Shown here: one piece after another, positions 1-64,000 of the stretch | How the letters are laid out: each line of letters begins with the position of its first letter | Position numbering within the stretch: the first letter of the stretch is position 1 | NCBI GenBank assembly: GCA_902523885.1 | Contig: CABZAV010000001.1 | Coordinates: 248,001-312,000, forward strand | DNA: 64,000 nt | Direction: 5' to 3' | From: an uncultured SAR86 cluster bacterium | GTDB taxonomy: Bacteria > Pseudomonadota > Gammaproteobacteria > Magnimaribacterales > AG-339-G14 | Notes under the pieces: generated by a model | The model's input: the letters and a program-made list of their open reading frames with translations, nothing else | The model's database searches: none | Told to the model about the DNA's origin: nothing | Translations under genes and position numbers: made by a program

Positions 1-548
1 TTGGTGTTGATGAAGTGGGAAGAGGATCTATCGCAGGGCCAGTAGTAGCAGCAGCTATAATTTTAAAAAAAAAGGAAATATTATCTTTGAAAGATTCAAA
101 GTTATTATCTCCAAAAAAAAGACAAATATTATCTGAAGATATCAAAAAGAATTGCGTTGACTATGCCATAGCCGAAGTTTCTTCAAAAAAAATAGATAAG
201 ATAAACATAAGACAAGCTTCTCTTCTTGCAATGAAAATAGCTGTAGAAAAGTTAAAGAAAAAAAATATAGAAGTTATTGTAGACGGGGTTGATAAAATTG
301 ATATCTCACAAAAATGCAAGGCGATAGTAAAAGCAGATAATATTTACGAGGAGGTGATGGCAGCTTCAATAGTAGCCAAAGTTTATAGAGACGAATTAAT
401 GATAGATTTAGATAAAAAATATCCACAATACCTTTTTGCAAAGCACAAAGGTTATCCAACGAAAGATCATTTGCATGCACTTAAAAAGTTTGGTTCTATA
501 GAAGAACATAGAAAAACTTTTGGCCCTTTAAAAAAATTGAATGAATAA
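1..548 (+). CDS. rnhB: ribonuclease HII (5' truncated by window edge)
   Basis: RNase HII cleaves the RNA strand of RNA/DNA hybrids and starts ribonucleotide excision repair. The reading frame is open from base 3, so the beginning lies outside the window. The first visible residues, GVDEVGRGSIAGPV, are the family's N-terminal active-site motif with the paired Asp-Glu. Further along are the DSK motif, AASIVAKVYRD with its catalytic Asp, and the C-terminal HKGYPT and FGP motifs. Only a few residues should be missing. It overlaps dnaE by 8 bases, the rnhB-dnaE order common in gammaproteobacteria. Confidence 0.95.
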   Translation, partial: GVDEVGRGSIAGPVVAAAIILKKKEILSLKDSKLLSPKKRQILSEDIKKNCVDYAIAEVSSKKIDKINIRQASLLAMKIAVEKLKKKNIEVIVDGVDKIDISQKCKAIVKADNIYEEVMAASIVAKVYRDELMIDLDKKYPQYLFAKHKGYPTKDHLHALKKFGSIEEHRKTFGPLKKLNE

Positions 549-3500
549 ATATACCCATTTAAATTTGCACTCGGAATACTCCATTCAAGACGGGCTAATT
601 CGAATTCATGATCTTGCCAATAAGGCGTCTGAATTAAATTTTGAAAGTTTAGCAATTACAGACTTATCAAATTTATTTGGGTTTATTAAATTTTATAAAG
701 AATTAAGAAAAAAAGGTATAAAGCCAATTTGTGGATCAGATTTTATCCTATCTGGAGAAAATACTAATTCTGGAAATCTTCAGCTACTAGTAAAAAATCA
801 TAACGGATATAAAAATTTAATTCGTTTAATTTCTAAATCTCATACTTTGGGGAAAGTTAATGGACATCCACATATATCTGTTCAAGATTTAACAAAGTTC
901 TCTGAAGATCTCATCTTAATTACCGGAAGTATAGAAAGTCAGATTGGGCAGTCCATTTTGGCAGGAAAACAAGATATAGCTCTAAAACAAATCGAGTATC
1001 TAAGAAACATTTATAAAGACAATTTTTTCTTACAACTAACAAGAACTGGAAAAAATCAAGAAGAACTATGCAATCAAACCTTAATAGAATTTTCTAAAAA
1101 TTTAGGAATTCCAGTAGTAGCTACAAATCAAGTAAGATTTTTAGCTAAAGAAGATTTTGAAGCACATGAAACAAGAGTCTGTATACAATCCGGGCATGTT
1201 TTAGGAGACAAAAGAAGACGAAGGTTTTTTCAGGATTCTCAGTATTTTAAATCAACTGAAGAAATGAATGATCTTTTTAGCGATGTTCCTGAAGCCCTAT
1301 CGAATGCTTATGAAATTTCAAAAAAATGTAATTTGGAAGTAAAAACAGGTATTTATGTTTTACCTGATTTTAAAACTCCAAATCAATCTTCAGAAGCGGA
1401 TTATTTAAAAAACTTAATCCAAGAGGGAATAACAAAAAAACTTGAGGTACAAAAATTTTCTGAAATTCCTGATACTTATAAAGAAAGATTAGATTATGAA
1501 TTAGAAGTTATTTTAAAAATGGGTTACGAAGGATACTTTCTCATAGTTGCAGACTTCGTAAACTGGGCTAAGCATAATTCTGTCCCTGTTGGCCCAGGAA
1601 GAGGATCTGGAGCAGGCTCTCTGATAGCTTATGCGATTGGCATCACAGGTATAGATCCAATTAAATATGATCTTTTATTTGAAAGATTTTTAAATCCAGA
1701 CCGAATAAGTAATCCAGATTTTGATATAGATTTTTGCAGAGATGGAAGAGAAAAGGTAATTGAATATGTTACAGAAAAGTATGGCAAAAAGGCTGTTGCT
1801 CAAATATGTACTTTTGGCACTATGGCTGCAAGAGCTGTCGTAAGAGACGTAGCTAGAGCACAAGGCAAATCATATGGATTAGCAGATAGACTTGCAAAAA
1901 TGATTCCTTTTAGTCCAGAGATGACTCTTGAAAAGGCCCTTAAGGACAATTCTGATTTGAGACGAATTCTTAAAGTAGATGAAGATGCAGCTGAAATATT
2001 TGAAATGGCAAAAAAATTGGAGGGAATAATAAGAAATGTAGGCAAACATGCTGCGGGAGTTGTTATGGCGCCTTCGGAAATTAATGATTACTCTCCTTTG
2101 TACCTAGATGAAACAACCGACACCCTTGCTACTCAATTTGATATGAAAGATATTGAATCGGTAGGGTTACAAAAATTCGATTTTTTAGGATTAAAAACTC
2201 TTACGGTAATTAATAAAGCTATAGTCGAGATTAATAAATCAAGAAGTAAAATAAACTTGGAACCTATTGATATAGATGAAATTGATTTAGAAGACAAAGG
2301 TACTTTTAATTTATTACAAAGCGGCCTTTCAACCGCAGTATTTCAATTAGAATCAAGAGGAATCAAAGAATATATAGTTAAGTTAAAACCCAATAATTTT
2401 GAAGATATCATTGCATTAGTTGCTCTATACAGACCTGGACCTTTAGAAATGAAAATGGTTGATACGTATATAAACAGAAAGAAAGGAATAGAAAAAACTA
2501 AATATGGTGACGAACACGTAGAAAAAATTCTAAAAAATACATATGGTGTAATTGTTTATCAAGAACAAGTCATGCAATTAGCACAAGAATTTTCGGGATT
2601 TTCTTTAGGACAAGCAGATTTGTTAAGAAGGGCAATGGGTAAAAAAATACCAGAAGAAATGGAAAAACAAAGACCAGTTTTTATTGATGGAGCTAAAAAA
2701 AAGGGAAAGTCTGCAAGATTTGCAGAAGGTTTATTTGATCAAATAGAAACCTTTGCTGGTTATGGTTTTAACAAATCTCATTCGGCAGCATATGCGATGA
2801 TTTCTTATCAAACTGCTTGGTTGAAATCTCATTATCCAGCACAATTTATGGCAGCTGCATTATCTTCTGAAATGGGAGATTCTGATAAAATTCAACTTCT
2901 TCTCGATGATGTTAAGGCACTGGGCCTTAAAATTCTTCCTCCAAGTATTAATTTAAGTTTGAAGGATTTTGTTACTTTAGATAACGAGACAATCTTGTTT
3001 GGACTTGGAGCAATAAAAGGAGTTGGAGATCCAGCTATAGAAAATATCATAGAAGAAAGAACAAAAAAAACCTTTCAAAATTTGAATGAATTTGTTTCAA
3101 GAATAGATTTAAAAAAAGTTGATAAAAGGTCGCTTGAACCATTAATCAAATCTGGAGCTTTAGATAACTTTGGAGAAAATAGATTTGAAATGTTAGGAAA
3201 ATTAGAAGGAGCTTTAAAATTTGCAAGACAAAAAACTGAATTAAAAGAGAGTAAAATTAATGATTTATTTGGAGAAATAAGTTATTCAATTGAAGTTAAG
3301 GACACAAAATTGAGCAGTAAATTTCTTGAAATTGGTAAATCTAAATTAGAATTTGCTTCTTTAGGATTCTATTTAACTGCTCATCCTATGGATGAACACA
3401 GCTGGGAGGTAAGAAAGGTCGCTCCAGAACCCATCTTGTCTTTATCTTCAGGTAAACATATTCAAAGATGTTCAGGAGTTATCATCGCTTTCAAAAAAAT

Positions 3501-3993
3501 TAATACAAGGAGAGGCCCATTAGTCTTCGCTACTCTTGATGATAATTCAGATAGAATTGAGCTTGTAATTTCAGGAGACGTATTAGAAAAATTTGCGCAA
3601 CCAATAGATAATGAAAAAATATTAATAGTAGATGGCGAAATATCTATTGATAATTCTAAAGAGAGAGAAAATCTTGGCCTGGGTAAAAAAATGAATGTTT
3701 CAACAATGTTAACTTTGGAACAAGCAAGAATAAAGTTTGCAAGAAAGTTGACTATTTGTATGAATAGTGAAGATACTTCACTTTTAGACGAAAATTTAAA
3801 GGAGTTGAAGTCTTTTTCAGCAAATATTAATGAAGGATGCCCTGTAGAAATTAAATATTCTTCAAAAGTAATTGATGCAGAAATAGATGTAGGAAATGAT
3901 TTTAAAATTTTGTTGAATGACACAAATTTAAAAAAACTTGTCAAAAATTATGGTGAAAAAAATTTAGACATTAGTTACTTTACAAGGCAATAA
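541..3993 (+). CDS. dnaE: DNA polymerase III alpha subunit
   Basis: This is the replicative polymerase catalytic subunit, 1150 aa against about 1160 in E. coli. An N-terminal PHP domain (about residues 1-270, beginning THLNLHSEYS) is followed by the C-family polymerase core. The catalytic aspartates lie in NPDFDIDF at D393, D395 and D397, preceded by the GPGRGSGAGSL motif. The helix-hairpin-helix region and an OB-fold follow in the C-terminal third (RGPLVFATLDD). The ATG start overlaps the end of rnhB, and accA begins at the base after the stop codon, so the three are probably one transcript. Confidence 0.98.
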   Translation: MNKYTHLNLHSEYSIQDGLIRIHDLANKASELNFESLAITDLSNLFGFIKFYKELRKKGIKPICGSDFILSGENTNSGNLQLLVKNHNGYKNLIRLISKSHTLGKVNGHPHISVQDLTKFSEDLILITGSIESQIGQSILAGKQDIALKQIEYLRNIYKDNFFLQLTRTGKNQEELCNQTLIEFSKNLGIPVVATNQVRFLAKEDFEAHETRVCIQSGHVLGDKRRRRFFQDSQYFKSTEEMNDLFSDVPEALSNAYEISKKCNLEVKTGIYVLPDFKTPNQSSEADYLKNLIQEGITKKLEVQKFSEIPDTYKERLDYELEVILKMGYEGYFLIVADFVNWAKHNSVPVGPGRGSGAGSLIAYAIGITGIDPIKYDLLFERFLNPDRISNPDFDIDFCRDGREKVIEYVTEKYGKKAVAQICTFGTMAARAVVRDVARAQGKSYGLADRLAKMIPFSPEMTLEKALKDNSDLRRILKVDEDAAEIFEMAKKLEGIIRNVGKHAAGVVMAPSEINDYSPLYLDETTDTLATQFDMKDIESVGLQKFDFLGLKTLTVINKAIVEINKSRSKINLEPIDIDEIDLEDKGTFNLLQSGLSTAVFQLESRGIKEYIVKLKPNNFEDIIALVALYRPGPLEMKMVDTYINRKKGIEKTKYGDEHVEKILKNTYGVIVYQEQVMQLAQEFSGFSLGQADLLRRAMGKKIPEEMEKQRPVFIDGAKKKGKSARFAEGLFDQIETFAGYGFNKSHSAAYAMISYQTAWLKSHYPAQFMAAALSSEMGDSDKIQLLLDDVKALGLKILPPSINLSLKDFVTLDNETILFGLGAIKGVGDPAIENIIEERTKKTFQNLNEFVSRIDLKKVDKRSLEPLIKSGALDNFGENRFEMLGKLEGALKFARQKTELKESKINDLFGEISYSIEVKDTKLSSKFLEIGKSKLEFASLGFYLTAHPMDEHSWEVRKVAPEPILSLSSGKHIQRCSGVIIAFKKINTRRGPLVFATLDDNSDRIELVISGDVLEKFAQPIDNEKILIVDGEISIDNSKERENLGLGKKMNVSTMLTLEQARIKFARKLTICMNSEDTSLLDENLKELKSFSANINEGCPVEIKYSSKVIDAEIDVGNDFKILLNDTNLKKLVKNYGEKNLDISYFTRQ

Positions 3994-4941
3994 ATGGCGT
4001 ACACATATTTAGAATTTGAGAAACCTATCAGCGATTTAGAAAATAAAATTGAAAAACTGAGAGGTTCTGGAAATATTGGAAAAGATATAGAATCAGAAAT
4101 ATCTAAACTAAGCTCTCAGATAGAAAAGCTGACAAAAGAGGTTTACTCAAACCTATCAATCTGGCAAAAAGTGCAAGTTGCCCGACATCCTCATAGGCCT
4201 CATTTTTCTGACTATATTGAAAATATTTTTTCAGACTTTGATGAACTTCATGGAGATAGAGTTTTTGGCGAAGATAAAGCAATCATAGGAGGATTAGCGA
4301 GATTTAAGAAAAGGCCAGTTGTCGTGGTTGGACAAGAAAAAGGAAAATCTACAGAAGATAAAATTTCAAGAAATTTTGGAATGGCTCAACCTGAGGGGTA
4401 TAGGAAAACTGCTCGACTAATGAAAATGGCTGAAGATTTTGAGATGCCCTTGATTTCATTCATTGACACTCCAGGAGCTTATCCTGGGATTGAGAGTGAA
4501 GAAAGAGGAATGAGTGAAGCTATTGCTAAGAATTTAAGTCTGCTTTCGAATCTCAAAACGCCAGTAATAGTAATAATTACGGGAGAGGGAGGTTCTGGAG
4601 GAGCATTAGCAATTGGAATAGGCGACCATGTTTGTATGTTAGAGCATTCAATTTATGCAGTTGCATCTCCAGAAGCATGTGCCTCAATAGTCTGGAGAGA
4701 CGGATCTAAGGCCAAAGATGCAGCAGAAGCAATGAAAGTCGATGCCCCAAACCTTCGAAATTTAGGTCTAGTTGACGAAGTTATCGAAGAGCCCTTGGGG
4801 GGTGCTCATAGAGATATAAGAGGGATGTCAAATTCTATTTCCCAAGTTATCGAAAAAAAATTACAAACCTTCGATGAGGTTGATATTTCTGATTTGTTGA
4901 AAAAGAGATATGAAAAAATTATGTCTTATGGATCTATATAG
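3994..4941 (+). CDS. accA: acetyl-CoA carboxylase carboxyltransferase alpha subunit
   Basis: AccA and AccD transfer CO2 from carboxybiotin to acetyl-CoA, making malonyl-CoA for fatty acid synthesis. At 315 aa it is close to E. coli AccA (319). A coiled coil (about residues 5-50) precedes the crotonase-fold carboxyltransferase domain, which carries the glycine-rich GEGGSGGALAIG oxyanion region and SPEACASI. The ATG directly abuts the dnaE stop codon, the classic dnaE-accA pairing. No accD is in the window. Confidence 0.97.
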   Translation: MAYTYLEFEKPISDLENKIEKLRGSGNIGKDIESEISKLSSQIEKLTKEVYSNLSIWQKVQVARHPHRPHFSDYIENIFSDFDELHGDRVFGEDKAIIGGLARFKKRPVVVVGQEKGKSTEDKISRNFGMAQPEGYRKTARLMKMAEDFEMPLISFIDTPGAYPGIESEERGMSEAIAKNLSLLSNLKTPVIVIITGEGGSGGALAIGIGDHVCMLEHSIYAVASPEACASIVWRDGSKAKDAAEAMKVDAPNLRNLGLVDEVIEEPLGGAHRDIRGMSNSISQVIEKKLQTFDEVDISDLLKKRYEKIMSYGSI

Positions 4942-4947
4942 TAAATC

Positions 4948-5925
4948 TTGCATTCTTTAGAAGAAAAATTAAATTCCTTAATAGATAAAAAAGCAAAAAA
5001 TTATTTTGTTGCTTATAGTGGCGGCATAGATTCAACTGTTCTTTTAAATTGTGCAAATACAATTATTAAATCTCATAAAGGCTTATCTCTCATAGCATTA
5101 CATATAAATCACAATTATTCTGATGACTCCAATGCTTGGAAAAATCATTGCATCGATTTTTGCAATAAAAGAAATATAAAAATTTTAACTTTTGATTTAG
5201 ATCTTTCAAAATTAAAAGGAGCTAGTTTGGAAAATCAGTTAAGAAACTTAAGATATAAAGTTTTTGAAGAAAATATCGGGAAAGATGAAAAACTTTTTAT
5301 GGCTCATCATTTAGACGATAATGTAGAAACTTTATTTCTTAGATTATTTAGAGGAACAGGCTTAAAAGGCGCCAAATCAATCCCATTTAAAAGATCTTTG
5401 GGTAAAGGCGAGCTAGTAAGACCCTTTTTAGATGTTACTAAAAAAGATATCGAAAATTATGCAGAAGATAAAGAATTGGATTTTATAAGTGATAAATCAA
5501 ATGAAGATGTTAACTTTGATAGAAATTTTATAAGAAATGAAATTATTCCTTTGATTAAAAAACGATGGCCAAAATATAACCATAATATAAAAAAGTTTAT
5601 TTCAAATGCGAATGAATCTTATGGGATTATAAAGAATCAAACTGAAATTGATTTTAGTGCAGTTTCTTCTAATAAAAAAAATCAAATTTTCCTGTCAAAA
5701 TTAATTGCTTTACCTAAAAATAGACAGAAAAATATAATTATTTTTTGGATAGATACCTTAAACTTGAACCCACCTAACGGTAAAGTATTAAATGAAATTG
5801 TAGATAAATTTGTATTCGCTGCAAAAGATAAAAATCCAATTTTTTTTTGGGGAACCAAAGAAAAAAAAGGTTCGGTGTGTTTAAAAATCAAGAAAGATAA
5901 TCTAATTGCTAAATCAATATCCTGA
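4948..5925 (+). CDS. tilS: tRNA(Ile)-lysidine synthase, short form
   Basis: TilS converts C34 of tRNA-Ile(CAU) to lysidine so that it reads AUA and is charged with isoleucine. The PP-loop ATP-binding motif SGGIDS is at residues 24-29 and the HHLDDNVET motif follows. The start must be TTG at 4948: an in-frame stop lies at 4942 and no other start codon precedes the PP-loop. At 325 aa it is much shorter than E. coli TilS (432), so part of the C-terminal tRNA-binding region is reduced or missing. It overlaps the convergent leuA by 12 bases. Confidence 0.9.
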   Translation: MHSLEEKLNSLIDKKAKNYFVAYSGGIDSTVLLNCANTIIKSHKGLSLIALHINHNYSDDSNAWKNHCIDFCNKRNIKILTFDLDLSKLKGASLENQLRNLRYKVFEENIGKDEKLFMAHHLDDNVETLFLRLFRGTGLKGAKSIPFKRSLGKGELVRPFLDVTKKDIENYAEDKELDFISDKSNEDVNFDRNFIRNEIIPLIKKRWPKYNHNIKKFISNANESYGIIKNQTEIDFSAVSSNKKNQIFLSKLIALPKNRQKNIIIFWIDTLNLNPPNGKVLNEIVDKFVFAAKDKNPIFFWGTKEKKGSVCLKIKKDNLIAKSIS

Positions 5926-7596
5926 TCTATTGATTCCGTTAATAATTGCTTGAAAAGACGCAACCACGGTATTTGGATTTATCCCTATGCCCCAAAAGGT
6001 TTTATCTTTGATCGAAAGTTCAATATATGCGGCTGCGGATGCATCAGATCCAGATGAAATAGCGTTTTGTTGATAATCAGAAACCTTTAAATTAAATTTA
6101 AATTTACTTGATAAGGCGTCAATAAAAGAATCTATCGGTCCATTTCCTTTGCCATACAATTTTGTGTCTTTACCATTAATTTTTAGATTAAGATTTATTT
6201 CATCTATTTGCTTATTGTTTTCATCAATTTTAGAAATAATTTCATGATTTAAATACTCACACTTTCCAATAACTTCTATGTAAGTTTTATTAAAAGTTTC
6301 CCAAATTAAATCAGCTTCAAGCTCTTTTCCAGTTTCATCTGCTATCTTTTGAATGATCCCTGAAAAATCTATTTGTAAGCGTCTAGGCAAAGATAATCCG
6401 TGATCTTTTTCTATAATATATGCCACACCACCTTTTCCAGATTGACTATTTATTCGGATAACAGCTTCATAATTTCTACCCACGTCTTCAGGATCTATTG
6501 GAAGATAAGGAACTCTCCACTTAGGGTCATTTGTTTCTCTCATTGCATCGAAACCTTTTTTTATTGCATCTTGATGAGATCCAGAAAAAGCAGTGAAAAC
6601 TAAATCTCCAGCGTAAGGATGTCTTGGGTGAATTGGAAGTTGATTACAATATTCAACTTCTCGCATCACCTTATTGATATCTGAAAAATCAAGTTTAGGA
6701 TCTACCCCTTGAGTTAATTGATTAAGTGCTAATGAAACAATATCTACATTTCCTGTTCTTTCTCCGTTTCCAAAAAGCGTTCCTTCTATTCTGTCGGCAC
6801 CAGCCATTAATCCCAATTCTGCTGCGGCGATTCCAGTTCCTCTATCATTGTGAGGATGAAGGCTTACCAAAACGTTTTCTCTCTGATCTAAATTACGGCA
6901 CATCCATTCTATTTGATCTGCATAAATATTTGGCGACGCTAGTTCCACAGTTGCTGGAAGATTCATAATAGTTTTGAGTTCTTTACTTGGCTTCCATATT
7001 TGATTTACCTCGTTACATACCTCAACAGCATACTCTAACTCGGTTCCAGTAAAGCTTTCAGGACTATATTCAAATTGCCAGTTTGTATTTTTATTTTCGT
7101 CTGCAAGTAACTTTACAAGTTTTGCACCATCGGTAGCTATTTTTAAAATACCTTTTTTATCCTGTCTGAAGACGACTTCTCTTTGCAAAGAAGAAGTAGA
7201 ATTATATAAATGTAAAATTACATTTTCTGCTCCTTTTACAGACTCGAATGTCCTTTTGATTAAATGTTCTCTAGCTTGCGTCAAAACCTGAATTTTAACG
7301 TCATTAGGAATGAGTTTTTTTTCAATTAGTTCTCTTACGAAACTAAATTCTGTATCTGAAGCTGAAGGAAATCCTACTTCAATTTCTTTAAAACCTAAAT
7401 TAACCAACATAGAAAAAAACCTTAATTTTTTTTCCATTCCCATTGGCTCAATCAAAGATTGATTCCCATCTCTTAAATCTACACTACACCAAATTGGCGA
7501 CTTGATTATCTGTTTTGTAGGCCAAGTTCTATCGTCAAGCGCAATGACCTTGAAAGGGGAATATTTATTTACGGAGCTATTTACTATTTCTTTCAA
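5914..7596 (-). CDS. leuA: 2-isopropylmalate synthase (long, LeuA type 2)
   Basis: LeuA condenses acetyl-CoA with 2-oxoisovalerate, the committed step of leucine synthesis. At 560 aa it is the long type also found in Pseudomonas, actinobacteria and yeast. The catalytic LRDGNQ motif is at 41-46 and the metal-binding HPHND at 247-251. The C-terminal third (about 430-560) is the LeuA allosteric dimer domain, with GSDASAAAYIEL. The start is TTG; the sequence upstream of YSPF is as long as in relatives, and no in-frame ATG is closer. No leader peptide with leucine codons is visible in the 45-base gap upstream. Confidence 0.94.
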   Translation of the reverse strand: MKEIVNSSVNKYSPFKVIALDDRTWPTKQIIKSPIWCSVDLRDGNQSLIEPMGMEKKLRFFSMLVNLGFKEIEVGFPSASDTEFSFVRELIEKKLIPNDVKIQVLTQAREHLIKRTFESVKGAENVILHLYNSTSSLQREVVFRQDKKGILKIATDGAKLVKLLADENKNTNWQFEYSPESFTGTELEYAVEVCNEVNQIWKPSKELKTIMNLPATVELASPNIYADQIEWMCRNLDQRENVLVSLHPHNDRGTGIAAAELGLMAGADRIEGTLFGNGERTGNVDIVSLALNQLTQGVDPKLDFSDINKVMREVEYCNQLPIHPRHPYAGDLVFTAFSGSHQDAIKKGFDAMRETNDPKWRVPYLPIDPEDVGRNYEAVIRINSQSGKGGVAYIIEKDHGLSLPRRLQIDFSGIIQKIADETGKELEADLIWETFNKTYIEVIGKCEYLNHEIISKIDENNKQIDEINLNLKINGKDTKLYGKGNGPIDSFIDALSSKFKFNLKVSDYQQNAISSGSDASAAAYIELSIKDKTFWGIGINPNTVVASFQAIINGINRSGY

Positions 7597-7641
7597 TCTT
7601 TTTCTTCATTTTATTCTAAAATAACATATAGAAACGGCATT

Positions 7642-7935
7642 ATGAACGCAGACGAAAGTTTTATAAAGGAAGTAGGAATCCAATATTGGAAGTTGAATGA
7701 CAACTTTAAATTTAAAAATAATAAAATAAAACCTAATAAACATATTAATTTTTCCCAAACTGAATCAGAATTTTTATTTTCAGTTTCTAAAGCTTTTGGA
7801 CTGGATTTTCAATTAAAAGATTCATTAAAAATATACAAATTCTTAACGGAAAATAAACTTTTGAAAGAGGTTAATATAAACAAACTAATGAAGGACCCAG
7901 ATGCAAAAAGAAAAATTTGGATCGAAAACTCTTAA
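7642..7935 (+). CDS. holD: probable DNA polymerase III psi subunit (HolD-like)
   Basis: This is a 97-aa protein directly before rimI, the position of holD in E. coli. Its N-terminus, FIKEVGIQYWKL with G12, I13 and W16, resembles the psi-subunit N-terminal peptide (LQQLGITQWSL in E. coli), which contacts the clamp loader. The Trp near the C-terminus (KIWIEN) also has a counterpart in psi. The rest is too diverged to assign by eye. HolC, the chi partner of psi, is present in this window. HolD evolves fast and is often left as hypothetical. The name rests on position plus a short motif, so it is probable rather than certain. Confidence 0.55.
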   Translation: MNADESFIKEVGIQYWKLNDNFKFKNNKIKPNKHINFSQTESEFLFSVSKAFGLDFQLKDSLKIYKFLTENKLLKEVNINKLMKDPDAKRKIWIENS

Positions 7936-8440
7936 TATAAAAAAAATGACCTTCAAAGATTTGGAGGATGTTTATGAGATTGAAAAGCTTTCCAATCCAA
8001 CTCCGTGGAGCCAAACCAGCTTTTCAGACTGTCTTAAGGGTTTTTATCAAAACTTAATTATTACATTAGACTCAGAAACTATTGCTTTTTGTATTATGAC
8101 TATTAATTTTACTGAATCACACTTACTTAATATCTCAGTGCATCCAAACTACAGACATAAAGGTATTGGAGCTATTTTATTAAAAACATCAGAAAAAAAA
8201 TCTGTTAACAAAGGGGTTTCAGATATTTTTTTAGAAGTAAGAGAGTCAAATAAAAATGCCATTTCATTTTATAAAAAAAATGGATATAAATATGTGGGGA
8301 TTAGAAAAAATTACTATAAAAATAGCTCAGGAAGAGAGGATGGATTGATATTTACCAAACATTTAAAAATTAGTAAATTAAACAGCCTTTATAATCAAAT
8401 GACATATATGATTACGAGTATTTTAAAAATTAAAAATTAA
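7901..8440 (+). CDS. rimI: ribosomal protein S18-alanine N-acetyltransferase
   Basis: RimI acetylates the N-terminal alanine of ribosomal protein S18. It is a single GNAT domain, with the substrate-side motif NPTPWSQTSF, the acetyl-CoA loop HKGIGAILL and the conserved C-terminal KNYYKNSSGREDGL. The ATG at 7901 lies inside the upstream gene (35-base overlap) and follows an AAGGA-like ribosome site. A second ATG at 7946 lacks such a site and would shorten the N-terminus relative to E. coli RimI. A C-terminal tail of about 25 residues after the domain is unusual. Confidence 0.88.
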   Translation: MQKEKFGSKTLNIKKMTFKDLEDVYEIEKLSNPTPWSQTSFSDCLKGFYQNLIITLDSETIAFCIMTINFTESHLLNISVHPNYRHKGIGAILLKTSEKKSVNKGVSDIFLEVRESNKNAISFYKKNGYKYVGIRKNYYKNSSGREDGLIFTKHLKISKLNSLYNQMTYMITSILKIKN

Positions 8441-8451
8441 CTGGGGTAAAA

Positions 8452-9492
8452 ATGGAGTATAGAAAGTTAGGGAATACTAATATAGAAGTAAGTGTTATCT
8501 GTTTAGGAACTATGACCTGGGGTCAACAAAATACAGAAGAAGAAGGTCACGAACAGATGGATTATGCGGTTGATCAAGGAATAAATTTCTTTGATACAGC
8601 TGAACTTTATGCGATACCTCCTAAAGAAGAAACTCAAGGAAGTACAGAAGAAATCATTGGATCTTGGTTCAAGAAAAATAAAAATAGAGATAAAATTATA
8701 TTAGCTACTAAAGTCGCAGGGAGAAGCGGCATGAGGTGGTTTAGAGGTGGCGAGACCAGATTAGATAAAAAAAATATTGAAGCAGCCGTTGAAGGAAGTT
8801 TAAAAAGACTAAATACCGATTACATAGATTTATATCAACTACACTGGCCGGATAGACCATTAAATATTTTTGGTGGAGGATTGGGGGCTTATAAGCATTA
8901 CGATTTAGAAAGTATCGAGATTTCAGAAACATTAGAAGTATTATCGGAAATTGTAAAGACAGGAAAAGTCAGAAATATAGCACTTTCAAATGAAACCCCG
9001 TGGGGTCTTTCTGAATTTATTAATAAATCTGAAATGCTAAATTTTCCAAGAGTTCAATCTGTTCAAAATGCATATAACCTTCTTAATAGGACCTATGAAT
9101 ATGGGATGTCTGAATTTGCTCATAGGTCTTCAGTGGGGCTCCTTGCATATTCACCTTTAGCACAAGGATATTTGTCGGGAAAATATTTAAATGGAGCCAT
9201 GCCTAAGGGCTCTCGAACTCAGTTATTCGGCAGGGGCCAAAGATATGAGACTCCTGCTGCTGAAAAGTCTATTCAAGCATATGTTGATTATGCAGAAAAA
9301 ATTGGTATGGATCCTTCCGTTATGGCAAATGCTTTTGTGAACTCCAGAGAATTTGTAACGTCAAATATTATAGGCGCGACAACAATGGAGCAATTGAAAC
9401 TTGCGGTTGGTAGTTGGGAAGTAAAATTATCTGAAGAAGATTTTAAAGAATTTGACATGATACATGCAGCATGCCCAAATCCTTGTCCTTAA
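8452..9492 (+). CDS. tas: NADP(H)-dependent aldo-keto reductase, Tas type
   Basis: This 346-aa aldo-keto reductase matches E. coli Tas in length and along most of its sequence (YRKLGNTNIEVSVICLGTMT at the N-terminus, then ETQGSTEE, LYQLHWPDRP, LLAYSPLAQGYLSGKYLNGA, GATTMEQL). The AKR active site is visible, with D48, Y53, a Lys in LATKVAG and a His in QLHWP. It probably reduces aldehydes or ketones in the cytoplasm. The natural substrate of Tas is not settled, and the neighbours do not point to one. It starts 11 bases after rimI behind a weak GGGG site. Confidence 0.9.
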   Translation: MEYRKLGNTNIEVSVICLGTMTWGQQNTEEEGHEQMDYAVDQGINFFDTAELYAIPPKEETQGSTEEIIGSWFKKNKNRDKIILATKVAGRSGMRWFRGGETRLDKKNIEAAVEGSLKRLNTDYIDLYQLHWPDRPLNIFGGGLGAYKHYDLESIEISETLEVLSEIVKTGKVRNIALSNETPWGLSEFINKSEMLNFPRVQSVQNAYNLLNRTYEYGMSEFAHRSSVGLLAYSPLAQGYLSGKYLNGAMPKGSRTQLFGRGQRYETPAAEKSIQAYVDYAEKIGMDPSVMANAFVNSREFVTSNIIGATTMEQLKLAVGSWEVKLSEEDFKEFDMIHAACPNPCP

Positions 9493-9525
9493 AATCATTA
9501 AAATAGATTCAGTTTCTCTTAGGGG

Positions 9526-9558
9526 AATAATTTTCGGTAATTATTTAAATTTTTTTTT
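9526..9558 (+). terminator. possible intrinsic terminator after tas
   Basis: A 7-bp all-AT stem (9526-9532 with 9539-9545, loop TTCGGT) is followed by a run of nine T at 9550-9558. The weak stem makes termination uncertain. The T-run runs directly into the ATG of the acetyltransferase gene, leaving no ribosome-binding site. Confidence 0.35.
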
Positions 9559-10059
9559 ATGAATTTTTTTAAAAAAGATAAACAAAACTTATTATTTTCA
9601 AGTAACTTAAATATTGAGAGTACTTATAAAAATTTTTCTGAATTGTCAGTTGAAGAAATAGCCTCTATAAAGAAAATTAAATTAGAAAATTTTAAGAATT
9701 CTGAAACAAAAAATTCTTTTGAGTTAAATATTATAGATCATAGAAGCTATCACTTCCTAATCTTACAAAATGAGAAGCTTATTGCATATTCGAGGCTTGT
9801 TCCGCCAAGTTCAAATTTTAGAAATTTAACCTTGGAAAGATTTTGTGTAGCGAATGCTTATAAAGGAAGAGGAATTTCTCGGATTTTGATTAAATATATT
9901 ATTGATGAAGCTGCGAATCTCTTTCCTAAAGAAGTTTTAAGCCTCTCTTCCTTGGAAGATACGAAACTATTTTATGAAAAATTTGGTTTTAGTATTAATT
10001 ATTTTACTCATGATGAAAATGGCAATCTTCATTACTTCATGACTAGAAAAACTAAATAA
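9559..10059 (+). CDS. GNAT acetyltransferase, ElaA-like
   Basis: This is a 166-aa GNAT protein. The core resembles E. coli ElaA: FSELSVEEI, then EKLIAYSRLVPP, ERFCVANAYKGRGISRIL (acetyl-CoA binding loop), TKLFYEKFGF and a final HDENGNLHYFM. About 26 extra residues lie before the point where ElaA begins; no other start codon is available before the conserved part. The substrate is unknown. It overlaps the convergent cold-shock gene by 8 bases and stands alone on its strand. Confidence 0.75.
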   Translation: MNFFKKDKQNLLFSSNLNIESTYKNFSELSVEEIASIKKIKLENFKNSETKNSFELNIIDHRSYHFLILQNEKLIAYSRLVPPSSNFRNLTLERFCVANAYKGRGISRILIKYIIDEAANLFPKEVLSLSSLEDTKLFYEKFGFSINYFTHDENGNLHYFMTRKTK

Positions 10060-10447
10060 TTTTTATTTGATTAGCTTGTGGTCCCTTAGATCCATGAGAG
10101 ACAACATAACTTACTCTTGTATTTTCTTTTAAAAATTTTCTATCCATTTCAGATACTGATGCAAAATGAATAAATAAGTCTCCTCCTTTATCTCTTTCTA
10201 AGAAACCATAACCTTTGCTCGGATCGAACCATTTGATGGTCCCTCTCTCTCTTTTAATTCTATATTTAATTTGTCTTCCATAAACTAAGACCATACTTGA
10301 AATGAAAGTTGTAAAAAAAATAAAAAGAAAAAATGGTAGAAAATCGAAATCAAATATCTTATTAACATCATTCGAGATATAGAACTTATAACATACAGAA
10401 AATAAGAAACTTATAATAAGCGCTGAAGAAGCCCCTCTAAACCACAT
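10052..10447 (-). CDS. membrane-anchored cold-shock domain protein
   Basis: The 131-aa protein has two hydrophobic segments (about residues 8-23 and 36-56) and then a complete cold-shock domain from about 66 to the end. Both RNA-binding motifs are present: RNP1-like KGYGFLER at 78-85 and RNP2-like DLFIHF at 90-95. The short basic linker RQIKYRIKRER after the second segment should face the cytoplasm, placing a single-strand RNA/DNA-binding domain at the inner membrane. Ordinary Csp proteins are about 70 aa and soluble. The role is unknown. It is downstream of valS by 6 bases and may be cotranscribed with pepA-holC-valS. Confidence 0.8.
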   Translation of the reverse strand: MWFRGASSALIISFLFSVCYKFYISNDVNKIFDFDFLPFFLFIFFTTFISSMVLVYGRQIKYRIKRERGTIKWFDPSKGYGFLERDKGGDLFIHFASVSEMDRKFLKENTRVSYVVSHGSKGPQANQIKII

Positions 10448-10453
10448 AATTAT

Positions 10454-13192
10454 TTATATTAACTCTAAAACTTTAAGATGGTCATTAAGTTTTTTTATTT
10501 TTGCTCTTGATTCTTTTAACTGAGATTTTCTTTCAGCTACTAAGTTTTTTGGAGCATTTTTAGTGAATTTTTTATTTTCTAGTTGTTTTTTTAATCCTTC
10601 GTAAGTTTTTTCAAGTTTTGCTAAAGTATTTTTATTTCTAGTTTTTTCATCTTGAACATCAATCAAGCCTTCTAAAGGAATATAAATTTTTTCTTTTCCA
10701 ACTAAGAGAATTGCAGAAGGGGGAATTTTTTTAACAAGTTTGTTAATTTTATTAATTCCAGCCATATCATGAAGGTAACTTTTATTTTTTTCTAAAAGTT
10801 TGAAGAGTGGACCCTTACTATCACAAAGAATATCTATTTTTATTTTATGAGAAATAAGCATTTCAGATCTTATATTTCTTATACCAGAAATAGATTCCTT
10901 TAAAGCTTCAATTTTTGAAAAATCTCTTGAAATTTTTCTGACTTCTGGGAATTTCTCTTGAGAAATACTTAGTAATTTAGATTTATGAAAAGGCTTGAAT
11001 TCTTGCCAAATTTCTTCTGTTATAAAAGGCAAAATCGGATGAAACAGAATTAAAGATTTATGCATCAAATCAATTAAAGAGGCTTTAATTTTATTTTTTT
11101 CTAGTTGAGTTACTTTGGGATCGTTTAATTTTATTTTGCAAAATTCAATATACCAGTCACAAAATTTTTCCCAGAAAAAATCATATGTCACTTGCGTAGC
11201 TAGATCAAACCTATAAGAGTCAATATGTTTAGAAAAATTTTTAGCAGTTTTATTAAATTCATCATAAATCCAGAAATCTTCTAAGTTTTTAGATAAGACT
11301 TTTTTATTATCATATCCTTTGCACTGTATTTTTATAAAATTTGCGGCATTCCATAATTTATTGCAAAAATTTCTGTATCCTTCCAACCTTTTAAGATCAA
11401 AATTTATATCTCTACTTCCAGAGGCAAGAGAACAGAAGGTAAATCTCATTGCATCTGTTCCAAAAGAATTGATTCCGTTAGGAAATTCTTTTTTAGTGTT
11501 AGCTATTATTTTTTCTTTTTGATTTAGATTCATTAAACCAAAAGTTCTCTTTTCAATGAGTTCTTCTAATTCAATGCCATCAATAATATCTATCGGATCA
11601 ATAATATTTCCTTTTGATTTTGACATTTTTTGCCCTTCGCCATCTCTTACTAGGCCATGAACATAAACTTCTTTAAATGGAACCTCGTTTAAAAATTTTT
11701 GAGTAATCATTATCATTCTTGCTACCCAGAAAAAAATAATATCAAACCCAGTAACTAACACAGAAGTTGGATGAAATTTTTTTAATCTTTTTGTGTTTTT
11801 AGGCCAGCCCAACGTAGCGAATGTCCATAATTGCGAGGAAAACCAAGTATCTAAAACATCTTCATCTTGGTTTAACTTAATCTTATTTGAAAGCCTATAT
11901 TTCTTTCTCACTTCTGAGATATTTCTTCCAACGTAAATGTTCTTATCATTATCATACCAAGCTGGAATTCTATGGCCCCACCATAATTGTCTTGAAATAC
12001 ACCAATCTCTGATCTCGTTCATCCAGGAAAAAAAAGTATTTTCCCAGTTTCTGGGGATCAATTTTATTTGTTTATTTTGAATTAACTTTTTAGCTTTAGA
12101 AGCCATTTCATCAGATTTTAGATACCATTGTTCAGTTAAAAATGGTTCAAGAGTTGCTCCTGTCCTGTCACTTCTTGGTATTGTTATCATATGATCTTTT
12201 TCGCTTATGAGATCTCCAGATTCTTCTAAATCTTTAAGTATTTTTTTTCTAGCTTCTAACATTGATAAAGATCTAAATTTTTTAGGAACATTAGAATTTA
12301 AAGTCCCGTTTTTTTTCATGATATTAATAATTGGAAGATTATTTTTTTGACCGATCTCGAAATCATTAAAATCATGTCCAGGAGTAATTTTTAAGCATCC
12401 AGTCCCGAATTCCATATCAACATAAGAATCGCCAATGATGGGTATTTCCTTGTTTATTAATGGGATAAAAGCTTTTTTATTTATAAATTTTTTATACCTT
12501 TTATCATTTGGATTTACCGCTATAGCGACATCGCCAAGCATAGTTTCAGGTCTAGTAGTTGCAACGACTATATTGCCTAAATCTGTTTTATAAGAAATTT
12601 CCCATATTTTACCTTGCTCCTCATTTGAAACCACCTCCAAATCAGAGAGAGCTGTTTGCAACTTAACATCCCAGTTTGCAAGCCTAAAGCCTCTGTAAAT
12701 AAGTCCTTCATCATATAAGGTACAAAAAACTTCTATAACAGCTTCATTAAAGTCATCGTCCATAGTAAATTTTTCACTTTTCCAATCTAGAGAAGCACCT
12801 AATCTTCGAAGTTGCTTTGTAATTGTAGTTCCTGAATGTTTTTTCCACTTCCAAATTTCTTTTTCAAATTTCTTTCTGCCTAAAGATTCTTTTGTTTTTC
12901 CTTCTTTTTCAAGATTTCTTTCAACAACTATTTGAGTTGCAATTCCTGCATGATCCGTCCCAACCTGCCACAAAACATTAAACCCTTTTAACCTTTTATA
13001 TCTAGCTAAAACATCCATTAAAGTATTTTGAAAACCATGTCCCATATGCAAGCTTCCAGTAACATTTGGGGGAGGAATCATTATGCAGAAGGGCTCTTTT
13101 TTTGATTTTTCAGCAGGAGAAAATAGATTATTTTTCTCCCAAAAAGAATACCATTTTTTTTCAATTTTCTTAGGTTCAAAAGCTACTTTCAT
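10454..13192 (-). CDS. valS: valyl-tRNA synthetase
   Basis: This class I synthetase charges tRNA-Val and edits mischarged threonine. It is 912 aa against 951 in E. coli. The HIGH-type motif HMGH is at 49-52 inside PPPNVTGSLHMGHGF, and KMSKS is at 522-526. The CP1 editing domain lies between them (ATTRPETMLGD). The C-terminal coiled coil typical of ValRS is present (about residues 845-910, rich in Lys/Glu/Leu). It follows holC immediately, as in the pepA-holC-valS operon of E. coli and Pseudomonas. Confidence 0.98.
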   Translation of the reverse strand: MKVAFEPKKIEKKWYSFWEKNNLFSPAEKSKKEPFCIMIPPPNVTGSLHMGHGFQNTLMDVLARYKRLKGFNVLWQVGTDHAGIATQIVVERNLEKEGKTKESLGRKKFEKEIWKWKKHSGTTITKQLRRLGASLDWKSEKFTMDDDFNEAVIEVFCTLYDEGLIYRGFRLANWDVKLQTALSDLEVVSNEEQGKIWEISYKTDLGNIVVATTRPETMLGDVAIAVNPNDKRYKKFINKKAFIPLINKEIPIIGDSYVDMEFGTGCLKITPGHDFNDFEIGQKNNLPIINIMKKNGTLNSNVPKKFRSLSMLEARKKILKDLEESGDLISEKDHMITIPRSDRTGATLEPFLTEQWYLKSDEMASKAKKLIQNKQIKLIPRNWENTFFSWMNEIRDWCISRQLWWGHRIPAWYDNDKNIYVGRNISEVRKKYRLSNKIKLNQDEDVLDTWFSSQLWTFATLGWPKNTKRLKKFHPTSVLVTGFDIIFFWVARMIMITQKFLNEVPFKEVYVHGLVRDGEGQKMSKSKGNIIDPIDIIDGIELEELIEKRTFGLMNLNQKEKIIANTKKEFPNGINSFGTDAMRFTFCSLASGSRDINFDLKRLEGYRNFCNKLWNAANFIKIQCKGYDNKKVLSKNLEDFWIYDEFNKTAKNFSKHIDSYRFDLATQVTYDFFWEKFCDWYIEFCKIKLNDPKVTQLEKNKIKASLIDLMHKSLILFHPILPFITEEIWQEFKPFHKSKLLSISQEKFPEVRKISRDFSKIEALKESISGIRNIRSEMLISHKIKIDILCDSKGPLFKLLEKNKSYLHDMAGINKINKLVKKIPPSAILLVGKEKIYIPLEGLIDVQDEKTRNKNTLAKLEKTYEGLKKQLENKKFTKNAPKNLVAERKSQLKESRAKIKKLNDHLKVLELI

Positions 13193-13636
13193 TTAATCAA
13201 TATAAGTTGGTTTTATTCCATCTTTCAGACATTTTTTATAACTTGCTCTTGCTTTTTCTTGAAGGCTTGAATCGTCTTTTATAACGATTTGATAAGTTTC
13301 TCTAAAGTCTCGGTAATTTGATGGAAGTTGTGGATTTAAATTTATTAAAAAATCATAATTTTTAATTGTTCTAGTACCAGGATAAGAAATTTCAACGTTA
13401 CAATCTTTACTATCTTTGTCATTTATTAATTTATGAGGAATTAATAAGTTTTCTGGAATCTGCCATAATAGTTTATCAATAGCATGAGCTTGATTAGCAT
13501 CAAAACACCTTAAATTGATCATATCAGTATGATCTCTTTTTAAAGAATTTAAATATAATTTTCCAACTAAATCACACGCAAAACGCAAAGCTACCTCTTC
13601 TGACTGGCCAGCAGTAAGAAAATTTACCTTTTCCAT
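13193..13636 (-). CDS. holC: DNA polymerase III chi subunit
   Basis: Chi links the clamp loader to single-stranded DNA-binding protein through psi. It is 147 aa, matching E. coli HolC (147). Recognisable parts are the N-terminal VNFLTAG strand, the central NQAHAIDKLLWQIPENLLIPHKL segment, and a region ending in the FLINLNPQLPSNYRDF motif. It lies between pepA and valS, and the stop codon is directly followed by the valS ATG. Its presence supports a psi partner, for which 7642-7935 is the candidate. Confidence 0.9.
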   Translation of the reverse strand: MEKVNFLTAGQSEEVALRFACDLVGKLYLNSLKRDHTDMINLRCFDANQAHAIDKLLWQIPENLLIPHKLINDKDSKDCNVEISYPGTRTIKNYDFLINLNPQLPSNYRDFRETYQIVIKDDSSLQEKARASYKKCLKDGIKPTYID

Positions 13637-13640
13637 CTTT

Positions 13641-15149
13641 TTATTTTTGGCTCAATAAATATTCCGTCAATAAAGGGACTGGTCTTCCACTTGATTTCTT
13701 TCCAATTTTTCCACCATAGGCTGTTCCAGCTATATCTAAATGAGCCCAGTTATATTTTTTTGCAAACCTAGAAAGAAAACAAGCTGCGGTAATTGCACCA
13801 GCTCTTCCACCTATATTAGCAATGTCTGCATACCTGCTATCTAATGCATCTTGATAAGAATCCCACAAAGGAAGCTGCCAAGCTCTATCGCAACTTGCAT
13901 AACCAGATTCTAAGATATTATCAGCTAGCTTTTGATCGTTTGAAAGCATTCCAGTCGCTTCATGCCCTAAAGCAACGACACATGCCCCAGTTAAAGTCGC
14001 TATGTCTATGACATTTGCAGGGTTAAATCTTTCAACATAAGTTAAAGCATCACAAAGGACTAATCTACCCTCAGCATCTGTATTTAAAATCTCGACTGTT
14101 TGTCCAGATAAAGTTTTAACTACATCTCCCGGCTTAGTAGCTGTACTACTTGGCATATTTTCTGCTGAAGCTATAACGCCAATTATGTTAGATTTGGGCT
14201 TAATTTCAGCGATTGCTCTCATAGTACCGATAACGCTAGCGGACCCTGTCATATCATATTTCATTTCATCCATTGCTGGACTGGGCTTAATACTAATTCC
14301 TCCAGTATCGAAAGTTATGCCTTTGCCAACAATGATATTGGGTTTTTTTGTTTTTGTAGCCCCAGAATATTGCATAATTATAAATTTAGATTCTTGTGCG
14401 CTTCCATTACCGACAGACAAAAGACAATCCATACCTATTTTCTTCATTTCTTTTTCGCCCAGAATTTTTGTTTTAATTACAGGAAAAGACTTTGATAGCT
14501 TTTTAGCTTGAGAAGCCAAAAAAGTGGGAGTACATATATTCGCCGGAGTATTAGCTAATTCTCTTGAAGTATTCATTCCAACACCAATGACATGTCCAAT
14601 TTTTAACGCTTTATTAAAAGTAGTTAAACCCTTCTTATCTGCATTCTTAAGTAGAGTAACTTTAGATAAGATATTTTTCGACTGAGCTTTTTTTCCTTTA
14701 AAGAAGTATTTGTAACAACTTGCTTCAAGAGTTCTAGCCAAAATTTTAAAATTCCAATCTTCAGTTCTGCCCTTGATAGTCAAAGTTGGGAGATAAATAT
14801 GAACATTCTTCACTTTAGATTGAATAGCAGCGCTGGCTATCTTTTCAGATAAAGAAAGAAATTCTTGTTCACTCATTTCTTTATCTTTTTTTCCACAACC
14901 TAAAAAATAAACCTTTTCAGAGTTGGTACCATTTAAATTTGGTAAATAAACTTTATTACCAAGCGAGCCAGATAATTCATTGCGGGATATTAATTTTTTT
15001 ATGACGCCCTTAGATTTTTTATCAAAAATATCAGTAATATCAGAAATTTTTTTGCTTTCATAGAAAGACACGATTAAAGCTTCGCTTTTTAATTTAGTAA
15101 GTTCACTTATCTTAATCTCTGATAATGAGATGTTGATTAATTTTTTCAT
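13641..15149 (-). CDS. pepA: leucyl aminopeptidase (cytosol aminopeptidase)
   Basis: This M17-family di-metal peptidase removes N-terminal residues from peptides in the cytoplasm. It is 502 aa (E. coli PepA 503). The signature NTDAEGRL is at 356-363, with metal ligands also in VGKGITFDTGG and YDMTGSA. The N-terminal macro-like domain spans about residues 1-180. An AGGAG ribosome site lies just before the ATG. In some gammaproteobacteria PepA also binds DNA in carAB control; nothing here tests that. It is divergent from lptF with a 58-base gap. Confidence 0.97.
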   Translation of the reverse strand: MKKLINISLSEIKISELTKLKSEALIVSFYESKKISDITDIFDKKSKGVIKKLISRNELSGSLGNKVYLPNLNGTNSEKVYFLGCGKKDKEMSEQEFLSLSEKIASAAIQSKVKNVHIYLPTLTIKGRTEDWNFKILARTLEASCYKYFFKGKKAQSKNILSKVTLLKNADKKGLTTFNKALKIGHVIGVGMNTSRELANTPANICTPTFLASQAKKLSKSFPVIKTKILGEKEMKKIGMDCLLSVGNGSAQESKFIIMQYSGATKTKKPNIIVGKGITFDTGGISIKPSPAMDEMKYDMTGSASVIGTMRAIAEIKPKSNIIGVIASAENMPSSTATKPGDVVKTLSGQTVEILNTDAEGRLVLCDALTYVERFNPANVIDIATLTGACVVALGHEATGMLSNDQKLADNILESGYASCDRAWQLPLWDSYQDALDSRYADIANIGGRAGAITAACFLSRFAKKYNWAHLDIAGTAYGGKIGKKSSGRPVPLLTEYLLSQK

Positions 15150-15207
15150 TTTTACTCCTGATAAATTAAATTTTGTTTTTATGAGTTAAAATCATTAAAA
15201 ACTTATT

Positions 15208-16368
15208 ATGCCAAAAATTATAGTTTTATATATTTTAAAACAAGTAACAAAAACAATCTTTTTTACTTTTTTAATCCTCTTTGGAATTCTATTTTTTAAT
15301 GAATCAATTCAGTTTTTAGAAAAAGCTTCTAGAGGAGATTTATATCCGAGTTTATTGATACCCGTCTTATTCTATAGTTTACCTGCCACATTAGAAGTTT
15401 CTATACCAATTTCAGTTTTTCTAGGAATTTTAATATCTATATACAACCTAAATAAAACTAACGAACTCTCGTTTATTTACCAATTGGGAATGGGCCAAAA
15501 AAACTTAACACTTGTAACTTTAATTCCTGTTATTTTTTGCTCTTTCTTTGTCTTTTTTAATTCTTTTTATTTTGTTCCTCAATCAAATGAAAATCTATCT
15601 TTTTTATCAGACTCTCAATCTTTTTCAGATAAGTTTAAACTCATGGGGGAAGGAAAAATAAATGCTTTTCCCGACTTGGGTGGAATTATTTTTGCTAAAG
15701 AGGCCTCTGATAGAGGATTTAAGGACGTATTCGCGAACTTCAATTCAGAAAACTCTGATCTTATTTTAAATTCAAAAGAAGTTTTGGGCTCTTCTCAAGA
15801 TGAAAAACTAAATAAACTTACTTTTGAAAGTGGGAATTTAGTAATTCCATCTCAAAGCGGAACAATAGATTTGGAGTTTGAGGAATTATTTTTTCTCTTT
15901 AATAAAAAACAAAAGTTAGCTGAAAAAAATATAGAAAAAATGTCTTTGAGCTTGTTAATTCAAGAAGATAAAAATGAGGATTTTTATGCGGAATTCTTAA
16001 AAAGATTATCTTTAAGTCTGATGTTGATAATTAGCTCTTTATTGGCTATTCCGCTTAGTTTAAGAATGGCAAAAAAAGGGAGATTCACAATGATTCTTTC
16101 TGGCTTAGTAATTTTCTTAACTTATTATGGATTAGTTCAAGGTCAAAAGGCTTTAATTTTAGAAAGCTCATTTTCTTCTTTTCAAATTTTTAGTGTTTTG
16201 CATTTTATTTTTGTAACAATTTGGCTTTTACTTTATGGATTAGAACAATATAGATTTGAATTAGTGAATTTCATAATTGCAAGAAATTCAAAAAATTTTT
16301 TCATACAAGCATTCTTTTTAACTGCATTAGTTTTTTTTCTGCTTAACATTTTATATTTTAACTTTTAG
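15208..16368 (+). CDS. lptF: LPS export ABC transporter permease LptF
   Basis: LptF and LptG form the inner-membrane channel of LptB2FGC, which extracts lipopolysaccharide for export. The 386-aa protein has the LptF/LptG layout: transmembrane helices near the N-terminus, a periplasmic beta-jellyroll region (about residues 120-250), and C-terminal helices from about 265. It is divergent from pepA, as in many gammaproteobacteria, and lptG starts at the next base. The partners LptC and LptB are at 56739-57999. Confidence 0.95.
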   Translation: MPKIIVLYILKQVTKTIFFTFLILFGILFFNESIQFLEKASRGDLYPSLLIPVLFYSLPATLEVSIPISVFLGILISIYNLNKTNELSFIYQLGMGQKNLTLVTLIPVIFCSFFVFFNSFYFVPQSNENLSFLSDSQSFSDKFKLMGEGKINAFPDLGGIIFAKEASDRGFKDVFANFNSENSDLILNSKEVLGSSQDEKLNKLTFESGNLVIPSQSGTIDLEFEELFFLFNKKQKLAEKNIEKMSLSLLIQEDKNEDFYAEFLKRLSLSLMLIISSLLAIPLSLRMAKKGRFTMILSGLVIFLTYYGLVQGQKALILESSFSSFQIFSVLHFIFVTIWLLLYGLEQYRFELVNFIIARNSKNFFIQAFFLTALVFFLLNILYFNF

Positions 16369-17394
16369 ATGAATTTTTTAATTGGAGGAATTTTAGGACG
16401 TTCTTTTTTAACTCAATCTGTTAAAACATTTTTTATTGTTTTCTTTATAGTTTTTTCCTTAGACTTTTTAATACAAATTATTTCCGAAATAGAAGACATA
16501 AATGAAAATTATAGTTTTTTATCTGCAATAAATTACTTACTTTTAATTTTATTAGGAAGAGCTTGTGAAATATTGGCACTTTGTTGTGTCATTTCATCTA
16601 TTCTAACTTTTGGACTTATTTCAGATTCAGGGGAACTTACTGCAGCGAGAATTTTAGGAAAGCCTCTTTTCTCGACTATATTTGATATTCTAAAACCAAT
16701 TGTTTTCTTTCTATTATTGAGTCTTTTTCTCCTAGAGTTTGTAACTCCAGGTTTAGAAAAAAAAGCACTTTTTCTTAAATATGGCAATTCAATAAATTCT
16801 GAACAAATTAAATGGGTAACTAAGAATGATAGTTTTGCGAAATTTAAAATAAATAATCAAGCTCTTGAAGATGTTCTTCTTTATCAATTTGATTTAGATA
16901 AAAAAACTCAAAAAATTATAAGTTCAGAAAAGGTTACTATCACAGAAGAGGGTTGGAACTTTTTTAAACCAAAGGACATTACAAGAAATAAAATTCTTAG
17001 TGAATTTATTTGGCAAGACGGACCCGAATACGGTTTTAAGGATAAATTGGGTAGGAAAGAAATGTCTTTAACACAAGTTTATAAAATCTTGGATGATGCT
17101 GGACCTAAAAGAGAAAAAAATATGATTTCTTATGAGTTTTGGAAAAAATTATTTGAACCGATATCGGCTATTTCTATAATTATTTTCGCTTTAGCAGTCT
17201 CATTTAAGTTTTTTGGATTAAATAAAAACTTAGAAAGATTAATGTTTGGAGTATTGATTGCCTACGGTTTTAACTTGTTGCTAAAGATCTTTGGAAATAT
17301 TGCAATCATAAATGGTTTTTCACCTGGCTTAGCCATAGTCGCGCCCTCATTAGTTTTAATGTTTATTGGTTATAGAATGTTTAGAAATCAATAA
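16369..17394 (+). CDS. lptG: LPS export ABC transporter permease LptG
   Basis: This is the second permease subunit, 341 aa. A membrane segment at about 18-36 and further helices around 60-125 precede the periplasmic domain (about 135-255). The last helices carry FALAVSFKFFG and the family-like end FIGYRMF. The ATG directly follows the lptF stop. The gene overlaps the convergent RDD gene by 7 bases. Confidence 0.95.
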   Translation: MNFLIGGILGRSFLTQSVKTFFIVFFIVFSLDFLIQIISEIEDINENYSFLSAINYLLLILLGRACEILALCCVISSILTFGLISDSGELTAARILGKPLFSTIFDILKPIVFFLLLSLFLLEFVTPGLEKKALFLKYGNSINSEQIKWVTKNDSFAKFKINNQALEDVLLYQFDLDKKTQKIISSEKVTITEEGWNFFKPKDITRNKILSEFIWQDGPEYGFKDKLGRKEMSLTQVYKILDDAGPKREKNMISYEFWKKLFEPISAISIIIFALAVSFKFFGLNKNLERLMFGVLIAYGFNLLLKIFGNIAIINGFSPGLAIVAPSLVLMFIGYRMFRNQ

Positions 17395-17819
17395 ACTCTT
17401 AATATTCTGGTTCCAGAAAAATAATCTCCAATAGTTTTTCTTTCTTTATTAAAAATAATAAATATAAAATTTGAGAGAAAAAGAATTGAAAAAAGCAGAG
17501 AAAGGAAACATCTAAATATCATTGTCTTCAAGCTTATGCTTTCGTTGATAGCTCCAACTAATTTTATTTTCCAAACTTGCATTCCTAAAGTTTGCCCTTT
17601 ATTGAATTTCCAAAAATAACAATAAAATATAAAAATCAAAGCTATAAAAGAGAATTGGAGAAATAATATCTCAATTTTATTTTCAAGAGCGCTTCCATTT
17701 AGATATGTAATTAAAATTACATAACTCATGTATATTCCTATAATAAGAATGGCGTCATACAAAAGTGCTAAAAGTCTTCTTAGCAAGTTAGCTTTTGTTT
17801 CTGTGACAGAATCATTCAT
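17388..17819 (-). CDS. RDD family membrane protein
   Basis: The 143-aa protein begins with RRLLALLYDAILI, the Arg-Asp motif that defines RDD proteins. A second motif, GQTLGMQVWKIKLV, is typical of the family before the last helices, and the end IGDYFSGTRI is also characteristic. Three or four membrane segments are visible. RDD proteins are poorly characterised; some are linked to ion transport. The position next to lptG recurs in gammaproteobacteria but does not establish a role in LPS export. Confidence 0.85.
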   Translation of the reverse strand: MNDSVTETKANLLRRLLALLYDAILIIGIYMSYVILITYLNGSALENKIEILFLQFSFIALIFIFYCYFWKFNKGQTLGMQVWKIKLVGAINESISLKTMIFRCFLSLLFSILFLSNFIFIIFNKERKTIGDYFSGTRILRVY

Positions 17820-17849
17820 AAATTAAAAATTTTTTACTACATATTAAAT

Positions 17850-18278
17850 ATGAATTTTATCCGATTGAAAATTATTTTAGGTTACCTAGGATTTTTACCA
17901 TTTGCTTTTTTTACAATTCTGCCGATGATTTTTGGTGAAGTTTTAGCCATTTGGTCTTTACAAATTCTTTCAATTTATGGAGGAATAATATTATCTTTTT
18001 TGGCAGGAATGACTTGGGGATGGCCAGAAAAAGAATCAAATAATTATAATTTATTAATTGGAATTTCATTTTCTCTTTCAGGTTTTTTAATAATTCTTCT
18101 TGCAGAAAGTTTTTTAATTTATTCAATGATTATAAATTTTTTCTCTTTTCCTCTTTTTTATCTTTTTGAGAAAAAGAGAGGTCTCTTTTTTAAAAATGAA
18201 GATTATGAAAAATTAAGACTTTACTTAACTAGCGGAGTGAGCGGGTGCTTTTTATTTGGTTTTTTAAACTTTTTTTGA
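17850..18278 (+). CDS. DUF3429-type inner membrane protein
   Basis: The 142-aa protein is almost entirely hydrophobic, with about five membrane segments. LGYLGFLPFAF at the start and IYGGIILSFLAGMTWGW in the middle match the DUF3429 pattern. The function of this family is unknown. The gene is divergent from the RDD gene (30-base gap) and ends 7 bases before the dapD stop on the other strand. Confidence 0.75.
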   Translation: MNFIRLKIILGYLGFLPFAFFTILPMIFGEVLAIWSLQILSIYGGIILSFLAGMTWGWPEKESNNYNLLIGISFSLSGFLIILLAESFLIYSMIINFFSFPLFYLFEKKRGLFFKNEDYEKLRLYLTSGVSGCFLFGFLNFF

Positions 18279-18285
18279 TGAATTT

Positions 18286-19176
18286 TTAATCATTCGAATG
18301 TAGTTCTACATTAAGTTTTGCAATATTTTTATTGGGACGACATTGAATAGAACCGTTAAGAGAATTTCTTATGAAAAGTAAATCTGATTTAGATGAAAGA
18401 TCTGAAGCTTTCAATATATCCATGATTTCTCCCTGTTCATTAACCATCTCTACTTTAGACGCAGCAGTCAGATAAAGACCAGCTTCAACAGTGCAACGAT
18501 CCCCTAAAGGTATACCAAGTCCAGAATTTGCACCTAATAAACAGTTTTTTCCCAAAGAAATTTTTACTTCATTTCCTCCAGACAAAGTACCCATTGTTGA
18601 TGCTCCACCACCAATATCAGTTTTATCACCAATAACTACGCCTTGAGAAATTCTTCCCTCTATCATTGCCTCTCCCAATGAACCAGCATTGAAGTTAACA
18701 AAGCCCTCATGCATAACTGTTGTTCCTGATCCTAGGTATGCTCCTAGTCTTACTCGATTTGCATCAGCAATTCTAACATCTGACAAAATTACATAATCTG
18801 TCATACGAGGAAACTTATCAACACTATGGACTAGGACATGCTTATTTATTTTTTTTGTTTCCTTTTGCTTTATCTGAAAGTCTTCTAAAGAAAAAGGACC
18901 TTCTGAAGTCCACACAATATTTCTTAAAATGCCGAAAATACCATCTAAGTTTATTTCGTTTGGTTTTACCAAACGGTAAGACAGCAAATGAAGTTTGAGA
19001 TATGCCTCAGGTACGGATAAGGGTGCCTCAGAATCATTAACTATTACTTTTTCATAAGTCTTATCAGAAGAATTTATATCTGAAGAAGATATATTTTCTT
19101 CAGAAAAAAACATTTCAAGCCATTCGCCTTTGCTATCTTTTGTTCCTATCCCAAGGCCAGTCCAAGTATTACTCAT
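18286..19176 (-). CDS. dapD: tetrahydrodipicolinate N-succinyltransferase (Pseudomonas type)
   Basis: DapD succinylates tetrahydrodipicolinate in lysine and meso-diaminopimelate synthesis. The protein (296 aa) begins and ends like the long Pseudomonas form (344 aa; SLAFGVGTQN.. there, GLGIGTKDSKGEWLEMFF here) rather than the 274-aa E. coli form. It is shortened in the N-terminal region between the start and AYLKLHLLSYRLVKP. The left-handed beta-helix of hexapeptide repeats is clear (RVRLGAYLGSGTTVMHEGFV, MGTLSGGNEVKI, LLGANSGLGIPLGDRC). It overlaps dapC by 8 bases. Confidence 0.95.
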   Translation of the reverse strand: MSNTWTGLGIGTKDSKGEWLEMFFSEENISSSDINSSDKTYEKVIVNDSEAPLSVPEAYLKLHLLSYRLVKPNEINLDGIFGILRNIVWTSEGPFSLEDFQIKQKETKKINKHVLVHSVDKFPRMTDYVILSDVRIADANRVRLGAYLGSGTTVMHEGFVNFNAGSLGEAMIEGRISQGVVIGDKTDIGGGASTMGTLSGGNEVKISLGKNCLLGANSGLGIPLGDRCTVEAGLYLTAASKVEMVNEQGEIMDILKASDLSSKSDLLFIRNSLNGSIQCRPNKNIAKLNVELHSND

Positions 19177-20338
19177 TATTCAAGATCTTTTTTATGCTTT
19201 CTAAAGCTTTAGATGTCAATTCTATATTATGTACTAAGGCAATTCTTAAGTATTGTTCAGCTGGATTAATGCCTTTATTCTCTGAACCCAAATATTTGCC
19301 CGGTAAGACTATGACCTTTTCCTTGTCATAGAGTTTTTTTGTAAAAGACTCTGAGTCTTTTACTTTTAACCAAAGATAAAATGCTCCTTCGGGAATAAGC
19401 GAATCTCTTTCTAAGATATTTTCCGCCAAATTAAATTTTTCTTTATACATATCTCTATTTTTTTGAACTATTGAATCGTCTTGCCAAGCTAAAACACTCG
19501 CTCTTTGAATTGGTAGAGGGACGCTAACACCATGAAACATTCTGTATTTTGAGAAAGATGAAATAATTTTTTGATCTCCAGTCGCACAACCTGATCTAAA
19601 TCCGGGAAGATTGGAGCGCTTGGATAAACTATGCAAAACCATTATATTTTCAAATGAACTATTAACTTCATCTGCTGCCTGAAGAAGAGAAAAAGGTTTA
19701 TCTTGAAAATAAATATCTATGTAACATTCATCACTTAGAATTTTAAAATTATACTTTTTACTTAATTCTACAACCTGACATAGTTCATCTTTGCTCATGA
19801 CTTTTCCAGTCGGATTAGAAGGAGAACAAAGAATTAAGAGCTGACATTCTTGCCAAATCTTGTAATCAATACTATCAAAATCTATTTGAAAACTATTTTC
19901 TTCTTTGCAATCTAAAAAAAATGGCTTTGCACCGGCAAATAATGTGGCTCCTCCATAAATTTGATAAAAGGGGTTCGGCATACATACATAAGGTTTTCTT
20001 TTAATTTTTTTTCTATCAACCATAGTTTGAATGGCCGAAAAAGTTCCTTCCCTAGTGCCTCCAACCAAAAATATTTCTTCATCTAAAATATTATTTAATT
20101 TGAAATTATTTTTTAGATAACTTTTGTAACTGCTCTTCAATTCAGGAATCATTGCCATCGGAGGGTAATGGCTGAAAAGATCTTTTTGCTTATTTATTTC
20201 TTCCAATACTTCAGGATTTGCCTCGTGTTTGGGCTCGCCAATAGAAAGATTAATCTCTCCATTGGTCCGTTTCGCATCAATTAAATTTCTAAGACGTTCA
20301 AAAGGATAAGAATTAATTTCGTCGATAGTAGAATTCAT
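19169..20338 (-). CDS. dapC: succinyldiaminopimelate transaminase
   Basis: This fold-type I aminotransferase (389 aa) makes N-succinyl-LL-diaminopimelate, the step after DapD. The PLP-binding lysine is K240 in SLSKRSNLPGFRSG. Substrate and cofactor motifs NPFYQIYGGA, SPSNPTGKV and LSDECYIDIY are intact. Coupling to dapD by overlap supports this substrate over a general aspartate aminotransferase. In Pseudomonas glnD separates map from dapC; here dapC starts only 3 bases after map ends. Confidence 0.92.
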   Translation of the reverse strand: MNSTIDEINSYPFERLRNLIDAKRTNGEINLSIGEPKHEANPEVLEEINKQKDLFSHYPPMAMIPELKSSYKSYLKNNFKLNNILDEEIFLVGGTREGTFSAIQTMVDRKKIKRKPYVCMPNPFYQIYGGATLFAGAKPFFLDCKEENSFQIDFDSIDYKIWQECQLLILCSPSNPTGKVMSKDELCQVVELSKKYNFKILSDECYIDIYFQDKPFSLLQAADEVNSSFENIMVLHSLSKRSNLPGFRSGCATGDQKIISSFSKYRMFHGVSVPLPIQRASVLAWQDDSIVQKNRDMYKEKFNLAENILERDSLIPEGAFYLWLKVKDSESFTKKLYDKEKVIVLPGKYLGSENKGINPAEQYLRIALVHNIELTSKALESIKKILNNE

Positions 20339-20341
20339 GAA

Positions 20342-21106
20342 TTAAAAATTTTCTTCTTCTCGTTTGGTTAATATTTCAAATCCATTTGAAGTTACTAAAA
20401 TTGTATGTTCCCACTGAGCTGAAAGCCTTCCATCAACCGTTTCCACAGTCCAACCATCTTTTTTGGAAAGTTTTGTTTTGTGTGAGCCTAAATTTAACAT
20501 CGGTTCAATGGTAAAACACATACCTTCTTCTAGTGTCATCCCAGTATTTGGAACACCATAGTGAAGCACCTGGGGGTCTTCATGGAAATTTGCGCCTATT
20601 CCATGTCCACAATAGTCTCTAACAACTGAATAGTGATTACTTTCTGCATATTTTTGAATTGCATATCCTATGTCTCCTAATTTCATACCCGGCTTAACAA
20701 CTTCAATACCTTTGTACAAGCTTTCTTGTGTAATTTTTACTAACTTTTCTGCGTGAGGTTTTTTATTTCCAATAAAATACATTTTGCTCGTGTCTCCGTG
20801 ATAGCCATCTTTGATAACAGTTACGTCAATATTCATAATATCTCCATCTTTTAGAATTTTTTTATGATCAGGAATTCCATGACATATCACTTGATTAATA
20901 GAAGTACAAATTGTTTTAGGGTAGCCCTTGTAATTTAAACAAGCAGGAATGCAATTTATTTCGTTAACTATAAAATCATGACATATGTCATCTAGCTCAC
21001 CCGTAGAAACTCCTTCTTTTACATATTGATCTATCATTTCGAGTGTTTTTGCAGCCAATTGACCAGCAACTTTCATTTTTTCAATTTCTTTTGGGCTTTT
21101 TATCAT
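20342..21106 (-). CDS. map: methionine aminopeptidase type I
   Basis: Map removes the initiator methionine from nascent proteins. It is 254 aa, near the E. coli length (264). The metal ligands D94, D105 and H168 are in place (MNIDVT, DTSKMY, CGHGIGANFHEDP), and the two glutamates follow in FTIEPML and WEHTI. It is first in a map-dapC-dapD run and is divergent from carA. In most gammaproteobacteria the divergent neighbour is rpsB, so the upstream context has been rearranged. Confidence 0.97.
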   Translation of the reverse strand: MIKSPKEIEKMKVAGQLAAKTLEMIDQYVKEGVSTGELDDICHDFIVNEINCIPACLNYKGYPKTICTSINQVICHGIPDHKKILKDGDIMNIDVTVIKDGYHGDTSKMYFIGNKKPHAEKLVKITQESLYKGIEVVKPGMKLGDIGYAIQKYAESNHYSVVRDYCGHGIGANFHEDPQVLHYGVPNTGMTLEEGMCFTIEPMLNLGSHKTKLSKKDGWTVETVDGRLSAQWEHTILVTSNGFEILTKREEENF

Positions 21107-21114
21107 TTAACTCA

Positions 21115-21143
21115 TAGACTAATTAGCGAGAATTCATTATAGT
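21115..21143 (+). promoter_or_regulatory. candidate promoter for carAB
   Basis: TAGACT (21115-21120) and TATAGT (21138-21143) are separated by 17 bases, matching the sigma-70 consensus at 4 and 5 of 6 positions. Transcription would begin near 21150, just where the first leader hairpin starts. Start sites were not measured. Confidence 0.4.
21136..21141 (-). promoter_or_regulatory. candidate -10 box for map-dapC-dapD
   Basis: Reading the minus strand, a perfect TATAAT lies about 30 bases upstream of the map ATG. The -35 region about 17 bases further up (TGCTGT or similar) is poor. The box overlaps the plus-strand candidate promoter for carA, so the two could exclude each other. Confidence 0.4.
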
Positions 21144-21149
21144 CACTTT

Positions 21150-21215
21150 CTAATGCAAACAGCATTAGTACATTTGATCGCGATACTTAGTTTTAACTAT
21201 GTCGCGATTTTTTTT
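21150..21215 (+). promoter_or_regulatory. carA leader with two hairpins, the second terminator-like
   Basis: Hairpin 1 is a perfect 7-bp stem, CTAATGC/GCATTAG, with loop AAACA (21150-21168). Hairpin 2 pairs ATCGCGA (21177-21183) with TCGCGAT (21202-21208), with more pairing inside, and is followed by eight T up to 21215, the form of an intrinsic terminator. It lies 31 bases upstream of the carA ATG and no plus-strand gene precedes it. It could be a transcription attenuator for carAB or the 3' end of a small RNA. Confidence 0.5.
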
Positions 21216-21246
21216 AGCAAATTTTCGCTTCTTTATTTAAATCAGA

Positions 21247-22383
21247 ATGGATTTTAAACCAGCTAAATTGATTTTGAAATCAGGAGAAATTTTTTCTGGC
21301 GTTAATTTTGGTTCAAGTGAGCCAAAAATAGGGGAATTAATTTTTAATACTGCAATGACAGGATATCAGGAGATAATCACCGATCTTTCATACACTGATC
21401 AATTAATTTGTTTTACGTACCCGCAAATTGGAAATACTGGAGTTAACAAAGAAGACTTAGAATCTATGACAGGAGGATGTTCAGGAATAGTAATTAAAGA
21501 TCTTTCTAAAATAGAAAGTAATTGGAGAAAAGATAATGATCTTTCGTCTTTTTTAAAAGAGAAAAATATTTCTGGTATAGCTAATCTTGATACTAGAAAG
21601 CTCACGAGAATATTAAGAGATAAGGGTTCTCAAATATCTGCTATTGTCCCTGAGGAATATTCAAAAAAACAAATAGAGGCTTTATTTGATTCTTTTGATG
21701 GGATTAAAGGAAAAGATTTAGCAAGAGAAGTTAGCACCAAAGAAGCATACATTTGGAAAGAGCCTTCATATAGAAAAGAGACTAAAAAAAATTCATATAA
21801 AGTAGTGGCCTACGATTTTGGTGTGAAACATAACATTTTGAGACTCCTTGTGGACAGAGGCTGCGAAGTCCTTGTGGTTCCAGCAGAAACTTCTGCAGAA
21901 GATGTCATGAAAGAAAACCCAGATGGTATTTTTCTATCTAATGGTCCCGGTGATCCAGAACCATGTGAATATGCAATTTCAGCAATAAAGAAATTAATTG
22001 AAATTAATATTCCTATTTTTGGAATATGTTTAGGACACCAACTATTGGGATTAGCTTTAAATTTAAAAACGGAAAAAATGAAATTTGGTCATCATGGAGC
22101 AAATCATCCTGTGCAAAATGTCCTCGATAAAACAGTTTCCATAACAAGCCAAAATCATGGCTTTACTATTAGCGAAGAAAGCTTAAATGACGATGTGATT
22201 GTTACTCATAGATCATTGTTTGATAAGTCCATTCAGGGAATATCATCAAAAGATGGAAGAGTTTTTAGTTTTCAAGGGCATCCTGAAGCAAGTCCAGGCC
22301 CTAAAGATATACAAAATTTATTTGATAAGTTTATAAGTAATATGCAATCTCAAAAAAGTCTAACTAATGCCAAAAAGAAATGA
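21247..22383 (+). CDS. carA: carbamoyl-phosphate synthase small (glutaminase) subunit
   Basis: CarA hydrolyses glutamine and passes ammonia to CarB to make carbamoyl phosphate for pyrimidines and arginine. It is 378 aa (E. coli 382). The N-terminal domain contains the [11 protein letters not shown] motif. The class I amidotransferase domain has its nucleophile at C261 (GICLGHQLL) and the His/Glu pair in [10 protein letters not shown]. It overlaps carB by 17 bases. A possible attenuator lies upstream at 21150-21215. Confidence 0.98.
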
Positions 22384-25300
22384 TTTAAATTCAATTTTAA
22401 TTATAGGGGCTGGCCCAATAGTTATTGGCCAAGCCTGCGAATTTGATTATTCTGGTGTTCAGGCTTGTAAGGCGCTAAGAGAAGAAGGTTTTAGAGTTAT
22501 TTTAGTCAATTCTAATCCTGCTACTATTATGACAGATCCGGAACTTGCAGACTCAACTTATATAGAGCCTATAAATTGGAAGGCCTTAAAAAAAATTATT
22601 GAAATCGAAAAACCAGATGCAATCTTGCCAACGATGGGAGGTCAAACAGGCTTAAACGCTGCATTAGATTTAGATAAATTTGGAGTGCTAAAGGAATATG
22701 ATGTTGAATTAATTGGAGCAACAAAGGAGGCGATAGATAAAGCTGAGGATAGGGAAAAATTCGCAGAAGCAATTGCAAAAATCGGGTTATTCACTCCTAA
22801 AGCTGGCTTAGCTCACAACTTGAAAGAAGCAACCGAAATTCAAAGACAAGTTGGGTTTCCTTGTATCATCCGCCCAAATTTTACAATGGGGGGAACTGGA
22901 AGTGGCATTGCATACAATACCGAAGAATTTGAAGAAATCTGTGAAAGAGGTTTAGATTTATCCCCAACAACAGAACTTTATATCGATCAATACCTATCTG
23001 GATGGAAAGAGTATGAAATGGAAGTCGTTAGAGATAAATCGGATAACTGCATAATTGTTTGCAGCATTGAAAACTTTGATCCAATGGGAGTTCATACTGG
23101 TGATTCGATAACAGTTGCTCCAGCACAAACACTTACTGACAAGGAATATCAACATATGCGAGATGCTTCTATGGCAATTTTGAGAGAAATTGGTGTTGAG
23201 ACCGGCGGCTCAAATGTTCAATTTGCCATAAATCCTGAAAATGGAGACATGGTTGTGATTGAAATGAATCCGAGAGTTTCAAGATCTTCAGCTTTGGCTT
23301 CAAAAGCAACTGGATTTCCTATTGCTAAGATAGCAGCAAAACTAGCCGTTGGATTCACCTTAGATGAATTAGAAAATGATATAAGTGAAGATGGAATACC
23401 GGCATCATTCGAGCCAACAATAGATTACGTTGTAACAAAAATTCCCAGATTTAATTTTGAAAAATTTGCTGGCGCCTCAAACAAATTAACCTCTCAGATG
23501 AAATCTGTTGGAGAAGTAATGGCAATAGGCTCAACTTTTAAAGAATCTTTTCAAAAAGCTATCAGAGGTTTAGAGATTGATAAAAGCGGGTTAGATAGAT
23601 TTGAAAAAAAGGTAAACAAATCTTCTTTAAGGGCCGGAATTATTTCACCAACCCCAGATAGAATTTATTATGTTGCTGAAGCTCTAAGAATGGATTATTT
23701 AATTGAAGAGTTGCACACAATGAGTGGAATAGATCCCTGGTTTTTGAAAGAATTAAAAGAAATTGTTGATTTTGAGAAAAATATTTCCCACAAAGATTTT
23801 TTAGATAATAAAGAGGAATTTTATAAAGCTAAAAAGATGGGTTTTTCAGATAAAAAAATTTCTCTCATAAGAAATGAAAAAGAGGATGACATTAGAAAAG
23901 TCAGAAAGAATTTACAAATAAATCCAGTATTTAAAAGAGTTGATACTTGTGCGGCCGAATTCAAAACTTCAACAGCATATATGTATTCTACTTATGAAGA
24001 TGAGTGTGAATCTAATCCAACAAGCAAAAAGAAAGTCATGGTTTTAGGGGGCGGTCCCAATAGGATTGGTCAAGGCATAGAGTTTGATTATTGTTGCGTT
24101 CATGCAGCTCAAGCTCTGAAAGAAAACGGATTCGAAACAATTATGGTTAATTGTAATCCAGAGACTGTGTCTACGGACTACGATACATCGGATAGATTGT
24201 ATTTTGAACCAATTACTCTTGAAGACGTTTTAGAAATAATTGAAATAGAAAATCCAGATGGACTCATAATTCAATATGGAGGTCAAACGCCTTTAAAACT
24301 TGCAAACGATTTAGAAAAGTTTGATGTTCCAATTTTCGGCACCTCTCCGGATCAAATAGATTTGTCCGAAGATAGGGCTAGATTTTTAGAATTTGTAAAA
24401 CAAAATAATCTTACGCAACCTCCAAACGGGATGGCTTCTGATAAAGAAGAAGCTATCGAAATAGGAAATGAAATTGGTTATCCATTGGTTGTGAGACCCT
24501 CTTATGTTTTGGGAGGTAGAGCAATGGAGGTTGTATATGGTGCAGATGACTTAGTAAATTATTTAACAGAAGCCTTTCAAGTTAACGATTCAAACCCTGT
24601 TTTACTAGATAAGTTTTTGGACGTTGCAATTGAGTTTGATGTAGAAGCTATTTCTGATGGCTCTAAAATATTGATTTGTGGAATTCTTCAACATATTGAA
24701 CAAGCAGGTGTACATTCAGGTGATTCAGCTTGTTCCATTCCGCCTTATAACATAACAGTTGCTATAGAAAATAAAATCAAAAATGAAGTAATAAAAGTTA
24801 TTAAAAATATGAATATTATTGGATTAGTAAATGTCCAAATAGCATATGTGAACAATACCGTTTATCTTCTAGAAGTGAATCCAAGAGCATCTAGAACAAT
24901 TCCTTTTGTTTCAAAGGCTTTGGGAATGCCTTTGGCAAAAATTGCTGCAAGAGTGATGGCAGGGATTTCTCTTGAAGAACAAAAAATCTTAAATATTCCA
25001 GAACTAAAATTTTTTAATGTAAAAGAAGCAGTTATGCCATTTGAAAAATTTCAAAATGTTGATCCTATTTTAGGACCAGAAATGAGATCTACGGGAGAAG
25101 TCATGGGAATTGGCAAGACATTCGAAGAAGCTTTTGAAAAGGCAGAAATTGCTGCAGGGGTAATTATTCCTGACGCTGGTTCAGCATTTATTAGTGTCAG
25201 AGATATCGATAAGCAATTCCTAAAAGAGATTGCTGAAGATTTAACTAAAAGTAATTTTTCTTTAGTTGGAACCAAAGGAACTGTAAGAAGTCTTAATGAA

Positions 25301-25561
25301 CTGGGTTTTCAAGCGAGACAAATTAATAAAGTTCTTGAAGGCAGACCACACATAATTGATCTGATGAAAAATAGCGAAATAACTTTAGTGATAAATACTA
25401 CTGAAGGCAGGGAGTCAATTAAAGATTCTGCTTCCATAAGAAGAACCGCTTTAGAAGAAAAGATTTGTTGTACTACTACTATTCAAGGAGCAGTAGCAAT
25501 TTGTAAAGTAATAAGAAATCAGCTTGATTGGTCAGTACAAAGACTTCAAGATATACATTAA
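22367..25561 (+). CDS. carB: carbamoyl-phosphate synthase large subunit
   Basis: CarB (1064 aa; E. coli 1073) binds ammonia, bicarbonate and two ATP through duplicated ATP-grasp halves. Both halves are complete: [19 protein letters not shown] begins the first and [17 protein letters not shown] the second. The C-terminal MGS-like allosteric domain (from about residue 930) contains [12 protein letters not shown]. The start [12 protein letters not shown] matches the E. coli N-terminus almost exactly, so the ATG inside carA is right. Confidence 0.98.
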
Positions 25562-25572
25562 AGGATAGATCA

Positions 25573-26049
25573 ATGGAAGAAAGAGAGCCAATGACAGTTC
25601 AGGGAGAACTGCTTTTGAAAAAAGAGCTTGAATCTCTTTTATCAGAAAGACCTAAAATTTCGAAAGAAATTGCTGCTGCTAGAGAGTTTGGCGATCTAAA
25701 AGAGAATGCTGAATATCATGCGGCTAAAGAACAACAAGGATTAGCTGAAGCTAGAATAAGGGAGATAGAGTCAAAACTCAGTAGAGCACAAGTGATAGAT
25801 ATTATGTCAATCCCTCCTTCTGGAAAAATAATTTTCGGAACTACTATTAAGCTAGTTAAATTAACTGATGAATTAGAAGTAGAGTATAAAATTGTTGGTG
25901 AAGACGAAGCAGACGTTCAAACAGGAAAAATTTCATATTCTTCTCCTCTATCTAGAGCTTTAATCTCAAAAGAGGAGGGCGATATTATTAAATTTGAAAG
26001 TCCTTCTGGAATACAAGAATACGAAATTATTGAAGTGGATCATAAATAA
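25573..26049 (+). CDS. greA: transcription elongation factor GreA
   Basis: GreA enters the RNA polymerase secondary channel and stimulates cleavage of backtracked transcripts. It is 158 aa, the E. coli length. The N-terminal coiled coil contains [16 protein letters not shown] with the tip acidic residues, and the C-terminal globular domain has IVGEDEAD. I chose the ATG at 25573, which follows AAGGAT and aligns with E. coli ([12 protein letters not shown]), over an upstream GTG inside carB. The yhbY gene that often follows is absent. Confidence 0.96.
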
Positions 26050-26051
26050 TT

Positions 26052-26633
26052 GTGGCTAAAAATGAGTCTTACTATTCAGGTGAAAAATATAATTTATTAG
26101 CAAAAAAACAAGGGTATCGTTCGAGAGCAGCCTTTAAATTAGTCCAAATAGACAAAGAAGAAAACATTCTTAAAAAAAACTTAAATATTATTGATCTTGG
26201 CTGTGCTCCAGGCGGTTGGTCACAAGTTGTGAGTGAAAGACTAAAAGGGACAGGATCAATAGTTGGGATAGATATACTAAATATGCTTAGATTAAAAGGC
26301 GTCGAATTTATTCAATGCGATTTGAGGAATTTTGATGTGAGTCAATTAAAAACTACTATAGACGTTGTAATATCTGATATAGCCCCCAATATAAGTGGAG
26401 TAAATTTAGTAGATGACGCAAATATGATTGATTTATTAGAAATAGAGCTAAGCATAGTAGATAAAACGCTTGTAAAAGGTGGCAATTTTCTTGCAAAATG
26501 TTTTCAGGGTGAATCATTGGAATATTTAACTCTCAACTTAAAAAAAAGATTTAAAATTTTAAAAAGAAAAAAGCCTTTAGCTTCTAGAAATATTTCAAAA
26601 GAAGTTTACGTATTAGGCTTGAATAAAATATAA
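26052..26633 (+). CDS. rlmE: 23S rRNA 2'-O-methyltransferase RlmE (FtsJ)
   Basis: RlmE methylates U2552 in the A-loop of 23S rRNA, which aids late 50S assembly. The 193-aa protein has the SAM-binding motif [13 protein letters not shown], the SRAAFKL motif before it, VISDIAPN, and the K-D-K-E pattern ending at [12 protein letters not shown]. It starts at GTG; the nearby ATG is out of frame. ftsH follows after 16 bases, the usual rlmE-ftsH pair. Confidence 0.96.
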
Positions 26634-26649
26634 AAAAAGAGGAATTAAT

Positions 26650-28560
26650 ATGTCACAGTTTATGAAAAATGCGCTTTTATGGATGGCTATTGTTGGTATG
26701 ACCTTCTTTGCTATTCAAAGCGTCTATGACGGTCCACCTAAAGAAAATATGACATATTCTGAATTCATATCTTTGGTTAACAAAGATCAAATCAGCACTG
26801 TCTCTTTTAAGGGAGATGGATTCACTATAGATGGAACTATGAATGATGGAAGCACATTCACAACTACCCGACCTATTTATGTACAAGATAATCAACTGAT
26901 GGATGATTTATTTGCTCATCAAGTAGAAGTTTTAGGAGAACAACCCCAATCAGATAGTATTTGGTCTCAACTCTTAGTGGCAAGCTTCCCCATTTTGATA
27001 ATTTTAGCAATTTTCTTCTTTTTTATGAGGCAAATGCAAGGCGGAGCTGGCGGCAGAGGCGGACCGATGAGCTTTGGAAAAAGCAAAGCAAAAATGTTAG
27101 AAGGCGGAAAAGTAAAGACAACTTTTAAAGATGTTGCTGGTGTAGAAGAAGCAAAAGAAGAAGTTCAGGAACTTGTTGATTTTTTAAGAGATCCTACTAA
27201 ATTTCAAAAACTTGGAGGAAAAATTCCTAGAGGTATCCTCATGGTTGGATCACCTGGAACAGGAAAAACCCTTTTGGCAAGAGCTATCGCAGGAGAAGCT
27301 AAAGTTCCTTTTTTTACTATCTCAGGTTCAGATTTCGTTGAAATGTTTGTAGGAGTTGGTGCTTCGAGAGTGAGAGATATGTTTGAACAGGCTAAAAGAC
27401 AATCTCCTTGTATTGTATTTATAGATGAAATTGACGCTGTTGGAAGGCACAGAGGAGCAGGCTTAGGCGGAGGACATGACGAAAGAGAACAAACATTAAA
27501 TCAGCTTCTAGTTGAAATGGACGGGTTTGAAGCAAATGAAGGAGTTATTATCATCGCTGCTACAAATAGACCAGACGTTTTAGATCCTGCGCTTCTAAGA
27601 CCAGGAAGATTTGACAGACAAGTTGTAGTTCCCTTACCTGACATTAAAGGAAGAGAACAAATTCTTAAAGTTCACATTAAAAAGGTTCCTGTTGATAAAG
27701 ATGTTGAGGTTTCTTTTATTGCTAGAGGAACTCCTGGATTTTCAGGAGCTGATTTAGCTAATTTAATCAATGAAGCAGCATTATTTGCTGCAAGATCAGG
27801 GAAAAAGAAAGTATCAATGATCGAACTAGAGTTGGCAAAAGATAAAGTTATGATGGGTGCAGAAAGGAAATCCATGGTGATGAGTGAGGATGAAAAAACT
27901 CAGACAGCTTATCATGAAGCCGGTCATACAATCGTCGGTAAATGTTTGAAAGAGCATGATCCGGTTTACAAAGTTTCTATCATTCCTCGAGGAAGAGCTT
28001 TGGGAGTTACGGTTTTTCTTCCCGAAGAAGATAAATATAGTTTAAGCAAGCAGGCTATTTTGGATAGGATTTGCGGTTTATTCGGTGGTCGTATAGCTGA
28101 AGAGTTAATTTACGGAGCAGATGGAGTGACAACTGGAGCCTCCAATGATATTGAAAGAGCTTCCGAATTAGCAAGAAATATGATCACTAAATGGGGTTAT
28201 TCATCAAAACTTGGTCCAATGAAGTATTCTGAAGAAAGTGGAGATGAGCCTTTTTTAGGAAGATCTGCTGCAAGCTCCAGCACCGCATTTTCTGATCAGA
28301 CTTCGGAACTTATTGATTCTGAGGCAAGGAAAATAATTGATGATTGTTATTCTGCAGCAACAAAAATTCTCAAAGATAATATTGATAAGCTTCATAGCAT
28401 GGCAAAAGCTTTAGTAGAATTCGAAACTCTCGACAGCGATCAAATTGAAGATATAATGGCTGGTGCTTCTCCTAGGTCTAATGATGATGGTGACTCAGGA
28501 AATAAGAAAAAGAAGTCGACCAGCGGACCTTCGATTTCAGACCCTGCAAATCAAACTTAG
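26650..28560 (+). CDS. ftsH: ATP-dependent zinc metalloprotease FtsH
   Basis: FtsH is a membrane-anchored AAA+ protease that degrades misfolded membrane proteins and regulators such as LpxC. It is 636 aa. Transmembrane segments at about 8-25 and 102-124 flank the periplasmic domain. Walker A GSPGTGKT is at 200-207, Walker B FIDEID follows, and the zinc motif HEAGH is at 422-426. The C-terminus is low-complexity and polar, as in relatives. A good AGAGGA site precedes the ATG. Confidence 0.98.
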
Positions 28561-28565
28561 ATAAG

Positions 28566-29363
28566 ATGCTCTTTTCTAAAAAAGAGCTTAATTTTGAAGT
28601 CCCAAAAGTAATGGGAGTTATAAATTTAACTCCTGATTCTTTTTCTGATGGTGGAAAGTTTATTTGTCCAAAAACTTTAAAAACTGACAGAAATAAAGTT
28701 TTAAAAGAAATTGAAAAAATGGAGAGCGGAGGGGCCGCTTTCATAGATATTGGAGCTGAATCCTCTCGACCTAGTGCATCACTAATTTCAGTTGCTGAAG
28801 AACTAGATAGGCTTATTCCAATTTTAGAAGATATAAAAAACATAAATGCCGTTGTTTCAATTGATTCTTCAAAAGGCGAAGTGATATTTGAAGCAATTAA
28901 AAATGGGGTTGATTTTATTAATGACATAAATTCGTTGAAGGATCAAAAATCTTTAGAATTAGTTAGAGAACATAATCTTCCAGTTTGTATTATGCATAAA
29001 GAAAAAAACCTTTCTAAAAATTCAATTTGCTCCGAGATCGGAAACTTTTTTAAAAAAAAGATTTTAGAACTCTCAAAGAATGGAATTTCTAAAGAAAAAA
29101 TAATATTAGACCCAGGATTTGGCTATGAAAAGACTCCTCATGAAAATTTAGAAATAATAAGTAAATTTAATTATACAAAATTTGAAAATCCATGTTTGAT
29201 TGGCATTTCAAGAAAAGGGTTTCTTAAGAAGCTGACAAAAGATACTAATTTAGATCAGACAAGTGCTACAACTGGTATAATTTCCCTATTAAATGGAGCT
29301 AAAATAATTAGAACTCATAATGTTCCATTGACTGCAACTATGATAGGTGAAGTTTTTGGCTAG
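28566..29363 (+). CDS. folP: dihydropteroate synthase
   Basis: FolP joins p-aminobenzoate to the pterin pyrophosphate in folate synthesis and is the sulfonamide target. The 265-aa TIM barrel has both family signatures, MGVINLTPDSFSDGG at the N-terminus and IDIGAESSRPSA, with DPGFGYEKT further along. Its place between ftsH and glmM is the standard gammaproteobacterial order. It overlaps glmM by 8 or 17 bases depending on the glmM start. Confidence 0.96.
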   Translation: MLFSKKELNFEVPKVMGVINLTPDSFSDGGKFICPKTLKTDRNKVLKEIEKMESGGAAFIDIGAESSRPSASLISVAEELDRLIPILEDIKNINAVVSIDSSKGEVIFEAIKNGVDFINDINSLKDQKSLELVREHNLPVCIMHKEKNLSKNSICSEIGNFFKKKILELSKNGISKEKIILDPGFGYEKTPHENLEIISKFNYTKFENPCLIGISRKGFLKKLTKDTNLDQTSATTGIISLLNGAKIIRTHNVPLTATMIGEVFG

Positions 29364-30717
29364 GCTACTTAAGATTAAAAAGAGAAAGCACTTTGGTACA
29401 GATGGCATAAGAGGATCTATCTCTAAAGAAACAAATCCAGAATTTGTCCTCAAATTAGGTTGGGCTGCTGGAAAAGTGTTTAAAGAGCAAGGAATCAAAG
29501 CACTTATTATTGGAAAAGATACAAGAATTTCTGGATACATGCTGGAAACAGCACTTCAATCAGGAATTATTTCTGCTGGAGTGGATGTTAGGCTAGTCGG
29601 CCCTATGCCAACGCCTGCTGTTTCCTATTTAGCTAGCTCATTTAAAAATCAAGCCGGTGTAGTCATAAGCGCATCTCATAATTCTTATGAAGATAATGGG
29701 ATAAAATTTTTTGGTGACGATGGAAAAAAAATTTCTAATGACTTAGAAGAAAAAATAGAAAAAAAATTAACTGAAGAATTAGATGTTTCTGAAGCAAAGA
29801 ATTTAGGTAAGGCTGCAAGACTAACAGATGCCAGTGGAAGGTATATTGAATTTTGTAAAAGTTCTTTAAAAAGAAATATAAATTTTAATAAGCTCAAAAT
29901 TGTTTTAGATGTTGCAAATGGCGCCACTTATGATGTGGCTCCTAAAGTTTTTAAAGAACTAGGAGCTGAAATAATTGTTTTATTTGACTCACCAGATGGT
30001 ACCAATATTAATAAGGATTGCGGTTCAACGAATATAAAATTTCTTCAAAAAGAAGTTCTTAAAAATAAAGCAGATTTTGGAATAGCTTTTGATGGAGATG
30101 GAGATCGATTAATTATTGTTGATAAAAACGCTAAGGAATTAAATGGAGACGATATTTTATATGTGTTAGCTAGAGATAAGTTTGAAAATCAAATTACTCT
30201 TGGTTCAAAAGGGATTGTGGGAACAATCATGACAAACAAGGGACTGGAAAATTCTCTTACAAAAATGGGAGTAGAACTAGTCAGGTCAGATGTTGGAGAT
30301 AGATATGTTTTGCAAAAACTAGAAGAACTTAACTGGGACTTGGGAGGTGAGCAATCAGGGCATATTATCTCTTTGGATTCTTCAAATAGTGGCGATGCAA
30401 TTATTGCAGCGATTAAATTCCTTGAAGCGTATATTTGTTCTGGTTTATCTTTGGATCAATTATTAAAACCTTTTACAAAATATCCTCAAATTTTAACTAA
30501 TGTAAAGACTAAAAATTCTGAAAAAGTTCTTAAAAATAAAAATTTTCAAAATTTATTGAGAGATATATCTCTCAATTTAAAAAAATACGATGGAAGAATT
30601 AACGTAAGGCCATCTGGAACTGAACCATTGATTAGAATTATGGTTGAGAGTAAAAACGAAAAAGAGACTAAGTCTGCTTCAAAAATTTTATCTAATTTTG
30701 TAAAAAAATTAACTTAA
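29347..30717 (+). CDS. glmM: phosphoglucosamine mutase
   Basis: GlmM interconverts glucosamine-6-P and glucosamine-1-P on the route to UDP-GlcNAc for peptidoglycan and LPS. The 456-aa protein has the FGTDGIRG start motif, the phosphorylated serine S110 in SASHNSYEDNG, the metal loop DGDGDR and the sugar-binding GGEQSGH. The start is uncertain: the coordinates use GTG at 29347, but TTG at 29356 has a better site (AGGTGA, 5-base spacing). Both are longer than the E. coli N-terminus. Confidence 0.95.
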   Translation: MKFLARLLKIKKRKHFGTDGIRGSISKETNPEFVLKLGWAAGKVFKEQGIKALIIGKDTRISGYMLETALQSGIISAGVDVRLVGPMPTPAVSYLASSFKNQAGVVISASHNSYEDNGIKFFGDDGKKISNDLEEKIEKKLTEELDVSEAKNLGKAARLTDASGRYIEFCKSSLKRNINFNKLKIVLDVANGATYDVAPKVFKELGAEIIVLFDSPDGTNINKDCGSTNIKFLQKEVLKNKADFGIAFDGDGDRLIIVDKNAKELNGDDILYVLARDKFENQITLGSKGIVGTIMTNKGLENSLTKMGVELVRSDVGDRYVLQKLEELNWDLGGEQSGHIISLDSSNSGDAIIAAIKFLEAYICSGLSLDQLLKPFTKYPQILTNVKTKNSEKVLKNKNFQNLLRDISLNLKKYDGRINVRPSGTEPLIRIMVESKNEKETKSASKILSNFVKKLT

Positions 30718-30718
30718 G

Positions 30719-31435
30719 ATGAAATACTTAATAGCAAATTGGAAGATGAATTCCATTGATATTGAGGAATGGCAAAATAGATTTAATAAAACTCTTAAAC
30801 TAATAAAAAAAGACATAGAAATTATTGTCTGTCCCAATTATTTAGATATTATCAAGTGCTCTCAACAGGCTCCTAATTTAATCATGGCAGCCCAAGATGT
30901 TTCTATTCATGACGATGGACCTTTCACAGGACAAATTTCTGCTTATCAACTTTCGAGGAGCTCAGAACAACTAAAATATTGCTTAGTAGGTCATTCTGAA
31001 GTTAGATTTAAAGGAGACAGTAACTCTATAGTCAAAAAAAAATCTCAAAAATTAGAAGGTTGTAATATAAATTCAATACTTTGTGTTGGTGAGGACGAAA
31101 GTATCCTGAATAAGGGAGAAAGAGAAAAATTCCTTCTTAATCAATTAGATTCTTATTTTCAAGACGGACTTTGTCCAAAATTTATTGCTTATGAACCTAT
31201 TTGGGCAATTGGAACAGGCATACCTGCGGATAAAAAGAATATTGATGACGCTTTAAAAATAATTTCTATTTTTTTAAAAGAGAAAAAATTAAAAAAAATT
31301 CCTTTACTTTATGGAGGCAGCGTATCTAGTAAAAATGTCGAAGAAATTATGTCTTCAGATATTTTGTCAGGATGCTTAGTAGGAAATGCTTCGCTTGATG
31401 GTGAAGAATTTGCTAGAATCGCCAAAAAATTTTAG
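30719..31435 (+). CDS. tpiA: triose-phosphate isomerase
   Basis: TpiA interconverts dihydroxyacetone phosphate and glyceraldehyde-3-phosphate. The active-site residues are K9 (ANWKMN), H92 (VGHSEVR) and E159 (AYEPIWAIGTG), and the phosphate-binding YGGSVSS is present. At 238 aa it is slightly shorter than usual (about 250). The ATG is one base after the glmM stop and secG starts 3 bases after its end. Confidence 0.97.
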   Translation: MKYLIANWKMNSIDIEEWQNRFNKTLKLIKKDIEIIVCPNYLDIIKCSQQAPNLIMAAQDVSIHDDGPFTGQISAYQLSRSSEQLKYCLVGHSEVRFKGDSNSIVKKKSQKLEGCNINSILCVGEDESILNKGEREKFLLNQLDSYFQDGLCPKFIAYEPIWAIGTGIPADKKNIDDALKIISIFLKEKKLKKIPLLYGGSVSSKNVEEIMSSDILSGCLVGNASLDGEEFARIAKKF

Positions 31436-31438
31436 AAG

Positions 31439-31753
31439 ATGTTAAGCGTTTTAGTTGGATTACAAATTTTCATTGCCATAGCTTTGATTTTGATTATTCT
31501 TCTTCAGAATGGGAAAGGTGCCGATATCGGATCTGCCTTCGGTGGTGGTGGAAATAATGCTTTATTAGGCCCTACAGAATCAGCTAATGTTTTAACGAAA
31601 TTAACATGGGTATTGGTCTTTTTATTTTTTGTAAATACAGTTGCAATCTCGTTTTATCAAAAATATTCTTTTGAGTCTGAAATTGAAGTATTTTTAGAAG
31701 AATCAGAAGAAACTCAGTCAATATCTTCAGAAATAGAAAATTTACCAGATTGA
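31439..31753 (+). CDS. secG: preprotein translocase subunit SecG
   Basis: SecG is the small, non-essential subunit of the SecYEG channel. The 104-aa protein has two membrane helices (about 3-22 and 54-74) around the conserved cytoplasmic loop LLQNGKGADIGSAFGGG. The tail is acidic. As in Pseudomonas and E. coli, it is followed by tRNA-Leu; only 9 bases separate them, so the tRNA may be processed from the same transcript. Confidence 0.95.
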   Translation: MLSVLVGLQIFIAIALILIILLQNGKGADIGSAFGGGGNNALLGPTESANVLTKLTWVLVFLFFVNTVAISFYQKYSFESEIEVFLEESEETQSISSEIENLPD

Positions 31754-31762
31754 TTATGATGT

Positions 31763-31849
31763 GCCGAAGTGGTGGAATTGGTAGACACGCTACCTTGAGG
31801 GGGTAGTGGGCTTATGCCCGTGGAGGTTCAAATCCTCTCTTCGGTACCA
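31763..31849 (+). tRNA. leuU: tRNA-Leu (GAG)
   Basis: This is an 87-base class II tRNA. The acceptor GCCGAAG pairs with CTTCGGT, keeping the G1-U72 wobble seen in the E. coli homologue. The anticodon loop TTGAGGG between CTACC and GGTAG gives anticodon GAG. The long variable arm forms GGGC/GCCC, and the T-loop is TTCAAAT. CCA is encoded. It is nearly identical to E. coli tRNA-Leu(GAG) in the D and anticodon arms and lies in the same place after secG. Confidence 0.96.
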
Positions 31850-31895
31850 ATACTTGACCTTATTTCTCCTAAATTTTATACTCCCGCCACTTAAT

Positions 31896-31972
<77 letters not shown>

Positions 31973-31976
31973 AATT

Positions 31977-31995
31977 TAGGCCCTTTATGGGCCTA
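31977..31995 (+). terminator. hairpin after tRNA-fMet (partial terminator)
   Basis: A perfect 7-bp stem TAGGCCC/GGGCCTA with loop TTTAT is followed only by TTTATTAT, a weak U-tract. It lies 4 bases after the tRNA CCA and 16 before rimP. It could define the tRNA 3' side or let part of the transcription through into rimP-nusA-infB. Confidence 0.45.
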
Positions 31996-32011
31996 TTTAT
32001 TATGATTTAGT

Positions 32012-32467
32012 ATGAAAATAGAAAAGGAAATAGAAGATATTATTAGCAAGGATATTTGCAATCTTGGCTATATTCTATGGGGAATAGAGTTATCAGGTAA
32101 AAATAACTCAAAACTAATAAGAGTCTATATAGATAATGAGGATGCACCTATTAATTTAGGAGATTGTGAAAAAGTAAATATACAAATTAAAGAAGTTTTA
32201 GAAAACACAGAGCTTATTAATTTTAATTTTAGCTTAGAAGTTTCGTCACCAGGCATAGAAAGGACTTTTTTTAATATGGAACAGCTCAAGAACTTTAGAG
32301 AGCAAACTATACTTGTAAAATTTGAAGAAGATTCCCGAAAAGATTCTGTTTTAGGTAAACTTCTTTCTGTTTCTGATAATTATATTGAGGTTATGAACAA
32401 TAAAAAAGAACCTATTAAAATAGACGCAAATAGTTACATTACATCAAAACTAATTTACGAAGGATAA
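32012..32467 (+). CDS. rimP: ribosome maturation factor RimP
   Basis: RimP assists 30S subunit assembly. The 151-aa protein shows the N-terminal alpha/beta domain (LIRVYIDNEDAPINLGDCEKVN), the conserved LEVSSPGIERTF motif, and the C-terminal SH3-like barrel. It is first in the rimP-nusA-infB-rbfA-truB-rpsO-pnp cluster and ends 2 bases before nusA. Confidence 0.95.
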   Translation: MKIEKEIEDIISKDICNLGYILWGIELSGKNNSKLIRVYIDNEDAPINLGDCEKVNIQIKEVLENTELINFNFSLEVSSPGIERTFFNMEQLKNFREQTILVKFEEDSRKDSVLGKLLSVSDNYIEVMNNKKEPIKIDANSYITSKLIYEG

Positions 32468-32469
32468 AA

Positions 32470-33942
32470 ATGAATGAAGAAATTTTAACAATAGCTGAGT
32501 CTGTATCCAACGAGAAAGATTTACCTAAAGAAACAATTTTTGAAGCAATAGAATTAGCATTAGCTAGTGCAGCAAAGAAAAAATTTACCGAAGAAGTTTC
32601 CATTAAAGTTGATATTGATCCTGATACCGGAGAGTATTCCTCTTATAGGACTTGGGAAGTTGTAGATTTTGATAATTATGAAGAACCTAATTTTCATATT
32701 TTGGTTGATAGTGATAATGCAGAAGAAAAAGGGCTCAAAGTTGGAGATATTCATAGAGAACCAATAGAAAATCCAGAATTTGGAAGAATCGCAGCACAAG
32801 CTGCCAAACAAGTCATAGTTCAAAAGGTCAGAGATGCGGAAAGATTGGAGATAATCAAAAAATTCAGGCCTTATTTAGGAACTTTAATAAATGGAACGGT
32901 AAAAAAAGTAACAAGAGAATTAATAATTGTAGATTTGGGAGATAATGCAGAAGCTTCTTTGCCAAGAAGAGATTTAGTTCAGGGAGAAATTTATAGAGTG
33001 GGAGACAGAATTAAAGGAATTCTTGAGGAAAGCGTAAGAGAGAATAGAGGAGCTCAACTAGTTTTATCCAGAAGTAGTAAAGAAATGGTAACTGAATTAT
33101 TCAAACTTGAAGTCCCTGAAATCGCTGAGGAGGTAATTCAGATTAGGTCAGTGGCTAGAGATCCAGGAGCCAGAACAAAAATTGCAGTCAAAACCAATGA
33201 TGTTCGAATAGATCCTGTAGGAGCATGTGTTGGAATGAGAGGATCGAGAGTTCAAGCCGTTTCTAATGAATTAGGAAGTGAAAGAATTGATATCGTGGTT
33301 TGGGATGACGATCCAGCGAAGCTTCTAATAAATACTCTTTCTCCTGCAGAAGTTACGTCCATTGTAATGGACGATGATTCAGGAATTATGGAAGTAATAG
33401 TTAAAGACGAAAATCTGGCTTTGGCAATCGGAAGAAATGGACAGAATATAAGATTAGCTTCAGAATTGGTTGGCTGGGAAATACAGATAAGTGGGGAAAA
33501 TGATAATCTTGATGTAAAAGAATCTCCAGAAAATGCTCTCATAAAGTATATCGGTGTAGATCAAGAACTTGCAGATAAATTGATGGAAAATGGCCTTGAC
33601 TCAGTTCAAAAAATTTCTCAAGCAGAAGCAAAAGATTTTGCAAAAATTGAAGAACTTGATTCAGAAATTATTGATACTTTAATAGAAAGAGCTGAAGAAG
33701 CTCTACTTGAAATCGCTATTGCTGAAATGGACGAAGAATCAGTTGAAGCTGAAATAGATAGCACCTTGGAAAGCATTGAGTCACTTAAGCCAGAGTATAT
33801 AGAGCTTTTAAAAACTGCTGGTATTAAAGACAAAGAAAATTTAGCTGATTTATCTTCTGATGAGTTATCTCCAATTTTAGATTTAAGCGAGGAAGAAGCA
33901 GGAAAAATAATAATGGATGCCCGAGCGGATTGGTTTAATTAA
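32470..33942 (+). CDS. nusA: transcription termination/antitermination factor NusA
   Basis: NusA binds RNA polymerase and nascent RNA, modulating pausing, Rho termination and antitermination. It is 490 aa (E. coli 495). The order is the polymerase-binding N-terminal domain (1-130), an S1 domain (GTLINGTVKKVTRELIIVDL), KH1 and KH2 (DPVGACVGMRGSRVQ, AIGRNGQNIRLAS), and two acidic C-terminal helix-hairpin repeats (about 345-490). The ATG follows AAGGAT. Confidence 0.97.
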   Translation: MNEEILTIAESVSNEKDLPKETIFEAIELALASAAKKKFTEEVSIKVDIDPDTGEYSSYRTWEVVDFDNYEEPNFHILVDSDNAEEKGLKVGDIHREPIENPEFGRIAAQAAKQVIVQKVRDAERLEIIKKFRPYLGTLINGTVKKVTRELIIVDLGDNAEASLPRRDLVQGEIYRVGDRIKGILEESVRENRGAQLVLSRSSKEMVTELFKLEVPEIAEEVIQIRSVARDPGARTKIAVKTNDVRIDPVGACVGMRGSRVQAVSNELGSERIDIVVWDDDPAKLLINTLSPAEVTSIVMDDDSGIMEVIVKDENLALAIGRNGQNIRLASELVGWEIQISGENDNLDVKESPENALIKYIGVDQELADKLMENGLDSVQKISQAEAKDFAKIEELDSEIIDTLIERAEEALLEIAIAEMDEESVEAEIDSTLESIESLKPEYIELLKTAGIKDKENLADLSSDELSPILDLSEEEAGKIIMDARADWFN

Positions 33943-33955
33943 TTAAAAGAAAAAA

Positions 33956-36259
33956 GTGAACGTAACACAGTTATCAAAAGCTATTGGCTTCGAGCCTGAA
34001 AATCTCCTTAAACAAATGTCAGCGGCTGGCTTGTCTCATAAGTCAATTACTGACGAGGTTAATAACGAAGATAAAAAAACCCTTTTAACTTTTTTAAAAT
34101 CTTCAAAGAAGACATCAAAAAAAACTATTTCTTTGAAAAAAGATACTCCATCTGCAAAAAAGGGCATATCAATAACTAGGTTGAATCAGAACTTATCCGA
34201 AACAAAATCAACTACAAAAGCTGATTTAAGTGGAGACATAGATTTTGATGCTGCAGAAGCAAAAAGAAAAGATGCTGAAAAAAAAGTAGAGCAGGCTAAA
34301 GAAGAAAAACAAAACCAAACTGTAAAAAGGATAAAGAAACCGTCCACTTCGGAAGTAAAAGTTCAAAAAAAGTCTTTGGTAAATACTAAAATCCAATTCA
34401 AAGAAAAACAAGAATCAAAAAAAGATAAAAGAGAACTTGAAGGGGAAAAGTACTTAGAAACAAAACTTTCTAATGTTCAAGAGTTTGAAAAGCCTGCCGA
34501 GTTCATTCAAAAAGAAATTAAAATACCTGAAACCATCTCTGTTTCAGATCTAGCAAAAGACTTATCTATTAAATCTGGAGAGTTAATCAAAACTTTAATG
34601 AATAACGGGGTTATGGTCACTCTCAACCAATTTATCGATCAAGAAACAGCTCTAGTTGTTACAGAGGAGCTAGGTCATATAGGCATACCCTTTACAGAAA
34701 ATGAAGATGAAGAGAATTTAATTGAAAATATCCAATATGAAGGAGAAGTGGAACCTCGCAATGCAATTGTCTCTGTTTTGGGTCATGTAGATCATGGAAA
34801 AACATCTATTCTTGATTTTATAAGAAAATCTTCTGTTGCTGACTCGGAAGAGGGTGGAATTACTCAAGGAATCGGTGCTTATCAAGTTGAATATAATGAT
34901 TCATTAATAACTTTCATTGACACACCTGGACATGCAGCTTTTTCACAGATGCGAGCAAGAGGAGCTAATTCAACTGATATAGTTATTTTGGTCGTCGCTG
35001 CTGACGACAGCGTTAAGCCACAAACTGAAGAGGCATACAATCATGCAAAAGATGCTGGCGTTCAAATTATTGTTGCGATAAATAAGATAGATACTCCAGA
35101 TGCTGATATTGAGAAAGTGAAAGGTGACCTTTCAGCAATTGGCTTAGTTCCAGAAGATTGGGGGGGCGATACCCAAATGATTCCAGTTTCTGCTAAAAAT
35201 GGAGATGGCATGAATGATTTATTAGATAGCATTCAATTAGTTTCAGAGCTAATGGAACTTAAAACAAATCATACTGGCCCCGCAGCGGGAATTGTTTTGG
35301 AATCTGGTGTAAGAAAAGGAGAAGGCTCAGTTGCAACTTTACTTGTTCAAAAAGGGACCTTACAGTCCGGTGATTATATTTTAGTAGGAGATCAATCAAG
35401 AAAAATTAGAGCTTTAAAAGATTTCAATGAAAATTTAATCAAACAAGCTATACCATCATCTCCAGTTTTTATCTCTGGCTTAGAGTTTCCACCTTCGGCA
35501 GGAGACGAGTTTATTGTTGTTAAAGACGAAAAAGCAGCAAAAGTGTTGTCAGAAAACAGAGCAAATAAAATTCGAGATAAAAGACTAGCTCAAAAAAGCG
35601 TCGTAAATATGGAAAATATTTTTGCGAATGCAAGCGAGGGAGTCAAACCATCTATAAATCTAATTTTAAAATCAGATACTAATGGCTCTTTGGAGGCGCT
35701 ATCTGGCTCAATATTAAACATGAACGTTGAAGAAGCAAAAATTAAAATCGTTTTAGATGCTGTCGGTCCAATAACTCCAAATGATGTTAACTTAGCTATT
35801 GCTTCTGAGGCGTTTATTTTCGGCTTTAACGTTAGAGCTGAGACTGCCGCTACAGATTTAGCAGAGCAAGAAGGAGTTTCAATTCAATATTTTGGAATAA
35901 TTTATGATCTAATTGATGCTGTTAAAAAAGTAGTTGAAGGGTCGTTGGATCCAGATATAAAAGAATCTATTTTAGGAAAAGCGAAAGTTAAGGATATATT
36001 TAAGTCTCCAAAATTTGGGTTTATTGCAGGATCTGTCGTGGAAGATGGAACCATTTATCCCAATAAAAATGTGAGAGTTATTAGAGACAATACAGTTATA
36101 CATGAAGGAATGTTAGATTCATTGAGAAGATTTAAAGATGAGGCTAAGGAAGTAAAGAGTGGAACTGAATGTGGAATAGGAATTACAAATTACACGGATA
36201 TAAAAGAGGGTGATATTATTGAAGTGTTTCAAAGAGAAGAAATACAGAGAAAGCTATAG
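33956..36259 (+). CDS. infB: translation initiation factor IF-2
   Basis: IF-2 is the GTPase that brings initiator tRNA to the 30S subunit. It is 767 aa, shorter than in E. coli (890) because the charged, low-complexity N-terminal region (about 45-190) is reduced. The IF2_N domain is at about 195-245. G1 is GHVDHGKT at 276-283, with DTPGHAAF and NKID following. Domains II-IV end in the conserved [19 protein letters not shown]. The start is GTG. Confidence 0.97.
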
Positions 36260-36261
36260 AT

Positions 36262-36567
36262 TTGTTTGACTCACTACCATATAAAAGATCTCAAAGAGTT
36301 TCTGATTCGATTAAAAAAGAAGTTGCGTCCATATTTTTATTTAAAGTTAATGATCCTCGGTTAAGAAATATTACTATTACAAATGTTGTGCTTTCAGATG
36401 ATTTATCTAATGCAAAGATTTTTTATTCAACTATTAACTTAAAGGATGAAGAAGTCTCTATTAAAAAAGCTTTAGATAAATCTAAGGGTTTTATAAGAAC
36501 GATGTTGGGAAAATCGATAAGTTTAAAAAAAATACCAACCATTTCGTTTTTTAAAGACGATATTTAA
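36262..36567 (+). CDS. rbfA: ribosome-binding factor A, C-terminally short
   Basis: RbfA helps mature the 5' end of 16S rRNA and supports growth in the cold. The KH-like core is recognisable (RSQRVSDSIKKEVASI, DPRLRNITITNVVLSDDLSNAKIFYS, KSKGFIRTMLGKSISLKKIPTISFF). It stops at FFKDDI, 101 aa against 133 in E. coli, so the last strand/helix region and tail are missing. No frameshift explains this; truB begins 2 bases later. The start is TTG, 2 bases after infB. Confidence 0.9.
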   Translation: MFDSLPYKRSQRVSDSIKKEVASIFLFKVNDPRLRNITITNVVLSDDLSNAKIFYSTINLKDEEVSIKKALDKSKGFIRTMLGKSISLKKIPTISFFKDDI

Positions 36568-36569
36568 AA

Positions 36570-37436
36570 ATGTTATCTGGAATTTTAGTTTTAGATAAGC
36601 CAAAAAATATATCATCAGGCAACTACGTTAGAAAATTAAAAAAATATTTGTCAAAAGAAAAGGTAGGACATGCAGGAACTTTAGATCCTATGGCTACCGG
36701 AATTTTAATTGCTTGTGTTGGACAGATGACAAGATTTTCAGACTACTTAGCTAATTTACCTAAATCATATGAAGCTGAAATATTATTAGGACAGCAGACT
36801 AATACAGGGGATATTGAAGGAAAAGTAATAGAAAGAACCAACTTTATTCCATCAAAAAATGAGTTAGAAAAAATTCTTAATTGTTTTGTTGGAGAGATAG
36901 ATCAGGTACCCCCTATCTATTCAGCTTTAAAATATAAAGGGAAATCACTTTATAAATATGCCAGAAAAGGGGTAAATCTAAATATGAATTCAAGAAAAAT
37001 ATTGATTCATGAAATTAATTTTATTTCTTTTGAAAAAAATATTCTTAAATTAGAAATATCTTGTGGAAGGGGCACTTATATAAGAGTTCTTGCCGAGGAC
37101 ATTTCAAAAAAAGCAGGAAGTTTAGGTACTCTTCTGAACCTTAGAAGAACTGAATCTGCAGGTTTTAAGGTTGAGGACTCTTTGAGAGAAGAAAGCTTGC
37201 GTAATGATAATTTTAGAGAAAAAATAATTTCTCCTGGGGATGCACTAAATCGCCTAGATGATATACAATGCCGATCAGAAATTATAGAAAAAATAACAAA
37301 AGGTCAAAAAGTTGAAATGAAATTGACCAGTGAAGACAAGTTTTTAAGGTTATTTGATAAAAACAAAAATTTTATAGGAGTTGTCGAAAACTGTAACGGC
37401 TTTATAAAGCCCAAAAGATTGTTAACTATTGATTAA
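36570..37436 (+). CDS. truB: tRNA pseudouridine-55 synthase
   Basis: TruB makes pseudouridine 55 in the T-loop of tRNAs and acts as a tRNA chaperone. The catalytic Asp is D39 in [26 protein letters not shown] and [14 protein letters not shown] are further family motifs. It is 288 aa (E. coli 314), with a small C-terminal PUA-like part. It follows rbfA after 2 bases. Confidence 0.96.
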
Positions 37437-37445
37437 AACTGGAAC

Positions 37446-37459
37446 GGAGGAAGTTCTTG
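37446..37459 (+). promoter_or_regulatory. strong ribosome-binding site for a TTG start (rpsO)
   Basis: GGAGG at 37446-37450 is followed by a 6-base spacer and TTG at 37457. It is one of the best ribosome sites in the window and fixes the start of rpsO, for which no in-frame ATG gives the expected S15 N-terminus. Confidence 0.7.
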
Positions 37460-37726
37460 AGTTTAGGGACAGATAAGAAAAAAGAGGTGATGAATAAACA
37501 CGCTAGGTCTGAAGTAGATACTGGTTCTCCAGAGGTACAAATAGCTTTGTTAACCGAAAATATTAGCGCATTACAAAGTCATTTTGATGAACATAAAAAA
37601 GATCATCACTCTCGTCAAGGTCTTATTAGAATGGTCAATAAAAGAAGAAAGCTTTTAGACTATCTTAAAAAAAAGGACCTTAAAAAGTATAGCTCCTTAC
37701 TTAAAGAACTTAATTTAAGAAAATAA
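37457..37726 (+). CDS. rpsO: 30S ribosomal protein S15
   Basis: S15 is a primary 16S rRNA-binding protein. The 89-aa product aligns end to end with E. coli S15 ([56 protein letters not shown]). The start is TTG behind a strong GGAGG site. It lies between truB and pnp as usual, with a short hairpin between it and pnp. Confidence 0.98.
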
Positions 37727-37727
37727 T

Positions 37728-37746
37728 TTAGATTATTTCAATCTAA
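37728..37746 (+). promoter_or_regulatory. hairpin between rpsO and pnp
   Basis: A perfect 7-bp stem TTAGATT/AATCTAA with a 5-base loop occupies the short rpsO-pnp gap. In E. coli this gap holds the rpsO terminator and an RNase III-cut hairpin through which PNPase controls its own mRNA. This small A/U-rich stem has no U-tract. It may be a minimal counterpart or chance. Confidence 0.35.
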
Positions 37747-37761
37747 TCAACACAAAATATT

Positions 37762-39858
37762 ATGGATACATCAAATATTATCTCTTGTACTAAAACTATT
37801 GCAGGTAGAGAAATTACGTTAGAAACTGGAAAAGTTGCAAGGCAAGCAACAGCATCTGTCATAGCATCATCAGGGGATACACAAGTTCTCGTAACAGTAG
37901 TGGCAGGTGGACAAAAGCCAGGTCAAAGTTTTTTTCCTTTAACAGTAAATTACATTGAAAAGTTTTATGCTGCAGGAAAAATCCCAGGAAGTTTTTTTAG
38001 AAGAGAAGGCAGGCCTTCAGAAACGGAAGTTTTAACGTCAAGATTGATTGATAGGCCTATTAGACCTCTTTTTCCAAAAGGTTATACCCAAGAAGTACAG
38101 GTGGTTTGCACAGTAATGTCGATTGATAATGATGATACAGCCGATATAATTTCACTGATCGGTGTTTCGGCAGCTCTTCAACTTTCTGGCCTCCCTTTTT
38201 CAGGGCCTTTATCAGCAGCCAGAGTAGGTTTTAAAGACGGAAGTTATATTTTAAATCCAGGGCTTAAAGATTTGAAGGAATCTCAACTTGATATGGTTAT
38301 TGCTGGCTCTACTGATGCAGTATTTATGGTTGAGTCTGAAGCATCAGAGCTGTCTGAGGATCAAATGCTAGGAGCAATTCTTTTCGCTCAGCAGGAAATG
38401 AAGCCCAGTCTTGAACTTATTGAGGAAATGGTCAATCAAGCAACAATTACTCCAATTGAATATGAATTAGCAGAAGAAAATCAAGATCTCAAGCAAATGG
38501 TTTTAGATAAAGCTTCAGACTTACTTAAGAATGCTTATCAAATAGCTGAAAAAACTAAGCGACAAGAAGCTGTGGCCGAAGCCAGAGATCTAGTTAAAGC
38601 GGAGGTTGATGAAGAAGATGAAGATGCATTGAAAGAAGTATCGGATCAATTTAAAGCTCTTGAGTCTGATATCGTTAGGACAAGACTTTTGAATGGTGAG
38701 CCTAGAATAGATGGTAGAGATTTGGACACTGTTAGACCTATTGCTGTCGAAATAGGAATCTTGAATCAAGCTCATGGATCGTCTCTTTTTACTAGGGGTG
38801 AAACTCAATCTATAGCGGTAGCTACTGTTGATTCCTTAAAACTTTCTCAACTTATTGACTCTTTACAAGGAGATTCTAAAGATCCTTTTATGCTTCATTA
38901 TAATTTTCCACCTTATTCTGTAGGAGAGGCAGGAATGATGGGAAGTCCCAAAAGAAGAGAAATTGGACATGGAAAATTAGCCAGAAGAGCTTTGGAGGCT
39001 GTCATACCTAATCCAGAGGAATTTGAATATGCTATAAGAGTAGTTTCTGAAATTACAGAATCCAATGGCTCAAGCTCAATGGCAACTGTTTGTGCATCAA
39101 GTTTAGCAATGATGGATGCCGGTATCCCATTAAAAAAACCAGTCGCAGGAGTTGCTATGGGTTTAGTAAAAGATAAGGATCAACACTGTGTAATAACTGA
39201 CATTTTGGGAGATGAAGATCACCTAGGTGACATGGACTTTAAAGTCGCAGGAACTACAGATGGAGTCACAGCTCTCCAGATGGATATAAAAATTGCAGGT
39301 ATAAACGAAGAAATTCTTCAGGATGCACTAGAAAAAGCAAATACAGCAAGAGTTCATATACTTGGAGAAATGAACAAGGTTTTATCAGAGTCTAGACCAG
39401 AGTTGAATGAAAAGGCCCCTCAATCATTAAAAACTTCAATACCAAAAAATAAAATTGGAGAAGTAATTGGAAAGGGTGGAGCTACAATAAAGAAAATTAC
39501 CGAGCAAACTTCAACTAACATTGACATCAACGATAAAGGTCAAATAAGTATCTATGGAAGAAGTAAAGAAGATAGAGAAGAGGCTTTAGCGATAATAGAA
39601 TCTATGACTGCAGAACCTGAAGTAGGACTTATCTGTACAGGGACTGTTCTTAAAATTGTAGATTTTGGAGCTTTTGTTTCTTTTGATAATGGCAAAGAAG
39701 GCTTAGTACATGTTTCTGAAATAGCTGAAGAAAGAGTGAAAAATGTTTCTGACTATCTTGTAGAAGGTGAGGAAGTAGATATTAAAGTCATCGGAATCGA
39801 TGATAGAGGCAAAGTAAAGCTTAGTATGAAAGCTGTTTTAGCCCCTTCTGAAGAGTAA
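37762..39858 (+). CDS. pnp: polyribonucleotide nucleotidyltransferase (PNPase)
   Basis: PNPase degrades RNA 3' to 5' by phosphorolysis. It is 698 aa (E. coli 711). Two RNase PH domains (about 10-140 and 305-540) flank the alpha-helical linker. The second has the FFPPYSVGE-like segment (HYNFPPYSVGEAG) and active-site Asp in GDMDFKVAGT. KH (KIGEVIGKGGATIKKI) and S1 (GTVLKIVDFGAFV) domains end the protein. The gene closes the rimP-to-pnp cluster. Confidence 0.98.
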   Translation: MDTSNIISCTKTIAGREITLETGKVARQATASVIASSGDTQVLVTVVAGGQKPGQSFFPLTVNYIEKFYAAGKIPGSFFRREGRPSETEVLTSRLIDRPIRPLFPKGYTQEVQVVCTVMSIDNDDTADIISLIGVSAALQLSGLPFSGPLSAARVGFKDGSYILNPGLKDLKESQLDMVIAGSTDAVFMVESEASELSEDQMLGAILFAQQEMKPSLELIEEMVNQATITPIEYELAEENQDLKQMVLDKASDLLKNAYQIAEKTKRQEAVAEARDLVKAEVDEEDEDALKEVSDQFKALESDIVRTRLLNGEPRIDGRDLDTVRPIAVEIGILNQAHGSSLFTRGETQSIAVATVDSLKLSQLIDSLQGDSKDPFMLHYNFPPYSVGEAGMMGSPKRREIGHGKLARRALEAVIPNPEEFEYAIRVVSEITESNGSSSMATVCASSLAMMDAGIPLKKPVAGVAMGLVKDKDQHCVITDILGDEDHLGDMDFKVAGTTDGVTALQMDIKIAGINEEILQDALEKANTARVHILGEMNKVLSESRPELNEKAPQSLKTSIPKNKIGEVIGKGGATIKKITEQTSTNIDINDKGQISIYGRSKEDREEALAIIESMTAEPEVGLICTGTVLKIVDFGAFVSFDNGKEGLVHVSEIAEERVKNVSDYLVEGEEVDIKVIGIDDRGKVKLSMKAVLAPSEE

Positions 39859-39885
39859 TATATTTTCAAATGCAGACACCTTTAA

Positions 39886-39962
39886 TGGTGGCTATGCTGT
39901 GACTTGAACACAGGACCTCAGCATTATGAATGCTGCGCTCTAACCAGCTGAGCTACATAGCC
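39886..39962 (-). tRNA. elongator tRNA-Met (CAT)
   Basis: On the minus strand the 77-base sequence GGCTATGTAGCTCAGCTGG.. ends in CATAGCCACCA with CCA encoded. The anticodon loop TTCATAA between CAGCA and TGCTG gives CAT. The acceptor and body resemble E. coli elongator tRNA-Met (GGCTACG) more than tRNA-Ile2, which shares CAT. It follows ychF on the same strand, a position where Pseudomonas also has tRNA-Met. Confidence 0.9.
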
Positions 39963-40005
39963 GCAAGTGGATTCTCTTCATCAGGACATTAAATGTCAAG
40001 TAATC

Positions 40006-41091
40006 TCAGACATTGAATCTAAAAAGGATTACATCACCATCATTAATTAAATATTCAGCTCCTTCCGATCTCCATTTGCCAGCTGCTTTACAACCTTGCT
40101 CTCCTTTAAATTCTATAAAATCGTCAAAACTTATTGTTTCCGCTCTAATAAAGCCTTTTTCAAAATCAGTATGTATTACACCAGCGGCTTGCGGTGCTTT
40201 GTATCCAGATTTTATTACCCAAGACCTAACCTCTTTTTCTCCTGCGGTAAAAAAGGTCTTATAACCTAAGGTTTCGTAAGCGGTCCTGATAAATCTATCT
40301 AATCCAGGCTCCTCTAAGCCAATTTCTTTTAAAAAATCTTCTTTGTCGTCTCCTAATTCACTAATTTCCGCTTCTAATTGATTGCACATTTCTATAACTA
40401 CAGAATTATCTTGTGTTGCTTTTTCTATAACTTTTTTAATCGCTTCTGCATTGTTTTCACTTTCATCAACATTAGCAACATAGATTACTGGCTTAAGAGA
40501 AATTAAATTGAACTCATTAATAATATCTATTTCATCTTCATTACATTCAATTGAACGAGCGTTTATTCCTTTAGATAAACTAGATAAAAATTTTTCAATT
40601 GTTCCTAATTTTACAGAGATTGTTTTGTCACCACTCTTAATTTTTTTCTTTAAAGATTCTTTTGTTTTTTCCAATGTTTCAATGTCAGAAAGAATTAATT
40701 CCGTTTCTATAATTTCAATATCTTGAAGAGGATCTATTTTTTCGTTTATATGAGTAATTTTTTGATTTTCAAAACATCTCACAACATGGGCAATAGCCTG
40801 AGTTTCTCTTATATGACCAAGAAATTTATTACCCAATCCTTCTCCTTTGGAAGCTCCAGAAACTAACCCTGCAATATCAACAAATTCAACTGTGGCAGGG
40901 ATAATTTTTTCTGGATTAACAATTTTTTTTAATTGAACTAATCTCTTATCCGGAACATTCACAATTCCTGTGTTTGGGTCAATAGTGCAAAAAGGAAAGT
41001 TTTCTGCTTGGATTCCTGCTGAGGTAAGTGCGTTGAATAATGTAGATTTTCCAACATTTGGTAAACCTACAATTCCACATTTAAAAGACAT
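40006..41091 (-). CDS. ychF: redox-regulated ATPase/GTPase YchF
   Basis: YchF is an Obg-family P-loop ATPase linked to ribosomes and oxidative stress; its precise job is unclear. It is 361 aa (E. coli 363). The G1 motif GLPNVGKS is at 9-16, followed by DIAGLVSGASKGEGLGNKFL and a NVDE motif. The C-terminal TGS domain holds EVRSWVIKSGYKAPQAAGVIH. It overlaps the pth stop by one base (TAATG), the usual pth-ychF pair. Confidence 0.97.
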   Translation of the reverse strand: MSFKCGIVGLPNVGKSTLFNALTSAGIQAENFPFCTIDPNTGIVNVPDKRLVQLKKIVNPEKIIPATVEFVDIAGLVSGASKGEGLGNKFLGHIRETQAIAHVVRCFENQKITHINEKIDPLQDIEIIETELILSDIETLEKTKESLKKKIKSGDKTISVKLGTIEKFLSSLSKGINARSIECNEDEIDIINEFNLISLKPVIYVANVDESENNAEAIKKVIEKATQDNSVVIEMCNQLEAEISELGDDKEDFLKEIGLEEPGLDRFIRTAYETLGYKTFFTAGEKEVRSWVIKSGYKAPQAAGVIHTDFEKGFIRAETISFDDFIEFKGEQGCKAAGKWRSEGAEYLINDGDVILFRFNV

Positions 41092-41666
41092 TATTTGGAA
41101 TGAAGAATGTTTAGAGCATTATCCCATCTATCATTAATTATCAATTCAATAACCTCTATTCCTCTTTTAATTGCACTTAAACGTTCTTGTCTTTCTTTCA
41201 AAGAGCCTTTTTGAACAACATATTTATTAACTAATTTTGATTCACCAGGATGACCAATACCAATTCTCATTCTTTTAAAATCTTTTCTCCCTCCAAGGCT
41301 TTCAATGATACTCTTCAATCCATTATGACCGCCATCACCGCCGCCATCTTTCAATTTACAAGTTCCAGAAGGCAGATCTAAATCATCATGAATTATTAAA
41401 ACTTTATTTAAAGGCAAGTTAAGTTTTTTAATTGTTGGTTTTAATGATTTGCCACTATGATTCATGAAAATATTTGGAATTAAAAAAAATACCTCTACAT
41501 CCAGTATTTTTAAAGAGCTTATTTCTCCTTTTATAGATTTATTCTCTTTTAACTCTAGGGAATTTTTCTCTAAAAATAAATTTATTAAATCTGTTCCAGC
41601 ATTGTGTCTAGTATTTGCATATCTCGTACCGGGATTTCCTAGACCTGCTATTAGAAACTTTTTCAT
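41091..41666 (-). CDS. pth: peptidyl-tRNA hydrolase
   Basis: Pth releases tRNA from dropped-off peptidyl-tRNA. It is 191 aa (E. coli 194). The signature GLGNPGTRYANTRHNAG contains N11 and the catalytic H21, and HDDLDLPSG supplies the catalytic Asp. GGDGGHNGLKS is also conserved. It lies between rplY and ychF, with a 22-base gap after rplY. Confidence 0.97.
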   Translation of the reverse strand: MKKFLIAGLGNPGTRYANTRHNAGTDLINLFLEKNSLELKENKSIKGEISSLKILDVEVFFLIPNIFMNHSGKSLKPTIKKLNLPLNKVLIIHDDLDLPSGTCKLKDGGGDGGHNGLKSIIESLGGRKDFKRMRIGIGHPGESKLVNKYVVQKGSLKERQERLSAIKRGIEVIELIINDRWDNALNILHSK

Positions 41667-41688
41667 ACTCTAAAAAAAAAAGAGTTCT

Positions 41689-42387
41689 TTAATCTCCTTG
41701 TTTTTCAGACTCGTCAGTAGCTTCACTACTATTTTCTTGCTCCGCTTCAGATTCAATGACTTCCCCATCTTCACCTTCAACAACTTCAACTTCTTCTTCA
41801 ATATCTAATGTAGCCCTTGTAGCCGAACATGCCACAACGGGTTGATCTTGACCATTTAAAAGGTTTTGAGATAGTTGTACTCCCTCAGGAAGAATAAGAG
41901 CAAATTGCATTATTGCTGAGTTTAATTCTATATTTGTGCAATCTATTACTATGAATTCTGGGAGATTGTCAGCTGAGCAAGTTAGTTCGATGTCATTTTT
42001 ATTCTTTGAAAGCATACCTCCCTGATTTTTTACTCCAATGCATAATTCTTCATTTATATATTTAATTGGAACATCTAAGGTAAGCTTAGTCTTTTCAGAC
42101 ACCCTCTGAAAATCAACATGAATTGGCTCGTCATTTGCAGGATTAACTTGAACATCTTTTAAAAGAACCTTAAATTCTTTACCACTTTCTTTAAGATTTA
42201 TAATTTGAGAGAAAATACTAGGCTGTTCTAGCGCCTTTCTGAGGTCTTTGCTTAGTAACTGAATTTTTACAGAATCTTCATTGTTACCATAAAGAATTCC
42301 AGGAACATTTCCATTTTTTCTTAATATATTAGTTCCTTCGTTTGAATCTGTTCTTAAATTAATTTCCAACTCTGTTTGCAAAGACAT
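41689..42387 (-). CDS. rplY: 50S ribosomal protein L25, CTC-type
   Basis: L25 binds 5S rRNA. The 232-aa protein is the long (CTC/TL5) form: an N-terminal L25 domain (about 1-95, with GNVPGILYGN and HVDFQRV) and a C-terminal TL5 domain (about 100-190). An acidic tail rich in Glu, Ala and Ser follows from about 190. An AGAGG site precedes the ATG. The prs-rplY-pth order is that of Pseudomonas. Confidence 0.95.
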   Translation of the reverse strand: MSLQTELEINLRTDSNEGTNILRKNGNVPGILYGNNEDSVKIQLLSKDLRKALEQPSIFSQIINLKESGKEFKVLLKDVQVNPANDEPIHVDFQRVSEKTKLTLDVPIKYINEELCIGVKNQGGMLSKNKNDIELTCSADNLPEFIVIDCTNIELNSAIMQFALILPEGVQLSQNLLNGQDQPVVACSATRATLDIEEEVEVVEGEDGEVIESEAEQENSSEATDESEKQGD

Positions 42388-42396
42388 TTTAACCTC

Positions 42397-43350
42397 TTAA
42401 AGAAACATTGCACTAATAGATTCTTCCTTATTAACTCTATTTATAGCATCAGATAATGTTTCGTCTATAGAAATGATCTTAATCTTTTTTAATTTTGAAG
42501 CATTTTCTGAAAGAGGGATTGTATCAGTAACTATCAATTCGTCTAGCTTTGAATTACTAATTCTTTCAATTGCTGGTCCAGAAAGAACCGCATGGGTGGC
42601 ATAGGAAACAACTTTGCTAGCACCTCCTTGTTTAAGTGCTTCAGCGGCATTACAAATTGTACCTGCAGTATCGATAATATCATCTACCAATATACAAGTT
42701 TTTCCTTGAACATCTCCAATTACGTTCATAACTTGAGATGAGTTTTCTTTTTCTCTTCTTTTATCGATTATGGCTAAATCAGCATCATCTAACAATTTAG
42801 CCAAAGCTCTAGCTCTAACCACTCCTCCGACATCAGGAGAAACTATGATTTGATCTTCATAAGAAGAATTAACAATATGATTATGTATAACTTTTGTTCC
42901 ATAAACGTTATCAACAGGAACATTAAAAAATCCTTGAATTTGATCTGAATGCAGCTCTATGGTTAAGATTCTGTCTGCTCCAGCGCTTTGCAACATATCA
43001 GCAACTAATTTAGCACTTATTGGAACCCTCTCAGATCTTACTCTTCTATCCTGTCTAGCATATCCAAAATAGGGAATTACCGCTGTTATTCTAGATGCAG
43101 AAGATCTTCTAAGAGCATCTATAAGAATAATAAGCTCCATTAGATTGTCATTTGCTGGGAAACAAGTAGATTGCAAAATAAATACATCTTTTCCTCGCAC
43201 ATGTTCATCGACTCTGATATTTAATTCTTTGTCACTAAATTTATCTACCAAAGCTTTTCCTAGAGTAGTATTTAATTTTTTGGCTATTTTATTGGCTAAT
43301 TCAGGATTCGAATTTCCTGAAAAAAGAACTAGGTTATTTTTGTCATTCAT
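42397..43350 (-). CDS. prs: ribose-phosphate pyrophosphokinase
   Basis: Prs makes PRPP, the precursor of nucleotides, histidine and tryptophan; hisG, a PRPP user, is in the same window. It is 317 aa (E. coli 315). Visible motifs are [30 protein letters not shown] and the PRPP-binding [12 protein letters not shown]. tRNA-Gln lies 9 bases upstream on the same strand, so prs probably shares its transcript. Confidence 0.98.
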
Positions 43351-43359
43351 AATTTATGT

Positions 43360-43434
43360 TGGCTGGGGTGGATGGATTCGAACCATCGCATGGCGGCATC
43401 AAAAGCCGCTGCCTTACCGCTTGGCTACACCCCA
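43360..43434 (-). tRNA. tRNA-Gln (TTG)
   Basis: On the minus strand the 75-base tRNA begins TGGGGTGTAGCCAAGC and ends CACCCCAGCCA, with CCA encoded. The acceptor TGGGGTG pairs fully with CACCCCA. The anticodon loop TTTTGAT between GCGGC and GCCGC gives TTG. It matches E. coli tRNA-Gln closely. Its first 10 bases contain the final codons and stop of ispE, so the two genes overlap. Confidence 0.96.
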
Positions 43435-44237
43435 TTTTTATTTAATTCTTTTAATAAAGGCGATTCGTTTAAACTCCTTGTTACAAAATAATTATTATTT
43501 TTTGGAGCATTATCTATTATTTTACTTGCCTCTTCAAAAGAATTAAATATTGCATACAAGGCAGAGCCTGTTCCAGTTAAGTTCCCTTTTTTTATAGATT
43601 CTAACCAAATAAAAGAATCGTCAACTTCTTTATAATTCTTTCTAGCCCATTTTTCAAAAAAATTAAAATCTTTACTCTTTTTTGAATTTTTAAAATCATT
43701 GATCTTTATTTCTCTAAAAGCTTTTGCAGTTGAAATGTTACATTTAGGCATAACTAAAAAAATTATTTCTTCTTTTAATAATGTTTTTGAAAATATTTCC
43801 CCTTTACCATTTGCTTTTCTTGCAACTCCCTCAATAAAAATTGGAACATCGGAGCCTAATGAAGAACCAAGATCCTTTAAAACTTTATTATTTAAATTTA
43901 ATTTCCAGTATTTGTTCAATACAAGTAGCACAGTCGCAGCATTAGAACTTCCGCCTCCAAGGCCTGAGCCAATTGGAATATTTTTCTTTATTTTTAGAGA
44001 AACTTCCTTATTAATTTTATAGGTTTTTTTTAAAAGATGGATTGCTTTATAGGCAAGATTGTTTTTTTCCTTTACTTTTGGGCAAGTAACCTGCGAAGTG
44101 CTCGTATCAAAATTGAAAGTTATTTCATCTCCCCATTCTAAAAATTGGAAATTAGTTTCAATATCATGAAAACCATCAGACCTTTTTTTTAAAACATTAA
44201 ACCCTCTATTTATCTTGGCTGGAGAAATAAAAATCAT
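43425..44237 (-). CDS. ispE: 4-diphosphocytidyl-2-C-methyl-D-erythritol kinase
   Basis: IspE phosphorylates CDP-methylerythritol in the MEP route to isoprenoids. The 270-aa GHMP kinase has K8 in SPAKIN, the ATP loop PIGSGLGGGSSNAA at 88-100, GSDVPIF and the C-terminal TGTGSALYAIF. Its last codons and TAG stop are the first ten bases of tRNA-Gln. It overlaps lolB by 4 bases (ATGA), the lolB-ispE-tRNA-Gln-prs order of Pseudomonas. Confidence 0.95.
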   Translation of the reverse strand: MIFISPAKINRGFNVLKKRSDGFHDIETNFQFLEWGDEITFNFDTSTSQVTCPKVKEKNNLAYKAIHLLKKTYKINKEVSLKIKKNIPIGSGLGGGSSNAATVLLVLNKYWKLNLNNKVLKDLGSSLGSDVPIFIEGVARKANGKGEIFSKTLLKEEIIFLVMPKCNISTAKAFREIKINDFKNSKKSKDFNFFEKWARKNYKEVDDSFIWLESIKKGNLTGTGSALYAIFNSFEEASKIIDNAPKNNNYFVTRSLNESPLLKELNKNGV

Positions 44238-44719
44238 GATTTAAAAATAACAGCAAATTTAAAGTTTTTATATGAACCAACAATTTTCTTAATCTTTTTA
44301 TTTGCATGAATTTCTTCTTTGGTAATTATAACGTTTTGCGTAGCATACTCTTTACATTCATTCAGGTTGCATAATTCACTAAGCCATTTACTAAATCTAG
44401 ATATTGTAATTTCTTCAAATAAATTTTTGACAATATTTTCCTCATAAGATTCGTTAAAATTGTTATTAATTTTTTTTTGATTTCCTTCTCTGACTTCGGT
44501 AATTAAGAAAGTTTTTGGGTATCTATCAAGATTAATTTTTATTTGGCTAATTTCTTTTTGATTAAAAATAGAAATTTTTCCAGAAATATAAGTATTTTCT
44601 GAAAACATTGAGAATTTTCCTATTATTTTTTTAGAATTAGAATCGCTTTCCAGATTGGTGGTTGAACAGCTAATAAAAAGAATAAATAAAGATAATAGGA
44701 AAGGCTTTTTAAAATACAT
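44234..44719 (-). CDS. small lipoprotein at the lolB position
   Basis: The 161-aa protein begins with a lipoprotein signal ending LFISC, with lipidation expected at C18. It stands where LolB, the outer-membrane acceptor of lipoproteins from LolA, precedes ispE in other gammaproteobacteria. It is shorter than E. coli LolB (207 aa) and I see no decisive LolB motif, although it has a similar beta-rich pattern ([17 protein letters not shown]). A strongly diverged LolB is the best guess; an unrelated lipoprotein is possible. It is divergent from prfA with 47 bases between. Confidence 0.6.
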
Positions 44720-44766
44720 ATTTAAATTTTTTTAATAGATATCGATTTATAATAACCAAATTAGTC

Positions 44767-45855
44767 ATGCTGGATACAATTTTATTAAAGTTAGATTCTA
44801 TAAAAGAAAGATACCTTTTTTTAGAAAAAGAACTATCTAATTCTGAAATAGTTAATAATCATCAACTTTATGCGAACTATTCTAAAGAATATTCAAAAAT
44901 AAAAAAAATAGTAGAAAAATATGAAGAACATAAAACATATTTAGAAAATTTTTCTTCAACTAAACTTTTACTTGAAGACTCAGATCCTGAAATAAAATCC
45001 TTAGCTCAAGACGAATTAAATATTATTACTGAACAACTGAAAATAAATGAATTAGAAATAAAAAAACTTTTAATACCTGAAAATGAAAATGATGAAAAAG
45101 ATGTATTTTTAGAAATTAGAGCAGGAACAGGAGGGGATGAAGCAGGTTTATTTGTTGGGGACTTGTTTAGAATGTTTACTAGGGTTACCGAAAGAAAGAA
45201 ATGGAAAATAGAACTAATTAGCTCAAGAGAAAGTGAAAAGGGTGGATTCAAAGAAGTAGTTGCAAAAATTTCCGGCAAACAAGTTTACAGGTTTCTCAAA
45301 TTTGAATCAGGAGTGCACCGTGTTCAGAGGGTCCCTGATACTGAATCTCAAGGGAGAGTGCATACGTCAGCATGCTCTGTTGCAGTTTTACCAGAAGTTG
45401 AAGAATTAGACTCAATTGAAATTGATAAATCAGAAATTAGAGTCGATACTTTCCGCGCATCAGGGGCAGGAGGACAGCATGTCAATAAAACAGATTCAGC
45501 AGTAAGGCTGACGCATATACCTAGCGGATTGGTTGTTGAATGTCAGGATGGGAGATCCCAACATAAAAATAAAGCAAAGGCTATGACTTTATTACAGTCA
45601 AAGTTGATGGAAAAAGCAAATAATAAACAAATTGAAAAACAAGATTCAGAGAGAAAAAATATGGTGGGTAGTGGAGATAGGTCAGAAAAAATAAGAACTT
45701 ATAATTTTCCTCAAAATAGAATTACCGATCATAGAATTGAATATTCAATTCACAGTTTAGAAGCCTTCTTGGATGGCGATATTGATGAAATGATAGAAAC
45801 GTTAATTGAGGAAAATCAAGCGAGGCTATTGTCGCAATTGGAAAGCAATCTTTAA
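44767..45855 (+). CDS. prfA: peptide chain release factor 1
   Basis: RF1 terminates translation at UAA and UAG. It is 362 aa (E. coli 360). The GGQ motif is at 235-237 in [16 protein letters not shown]. The codon-reading PxT motif reads PDT ([13 protein letters not shown]), within the known range at the middle position. A TATAAT at 44748-44753 might be its -10 box, but no -35 is convincing. hemA, usually upstream, is absent. prmC follows after 3 bases. Confidence 0.97.
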
Positions 45856-45858
45856 ATA

Positions 45859-46668
45859 ATGACTTATCAAGATGCTCTTAATAAAGCAAAAGAAAAAATA
45901 GATAGCTTAGATGCAGAATTGATATTGGGATTTATTCAAAATCAAACAAGAGAAAAAATTTTTACAAATTTAAATTCTGATTTAAGTTTAAAAAAATTTC
46001 AAAACTTTTATGAGCTTGTGGAGAAAAGAAGAAAAGGCTTTCCTTTAGCCTACATAACAGGAAAAAAAGAATTTTGGAAAAGTGAATTTGAAGTTAATAA
46101 TTCAGTGTTAATACCAAGACCAGAAACAGAATTGATAGTTGAAGAAGTTTTAAAAGAGGAATTAAACAAAAAAATTATTCTAGAGCTTGGAACAGGTTCT
46201 GGAAATATTTCTATTTCTATTAAGAAGGAAAATCCAGGAGTAATAATTTATGCAACTGATATTTCAATGGGTGCTCTAATGACTGCAAAAAAAAATGCAA
46301 AATTTAACGAAGCAGACCGTATAATTTTTATGAATCACGATTGGAAAAGAGAATGGCTTTTTCCCAACTTAGATATAATTATTTCAAATCCGCCTTATGT
46401 GGATAAAAAGTCACTTGATAAGGATGAGGATGGAGTCTGGTTTGAACCTGAAGAAGCATTATTTTCAAAAAAATCGGGTCTCAAAGATATTAAGATCATA
46501 TTACAAAAAAGCATAATTTTTTTAAAAAAAAGGGGCAAACTATTTCTTGAGCACGCCCCCTTTCAAGCTAAAAAAATAGCAAGCATTTCAAAAAAACTTG
46601 GTTACAAAGAATTAGAACAAAGGAAAGATTTAAATAAAGATATTAGAGTATCTATACTTACAAAATAA
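45859..46668 (+). CDS. prmC: release factor glutamine methyltransferase
   Basis: PrmC methylates the glutamine of the GGQ motif in RF1 and RF2. The 269-aa protein has a small N-terminal helical domain, PLAYITGKKEFW, IPRPETE, the SAM site ELGTGSGN and NPPY at 177-180, which binds the target glutamine. It directly follows its substrate's gene prfA and overlaps moeB by one base (TAATG). Confidence 0.96.
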   Translation: MTYQDALNKAKEKIDSLDAELILGFIQNQTREKIFTNLNSDLSLKKFQNFYELVEKRRKGFPLAYITGKKEFWKSEFEVNNSVLIPRPETELIVEEVLKEELNKKIILELGTGSGNISISIKKENPGVIIYATDISMGALMTAKKNAKFNEADRIIFMNHDWKREWLFPNLDIIISNPPYVDKKSLDKDEDGVWFEPEEALFSKKSGLKDIKIILQKSIIFLKKRGKLFLEHAPFQAKKIASISKKLGYKELEQRKDLNKDIRVSILTK

Positions 46669-47411
46669 TGAAACAAGAGGAACTCATGAGGTATAGCAGG
46701 CATATTATGTTGCCTGAAATAGATATTGTTGGCCAAGAAAAGCTAGTTAATTCTTCGATTGGAATTATAGGTTTAGGCGGCTTGGGCTCGCCTTGTTCAA
46801 TTTATCTTGCAGCATCAGGAATTGGTACTATGAATCTGTTTGACGACGATAATGTTGAGCTATCAAATTTACAAAGACAAATAATATTTGATTCATCTGA
46901 TGTTGGAGCAAAAAAAAACTTAATTGCTAAAAAAAAGCTTCTAAACCTAAACGAAAATATAATTTGTAATTCTTTTTCTGAAAGAATAACCAAAAAAAAT
47001 ATAACTAAGCTTTTAAAAGATTCAGACTTTATAATAGATTGTTCTGACAATTTTGAAACAAGAAAAATTATTAATGAGTATTGTTTTAAAAATGATAAAG
47101 ATCTTATAAGTGGAGCTTGTATTGGTTGGAAAGGACAAATTTTTAATTTTAATTTCTCTTCTTCCAACTCCTCTTGTTACGAATGTTTGTTTGAAGAAAT
47201 TGAAGAAGAAGATTTATCCTGCAGAGAATCAAGTATTTTTTCTCCTTTAGCTGGATTAGTTGGCACTTTTCTCGCAATTGAAATAATAAAAAATATATTA
47301 GAAATTAATAATTCTAAGGAAAATTTTATTGAAATTGATTCTTTGACTAACGAAATACAAAAAAGAGAAATTAAGAAGAATCCTTTTTGCAAAATATGTA
47401 AAAAAAAATAA
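46668..47411 (+). CDS. moeB: MoeB/ThiF-family sulfur-carrier adenylyltransferase
   Basis: This E1-like enzyme adenylates the C-terminus of a ubiquitin-fold sulfur carrier (MoaD or ThiS). The 247-aa protein has the ATP-binding GLGGLG at 35-40, SNLQRQ, DCSDNFETR and a zinc site formed by C170/C173 and C241/C244. MoeB and ThiF cannot be told apart by eye. The Pseudomonas order prfA-prmC-moeB favours MoeB. No molybdopterin or thiamine genes are in the window. Confidence 0.85.
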   Translation: MKQEELMRYSRHIMLPEIDIVGQEKLVNSSIGIIGLGGLGSPCSIYLAASGIGTMNLFDDDNVELSNLQRQIIFDSSDVGAKKNLIAKKKLLNLNENIICNSFSERITKKNITKLLKDSDFIIDCSDNFETRKIINEYCFKNDKDLISGACIGWKGQIFNFNFSSSNSSCYECLFEEIEEEDLSCRESSIFSPLAGLVGTFLAIEIIKNILEINNSKENFIEIDSLTNEIQKREIKKNPFCKICKKK

Positions 47412-47471
47412 GTTGATGCTTTTTGAAAGCAAAGATATCCTTTAAGACCAAAAAATAAATATGGAGAAAAA

Positions 47472-49091
47472 ATGCAAGGAAACATGATGCAGGATCAATT
47501 ACTCATTTCCGGAGTATTAGAACATGCTATAAAGACTCATCCTCAAACAGAAATTGTTAGTTATACAATCGAAGGAGATATTCATAGATATTCAATTGAG
47601 GACTCTTCAAAAAGAGCAAAAAAACTGGCTAATGCTCTAAAAAAATTGGAAATAAAAGAAGGCGATGTTTTGGGAACAATTGCTTTAAATGGTTACAGGC
47701 ATTATGAATTATATTTTGGAATTTCCGGCATTGGCGCAGTTTTGCACACTTTGAATCCAAGATTATTTCCAGAGCAAGTTGAGTACATAGTCAATCATGC
47801 TGAAGATAAATTCATTTTTGTAGATCTTCCATTTTTATCCATTGTTGAAAACGTCTATGAAAATATACCTGATGTTAAAGGAATAATTCTTTTATGCGAA
47901 AAATCTCAAATGCCAACTGAAACAAAAGTTAAAAACCTAATTTGTTATGAAGAACTAATTGCTGAAGAATCTGATGAAATAGATTGGCCTGAATTTGACG
48001 AAAATACGGCATCATCTTTGTGTTACACCTCTGGGACCACAGGAAATCCAAAAGGAGTTTTATATTCTCATAGATCGACAATTCTGCATGCTTGGTATGC
48101 TTGTGCAGCTAATGCCATGAATGTTTCTTCTACAAGCGTCATATTGCCAGTTGTTCCTATGTTCCATGTAAATGCTTGGGGCATTCCATATGCTGCTGCA
48201 ATGTTTGGTTCTAAATTAGTTCTTCCTGGACCGCATACAGGCGGAGAAGCTATCAGTAAGTTAGTTCAATCAGAAAATGTTACAAATTTAATGGGAGTTC
48301 CAACTGTTTGGTTAGATCTTCTTAATTTTACAAGAGAAAATAGCATCACTCTGGAATCTGTTACGTCGGTTTTAGTCGGAGGATCCGCTGCTCCAAGAGC
48401 GATGATAAAAGAATTTCAAGAAAAACACGGAGCTTTTTTATTACATGGTTGGGGAATGACTGAAATGAGCCCGCTCGGTACTTTAAATGCTTTTAATAGC
48501 GATATGGTAAATATGGATTTGGAAGAAAGATATGATTTACAAACTAGTCAGGGAAAGGCTATCTATGGCTGTCAAATAAAAATTGTAGATGACGAAGGTA
48601 ATACTTTACCAAATGATGGAAAGACTTTTGGAAGATTGATGGTCAAGGGACCTGCAATTATCGAAAGATATTATAAAGGCGAAGAAACAGCTCTAGAAAA
48701 TGGATGGTTTGATACTGGAGATGTTTCAACTATATCAAAAGACGGATACATGAGGATTGTAGATAGAAGTAAAGATGTTATCAAAACAGGTGGTGAGTGG
48801 ATTAGTTCAATTGATTTAGAAAATACTGCTGTTGGGCATCCAGGTATTGCTGAAGCATGTGTTGTTGGAGTTCTTCATCCTAAATGGGATGAAAGACCCT
48901 TGATGTTTGTTGTCAAAAATAACTCTGAGGATTGCGATAAAGATTCCGTTCTTAATTATTTGTCAGATAAAGTTGCAAAGTGGTGGCTACCTGACGATAT
49001 AATATTTGTAGATGAATTACCTCATGGGGCTACTGGTAAATTATTAAAAACTGGATTGAGAGAAGAATATAAAAACCACTTAATGAATTAA
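47472..49091 (+). CDS. acyl-CoA ligase of the AlkK/DmdB type
   Basis: This AMP-forming ligase (539 aa) activates a carboxylic acid to its CoA thioester. The adenylation motif [11 protein letters not shown] is at 185-195, WGMTEMSP follows, and the catalytic lysine is K523 near the C-terminus. The N-terminus ([11 protein letters not shown], then LNPRLFPEQ and [20 protein letters not shown]) is shared by medium-chain ligases like AlkK and by DmdB, the methylmercaptopropionate-CoA ligase of DMSP breakdown. The substrate cannot be read from sequence alone. A GGAG site precedes the ATG. The MaoC-type hydratase downstream is probably cotranscribed. Confidence 0.85.
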
Positions 49092-49107
49092 ATTAAAGGA
49101 GAAAATT

Positions 49108-49563
49108 ATGGCTGGATTAGTACCTGCAGATACTTTAAAAGACTATATCGGAAAAGATATGGGGGAATCGGATTGGTTAGTTGTAGATCAAGATAGAATC
49201 AATCAATTTGCTGACGCAACATTAGATCATCAATTTATCCATGTCGATTCAGAGAAAGCTACTCCACTTTTTGGATCGACAATAGCACATGGATTTTTAT
49301 CTTTATCTTTGATGGCTGGCATGCCAGCTCCTCAAGTGGCTCCAGAAAATATGACTATGGCTTTTAATTATGGACTAGACAGAGTCCGTTTTTTAACACC
49401 AGTTAACGTAGGATCAAAAGTTAGAACAAAAGCCAAACTATTATCAGTTGATGACAAAGGCGATGGAAGATATTTAGTAAAAAATGAAGTGACTATGGAA
49501 ATAGAAGGCCAGGAAAAACCAGCATATATTGCTGAATCTTTGACTATGTATGTTACTGCTTAA
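49108..49563 (+). CDS. MaoC-like (R)-specific enoyl-CoA hydratase
   Basis: The 151-aa single hot-dog domain carries the hydratase active-site pattern DHQFIHVD (D40, H45) and the IAHGFLSLSL helix. These proteins hydrate 2-enoyl-CoA to (R)-3-hydroxyacyl-CoA. It belongs to the NodN-like subgroup. An AAGGAG ribosome site precedes the ATG, 16 bases after the ligase, which suggests they act on the same acyl-CoA pathway. It overlaps the convergent gatB by 11 bases. Confidence 0.85.
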   Translation: MAGLVPADTLKDYIGKDMGESDWLVVDQDRINQFADATLDHQFIHVDSEKATPLFGSTIAHGFLSLSLMAGMPAPQVAPENMTMAFNYGLDRVRFLTPVNVGSKVRTKAKLLSVDDKGDGRYLVKNEVTMEIEGQEKPAYIAESLTMYVTA

Positions 49564-50989
49564 GTTTTTTGTTCAAAAGTTCATTTACTAATTTAGGATC
49601 AGCATTACCTTTAGTTTCTTTCATAACCTGACCGACAAAGAAACCAAAGAGTTTATCTTTGCCATTTAAATACTGTTCGAATTGCTTTGAATTATCCCTT
49701 ATTATTCTAGTAATAATTTCTAAAAGCTCGTCTTCTCCTTTTACTTCATCAAACCCTTCTTTTTTAATCAAAACATCAATGGATTCGTTAGATAACCAGC
49801 ATAAATCAATTATTTTTTTTGCTCCCGGACCAGATATGGAACCCTCTTCTAATCTAGAAAGTAAATCAATCATGTCTTCGCTAGAAATTTTAGAATCTTG
49901 AATTTCACTATTATTTTTGTTTAAGATAGCCATTAAGTCCCCCAAAATCCATTTGGCTGCAAGTTCAGGCGAAGATATTTTTTTTGCAACTTTTTCAAAA
50001 AAACTACTTAATTCTTTTGAAACATTTAGATTCTTAGATTCGTATTCAGATATTTTATAATCTTTAATAAACCTTGAAATTTTTTGTTCAGGAAGTTCGG
50101 GCAATGTTTTTTGAATTTCTTGTATTTTTTCTTTAGAAATTATTACTGGTACTAAGTCAGGATCTGGAAAGTATCTATAATCATTAGCATGTTCTTTTGA
50201 ACGCATTGAACGTGTTTCATTTTTATTAGCGTCATAAAGTCTTGTTTCTTGATCAATAGAACCACCATTTTCAACAATTTCAATTTGTCTATCTATTTCA
50301 TAATTTATGGCTTTTTCTACAAATCTAAATGAATTTATATTTTTTAACTCTGTTCTATTACCAAACTCTTTTTCACCATATTTTCTTATAGATACATTTG
50401 CATCACATCTCATAGAACCCTGCGACATATTTCCGTCGGAGATTTCTAAAAAAGTAATTATCGAATGGATTTTTTTTAAATAAGCCACAGCTTCCTTGGC
50501 AGATCTTAAATCTGGCTCTGAGACAATTTCTAAGAGAGGTGTTCCGGCTCTATTTAAATCAATAGCAGAAAGATTTTCATATCTATCGTGCAATGACTTT
50601 CCAGCATCTTCTTCAAGATGGGCTCTAGTGATACCAATAAACTTTTCTTCATTATCGACTTCAATACTTATTTTCCCTTCGCCTACAATAGGATCGTCAA
50701 GCTGACTAATTTGATAACCTTTTGGTAAATCTGGATAAAAATAGTTTTTCCTCGCAAAAATTGCTTTAGATGAAATATTTGCGTTAATTGCACACCCAAA
50801 CTTTATTGCCATTTCAATAGTTTTTTCATTTAAAACGGGCAAAACACCTGGCAAACCAAGGTCCACCAAGGACGCTTGACTATTTTGCGTTTGTCCAAAT
50901 TTTGTTGGCGCATTAGAAAAGATTTTGGATTCGGTAGATAACTGAACATGAACTTCTAATCCAATAACTGATTCCCAAGTATTATTCAT
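49553..50989 (-). CDS. gatB: aspartyl/glutamyl-tRNA amidotransferase subunit B
   Basis: GatB binds tRNA and phosphorylates the misacylated Glu or Asp in GatCAB. The 478-aa protein has the cradle-domain motifs VIGLEVHVQL, CAINANISSKAIFARKNYFYPDLPKGYQISQ and GTPLLEIVSEPDL. The C-terminal helical and YqeY-like parts end with the conserved VGQVMKETKGNADPKLVN. The last gene of a gatC-gatA-gatB operon, overlapping gatA by 8 bases. Confidence 0.97.
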   Translation of the reverse strand: MNNTWESVIGLEVHVQLSTESKIFSNAPTKFGQTQNSQASLVDLGLPGVLPVLNEKTIEMAIKFGCAINANISSKAIFARKNYFYPDLPKGYQISQLDDPIVGEGKISIEVDNEEKFIGITRAHLEEDAGKSLHDRYENLSAIDLNRAGTPLLEIVSEPDLRSAKEAVAYLKKIHSIITFLEISDGNMSQGSMRCDANVSIRKYGEKEFGNRTELKNINSFRFVEKAINYEIDRQIEIVENGGSIDQETRLYDANKNETRSMRSKEHANDYRYFPDPDLVPVIISKEKIQEIQKTLPELPEQKISRFIKDYKISEYESKNLNVSKELSSFFEKVAKKISSPELAAKWILGDLMAILNKNNSEIQDSKISSEDMIDLLSRLEEGSISGPGAKKIIDLCWLSNESIDVLIKKEGFDEVKGEDELLEIITRIIRDNSKQFEQYLNGKDKLFGFFVGQVMKETKGNADPKLVNELLNKKLKQ

Positions 50990-52418
50990 TATGAAAATTA
51001 CTGTTTTGTTGGAATTTATTAGAAAGATTAAATAAATTTCCCTCCTCTAAATAATTTCCAATAAATTGTATGCCCAAAGGTAAATTCTTTATTTTCCCGG
51101 AAGGAATTGATATTGCAGGCAGTCCAGCTAAGTTAGCAGGAATAGTATAGATATCCTGTTCATACATCTCTACTGGATTTTGAATAGAATTTAATTTGAA
51201 CGAAACGTTCGCACATGTCGGCATCATAATGGAAGATACTTCTTTGAAAGCATTTACAAAACTCTGCTTAATTAAATTTCTAATTTTTTGAGCTTTAATA
51301 TAGTAAGCTTCATAGTAACCAGCTGAAAGACAATATGTTCCAATTAATATCCTCTTTTTTACTTCTTCTCCAAAACCTTCAGCTCTAGAGCGTTCATATA
51401 AATCTTCTAAATCTTTTGGATTTTCGCATCTATGGCCAAACCTCACACCATCATACCTAGATAAATTTGCAGAACATTCCGCAGGAGCTATCACATAATA
51501 AACAGGTAGAGAGTATTGAATATTTTTAAGATCAATCTCTTTAACTTTTACTCCCGATTTTTTAAGAATTTCTAAAGATTCATAAAAGTTATTCTTTACT
51601 TTGTCATCTTTAATATCTTCAATAATATCTTTTGGAATACCTACAATGTGTTCTTTATCTTTAGATTTAGCTTCATTCAGAAAAGAAGGCACTTTTTTAT
51701 TTATAGAAGTAGAATCTTTTTCATCAAATCCAGCAATATTTTCTAAGGCTAGAGCTGCATCTAATGCATTCTTAGCAAATATACCTCCTTGATCAAGGCT
51801 AGAAGCAAAAGCTATCATTCCCCATCTTGAAACCCTGCCATAAGTCGGTTTTATACCTGTAATTCCACAAAATGCAGCTGGCTGCCTTATAGAGCCGCCG
51901 GTATCTGTTCCAGTTGCGAAAGAACATAAATTTGCGGCAACAGCAGAAGCAGATCCTCCTGAAGAGCCTCCTGGCACTCTTTCAGGATCTATTGGATTTA
52001 GTACATTTCCAAAGAAACTTGTTTCATTAGAGGAGCCCATAGCAAATTCATCCATATTTGTTTTACCCAAGTTTACAGTACCTGAATTTGATAGCTTTTC
52101 ATAAACAGTAGATGAATATGGAGACACAAAGTTTTCAAGCATTTTGGAGCCACAAGTTGTTATCTGATCTTTGATACAAAATATATCTTTGTGAGCAATG
52201 GGGATTCCCTCTAAGCTTGAATTTTTATTTTTGGAAATTTTTTCATCAGATTTTTTTGCTTCCTTCAACGCATTTTCATTTAAAGATATAAAAGAATTTA
52301 AAGCCTTTGCTTGATCTATCTTTTTTAAATAAAATTCAGTAAGTTCCAGAGAGGAAAATTTTCTTGATTTCAAACCATTTATTTGATCGATAAGACTCAA
52401 CTTTGATAAATCTTCCAT
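50982..52418 (-). CDS. gatA: aspartyl/glutamyl-tRNA amidotransferase subunit A
   Basis: GatA is the glutaminase of GatCAB and releases ammonia for transamidation. Its amidase triad is complete: K77 (AHKDIF), cis-S152 (GGSSGGSASAV) and S176 (TDTGGSIRQPAAF). I place the start at the ATG at 52418, which gives MEDLSKLSLIDQ, the expected N-terminus (478 aa), one base after the gatC stop. A TTG at 52427 would add three residues. Confidence 0.97.
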   Translation of the reverse strand: MEDLSKLSLIDQINGLKSRKFSSLELTEFYLKKIDQAKALNSFISLNENALKEAKKSDEKISKNKNSSLEGIPIAHKDIFCIKDQITTCGSKMLENFVSPYSSTVYEKLSNSGTVNLGKTNMDEFAMGSSNETSFFGNVLNPIDPERVPGGSSGGSASAVAANLCSFATGTDTGGSIRQPAAFCGITGIKPTYGRVSRWGMIAFASSLDQGGIFAKNALDAALALENIAGFDEKDSTSINKKVPSFLNEAKSKDKEHIVGIPKDIIEDIKDDKVKNNFYESLEILKKSGVKVKEIDLKNIQYSLPVYYVIAPAECSANLSRYDGVRFGHRCENPKDLEDLYERSRAEGFGEEVKKRILIGTYCLSAGYYEAYYIKAQKIRNLIKQSFVNAFKEVSSIMMPTCANVSFKLNSIQNPVEMYEQDIYTIPANLAGLPAISIPSGKIKNLPLGIQFIGNYLEEGNLFNLSNKFQQNSNFHNE

Positions 52419-52419
52419 A

Positions 52420-52707
52420 TTATTCAATAACTTTCGGAGTTAGGTAAAAACCATCGTCCGTTTGTGGTGCGGATTTTTGATATTCATCCCGTTTAATCTC
52501 TTTAGTTGCTTTATCTTTTCTTAAATTATCGGCATCTTCTAATGGATGACTCATTGGTTCAATTCCTGAAGTATCAATTTTATTCATTTCTGTAACCATC
52601 TTCAAAATAGACTCTAAATCTTTTATCAAATCAGACTTGATTTCTTCTTCAATTTTAATTTTTGATAAAGAAGATATGTTACTTAGTACTTTTTTAGAAA
52701 TTTTCAT
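52420..52707 (-). CDS. gatC: aspartyl/glutamyl-tRNA amidotransferase subunit C
   Basis: GatC (95 aa) wraps around GatA and stabilises the complex. Its N-terminal helix region (VLSNISSLSKIKI) and the typical linker DTSGIEPMSHPLEDADNLRKD are clear. It heads the gatCAB operon, divergent from mreB with a 67-base gap that should hold both promoters. This is the standard mreB/gatC arrangement in Pseudomonas. Confidence 0.94.
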   Translation of the reverse strand: MKISKKVLSNISSLSKIKIEEEIKSDLIKDLESILKMVTEMNKIDTSGIEPMSHPLEDADNLRKDKATKEIKRDEYQKSAPQTDDGFYLTPKVIE

Positions 52708-52774
52708 TTGTATAGATAAAAAGGTTATTATACCAATTGAAAAAAAAACTTTTTGATAGATAAGATAATTTGTA

Positions 52775-53821
52775 ATGGCCTCAATTTTTAAATATTTAAA
52801 AGGTTTCTATTCTACTGATCTTTCTATAGATTTGGGAACCGCAAACACTTTGGTCTTTGTGAAAGATAAAGGAATAGTTTTAGACGAACCATCAGTAGTT
52901 GCTATAAAAAAAGCAGATGGGCATAGGACAGTAGTAGCTGTTGGCTCAGAAGCTAAAAGGATGCTCGGAAGAGTTCCCGGAAATATAGAGGCTATAAGAC
53001 CTCTAAAAGATGGCGTTATTGCAGATTTTCAAGTAACAGAGAAAATGCTTCAGCATTTCATCCAACTAGTTCATGGTGAAAACTTTTTTAAACCAAGTCC
53101 AAGAATTTTGATATGTGTGCCTTGTCAATCAACTCAGGTTGAAAGAAGAGCTATTAGAGAATCTGCTTTGCAAGCTGGAGCTCGAGAAGTAAGACTAATA
53201 GAGGAACCAATGGCAGCTGCTATAGGTGCTGGATTACCTGTTGAAGATGCATCTGGTTCTATGGTGGTTGATATAGGTGGAGGGACTACAGAAATTGCAA
53301 TTCTAGCTCTTAATGGAGTTGTTTTTTCTAGCTCTTTGAAAACTGGAGGAGATAGATTTAATGAATCTATAGTTTCTTATCTTCGAAGAAAATATGGAGT
53401 ATTGATTGGAGAATCAACCGCTGAAAGAATAAAAGAAAAAATAGGATGCGCATCATCTGATAGTGAAGAGCTAAATCTCGAAGTTAGAGGAAGGAACTTA
53501 GCAGAAGGGGTTCCTAACACTCTTAACTTGAGCAGCAAAGAAGTTTACGAGGCAATTTCTGGACCTTTATCAGCTATATTACAGTCTATTAAAAATGCTT
53601 TGGAGCAGTCTCCTCCGGAATTAAGTGCAGATATTTCCGAAAGAGGTATTGTTCTGACTGGTGGAGGAGCACTACTTAGAGATTTGGATATTATGATTTC
53701 AGACCAAACTGGAATTCCTGTTTATGTAGCTGAAGATCCATTAACGTGTGTGGCTAAAGGAGGAGGAATAGCACTTGATATATTAGATAAATATGACGTA
53801 GATCTTTTATCTACTGAGTAA
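52775..53821 (+). CDS. mreB: rod shape-determining protein MreB
   Basis: MreB is the bacterial actin that guides side-wall peptidoglycan synthesis. The 348-aa protein has actin-fold nucleotide motifs [25 protein letters not shown] and LTGGGALL, and a membrane-interacting N-terminus (FKYLKGFYS). Its presence with mreC and mreD predicts a rod-shaped cell. mreC follows after 8 bases. Confidence 0.98.
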
Positions 53822-53829
53822 ATTTTAAT

Positions 53830-54678
53830 ATGTTCCAAAAAGAACACAAACAAACTTCAATAGCAAGTAACGCAATTTTCACTACTGGCTCCATGAGAGC
53901 TTCGAAACTTCTTCCTTCTCTTATTTTTACAATGTTTATTTTAATTTTAGATTTTAATTTTAGTCTTGGTAAGGAAATTAAATCTGCATTTTTAGAAAGC
54001 TTTTCTCCAATAAGTAATTTATCGCAATCTACCACTGAGTTATCAAAAGAGATAAGCCTTTTTTTTACTTCGCAATATAGACTTGTTAACGATCTTGAAG
54101 AAAAGAATAAAGAAATAGAAAGGTTAAATTTTGAGCTCCTTAAGCTAGAACAATTGTCGAAAGAAAATAAAGAGCTCATAGAGATGATGGGTTATACAAA
54201 AAGACAAACTATTTCTAAATCAGTAATAGGAGAGATTATTGATATGTCATATTTTCCAAAAGAGTCAATTAGCATAAAAACCGAAATAGCTGAGATTTCA
54301 GAAGAAATGGTTGCTTTAAGTATGAATGGTTTGGTCGGAATAATAGACCAAATTTTTCCGAGCTATGTCAAAGTAATTCCAATTTATGAAAAAAAGGTCA
54401 ATATTCCTGGGTTAATTCAAAGAACTAATCAAAATATTATTCTTGAAGGGATGGGAGAGCAAAATAAATTATTAATTAAAAATTTTAAAAATAACTCAAA
54501 CGTATTATTAGAAGATAAGATTTTCACTTCAGGATTAGGGGGAAAATATCCTAAAGGTTTTTTAATTGGCACAGTCAAGAAAATTTCTAACGCTGAAGAT
54601 GAATCTATCCTTGAAGTAGAAGTGCACTCATTATCAGATTTTAATACTGGAACAAAAATCCTTTTCGCTCATCCATGA
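53830..54678 (+). CDS. mreC: rod shape-determining protein MreC
   Basis: MreC (282 aa) is a periplasmic scaffold joining MreB filaments to PBP2/RodA. It has one membrane segment (about 32-48), a coiled coil (about 80-115, LEEKNKEIERLNFELLKLEQ) and a beta-barrel domain with MNGLVGIIDQIFPSYVKVIPI and the end region GLGGKYPKGFLIGTVKKI. Its end overlaps the mreD start by 4 bases (ATGA). Confidence 0.94.
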   Translation: MFQKEHKQTSIASNAIFTTGSMRASKLLPSLIFTMFILILDFNFSLGKEIKSAFLESFSPISNLSQSTTELSKEISLFFTSQYRLVNDLEEKNKEIERLNFELLKLEQLSKENKELIEMMGYTKRQTISKSVIGEIIDMSYFPKESISIKTEIAEISEEMVALSMNGLVGIIDQIFPSYVKVIPIYEKKVNIPGLIQRTNQNIILEGMGEQNKLLIKNFKNNSNVLLEDKIFTSGLGGKYPKGFLIGTVKKISNAEDESILEVEVHSLSDFNTGTKILFAHP

Positions 54679-55181
54679 CAGAATATCTCGATAAAAAAAA
54701 TAATTTTATATCAGTATATTTTTTTATTGGAATAACAATATTCATATCACTAGTATCAGAAATTTTTATATCAAATTTATTTAATTTATTTGTTTTTCTG
54801 CCTGTAACTCTTATGGTTCTAATTTATTGGAATATGGCACTTCCAAAAGATATAGGATTAATTTGGGCAATGATATTTGGTTTTTGCTTAGACGTTAATC
54901 AAGAAATATTGTTGGGATCTCATGTATTACTTTTTTTACTTATTTCTTACTTAACACAAAGATATTTTCATAGATTAAGAGCTCTTTACATGATTCAACA
55001 ATCATTATTCGTTGCTATCGTTGTTTTAATTTATCAAATTTTTTTAATTCTTTTTTTTAGTGAGTTTAAAGAAAGAATCTTGTTCGAGTTGATTCTGATG
55101 ACGATGTTATCAGCTTTTTTGTGGCCAGTTGTTTTTGGAATCTTACGACAATTAAGAATTAAATTTATTCAATCTAGCTAA
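54675..55181 (+). CDS. mreD: rod shape-determining protein MreD
   Basis: The 168-aa protein is a five- to six-helix membrane protein of the MreD family. FGFCLDVNQEILLGSHVLLFLLI matches the conserved GLLxDxxxxxxLGxxAL region, and VVFGILRQLR closes it. It completes mreBCD and overlaps the convergent mgtE by 4 bases. Confidence 0.9.
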   Translation: MTEYLDKKNNFISVYFFIGITIFISLVSEIFISNLFNLFVFLPVTLMVLIYWNMALPKDIGLIWAMIFGFCLDVNQEILLGSHVLLFLLISYLTQRYFHRLRALYMIQQSLFVAIVVLIYQIFLILFFSEFKERILFELILMTMLSAFLWPVVFGILRQLRIKFIQSS

Positions 55182-56515
55182 GAATAAAAGTAAGCGGCCA
55201 GCCCTAGGAAAGAGAAGAATCCAATAACATCAGTTACTGTTGTAACTATTACGCTTCCTGCAACTGCTGGATCCATTTTTAGACCTTTTAAGAGTATTGG
55301 AATTCCCATTCCAGACAAAACACCTGCAATCAAATTGATTATCATTGACAAGCAAATTACCCAAGCAAGCAACCAATCTTGAAACCATGAACAAGCTATC
55401 AAACTAAGAATAACTGCCCATATAAAACCATTAGAAATTCCTACAATTAGTTCTCTATTGAAAATATATAAATAATTTGCCCTTACTATTTGGCCAAGAG
55501 CCAAACCTCTAACAGTTATTGTAAGTGTTTGTGTGGCAGCTACTCCTCCCATACTTGCAATAATTGGCATTAAAACTGCTAAAAAAATTACTTGTTCTAA
55601 AGTTTCTTTGAAAATATTAATGACTGAGGCAGCTATTAAGGCAGTTAGAAGATTTGTTCCAAGCCAAAACCCTCTTGTTTTAATAGCGGTGCTCGTTTTT
55701 TCAAAAGTATCACTATCAATCCCTGAAATTTGTCTCAGTGATACATCTGCTTCTGATTTTATTTCGTCTATTACATCGTCAAAGGTAATTCTACCCAATA
55801 AATTATTTTGATCATCTGTCACTGGCGCAGAAATTAAATCATTTTTCTCAAAGATTCTAATTACTTCCGAAGATGTTGAGTTGACATTTATGGAATTAGT
55901 CTCATCTTCCATTAAATCTTTTGCAAGCTTATTAGGAGAGTTAGTTAATATTTTAGAGAGAGAAAGTATTCCTCTAAATTTATTAGTTTTACTTACAACG
56001 AAAAGACTGTCCGTCGCGTCAGGAAATTTTTTTTTCATTCTTAAGTACCTTAATACTACTTCTAAAGTATGATTAGGCCTTATCAAGATAAGGTCAGTGT
56101 TCATTAGTCCACCTGCAGTATTTTCAGGATAATCTAAGACTTTTTTGATCAATTGCCTATTCTGATCAGTCATGGCATCTAATACTTCAGCTGTAACCGT
56201 TTCGGGAAGATCTTGAAGAATGTCTGCTATTTCATCTGGTTCAAGGTTTTTTATAACTTCAGCTACTTCGATAGAGTCCATAAAAGAAAGAACCATTTCT
56301 CTTACTTCATCAGAAAGGTTGCTTAAAACTTCTCCCTCAATGCTTTCATCGATCAATTGCCAAATTATTGCTCTGTTATTTGGGGAGCTAGACTCTATCA
56401 AGATTGCAATATCATATGGTGGAATGCCATTAAACATTCTTTTTAGATCTTTAAATTCTCTCTTAGATAGTTCTTCTTGAACAAAACTTATGTTCACATC
56501 TGAAGGATTATTCAT
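55178..56515 (-). CDS. mgtE: magnesium transporter MgtE
   Basis: MgtE is a dimeric, magnesium-gated channel of the inner membrane. The 445-aa protein has the N-terminal helical domain (about 20-125, LEPDEIADILQDLPETVTAEVLDAM), two CBS domains (about 130-250) and five membrane helices from about 280, with the selectivity region ASMGGVAATQTLTITVRGLALGQI. It overlaps the sigma-54 fragment by 4 bases (ATGA), so it is in the kdsD-lptC-lptB transcript or shares its translation coupling. Confidence 0.96.
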   Translation of the reverse strand: MNNPSDVNISFVQEELSKREFKDLKRMFNGIPPYDIAILIESSSPNNRAIIWQLIDESIEGEVLSNLSDEVREMVLSFMDSIEVAEVIKNLEPDEIADILQDLPETVTAEVLDAMTDQNRQLIKKVLDYPENTAGGLMNTDLILIRPNHTLEVVLRYLRMKKKFPDATDSLFVVSKTNKFRGILSLSKILTNSPNKLAKDLMEDETNSINVNSTSSEVIRIFEKNDLISAPVTDDQNNLLGRITFDDVIDEIKSEADVSLRQISGIDSDTFEKTSTAIKTRGFWLGTNLLTALIAASVINIFKETLEQVIFLAVLMPIIASMGGVAATQTLTITVRGLALGQIVRANYLYIFNRELIVGISNGFIWAVILSLIACSWFQDWLLAWVICLSMIINLIAGVLSGMGIPILLKGLKMDPAVAGSVIVTTVTDVIGFFSFLGLAAYFYS

Positions 56516-56739
56516 TCTCTTTTTAAAGAAGAGGGTATATTTAATTCTTCTCTATACTTTGCTATGGTTTTTCTGGATACTTTAATATCAAATTCTAAAT
56601 TAAATATATTAGAAAGCTCTTCATCTGATTTTTTCTTAATTCCTTCTTTTTTTATCTCCTTTTTAAGAAATTCATAAATCTTAGTTCTAAGACTTTTTTT
56701 AATTTGTAACTGATTGATGTAAAAATGCTTTTTTTTCAT
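56512..56739 (-). CDS. stand-alone sigma-54 C-terminal (RpoN-box) domain protein
   Basis: The 75-aa protein is a free-standing C-terminal DNA-binding domain of sigma-54. Residues 55-64, SRKTIAKYRE, are the RpoN box (ARRTVAKYRE in E. coli), which reads the -24 promoter element; LNIPSS follows as in full RpoN. Residues 16-50 match the preceding helices. Regions I and II and the core-binding domain, about 400 residues, are absent. It sits directly after lptB, the rpoN position in gammaproteobacteria. It overlaps lptB by 1 base (TAATG) and mgtE by 4 (ATGA). The frame is intact, so it looks like a retained small gene. It cannot act as a sigma factor; DNA binding is inferred. Confidence 0.85.
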   Translation of the reverse strand: MKKKHFYINQLQIKKSLRTKIYEFLKKEIKKEGIKKKSDEELSNIFNLEFDIKVSRKTIAKYREELNIPSSLKRE

Positions 56740-57452
56740 TAACTTTCTTCACCTAAATAAGTTTCTTTAACTAATTTATTATTAGAAACTTCATTTGGAG
56801 TTCCTCTAGAGATTATCGATCCTTCGCTAATAATAAAAATTTCACTGCAGATATCCATTGTCGCTTTAACATTATGGTCACTTATTAAAATACCTAAACC
56901 TTTATTGGAAAGTTTTTTTATTAAGTTTTTTAATTCAAGTATTGCTATTGGATCAATTCCTGCGAATGGTTCATCAAGCATAATAAATTTAGGATTTAAA
57001 GCAATTGATCTTGCAATTTCTACTCTTCTTCTTTGTCCGCCAGATAATTGACCTCCTTTTTGTGATGTTATAGAACCAATATCAAAGTCTTCAATTATTT
57101 CTTCTGTTTTTAGACTAAGTTCCCTTTTGTCTAATTTTCGAACTTCGAAAGCTGACTTGATATTATCTGAAACAGTTAAATTTCTAAAAATCGAAGGCTC
57201 TTGAGGCAAATAAACAATTCCTAAATTTGCTCTTTCTCTAATAGTTTTATTTGTAATAACTTTTTGATTAAAAATAATTTCTCCTTTAGAAGGCTGGAGA
57301 AGCCCTGCCAATATATAAAAAAATGTAGTTTTTCCTGCTCCATTCGGTCCAAGCAAACCACTAATACTATTGATGTTTATCTCTGCGTCAATACATTGCA
57401 AAATGGTTTTATTACCATAATGTTTAGAGATTTTTTTCGCTTTTAAAATCAT
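56739..57452 (-). CDS. lptB: LPS export ABC transporter ATPase LptB
   Basis: LptB powers LPS extraction by LptFG. The 237-aa ATPase has Walker A GPNGAGKT at 35-42, the signature LSGGQRRRVEIAR, Walker B FIMLDEP and the switch His in SDHN. It overlaps the lptC end by 29 bases. lptA, which normally lies between lptC and lptB, is not there. Confidence 0.97.
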   Translation of the reverse strand: MILKAKKISKHYGNKTILQCIDAEININSISGLLGPNGAGKTTFFYILAGLLQPSKGEIIFNQKVITNKTIRERANLGIVYLPQEPSIFRNLTVSDNIKSAFEVRKLDKRELSLKTEEIIEDFDIGSITSQKGGQLSGGQRRRVEIARSIALNPKFIMLDEPFAGIDPIAILELKNLIKKLSNKGLGILISDHNVKATMDICSEIFIISEGSIISRGTPNEVSNNKLVKETYLGEES

Positions 57453-57999
57453 TAATTTTATTAATACTTATTTTATCACTTCCAATGATTGACTTGTCTT
57501 TGGTGTTAATTTCGATATTCTGTCCTTCGTATTTTTTTTCATCGAATATAAACATTAAATTTTTGCTGAAAGAAATTCTATTTTCTAAAAAATAAAAATT
57601 CATTTCGTCAGCTTCGCCGGTGAATGGTTTATTTAGATACATTCCTTTAAAAATAATTTTGCTCGGTATAAATAACTCTTCAGTACCATAATTTAATTTG
57701 GTACTTTCAGAAATAATCTCGACCTCAATTTCAGAATTTTTTATATTAATAATTGGATTAAAAATATCTAAAATTTTAGAATTAGACAATCCATTAATCA
57801 TTTTACTTTTTAAAGTTATGTCAAAGTCAGACTCAAAAAAATTGAGTTTGAGATTTATATCTTTAGCTTGAAATATATTTAAATTTTTATTCTTTTCTGC
57901 TGGGCCAGTTTCAGAATCAATATAGTAAGATGTTAGGAAAAATGTTAGTGCGATCAACGCCAGTAGCAAGACAATATAAACTGAGATTTGTTTGTACAT
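57424..57999 (-). CDS. lptC: LPS export protein LptC
   Basis: LptC is a single-pass inner-membrane protein that takes LPS from LptBFG. The 191-aa protein (same length as E. coli LptC) has one N-terminal membrane helix (about 8-25) and a beta-rich periplasmic domain with repeats of the LptA/LptC type (GEADEMNFYFLENRISFSKN). I place the start at the ATG at 57999, which overlaps the kdsD stop by one base, rather than the TTG one codon earlier. Sequence similarity is weak; position supports the name. kdsC is missing before it. Confidence 0.8.
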   Translation of the reverse strand: MYKQISVYIVLLLALIALTFFLTSYYIDSETGPAEKNKNLNIFQAKDINLKLNFFESDFDITLKSKMINGLSNSKILDIFNPIINIKNSEIEVEIISESTKLNYGTEELFIPSKIIFKGMYLNKPFTGEADEMNFYFLENRISFSKNLMFIFDEKKYEGQNIEINTKDKSIIGSDKISINKINDFKSEKNL

Positions 58000-58976
58000 C
58001 AAAAGATCTTTGCTTCAACAATATCATGCATTCTGATAATTCCTACAACTCTGTCTTTTTCGTCTTTAACAACAAGAGAATAAATTTTATTTTTATTCAT
58101 TTGATCAATAGCGTTTTTAATTTGCATGTTTTTGTTAATTGCTTGAAATTTTCTTGTCATCAAAGCGTTAATTTTTAAATTTTCAATATTAGAATTTTTA
58201 TTCAGTAATCTTCTAAGATCGCCATCGGTAAACAATCCAATTATTTTCCTTTTACTATCTTTTACCAGTGTAAGCCCAAGACCTTTGTTTGATATTTCAT
58301 AAATCACATCTTTCATGGGTGCCGAATCAGAAATTAATGGAAGAGAATTACCAGAAATCATTAAATCTTTTACTTTAAGAAGACTTTTGCCAAGTTTTCC
58401 GCCAGGATGATTTTTTGCAAAATCTTCTGGAGAAAATTTTCTAGCTTCGAGAATAGCTATGGCTATGGCGTCTCCTAAAATTAACATTGCCGAGGAGCTA
58501 GTAGTAGGAGCTAAATTTAGTGGACAAGCTTCTTCCGAGATTTCTAAATGTAAATTTAAGTTAGATTCTTTTGCTATGGATGATTCTTCGTTACCAGTTA
58601 CGGAAACTATAGTTCTAACTTTTGACTTACAAGTAGGAAAAATTTTGATAATTTCTTCTGTCTCTCCAGAAAATGAAAAGATTACTAAAATATCATTTTT
58701 TTTTAGACTACCAAGGTCGCCATGACTTGCCTCTGCTGCATTCAAATAAAATGATGATGTGCCTGTACTCGAGAAAGTAGAAGAAATTTTTGCAGCAATA
58801 TTGCCGGATTTACCAATACCCATCAAAACAATGTTTCCTCTGCAATTTATTATTAACTCGCAAATTTTATTAAATTTTTTTCTATCAATTTGATTCGGAA
58901 TTTTTGCCAAAGAGCTGACTTCTTGAGTAAACGTTTTTTTGGCTGAAGCAAAAAAATTAGGACTTTTTTTATTCAT
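57999..58976 (-). CDS. kdsD: arabinose-5-phosphate isomerase
   Basis: KdsD converts ribulose-5-P to arabinose-5-P, the first step towards Kdo in LPS. The 325-aa protein has a SIS sugar-isomerase domain (about 40-175: MGIGKSGNIAAKISSTFSSTGTSSFYLNAAEASHGDLG) and two CBS domains (about 205-325). It begins a minus-strand run kdsD-lptC-lptB-(RpoN-box protein)-mgtE and is divergent from mlaC. Confidence 0.96.
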   Translation of the reverse strand: MNKKSPNFFASAKKTFTQEVSSLAKIPNQIDRKKFNKICELIINCRGNIVLMGIGKSGNIAAKISSTFSSTGTSSFYLNAAEASHGDLGSLKKNDILVIFSFSGETEEIIKIFPTCKSKVRTIVSVTGNEESSIAKESNLNLHLEISEEACPLNLAPTTSSSAMLILGDAIAIAILEARKFSPEDFAKNHPGGKLGKSLLKVKDLMISGNSLPLISDSAPMKDVIYEISNKGLGLTLVKDSKRKIIGLFTDGDLRRLLNKNSNIENLKINALMTRKFQAINKNMQIKNAIDQMNKNKIYSLVVKDEKDRVVGIIRMHDIVEAKIF

Positions 58977-59029
58977 AACAGATAATTCTAACTTTTATAG
59001 TAAAATTTTTATAATAACAGATTGATTTT

Positions 59030-59623
59030 ATGCGAAAACTTTTAATATTTTTCATTTTATTCATTTTTTCTATGGTTTCACTTTCGGGCAATGAGGTTGA
59101 AGAATATGTTTTAGAACAACACAACAAGATCTTTAAATTTATAAATGACTCAGAACATCTTCTTGAAGAAGACAGAATCAAATTCCTAGAAGGATTAGAA
59201 GATGTTTTGAAAGATTTGATAATTTCTAAAGAAATCTCCAAAAGAGTTCTTGGGAAAAAAAATTACATAATAGCGACAAAAAAGCAAAAGAATGATTTTG
59301 ATTTAAAATTTAAAAATACTCTTTTCGATACTTACTCAACAGCCTTAGTTGAAATTGATAACGCAAATATAATCATTGATTCTCATGTCCACCCTAATGA
59401 ACGTTTAGATTTAGCAATTGTCAGAATGAGTGTAAGTGTTTCTGATACAGAATTTGATTTGATTTATAAAATGAAAAAAATAGAAGGAAAATGGAGAGTT
59501 ATTGGAATAATACTAGACGGAATAGACATGATTGCAATATTTAGAAAACAATTTAACAAACTTCTAACTGATTTTAACGGAAATTTTGATTTAGCAATAA
59601 AAAATTGGGAATTGGATAGTTAA
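59030..59623 (+). CDS. mlaC: MlaC-like periplasmic phospholipid-binding protein
   Basis: MlaC ferries phospholipids between the outer-membrane MlaA complex and the inner-membrane MlaFEDB transporter. The 197-aa protein has a signal peptide (about 1-20) and the MlaC/Ttg2 fold. The clearest match is the C-terminal [25 protein letters not shown], equivalent to the WRVYDVxxEGVSLVxxYRSQF segment. mlaF, mlaE, mlaD and mlaB, which accompany it in relatives, are absent. A TATAAT at 59010-59015 may be its -10 box. murA follows after 11 bases. Confidence 0.82.
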
Positions 59624-59634
59624 AATTTCATAAT

Positions 59635-60897
59635 ATGGATAAATTATTAATTGAAGGTGGCTTTCAACTTAATGGCTCCGTTACGGCTTCAGGCGCGAAA
59701 AATTCAGCACTGCCTATTTTAGCAAGTTCAATACTTCTTAAAGACAAACTAACTCTAGGCAATATTCCTCATTTGAATGACATTACAACAATGTTAGAAA
59801 TTCTAAGTTCAATGGGCGCTTATATGACCTTTAACGAGAATATGGATATTGAAGTAAATACCAGCTTAATTAATAATCTGAAAGCTAGATATGAGCTTGT
59901 TAAAACAATGAGGGCTTCAATCCTAGTTCTTGGCCCTCTATTAGCAAGATTCCACGAAGCAGAAGTCGCATTGCCTGGAGGATGTGCAATAGGAAGTAGG
60001 CCCGTAAATTTGCATTTGGATTGTATGAGAAAATTGGGTGCGAACATTGATACCACTAATGGGTATATTAAAGCATCAGCTAAGGGTGGATTAACAGGTG
60101 CAAATATAGAATTTTCTCAAGTAACAGTAACAGGGACAGAAAATGCAATTATGGCTGCCACGCTTGCAAAAGGCCAAACAAAAATTACCAATGCCGCAAA
60201 AGAACCAGAAGTGACAGATTTAATTAAGTGCCTTAATAAAATGGGAGCTAAAATTCAAGGGGAAGACACGGATAAGTTAATTATCGATGGAGTGAGAGAG
60301 CTGAAGCCTACAAATTTTTCTGTTATGCCAGACCGTATTGAAATAGCAACTTATCTCACTGCAACAACAATGACTGGAGGAGAAATAACTGTAAAAGCAG
60401 TTAATCCAAACACTATTGATAAAGTTCTTCAAAAATTAGAACTTGCTGGCGCCAAAATATCTAAAGATAAAGATTCGATAAGTTTAAAAATGAAGAAACT
60501 ACCTAATGCAGTAAATATTTCAACTGCTCCTTATCCTTCTTTTCCTACCGATATGCAAGCCCAATTTATTGCAATGAATTCAATTGCGAAAGGTCAGTCT
60601 GAAGTTATAGAGAATGTGTTCGAAAATAGATTTATGCACGTTCAAGAGTTAATTAGGATGGGAGGGAAAATTGAGTTAAAAGGAAATTTAGCTATGATCG
60701 ACGGAAACCTTAACGGATTAACCTCTGCTCCTGTTATGGCAACTGATCTGAGAGCTTCGGCAAGTCTAGTTTTAGCTGGCCTAGTTGCTAAAGGAATAAC
60801 TAAAATAGATAGAATTTATCATATAGACAGAGGATATGAGAGAATTGAAGAGAAATTAAAACTTCTTGGAGCAAAAATAGATAGAATTTCGGAATAA
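59635..60897 (+). CDS. murA: UDP-N-acetylglucosamine 1-carboxyvinyltransferase
   Basis: MurA starts peptidoglycan synthesis by adding enolpyruvate to UDP-GlcNAc and is the fosfomycin target. It is 420 aa (E. coli 419). The catalytic cysteine is C117 ([14 protein letters not shown]). [16 protein letters not shown] and the C-terminal [10 protein letters not shown] are conserved. The cysteine, rather than aspartate, predicts the ordinary fosfomycin-sensitive form. The ibaG gene usually before it is absent. Confidence 0.98.
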
Positions 60898-60899
60898 AT

Positions 60900-61508
60900 A
60901 TGTTGATTGCATTGCCTAAAGGAAGATTGCTTCCAGAAATCAAAAAGTTATTTTCTAAAATTGGAATAGATTTTGATGAAAACTCTCGAAAACTAATAAT
61001 CGAATCCTCTGAAGAAAACATAAAAATAGCTATTTTAAGAACTTGGGATATACCTAAGTTTGTAAATTATGGTGCTGCAGATCTTGGCATTGTTGGAAAA
61101 GATATTTTATTTGAGACGGATTTAGAAAATAATTATTACGAAATATTAGATTTGAAAATTGGAATTTGTAGGATGAGTTTAGCTTCATTGGATAGTAAAT
61201 TACCTGAAAATAAAAAAATAAAAGTTGCGACTAAATACCCCTCATTTTCAAAAGATTTTTTTTCTAAGCTTTCGAAAGACATTGATATTGTTATTTTAAA
61301 AGGAGCTATAGAGATAGCACCGATTCTAGGTCTTTCAGATTGTATAGTTGATCTCGTTCAGACAGGGAAAACATTAAAAGAAAATGGACTCAAAGAACTT
61401 GATTTAATTTCAAATATTAGCTCTAAATTGATAGTGAATAAATCTTCATTTAAGTCAAATAACAAAACTATTAAAAATTTACTAGAAAAACTTAAAAAAG
61501 AAATATGA
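60900..61508 (+). CDS. hisG: ATP phosphoribosyltransferase, short form
   Basis: HisG joins ATP and PRPP, the first step of histidine synthesis. At 202 aa it is the short form (HisG-S), which lacks the C-terminal regulatory domain and works with HisZ. LIALPKGRLLPE at the start and ILKGAIEIAPILGLSDCIVDLVQTGKTLKENGL, the PRPP site, are diagnostic. hisZ is not in the window. It is 2 bases after murA and overlaps hisD by 4, the murA-hisG-hisD order of Pseudomonas. Confidence 0.96.
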   Translation: MLIALPKGRLLPEIKKLFSKIGIDFDENSRKLIIESSEENIKIAILRTWDIPKFVNYGAADLGIVGKDILFETDLENNYYEILDLKIGICRMSLASLDSKLPENKKIKVATKYPSFSKDFFSKLSKDIDIVILKGAIEIAPILGLSDCIVDLVQTGKTLKENGLKELDLISNISSKLIVNKSSFKSNNKTIKNLLEKLKKEI

Positions 61509-62824
61509 CAAGACGTCTCATTCAAGAACTTTCTTTCAAAGATTTCATGAACAATTATGAGTCTATCAACCCACTTAAGACCTCTGAAAAATTAAAAAAA
61601 GAAGTTTCAAAGATTTTAGAAGAGGTAAAACTTTCTGAAGATGAAGCATTAATAAATTTTTCAAAGAAGTTTGATAATGTGGAATTTTCATCAGCTCAAA
61701 ATTTTAAATATGAAAATAAAGATTTTAAAAATGCTTATGAAAAACTAGATAATAAAATTATAAAAAACTTGGAATATTTAAAGTTGAGAATAACTAAGTT
61801 CCATTCAAAAAAAACAGTCACTGGTTGGAAATCGAAAGATTCAGCTTTCAATGAGTATGGACAAATAGTTAGACCGATAAATAGAGTAGGTTTATATGCT
61901 CCTGGAGGTACAGCTACCTATCCCTCTTCTGTTTTAATGACTTCAGTTTTAGCCAATATTGCTGGAGTGAATGAAATAATTTTAGCTTTTCCTCCTTCAG
62001 ACGAAAATATTACAAATTTAATGTTAGCTTGCTGTCACATTGGCGGTGTAACAGAAGCATTTAGTGTTGGCGGAGCACAATCTATCGCTGCTATGGCTTT
62101 TGGAACAGAATCCATAAAAAAAGTTGATAAAATTTTTGGCCCTGGAAATCAATATGTTGCAGAAGCTAAAAGACAGGTTTACGGAATAGTCGGTATTGAT
62201 TCTTTAACAGGCCCTTCTGAGGTGATGATAATTGCGGATGACTCAGCAAATCCTGAATATATAGCTGCTGATCTCCTTGCTCAAGCTGAACACGGAGTAG
62301 ATTCTTCGTGTTTCTTAGTTTTGATTGGTAAAGAAATAAAAAAAAATATTACCGATGCTTTGCAAAAACAATTATCCAATTTAAAAAGATCAGCTATTGC
62401 TAAAAAATCTTTAGAGAATTTTTCCTTTTTAGTTGAAGTAGAAAAATTTGATGAAGCAGAGTTAATCTGTAATTTTGTACATCCAGAACATTTACAAATT
62501 TCTTTAGAAAACCCAGAGCAACTGGTGAAAGAAAATTTATCTGCTGGAGCAATTTTTATAGGTACGTCTAATAGTGCAGTTTTCGGTGATTATTGTGCAG
62601 GACCTAGCCATGTTATTCCTACTAATGGTGCTAGCAGGTTTAGTTCTCAAGTTAATTTAAGCGACTTTTTTGTTACATCTTCTTATTCTATCCTTACTGA
62701 AAATCATGATAGTGATGAATTGCAAAAAGTAATTGATAGCTCAATTAATATAGCCGAGATGGAAGGGCTCTTTGCTCATTCCGAAGCATTAAAATATAGA
62801 AAAAAAAATATAAAGTCTAATTAA
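61505..62824 (+). CDS. hisD: histidinol dehydrogenase
   Basis: HisD oxidises histidinol to histidine in two NAD-dependent steps. The 439-aa enzyme has VGLYAPGGTATYPSSVLM, GGAQSIAAMAFGTES, KIFGPGNQYV and GPSEVMIIAD, plus the zinc and catalytic region LLAQAEHGVDSS and HPEHLQI. It overlaps hisG (ATGA) upstream and the convergent protease gene by 8 bases. hisC, next in Pseudomonas, is absent. Confidence 0.97.
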   Translation: MTRRLIQELSFKDFMNNYESINPLKTSEKLKKEVSKILEEVKLSEDEALINFSKKFDNVEFSSAQNFKYENKDFKNAYEKLDNKIIKNLEYLKLRITKFHSKKTVTGWKSKDSAFNEYGQIVRPINRVGLYAPGGTATYPSSVLMTSVLANIAGVNEIILAFPPSDENITNLMLACCHIGGVTEAFSVGGAQSIAAMAFGTESIKKVDKIFGPGNQYVAEAKRQVYGIVGIDSLTGPSEVMIIADDSANPEYIAADLLAQAEHGVDSSCFLVLIGKEIKKNITDALQKQLSNLKRSAIAKKSLENFSFLVEVEKFDEAELICNFVHPEHLQISLENPEQLVKENLSAGAIFIGTSNSAVFGDYCAGPSHVIPTNGASRFSSQVNLSDFFVTSSYSILTENHDSDELQKVIDSSINIAEMEGLFAHSEALKYRKKNIKSN

Positions 62825-63566
62825 TAATTGCTCTATAACTGTCCATAACTATATCTACAGGAATAGCAAAATTAAGTCCTTGGCTGCCACCTGATGTACT
62901 TTCAATAAAGTTGGTTATACCAATTAGTCTCCCTTTTGAATCAACCAAAGCTCCCCCAGAGTTTCCAGGATTTATAGATGCATCAGTTTGAATGAAAGAA
63001 CCATTTTTATTTTTAAATTGTCTATTTATTGCACTAACAATTCCAATGCTAAAAGACTGACCTAATCCTTGCGGATTACCAATCGCAACGACAGTTTCTC
63101 CAACTCTAAGATCTTCCAGATCCTTTCTAATTTTCATCGGAAGGTAGGTTTTATTTCCCAAAGTTTTTATTACTGCAACATCTGCATCTAAATCAAATCC
63201 TATAATCAATGCCTCTTCAGTTGTTCCATCATTAAATTCTACGATTAATTTTTGATTATTTTTAAAAGAGTCATCTACTACATGAAAGCTGGTAATTATA
63301 TTTCCTTCTTCTGTGATGATGACTCCCGATCCATTGGGGACAAATCCTGTTTTGATTACTTGTTTATATCTTTTAATTCCTAACAAATTCGATCTTTCTT
63401 GCCAAGCTTTCCATTTTTTTAAACTCCAAATATTCACTACTGAAGGAGAAGTTGTTTCCAGAGTTTTTGGTAAATTATCATTTTGATTCAAATTTAAAAA
63501 CAAATAACCTGAAAATAGCCCCAAAAGAAGCCATAAAGATAAATTTTTAACAAAATTTTTGTTCAT
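62817..63566 (-). CDS. degS: DegS/AlgW-like serine protease without PDZ domain
   Basis: DegS-type proteases sit on the inner membrane and cut anti-sigma factor RseA when outer-membrane proteins misfold. The 249-aa protein has an N-terminal membrane anchor (about 8-25) and a complete trypsin-like domain with H95 (SFHVVDD), D129 (DADVAVIK) and S203 (NPGNSGGAL). It ends at NFAIPVDIVMDSYRAIIN, where a PDZ domain of about 100 residues follows in E. coli DegS (355 aa). Its place by hisD and rplM matches Pseudomonas algW. Without PDZ the usual peptide sensing is absent. Confidence 0.88.
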   Translation of the reverse strand: MNKNFVKNLSLWLLLGLFSGYLFLNLNQNDNLPKTLETTSPSVVNIWSLKKWKAWQERSNLLGIKRYKQVIKTGFVPNGSGVIITEEGNIITSFHVVDDSFKNNQKLIVEFNDGTTEEALIIGFDLDADVAVIKTLGNKTYLPMKIRKDLEDLRVGETVVAIGNPQGLGQSFSIGIVSAINRQFKNKNGSFIQTDASINPGNSGGALVDSKGRLIGITNFIESTSGGSQGLNFAIPVDIVMDSYRAIIN

Positions 63567-63579
63567 ATCTATTGGAAAT

Positions 63580-63585
63580 TATAAT
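63580..63585 (+). promoter_or_regulatory. candidate -10 box for rplM
   Basis: A perfect TATAAT lies 46 bases upstream of the rplM ATG in the 65-base divergent gap. The -35 region falls in the degS N-terminus and is weak (TTTTTG-like). Start sites are not known. Confidence 0.35.
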
Positions 63586-63631
63586 CTCTCTGAGTTAATA
63601 TTCACGCCCTTCGTAGTTTAATTTAATAGTT

Positions 63632-64000
63632 ATGAAAACAAAAAGTTATAAAAATACTGATTTGGATAAGAAGTGGCTTCTGCTTGATGCAAGAGATGAA
63701 ACTTTAGGAAGACTAAGTTCTAAGATTGCATCTATTTTAATGGGCAAAAATAAAGCTCAATATACACCGCATAACGACTTAGGAGATTATGTAGTTGTTG
63801 TTAATGCAAAAAAGATCAGAGTTACAGGAAATAAAGACATACAAAAAAAGTATTACAAACATACAGGCTATCCAGGAGGACTAAAGTCATCTTCGTTTTC
63901 TGAAATAATCAAAAAAAACCCTAAAAATTTAATTTTAAAGGCTGTAAAGGGAATGCTACCTAAAAATAAACTTTCTAATTCTATGATATCCAATTTAAAA
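63632..64000 (+). CDS. rplM: 50S ribosomal protein L13 (3' truncated by window edge)
   Basis: L13 is an early-assembly 50S protein. Translation from the ATG at 63632 gives MKTKSYKNTDLDKKWLLLDA, then GRLSSKIASILMGKNKAQYTPHNDLGDYVVVVNA, KIRVTGNK and the signature KYYKHTGYPGGLKS, and runs open to the window end (123 codons of about 142). rpsI is expected next. The gene is divergent from the DegS-like protease. Confidence 0.97.
   Translation, partial: MKTKSYKNTDLDKKWLLLDARDETLGRLSSKIASILMGKNKAQYTPHNDLGDYVVVVNAKKIRVTGNKDIQKKYYKHTGYPGGLKSSSFSEIIKKNPKNLILKAVKGMLPKNKLSNSMISNLK

What the first reader, a model, noticed from the sequence alone, without database searches (positions are those of the whole stretch)
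43425..43434. The ispE stop codon lies inside tRNA-Gln
The last bases of ispE, including its TAG, are the first ten bases of tRNA-Gln on the same strand (GGGGTGTAG in both). If they share a transcript, RNase P cleavage at the mature tRNA 5' end would remove the ispE stop codon and leave a nonstop mRNA. Translation and tRNA processing would then compete, with trans-translation or decay of the cut message as the outcome.
Basis: partly seen in the sequence, partly recalled or inferred. Interest (0 to 1): 0.6.

Follow-up and report, generated by a model that had tools for sequence, protein, structure and literature searches.

The report
Enzyme gene borrows a tRNA's stop
In this ocean bacterium the gene for an isoprenoid-making enzyme has no stop signal of its own and ends on three letters that are also part of the core of the next gene, a transfer RNA; the same arrangement has arisen repeatedly in related bacteria and looks like tolerated gene packing rather than a dedicated switch.

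Summary
ispE (TIGR00154) ends with TAG at window 43427-43425, which is U8-A9-G10 of the downstream same-strand tRNA-Gln(UUG), 43434-43360. RNase P cutting at 43435|43434 would leave ispE without a stop. It is not a sequencing error: in SAR86 family f1, 26 of 30 junctions examined end inside the tRNA and 4 abut it. In an even sample of Gammaproteobacteria, one genome per family, 10 of 53 readable ispE/tRNA-Gln junctions overlap. They use TAG at 8-10, TAA at 19-21 or, once, TAG deep in the tRNA. Thus unrelated IspE proteins end in the same tRNA-coded tail WGVAKR. In this genome a carboxylase gene also ends at 8-10 of tRNA-Pro(GGG), and the single tuf (EF-Tu) gene shares its stop with tRNA-Trp.

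A shared transcript is plausible, and tmRNA and SmpB are present. But overlaps are fewer than random stop placement predicts. Sister families carry conserved promoter-like elements just before tRNA-Gln, and f1 has a candidate about 100 bases upstream. Best reading: a borrowed stop from gene packing, with RNase P-made nonstop ispE as a tolerated by-product. The closest precedent is selB/selC (Mukai 2021).

The parts
43425..44237 (-). ispE, 4-diphosphocytidyl-2-C-methyl-D-erythritol kinase, 270 aa, stop TAG
   Evidence: TIGR00154, 194.2 bits
43425..43427 (-). ispE stop codon TAG = tRNA-Gln U8-A9-G10
43360..43434 (-). tRNA-Gln(UUG), CCA encoded; the only tRNA-Gln among 32 tRNAs surveyed in this genome and the only one among 35 matches in complete genome G013
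43425..43434 (-). shared ten bases (last codons AAT GGG GTG TAG; the T of AAT is tRNA nt 1)
43434..43435 (-). expected RNase P cut between 43435 and 43434; upstream RNA would end ...AAA AA with no stop
   Evidence: inferred from the tRNA 5' end; not measured
43351..43359 (-). 9-base spacer between tRNA CCA end and the prs ATG
42397..43350 (-). prs, ribose-phosphate diphosphokinase; no Shine-Dalgarno core upstream, which is usual here (7 of 54 large ORFs have one)
44234..44719 (-). 161-aa ORF in the usual lolB position, overlapping the ispE start by ATGA; no NCBIfam match
43509..43537 (-). candidate internal promoter TTGAAG-17-GATAAT inside ispE; same place in 26 of 26 overlapping f1 junctions, absent in 4 of 4 abutting ones (genus g3); also codes for conserved protein, so unproven

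Best explanation
ispE has lost its own stop codon by close packing against tRNA-Gln and now ends on the first in-frame stop that the tRNA supplies: U8-A9-G10 in this frame, the D-loop TAA (19-21) in another. These tRNA letters cannot drift, so the borrowed stop is stable once acquired, and indels only switch the frame and the stop used. On any transcript that carries both genes, a ribosome at the stop covers the acceptor and D arms and excludes RNase P. Once ribosomes have cleared, the tRNA folds, RNase P cuts before nt 1, and any later ribosome on the ispE fragment meets a 3' end without a stop and is rescued by tmRNA/SmpB. Much tRNA-Gln probably comes from a promoter inside ispE, which limits the conflict. 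Shown: the overlap, its conservation and recurrence, the presence of tmRNA and SmpB, and the lack of enrichment. Inferred: RNase P cleavage of a shared transcript, ribosome exclusion, rescue, and the internal promoter.
For: Overlap and gene identities. Family f1: 26 of 30 junctions overlap (25 with TAG at 8-10, 1 with TAA at 19-21) and 4 abut. Frame switch inside one genus: G009 (L011/L053) uses TAA at 19-21 where its relatives use TAG at 8-10. Recurrence: 10 of 53 readable junctions in a one-per-family sample of the class, including both common stops and one stop deep in the tRNA (L399, overlap 64). Outside SAR86, 9 of 59 readable named loci overlap, in Spiribacter/Ectothiorhodospiraceae, Thioglobus/Vesicomyosocius, Kangiella, Rhodanobacteraceae and one other proteobacterium. 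Same pattern at other tRNAs: single-copy tuf/tRNA-Trp in 16 of 16 f1 genomes and a carboxylase/tRNA-Pro. No enrichment: 8 observed against 17.05 expected, P about 0.001 for so few. Promoter-like TACAAT kept in 39 of 39 f2 loci, also where Leu changed to Ile. tmRNA and smpB are adjacent in this genome.
Against: In f1 no promoter-like -10 lies close to tRNA-Gln, so reliance on the upstream transcript, and thus routine nonstop ispE RNA, cannot be excluded. The overlap has stayed fixed in three genera of f1, which a selected arrangement would also do. The last 30 ispE codons are somewhat poor in synonymous change (rank 8 of 255 windows in genus g4, 23 of 251 in g1), so something may be encoded there. 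The null shuffles single bases and ignores protein constraint and phylogeny.
Confidence: 0.7

Rival explanations
1. Selected switch: RNase P cleavage and ispE translation compete on one transcript so that tRNA-Gln maturation limits IspE output, with trans-translation clearing the cut message.
For: Geometry fits; overlap fixed in genera g1, g2 and g4 of f1; no proximal promoter in f1; tmRNA and SmpB present; prs would be left with a 9-base leader.
Against: Stops lie 0-6 bases before the tRNA in most f2 and 17-19 before it in all f3 loci examined. Overlaps are fewer than random stop placement. No functional link between IspE and tRNA-Gln is known to me. The same overlap occurs at tuf and a carboxylase gene, which argues for packing.
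Confidence: 0.08
2. Separate transcripts: tRNA-Gln is made almost only from a promoter inside ispE, and ispE messages do not suffer RNase P cleavage to any relevant degree, so there is no conflict at all.
For: TACAAT 20-31 bases before tRNA-Gln in 39 of 39 f2 loci, kept through a Leu to Ile change. A TAAAAT or TAGAAT hexamer 14-16 bases before tRNA-Gln in 21 of 21 f3 loci. TTGAWG-17-GATAAT in 26 of 26 overlapping f1 junctions.
Against: Any ispE transcript that keeps its stop must include at least ten bases of the tRNA, and no terminator-like site was found in 43250-44800, so ispE RNA most likely runs on through the tRNA into prs. The f1 candidate overlaps conserved protein sequence.
Confidence: 0.19
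3. The tRNA-coded IspE tail (GV or WGVAKR) is itself useful to the enzyme and keeps the overlap.
For: The same tails recur in unrelated lineages.
Against: The tails follow from the conserved tRNA sequence; close relatives without the tail exist (g3, f2, f3).
Confidence: 0.02
4. Sequencing, assembly or gene-calling error.
For: One relative (L238, G140) does show a frameshifted ispE.
Against: The same ending is seen in independent genomes across a whole family.
Confidence: 0.01

Closest known systems
selC (tRNA-Sec) nested in or overlapping the 3' end of selB (Mukai 2021, PMC8124441; parts 1 and 2 of 3 read)
   Same: Same-strand tRNA shares its sequence with the end of the upstream ORF; in Dyella/Luteibacter the selB stop lies inside the tRNA (nt 46-48); the author proposes that tRNA processing leaves a nonstop selB mRNA and a leaderless downstream mRNA.
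   Different: Here the overlap is usually 10 or 21 bases, the tRNA and the enzyme have no functional link, the stop is made of core tRNA letters (U8-A9-G10 or the D loop), and the arrangement recurs in about a fifth of sampled gammaproteobacterial families.
Mitochondrial tRNA punctuation (PMC9674279, passages)
   Same: tRNAs flank coding sequences and RNase P cleavage sets the mRNA 3' end; the paper notes that a tRNA fragment can supply an in-frame stop for ND1.
   Different: There the stop is completed by polyadenylation. Here the stop is fully encoded in the tRNA, and adding A residues to ...AAA AA would give Lys codons, not a stop.
arfA, whose message is cut by RNase III before its stop and cleared by tmRNA (PMC3989581, passages)
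   Same: A ribonuclease removes the stop codon in a tmRNA-containing bacterium.
   Different: Different nuclease; arfA uses it as a sensor of tmRNA capacity, for which nothing speaks in ispE.
mRNA-tRNA operons such as E. coli secG-leuU processed by RNase P (Mohanty and Kushner 2008, seen only as a citation in PMC3985628)
   Same: Protein gene and tRNA on one transcript separated by RNase P.
   Different: The overlap of stop and tRNA is not mentioned in what I saw; the paper itself is not held.

Membership tests
selB/selC-type overlap of an ORF with a downstream tRNA | Same-strand ORF stop lies inside the tRNA | tested here: met
selB/selC-type overlap of an ORF with a downstream tRNA | Whole tRNA nested in the ORF (main form of the precedent) | tested here: not met
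   Only 10 of 75 bases overlap here; L399 overlaps by 64
selB/selC-type overlap of an ORF with a downstream tRNA | Conserved in a lineage but lost in some members | tested here: met
   26 of 30 f1 junctions overlap, 4 abut
selB/selC-type overlap of an ORF with a downstream tRNA | Protein acts on the tRNA that overlaps it | tested here: not met
   IspE is an isoprenoid kinase
selB/selC-type overlap of an ORF with a downstream tRNA | Processing yields nonstop upstream and short-leader downstream mRNA | not testable with these tools
   Sequence predicts it (9-base spacer); no RNA data
Mitochondrial tRNA punctuation | Stop codon completed by 3' adenylation | tested here: not met
   The stop is fully encoded; remnant ...AAA AA plus A gives Lys
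arfA-type tmRNA-controlled nonstop message | tmRNA and SmpB in the genome | tested here: met
arfA-type tmRNA-controlled nonstop message | Protein level depends on tmRNA capacity | not testable with these tools
   no expression data
IspE (TIGR00154) | Score above curated cut-off | tested here: met
   194.2 bits against 138.7
tRNA (RF00005) | Score above gathering threshold, cloverleaf in transcript context | tested here: met
   66.1 bits against 29; acceptor, D and T stems form in the folded junction, anticodon arm drawn slightly shifted

The most novel reading that the evidence does not exclude
tRNA-donated stop codons are a widespread, so far little described way in which gammaproteobacterial messages end, and RNase P acts on them as a nonstop-generating nuclease, so that tRNA maturation sets the number of translation rounds of the upstream gene, in SAR86 even for the single EF-Tu gene, linking EF-Tu output to tRNA-Trp maturation.
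Probability: 0.08. Interest if true: 0.8.

Novelty: new member of a known kind. Interest (0 to 1): 0.42.

Why it matters
It shows a simple route by which bacterial genes lose their own stop codon: many tRNAs offer TAG at 8-10 and often a TAA in the D loop, so a CDS that drifts into a tRNA is caught by an immovable stop. It predicts that RNase P makes nonstop messages from essential genes, in f1 SAR86 from the single tuf gene, a load for ribosome rescue that can be measured. It also warns annotators that CDS ends inside tRNAs can be real.

Tried and rejected
Considered and rejected: sequencing error (refuted by relatives); SAR86 streamlining as the sole cause (overlaps also in families with 2-4.4 Mb genomes); selection for overlap (no excess; one search used a looser motif and gave 9 observed against 16.8 expected in 48). 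The promoter scan of the window is no better than shuffles (5 found, mean 7.9), so the f1 candidate rests only on its conservation. A 78-codon ORF ending at tRNA-Thr (L141) was discarded because it starts at the tRNA-Tyr gene beside it. Synonymous-site constraint at the ispE 3' end is suggestive only. A first pass on order members gave wrong gaps of about 800 because upstream extensions were included in the query; corrected.

Rows dropped: L238 (frameshifted ispE) from the f2 tally; L310 (weak 39.8-bit match) from the promoter tally; 9 of 53 junctions (2 with runs of N, 7 without the motif, of which L381 and L412 do overlap; with them the count would be at most 10 of 46). In the class sample 11 loci had no recognised ispE before tRNA-Gln and 4 had no tRNA-Gln; L372 has two tRNA-Gln genes and is counted once; 2 of 70 genomes (G216, G224) were not fetched. 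In f1 30 of 36 ispE matches were read in the tally; others were seen through prs loci. f4 was sampled by one genome only (L412).

Papers: prior reports were sought (listings); none listed describes ispE/tRNA-Gln. The library holds only open-licence papers.

Full report
What is there. On the minus strand the order is an unnamed 161-aa ORF in the usual lolB position, ispE, tRNA-Gln(UUG), prs, rplY, pth, ychF, tRNA-Met. The first ORF and ispE overlap by ATGA. ispE ends AAT GGG GTG TAG, and the tRNA begins with the T of AAT, so the TAG is U8-A9-G10. The tRNA scores 66.1 bits with Rfam and ispE 194.2 bits with TIGR00154. The tRNA ends 9 bases before the prs ATG. The genome is a SAR86 member (titles of the nearest named loci), 1.1 Mb in 15 contigs, 88% complete.

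Conservation in SAR86. Of 30 f1 junctions read, 25 end at TAG 8-10, one at TAA 19-21, and four (genus g3) have their own stop directly before tRNA nt 1. The TAA case (G009) sits in a genus whose other members use TAG: the frame moved, and the overlap stayed because the tRNA offers a stop in two frames. In family f2, 36 of 39 loci have the stop 0-6 bases before the tRNA, two overlap (L229, L233) and one is frameshifted and dropped. In f3, 21 of 21 have it 17-19 bases before. The one f4 genome read overlaps at TAA 19-21 (L412).

Recurrence. Among 80 named loci, 63 have a readable junction and 13 overlap, 4 of them SAR86, so 9 of 59 outside. In an even sample of 70 genomes, one per family (only the two SAR86 families f1 and f4 are from this order), 68 were read; with the window's own genome, 53 are readable and 10 overlap. 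IspE proteins from unrelated families therefore end in the same tRNA-coded tails, (x)GV/GA or WGVAKR. Several of these genomes are 2-4.4 Mb, so genome reduction is not required.

Other tRNAs. In this genome 3 of 32 tRNAs hold the stop of a same-strand CDS: tRNA-Gln, tRNA-Pro(GGG) after an ORF that reads as an acyl-CoA carboxylase subunit (naming recalled, no family search), and tRNA-Trp after tuf, where TAG shares its A and G with nt 1-2. In the complete f1 genome G013 it is 5 of 35, and in the f3 genome G176 0 of 35. tuf is the only full EF-Tu match in this genome. Its stop overlaps tRNA-Trp in 16 of 16 f1 genomes and 3 of 11 f3 genomes; the other 8 f3 genomes have a 1-base gap, and the 3 f2 genomes have gaps of 59-62 (30 of the 56 matches were read).

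Is the overlap selected? A simple null, shuffling the bases between the conserved N-x-S-P-L motif of IspE and the tRNA, predicts 17.05 overlaps in 44 junctions; 8 were seen (P about 0.001 for so few; 8 against 12.9 in the 27 closest junctions, P 0.03). So there is no excess, and perhaps mild avoidance. This null ignores phylogeny and protein constraint.

Transcription. In f2 a TACAAT lies 20-31 bases before tRNA-Gln in 39 of 39 loci, inside ispE; in three of them the Leu codon became ATA (Ile) and TACAAT stayed, while TTA is only 46% of f2 Leu codons. In f3 all 21 loci carry a TAAAAT or TAGAAT hexamer 14-16 bases before the tRNA. Both look like tRNA promoters. In f1 nothing similar lies close to tRNA-Gln. 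Non-overlapped tRNAs of two f1 genomes have a -10 with at least 5 of 6 matches in 37 of 58 cases, overlapped ones in 3 of 8, shuffles in 33%. TTGAWG-17-GATAAT lies at the same place, about 100 bases before the tRNA, in 26 of 26 overlapping f1 junctions and in none of four abutting ones, but it also codes for conserved residues, and such matches are expected by chance.

Mechanism. A ribosome terminating at nt 8-10 must hold the acceptor and D arms open, so translation and RNase P exclude each other at that moment. After cleavage the ispE RNA would end ...AAA AA and later ribosomes would need rescue; tmRNA and SmpB are encoded side by side. These steps follow from general knowledge of RNase P and trans-translation (recalled) and were not observed. 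The balance of evidence favours a borrowed stop fixed by packing, with tolerated nonstop products, over a selected switch.

Relation to what is known. Mukai (2021) described tRNA-Sec nested in or overlapping selB and proposed the same consequence, a nonstop upstream and a leaderless downstream message. The present case works the same way on paper but differs in overlap length, in the lack of a functional link, and in breadth. Mitochondrial punctuation and arfA are related in effect.

Noticed in passing
L147 1500-1502 (G000:C1 about 191111): The single tuf (EF-Tu) gene ends in TAG whose A and G are nt 1-2 of tRNA-Trp; the same in 16 of 16 f1 SAR86 genomes.
   Followed up: partly
L156 (G000:C2 about 155174) and L293 (G013): An ORF that reads as a carboxyltransferase subunit ends at U8-A9-G10 of tRNA-Pro(GGG).
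   Followed up: partly
L199-L238 without L203 (family f2), 20-31 bases before tRNA-Gln: TACAAT is invariant inside the ispE 3' end, even where the amino acid changed, suggesting a tRNA promoter embedded in coding sequence.
   Followed up: partly
L179-L198, L203 (family f3): Conserved TAGAATAAAATACGC-like block across the ispE stop, 14-21 bases before tRNA-Gln; looks like a promoter.
   Followed up: partly
L399 (G206): ispE reads through most of tRNA-Gln and stops 64 bases in, the third frame; a nearly nested case.
   Followed up: no
L238 (G140): ispE is frameshifted near its end, by assembly error or a real lesion.
   Followed up: no
window, 54 ORFs of 150 aa or more: Only 7 of 54 have a Shine-Dalgarno core upstream; stops are 36 TAA, 9 TAG, 9 TGA.
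   Followed up: no

Follow-up and report, generated by a model that had tools for sequence, protein, structure and literature searches.

A stand-alone RpoN domain between lptB and mgtE in SAR86: apparent in-place reduction of sigma-54 to a probable small DNA-binding regulator

In the window, by which the whole analysed stretch of 64,000 nucleotides is meant, an open reading frame of 75 amino acids is found at 56512..56739 (-), with an ATG start and a C-terminal end reading SRKTIAKYREELNIPSSLKRE; a Pfam match and the family alignment identify it as a stand-alone RpoN-domain gene. It lies between lptB, its upstream neighbour (56739..57452 (-)), the stop codon of which overlaps the start of the short gene by 1 base (TAATG), and mgtE, its downstream neighbour (55178..56515 (-)), the start of which overlaps the stop of the short gene by 4 bases (ATGA). 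The frame is confirmed as real. The overlaps are similar in relatives of the same genus (g1), and the junctions are different in genus g2. The protein is basic (pI 9.9, net charge about +9.6), as is the whole family of short proteins (pI 9.8-10.3, charge from +7.5 to +14), and the C-terminal domains of several full-length SAR86 RpoN proteins are equally basic. The genome that carries the gene is a SAR86 genome of 1,114,958 bp (1.11 Mb) in 15 contigs, 88% complete. Its family is designated here f1, to which the NtrC proteins of genera g1, g2 and g3 are assigned, and f2 and f3 are related families of the same order.

The Pfam profile PF04552 (Sigma54_DBD) matches the short protein with 45.4 bits against a cut-off of 22.8 (E=9.3e-12), and the match to the C-terminal domain of sigma-54 on which the original prediction depended is thus present. 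It covers only positions 101-158 of the 160 of the profile, namely its last third, corresponding to the terminal RpoN domain, while the -12 helix-turn-helix forming the first part of PF04552 is missing, the profile positions before 101 being unmatched. A PDB sequence search with the family profile gave the RpoN domain of Aquifex (2O8K/2AHQ) as the best match (E=4e-13), and the homology spans residues 17-73. Both matches document an RpoN domain with its RpoN box, in which an Arg is changed to Lys. With the NCBIfam rpoN_sigma equivalog model (TIGR02395) the short protein scores 43.9 bits, below the cut-off of 277, which is a weak test because the full-length SAR86 protein L008 itself scores 234 and is also under the cut-off.

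The remaining parts of sigma-54 were sought throughout the genome and the family. The genome contains no second PF04552 match; the core-binding domain (PF04963) has no match over the cut-off in any f1 genome, with 14 f2/f3 genomes matching; and the activator-interacting region I (PF00309) has none in the genome under study, nor over the cut-off in any f1 genome, with matches in f2/f3 genomes. A full-length RpoN profile (A1), custom-built from ten SAR86 RpoN proteins, retrieves from the 40 family genomes the short domain and no other RpoN, and weak PF04552 matches to 413-aa proteins in g3 were recognized as MetK and set aside as false positives. Thus, there is no full rpoN elsewhere, in agreement with the original interpretation, and a sigma-54 split into separate genes was rejected as no N-terminal part is found with any of these profiles; with no further sigma-54 part in 40 family genomes, a split or relocated sigma-54, like an assembly error, is very unlikely. 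Because region I, the core-binding domain and the -12 helix-turn-helix are absent both from the short protein and from the rest of the genome, the short protein is not a sigma factor and cannot act as one.

The lptB-mgtE slot that holds the short gene in g1 and g2 holds full-length rpoN (413-440 aa) in f2 and f3, where rpoN adjoins lptB, with mgtE on the opposite side in most of the fetched loci, in agreement with the postulated replacement of rpoN in place. Since the SAR86 RpoN proteins are of this length, the loss amounts to about 350 residues, correcting the initial estimate of about 400. The proposed search of related genomes for short Sigma54_DBD proteins returned the short form in 10 of the 10 g1/g2 genomes with the locus assembled, and in no other among the 203 genomes of the order; five apparent absences (G003, G004, G005, G023 and G026) were left out as uninformative because mgtE is missing there too or the contig ends inside mgtE. 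A sequencing or assembly error deleting the 5' part is ruled out by the ten genomes, one of which, from g2, is a single contig, 97% complete, and by separate isolate names in the public records. One f3 genome (G106:C1:584114-584565) has rpoN split between profile positions 97 and 102 by an apparent frameshift, more suggestive of a sequencing error than of another short form. No viral relatives of the short protein were found in viral contigs; a phage collection yielded matches to four 'Listeria phage' records that lack annotation, regarded as probable rpoN of the host.

In g4, rpoN is gone and lptB directly abuts mgtE; g3 has lost mgtE as well as rpoN, and its lptB borders mreD; complete loss of rpoN is seen in g3, g4, f4 and g11. 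In the LptB tree g3 groups with g4 (support 97/92), and in the NtrC tree g1 and g2 lie apart from g3, which places the truncation of rpoN in the ancestor of g1 and g2 or earlier, and its complete loss on the line of g3 and g4. In a SAR86 lineage, rpoN was reduced, at its own locus, to the C-terminal RpoN domain.

An AlphaFold2 model of the protein predicts three helices, at residues 17-31 (56647..56691 (-)), 39-50 (56590..56625 (-)), the latter being the first of the helix-turn-helix, and 56-65, with pLDDT of about 92 in the helix-turn-helix. The RpoN box, SRKTIAKYREE (residues 55-65, 56545..56577 (-)), located from the alignment and the model, would provide the recognition helix, and an N-terminal basic arm (residues 1-16, 56692..56739 (-)) is modelled with low confidence, with L11 and K14 common to both genera. 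VIA-align comparison of the model ranks E. coli sigma-54 chains at the top (Z 8.2-8.8), and the RpoN domain on -24 DNA (2O8K) is matched with Z 7.8 and 2.5 A over 61 residues, so that the predicted structure equals that of the -24-reading domain; Z values of 7.8-8.8 cannot by themselves settle the matter for a domain so small and helical, but the sequence match is independent of them.

In all ten short proteins the box reads SRKTI(A/S)KYR, and thus keeps the S/A-R-x-T-x-x-K-Y-R residues of the DNA-contacting box, with Lys replacing its second Arg; the 14 full-length SAR86 proteins have RR. The changed residue corresponds, in the numbering that we assume, to R456 of E. coli sigma-54. In the latter, R455A or R456A prevents -24 binding (PMC7175178). 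Lys for Arg is a mild substitution, but its fixation in all ten proteins suggests altered recognition.

Selection on the short gene was evaluated from codon substitutions. Averaged over pairs, dN/dS is 0.064 for g1 and 0.184 for g2 (overall range, 0.02-0.29), with about 0.09 for lptB and 0.04-0.05 for mgtE, and variable sites at codon positions 1/2/3 number 28/13/54 and 39/18/55 in g1 and g2, respectively. Between g1 and g2, identity reaches 73% in the recognition helix, and 8 of the 11 RpoN-box residues are invariant in the 10 proteins; the tail after the box is 60% identical, and the arm, helices 1-2 and loops 21-39%. Simulated under neutrality, the frame survives uninterrupted in 1.2% of runs at 0.5 substitutions per site and in 0.16% at 1. 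These values point to purifying selection concentrated on the recognition helix of a gene kept as a protein, and the marks of a pseudogene (relaxed selection, broken copies in relatives) are not seen. The original prediction of a maintained gene in translational overlap with its neighbours is therefore borne out by dN/dS and by the open frame in 10/10 genomes, and the opposite picture, of a full rpoN elsewhere and a copy decaying in relatives, does not apply.

A different outcome was obtained for the sites that sigma-54 would have used. The suggested search for TGGCAC-N5-TTGC sites between genes found no intergenic canonical -24/-12 target in the genome under study (G000), in which the ten strict TGGCAY-N5-TTGC matches all lie within coding sequence; in three f3 genomes, many of the strict matches lie between genes, as upstream of glnA and of a porin-glnK unit. 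Over 10.8 kb of intergenic DNA, TGGCA shows no enrichment (9 occurrences, against a mean of 7.6 for 5-mers of the same composition), and footprinting across g1 genomes, aimed at conserved TGGCA between genes, was underpowered, with 13 gaps (1.6 kb) aligned. Upstream of glnA, TGGCA(C/T)-N5-TTGC sites are found in 3 of the 4 f3 genomes looked at, together with NtrC-like half-sites. When the sequences of L101 (the genome under study), L102 and L103 were compared with those of L105, L129 and L130, the g1, g2 and g3 segment could be aligned to the f3 promoter, with the half-sites kept and the -24 GG absent, and resembles an extended -10 (TTTGATAAT or close variants). The f1 glnA promoter seems to have been converted, at its own position, from sigma-54 to sigma-70. 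The idea of a regulator acting at former -24/-12 sites is left unsupported, as far as canonical sites are concerned, by the coding position of the matches, the loss of the GG at glnA and the Arg to Lys change in the box.

The activator has also changed. In f1 NtrC (L101:7312-8709 (-) on C1 of the genome under study; L102, L103, L111-L124) GNVRQL has become GNVLQLQN throughout g1-g3, with loss of an arginine that we take to be probably that of AAA+ sensor II. NtrC survives in g1-g3, and the check for GAFTGA activators, also suggested originally, showed GAFTGA to be kept in g1/g2 NtrC, with the conserved GNVRQL arginine lost and a His beside the GAFTGA loop changed to Tyr; all six g3 NtrC proteins, from genomes that lack the short gene, have GAFKGA. 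Such changes suggest that f1 NtrC may no longer be a sigma-54-remodelling ATPase. In g4, f4 and the f3 genus g11 (G050), neither rpoN nor the NtrC-type activator is present, as would be expected if NtrC were the chief partner of SAR86 sigma-54. In f2, the RpoN proteins (L008-L015) have a weak activator-interacting region (22-25 bits, versus 48-58 in f3) and no canonical -24/-12 site is present upstream of glnA, so that sigma-54 may already be divergent there. Overall, the sigma-54 circuit has been dismantled around the short gene.

As selection has preserved the DNA-reading part, the product is probably a small DNA-binding regulator of its own, with a specificity that would have drifted from TGGCA. 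In the mechanism we propose, rpoN was reduced in place to the C-terminal RpoN domain, the three-helix helix-turn-helix that reads the -24 element in full sigma-54; the resulting small basic protein would bind DNA through its RpoN-box helix and would act by steric occlusion at promoters, or by sequence-preferring DNA binding, at target sites drifted in sequence away from TGGCA. Binding is deduced from homology and conservation, and the sign of regulation and the targets are likewise conjectural. The 60-aa RpoN domain of Aquifex binds -24 DNA with a Kd of about 109 nM, and expression of RpoN* alone altered transcription in Pseudomonas even when native RpoN was absent (PMC5626770), so that an isolated RpoN domain may be sufficient, in principle, for regulation by occlusion. 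Against a regulator stand the TGGCA count and the strict-site search, which reveal no DNA target, the Lys at the second Arg of the box, and the lack of a visible dimer or effector domain; an RpoN domain on its own may lack the affinity or the specificity needed to regulate. Furthermore, the short gene is dispensable in related backgrounds, as its loss in g3/g4 shows. The chances are about even for the wider reading, in which the -24-reading domain would have become an independent, re-targeted regulator within a stepwise sigma-70 rebuilding of the nitrogen circuit, with NtrC probably devoid of its normal ATPase and the glnA -24/-12 promoter converted in place to a -10-type one.

Other roles have to be weighed against that of a specific regulator. 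A nucleoid-type protein that discriminates little between sequences and contributes in a minor way to DNA architecture or silencing would account for the strongly basic character of the family, for a box in which Lys would soften base reading and for the absence of target enrichment, and an NAP-like, RNAP-independent role has been proposed for E. coli sigma-54 (PMC9017345); it is nevertheless unlikely, as selection acts on the base-reading helix and not on general charge, and several full-length SAR86 C-terminal domains are just as basic. The domain might instead assist the surviving NtrC on promoters of the sigma-70 type, where it would stand in for sigma-54 in recognizing the promoter, since GAFTGA is kept where the short gene is present and is GAFKGA in g3, where it is absent, and NtrC-like half-sites persist upstream of glnA. 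However, GAFTGA touches region I of sigma-54 (PMC7057263), which is absent here, the His to Tyr change and the loss of the GNVRQL arginine affect g1/g2 NtrC, the latter as in g3, and the glnA promoter of g3, where the domain is missing, is laid out in the same way; with one phylogenetic contrast behind it, such a partnership seems quite improbable.

The reduced genomes, the complete loss of rpoN in four related groups and the fast divergence of helices 1-2 and of the arm could also be read as decay of a functionless remnant, open by chance or through the overlaps with its neighbours. The low dN/dS, the almost invariant box, the open frame in ten genomes of two genera despite large synonymous divergence (at 1 substitution per site, about 0.2% of neutral frames would still be open) and the direct junction of lptB and mgtE in g4, showing that the neighbours need no short gene, speak against decay so strongly that it was rejected. 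Recruitment of the old recognition helix to RNA or protein binding is comparably remote: the protein is basic and the DNA target searches gave no result, but the conserved residues are those of the DNA-contacting box and the predicted fold is that of the DNA-bound domain. Least credible of all is that the frame mainly couples translation of lptB and mgtE, or serves as a leader between them, with a protein of no relevance; the TAATG and ATGA overlaps, similar in g1 relatives, would fit it, but the box is conserved at the amino-acid level, the junctions differ in g2, and g3/g4 do without the gene.

The short protein, which we favour as a specific regulator, can be placed among known systems. As a free-standing protein it is a new form within the RpoN-domain superfamily: it shares with the RpoN domain of sigma-54 (Aquifex 2O8K/2O9L/2AHQ; 2MT3) three helices with a helix-turn-helix, the R-x-T-x-x-K-Y-R box and the rpoN operon slot, and differs from it in standing alone, in the Lys at the second box Arg and in its N-terminal arm, as it differs from full sigma-54 in lacking region I, the core-binding domain and the -12 helix-turn-helix. 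A close parallel is the RpoN* roadblock (PMC5626770), also an RpoN domain alone (60 aa) devoid of core-binding parts, and the model (pLDDT about 92; Z 7.8) predicts the same isolated helix-turn-helix fold. RpoN*, however, is a laboratory construct placed in cells with canonical -24 sites, whereas the SAR86 protein is natural and conserved, has an altered box and is encoded in a genome in which the canonical sites are all coding; it is most likely a natural counterpart of RpoN* with altered specificity. In the open literature, subscription journals being outside the scope, no description of a natural free-standing RpoN-domain protein was found. The winged helix-turn-helix repressor domains of ArgR/AhrC, FapR and NiaR have similar small folds (VIA Z 6-8), but these proteins have effector or oligomerisation domains and the likeness is one of fold only, with no homology shown. 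In Rhodobacter capsulatus and Caulobacter NtrC works with sigma-70 (PMC10274813), and there, too, a part of the sigma-54 circuit was reassigned after uncoupling, with glnA under NtrC; in that case, however, it is the activator that was modified, and here a sigma factor that was reduced to its DNA-reading domain.

If the proposal is correct, what was once a sigma factor now regulates transcription as an independent protein. As a rule sigma-54 is either retained in full or lost; reduction to the DNA-reading domain is a third fate, fixed long enough to span two genera of very abundant marine bacteria. It supplies a naturally occurring parallel to an engineered inhibitor and opens to experiment the question of how part of a sigma factor can evolve into a transcription factor. 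The successive stages are preserved among the relatives, from the intact system of f3 through the divergent one of f2 and the reduced one of g1/g2 to its disappearance in g3, g4 and f4.
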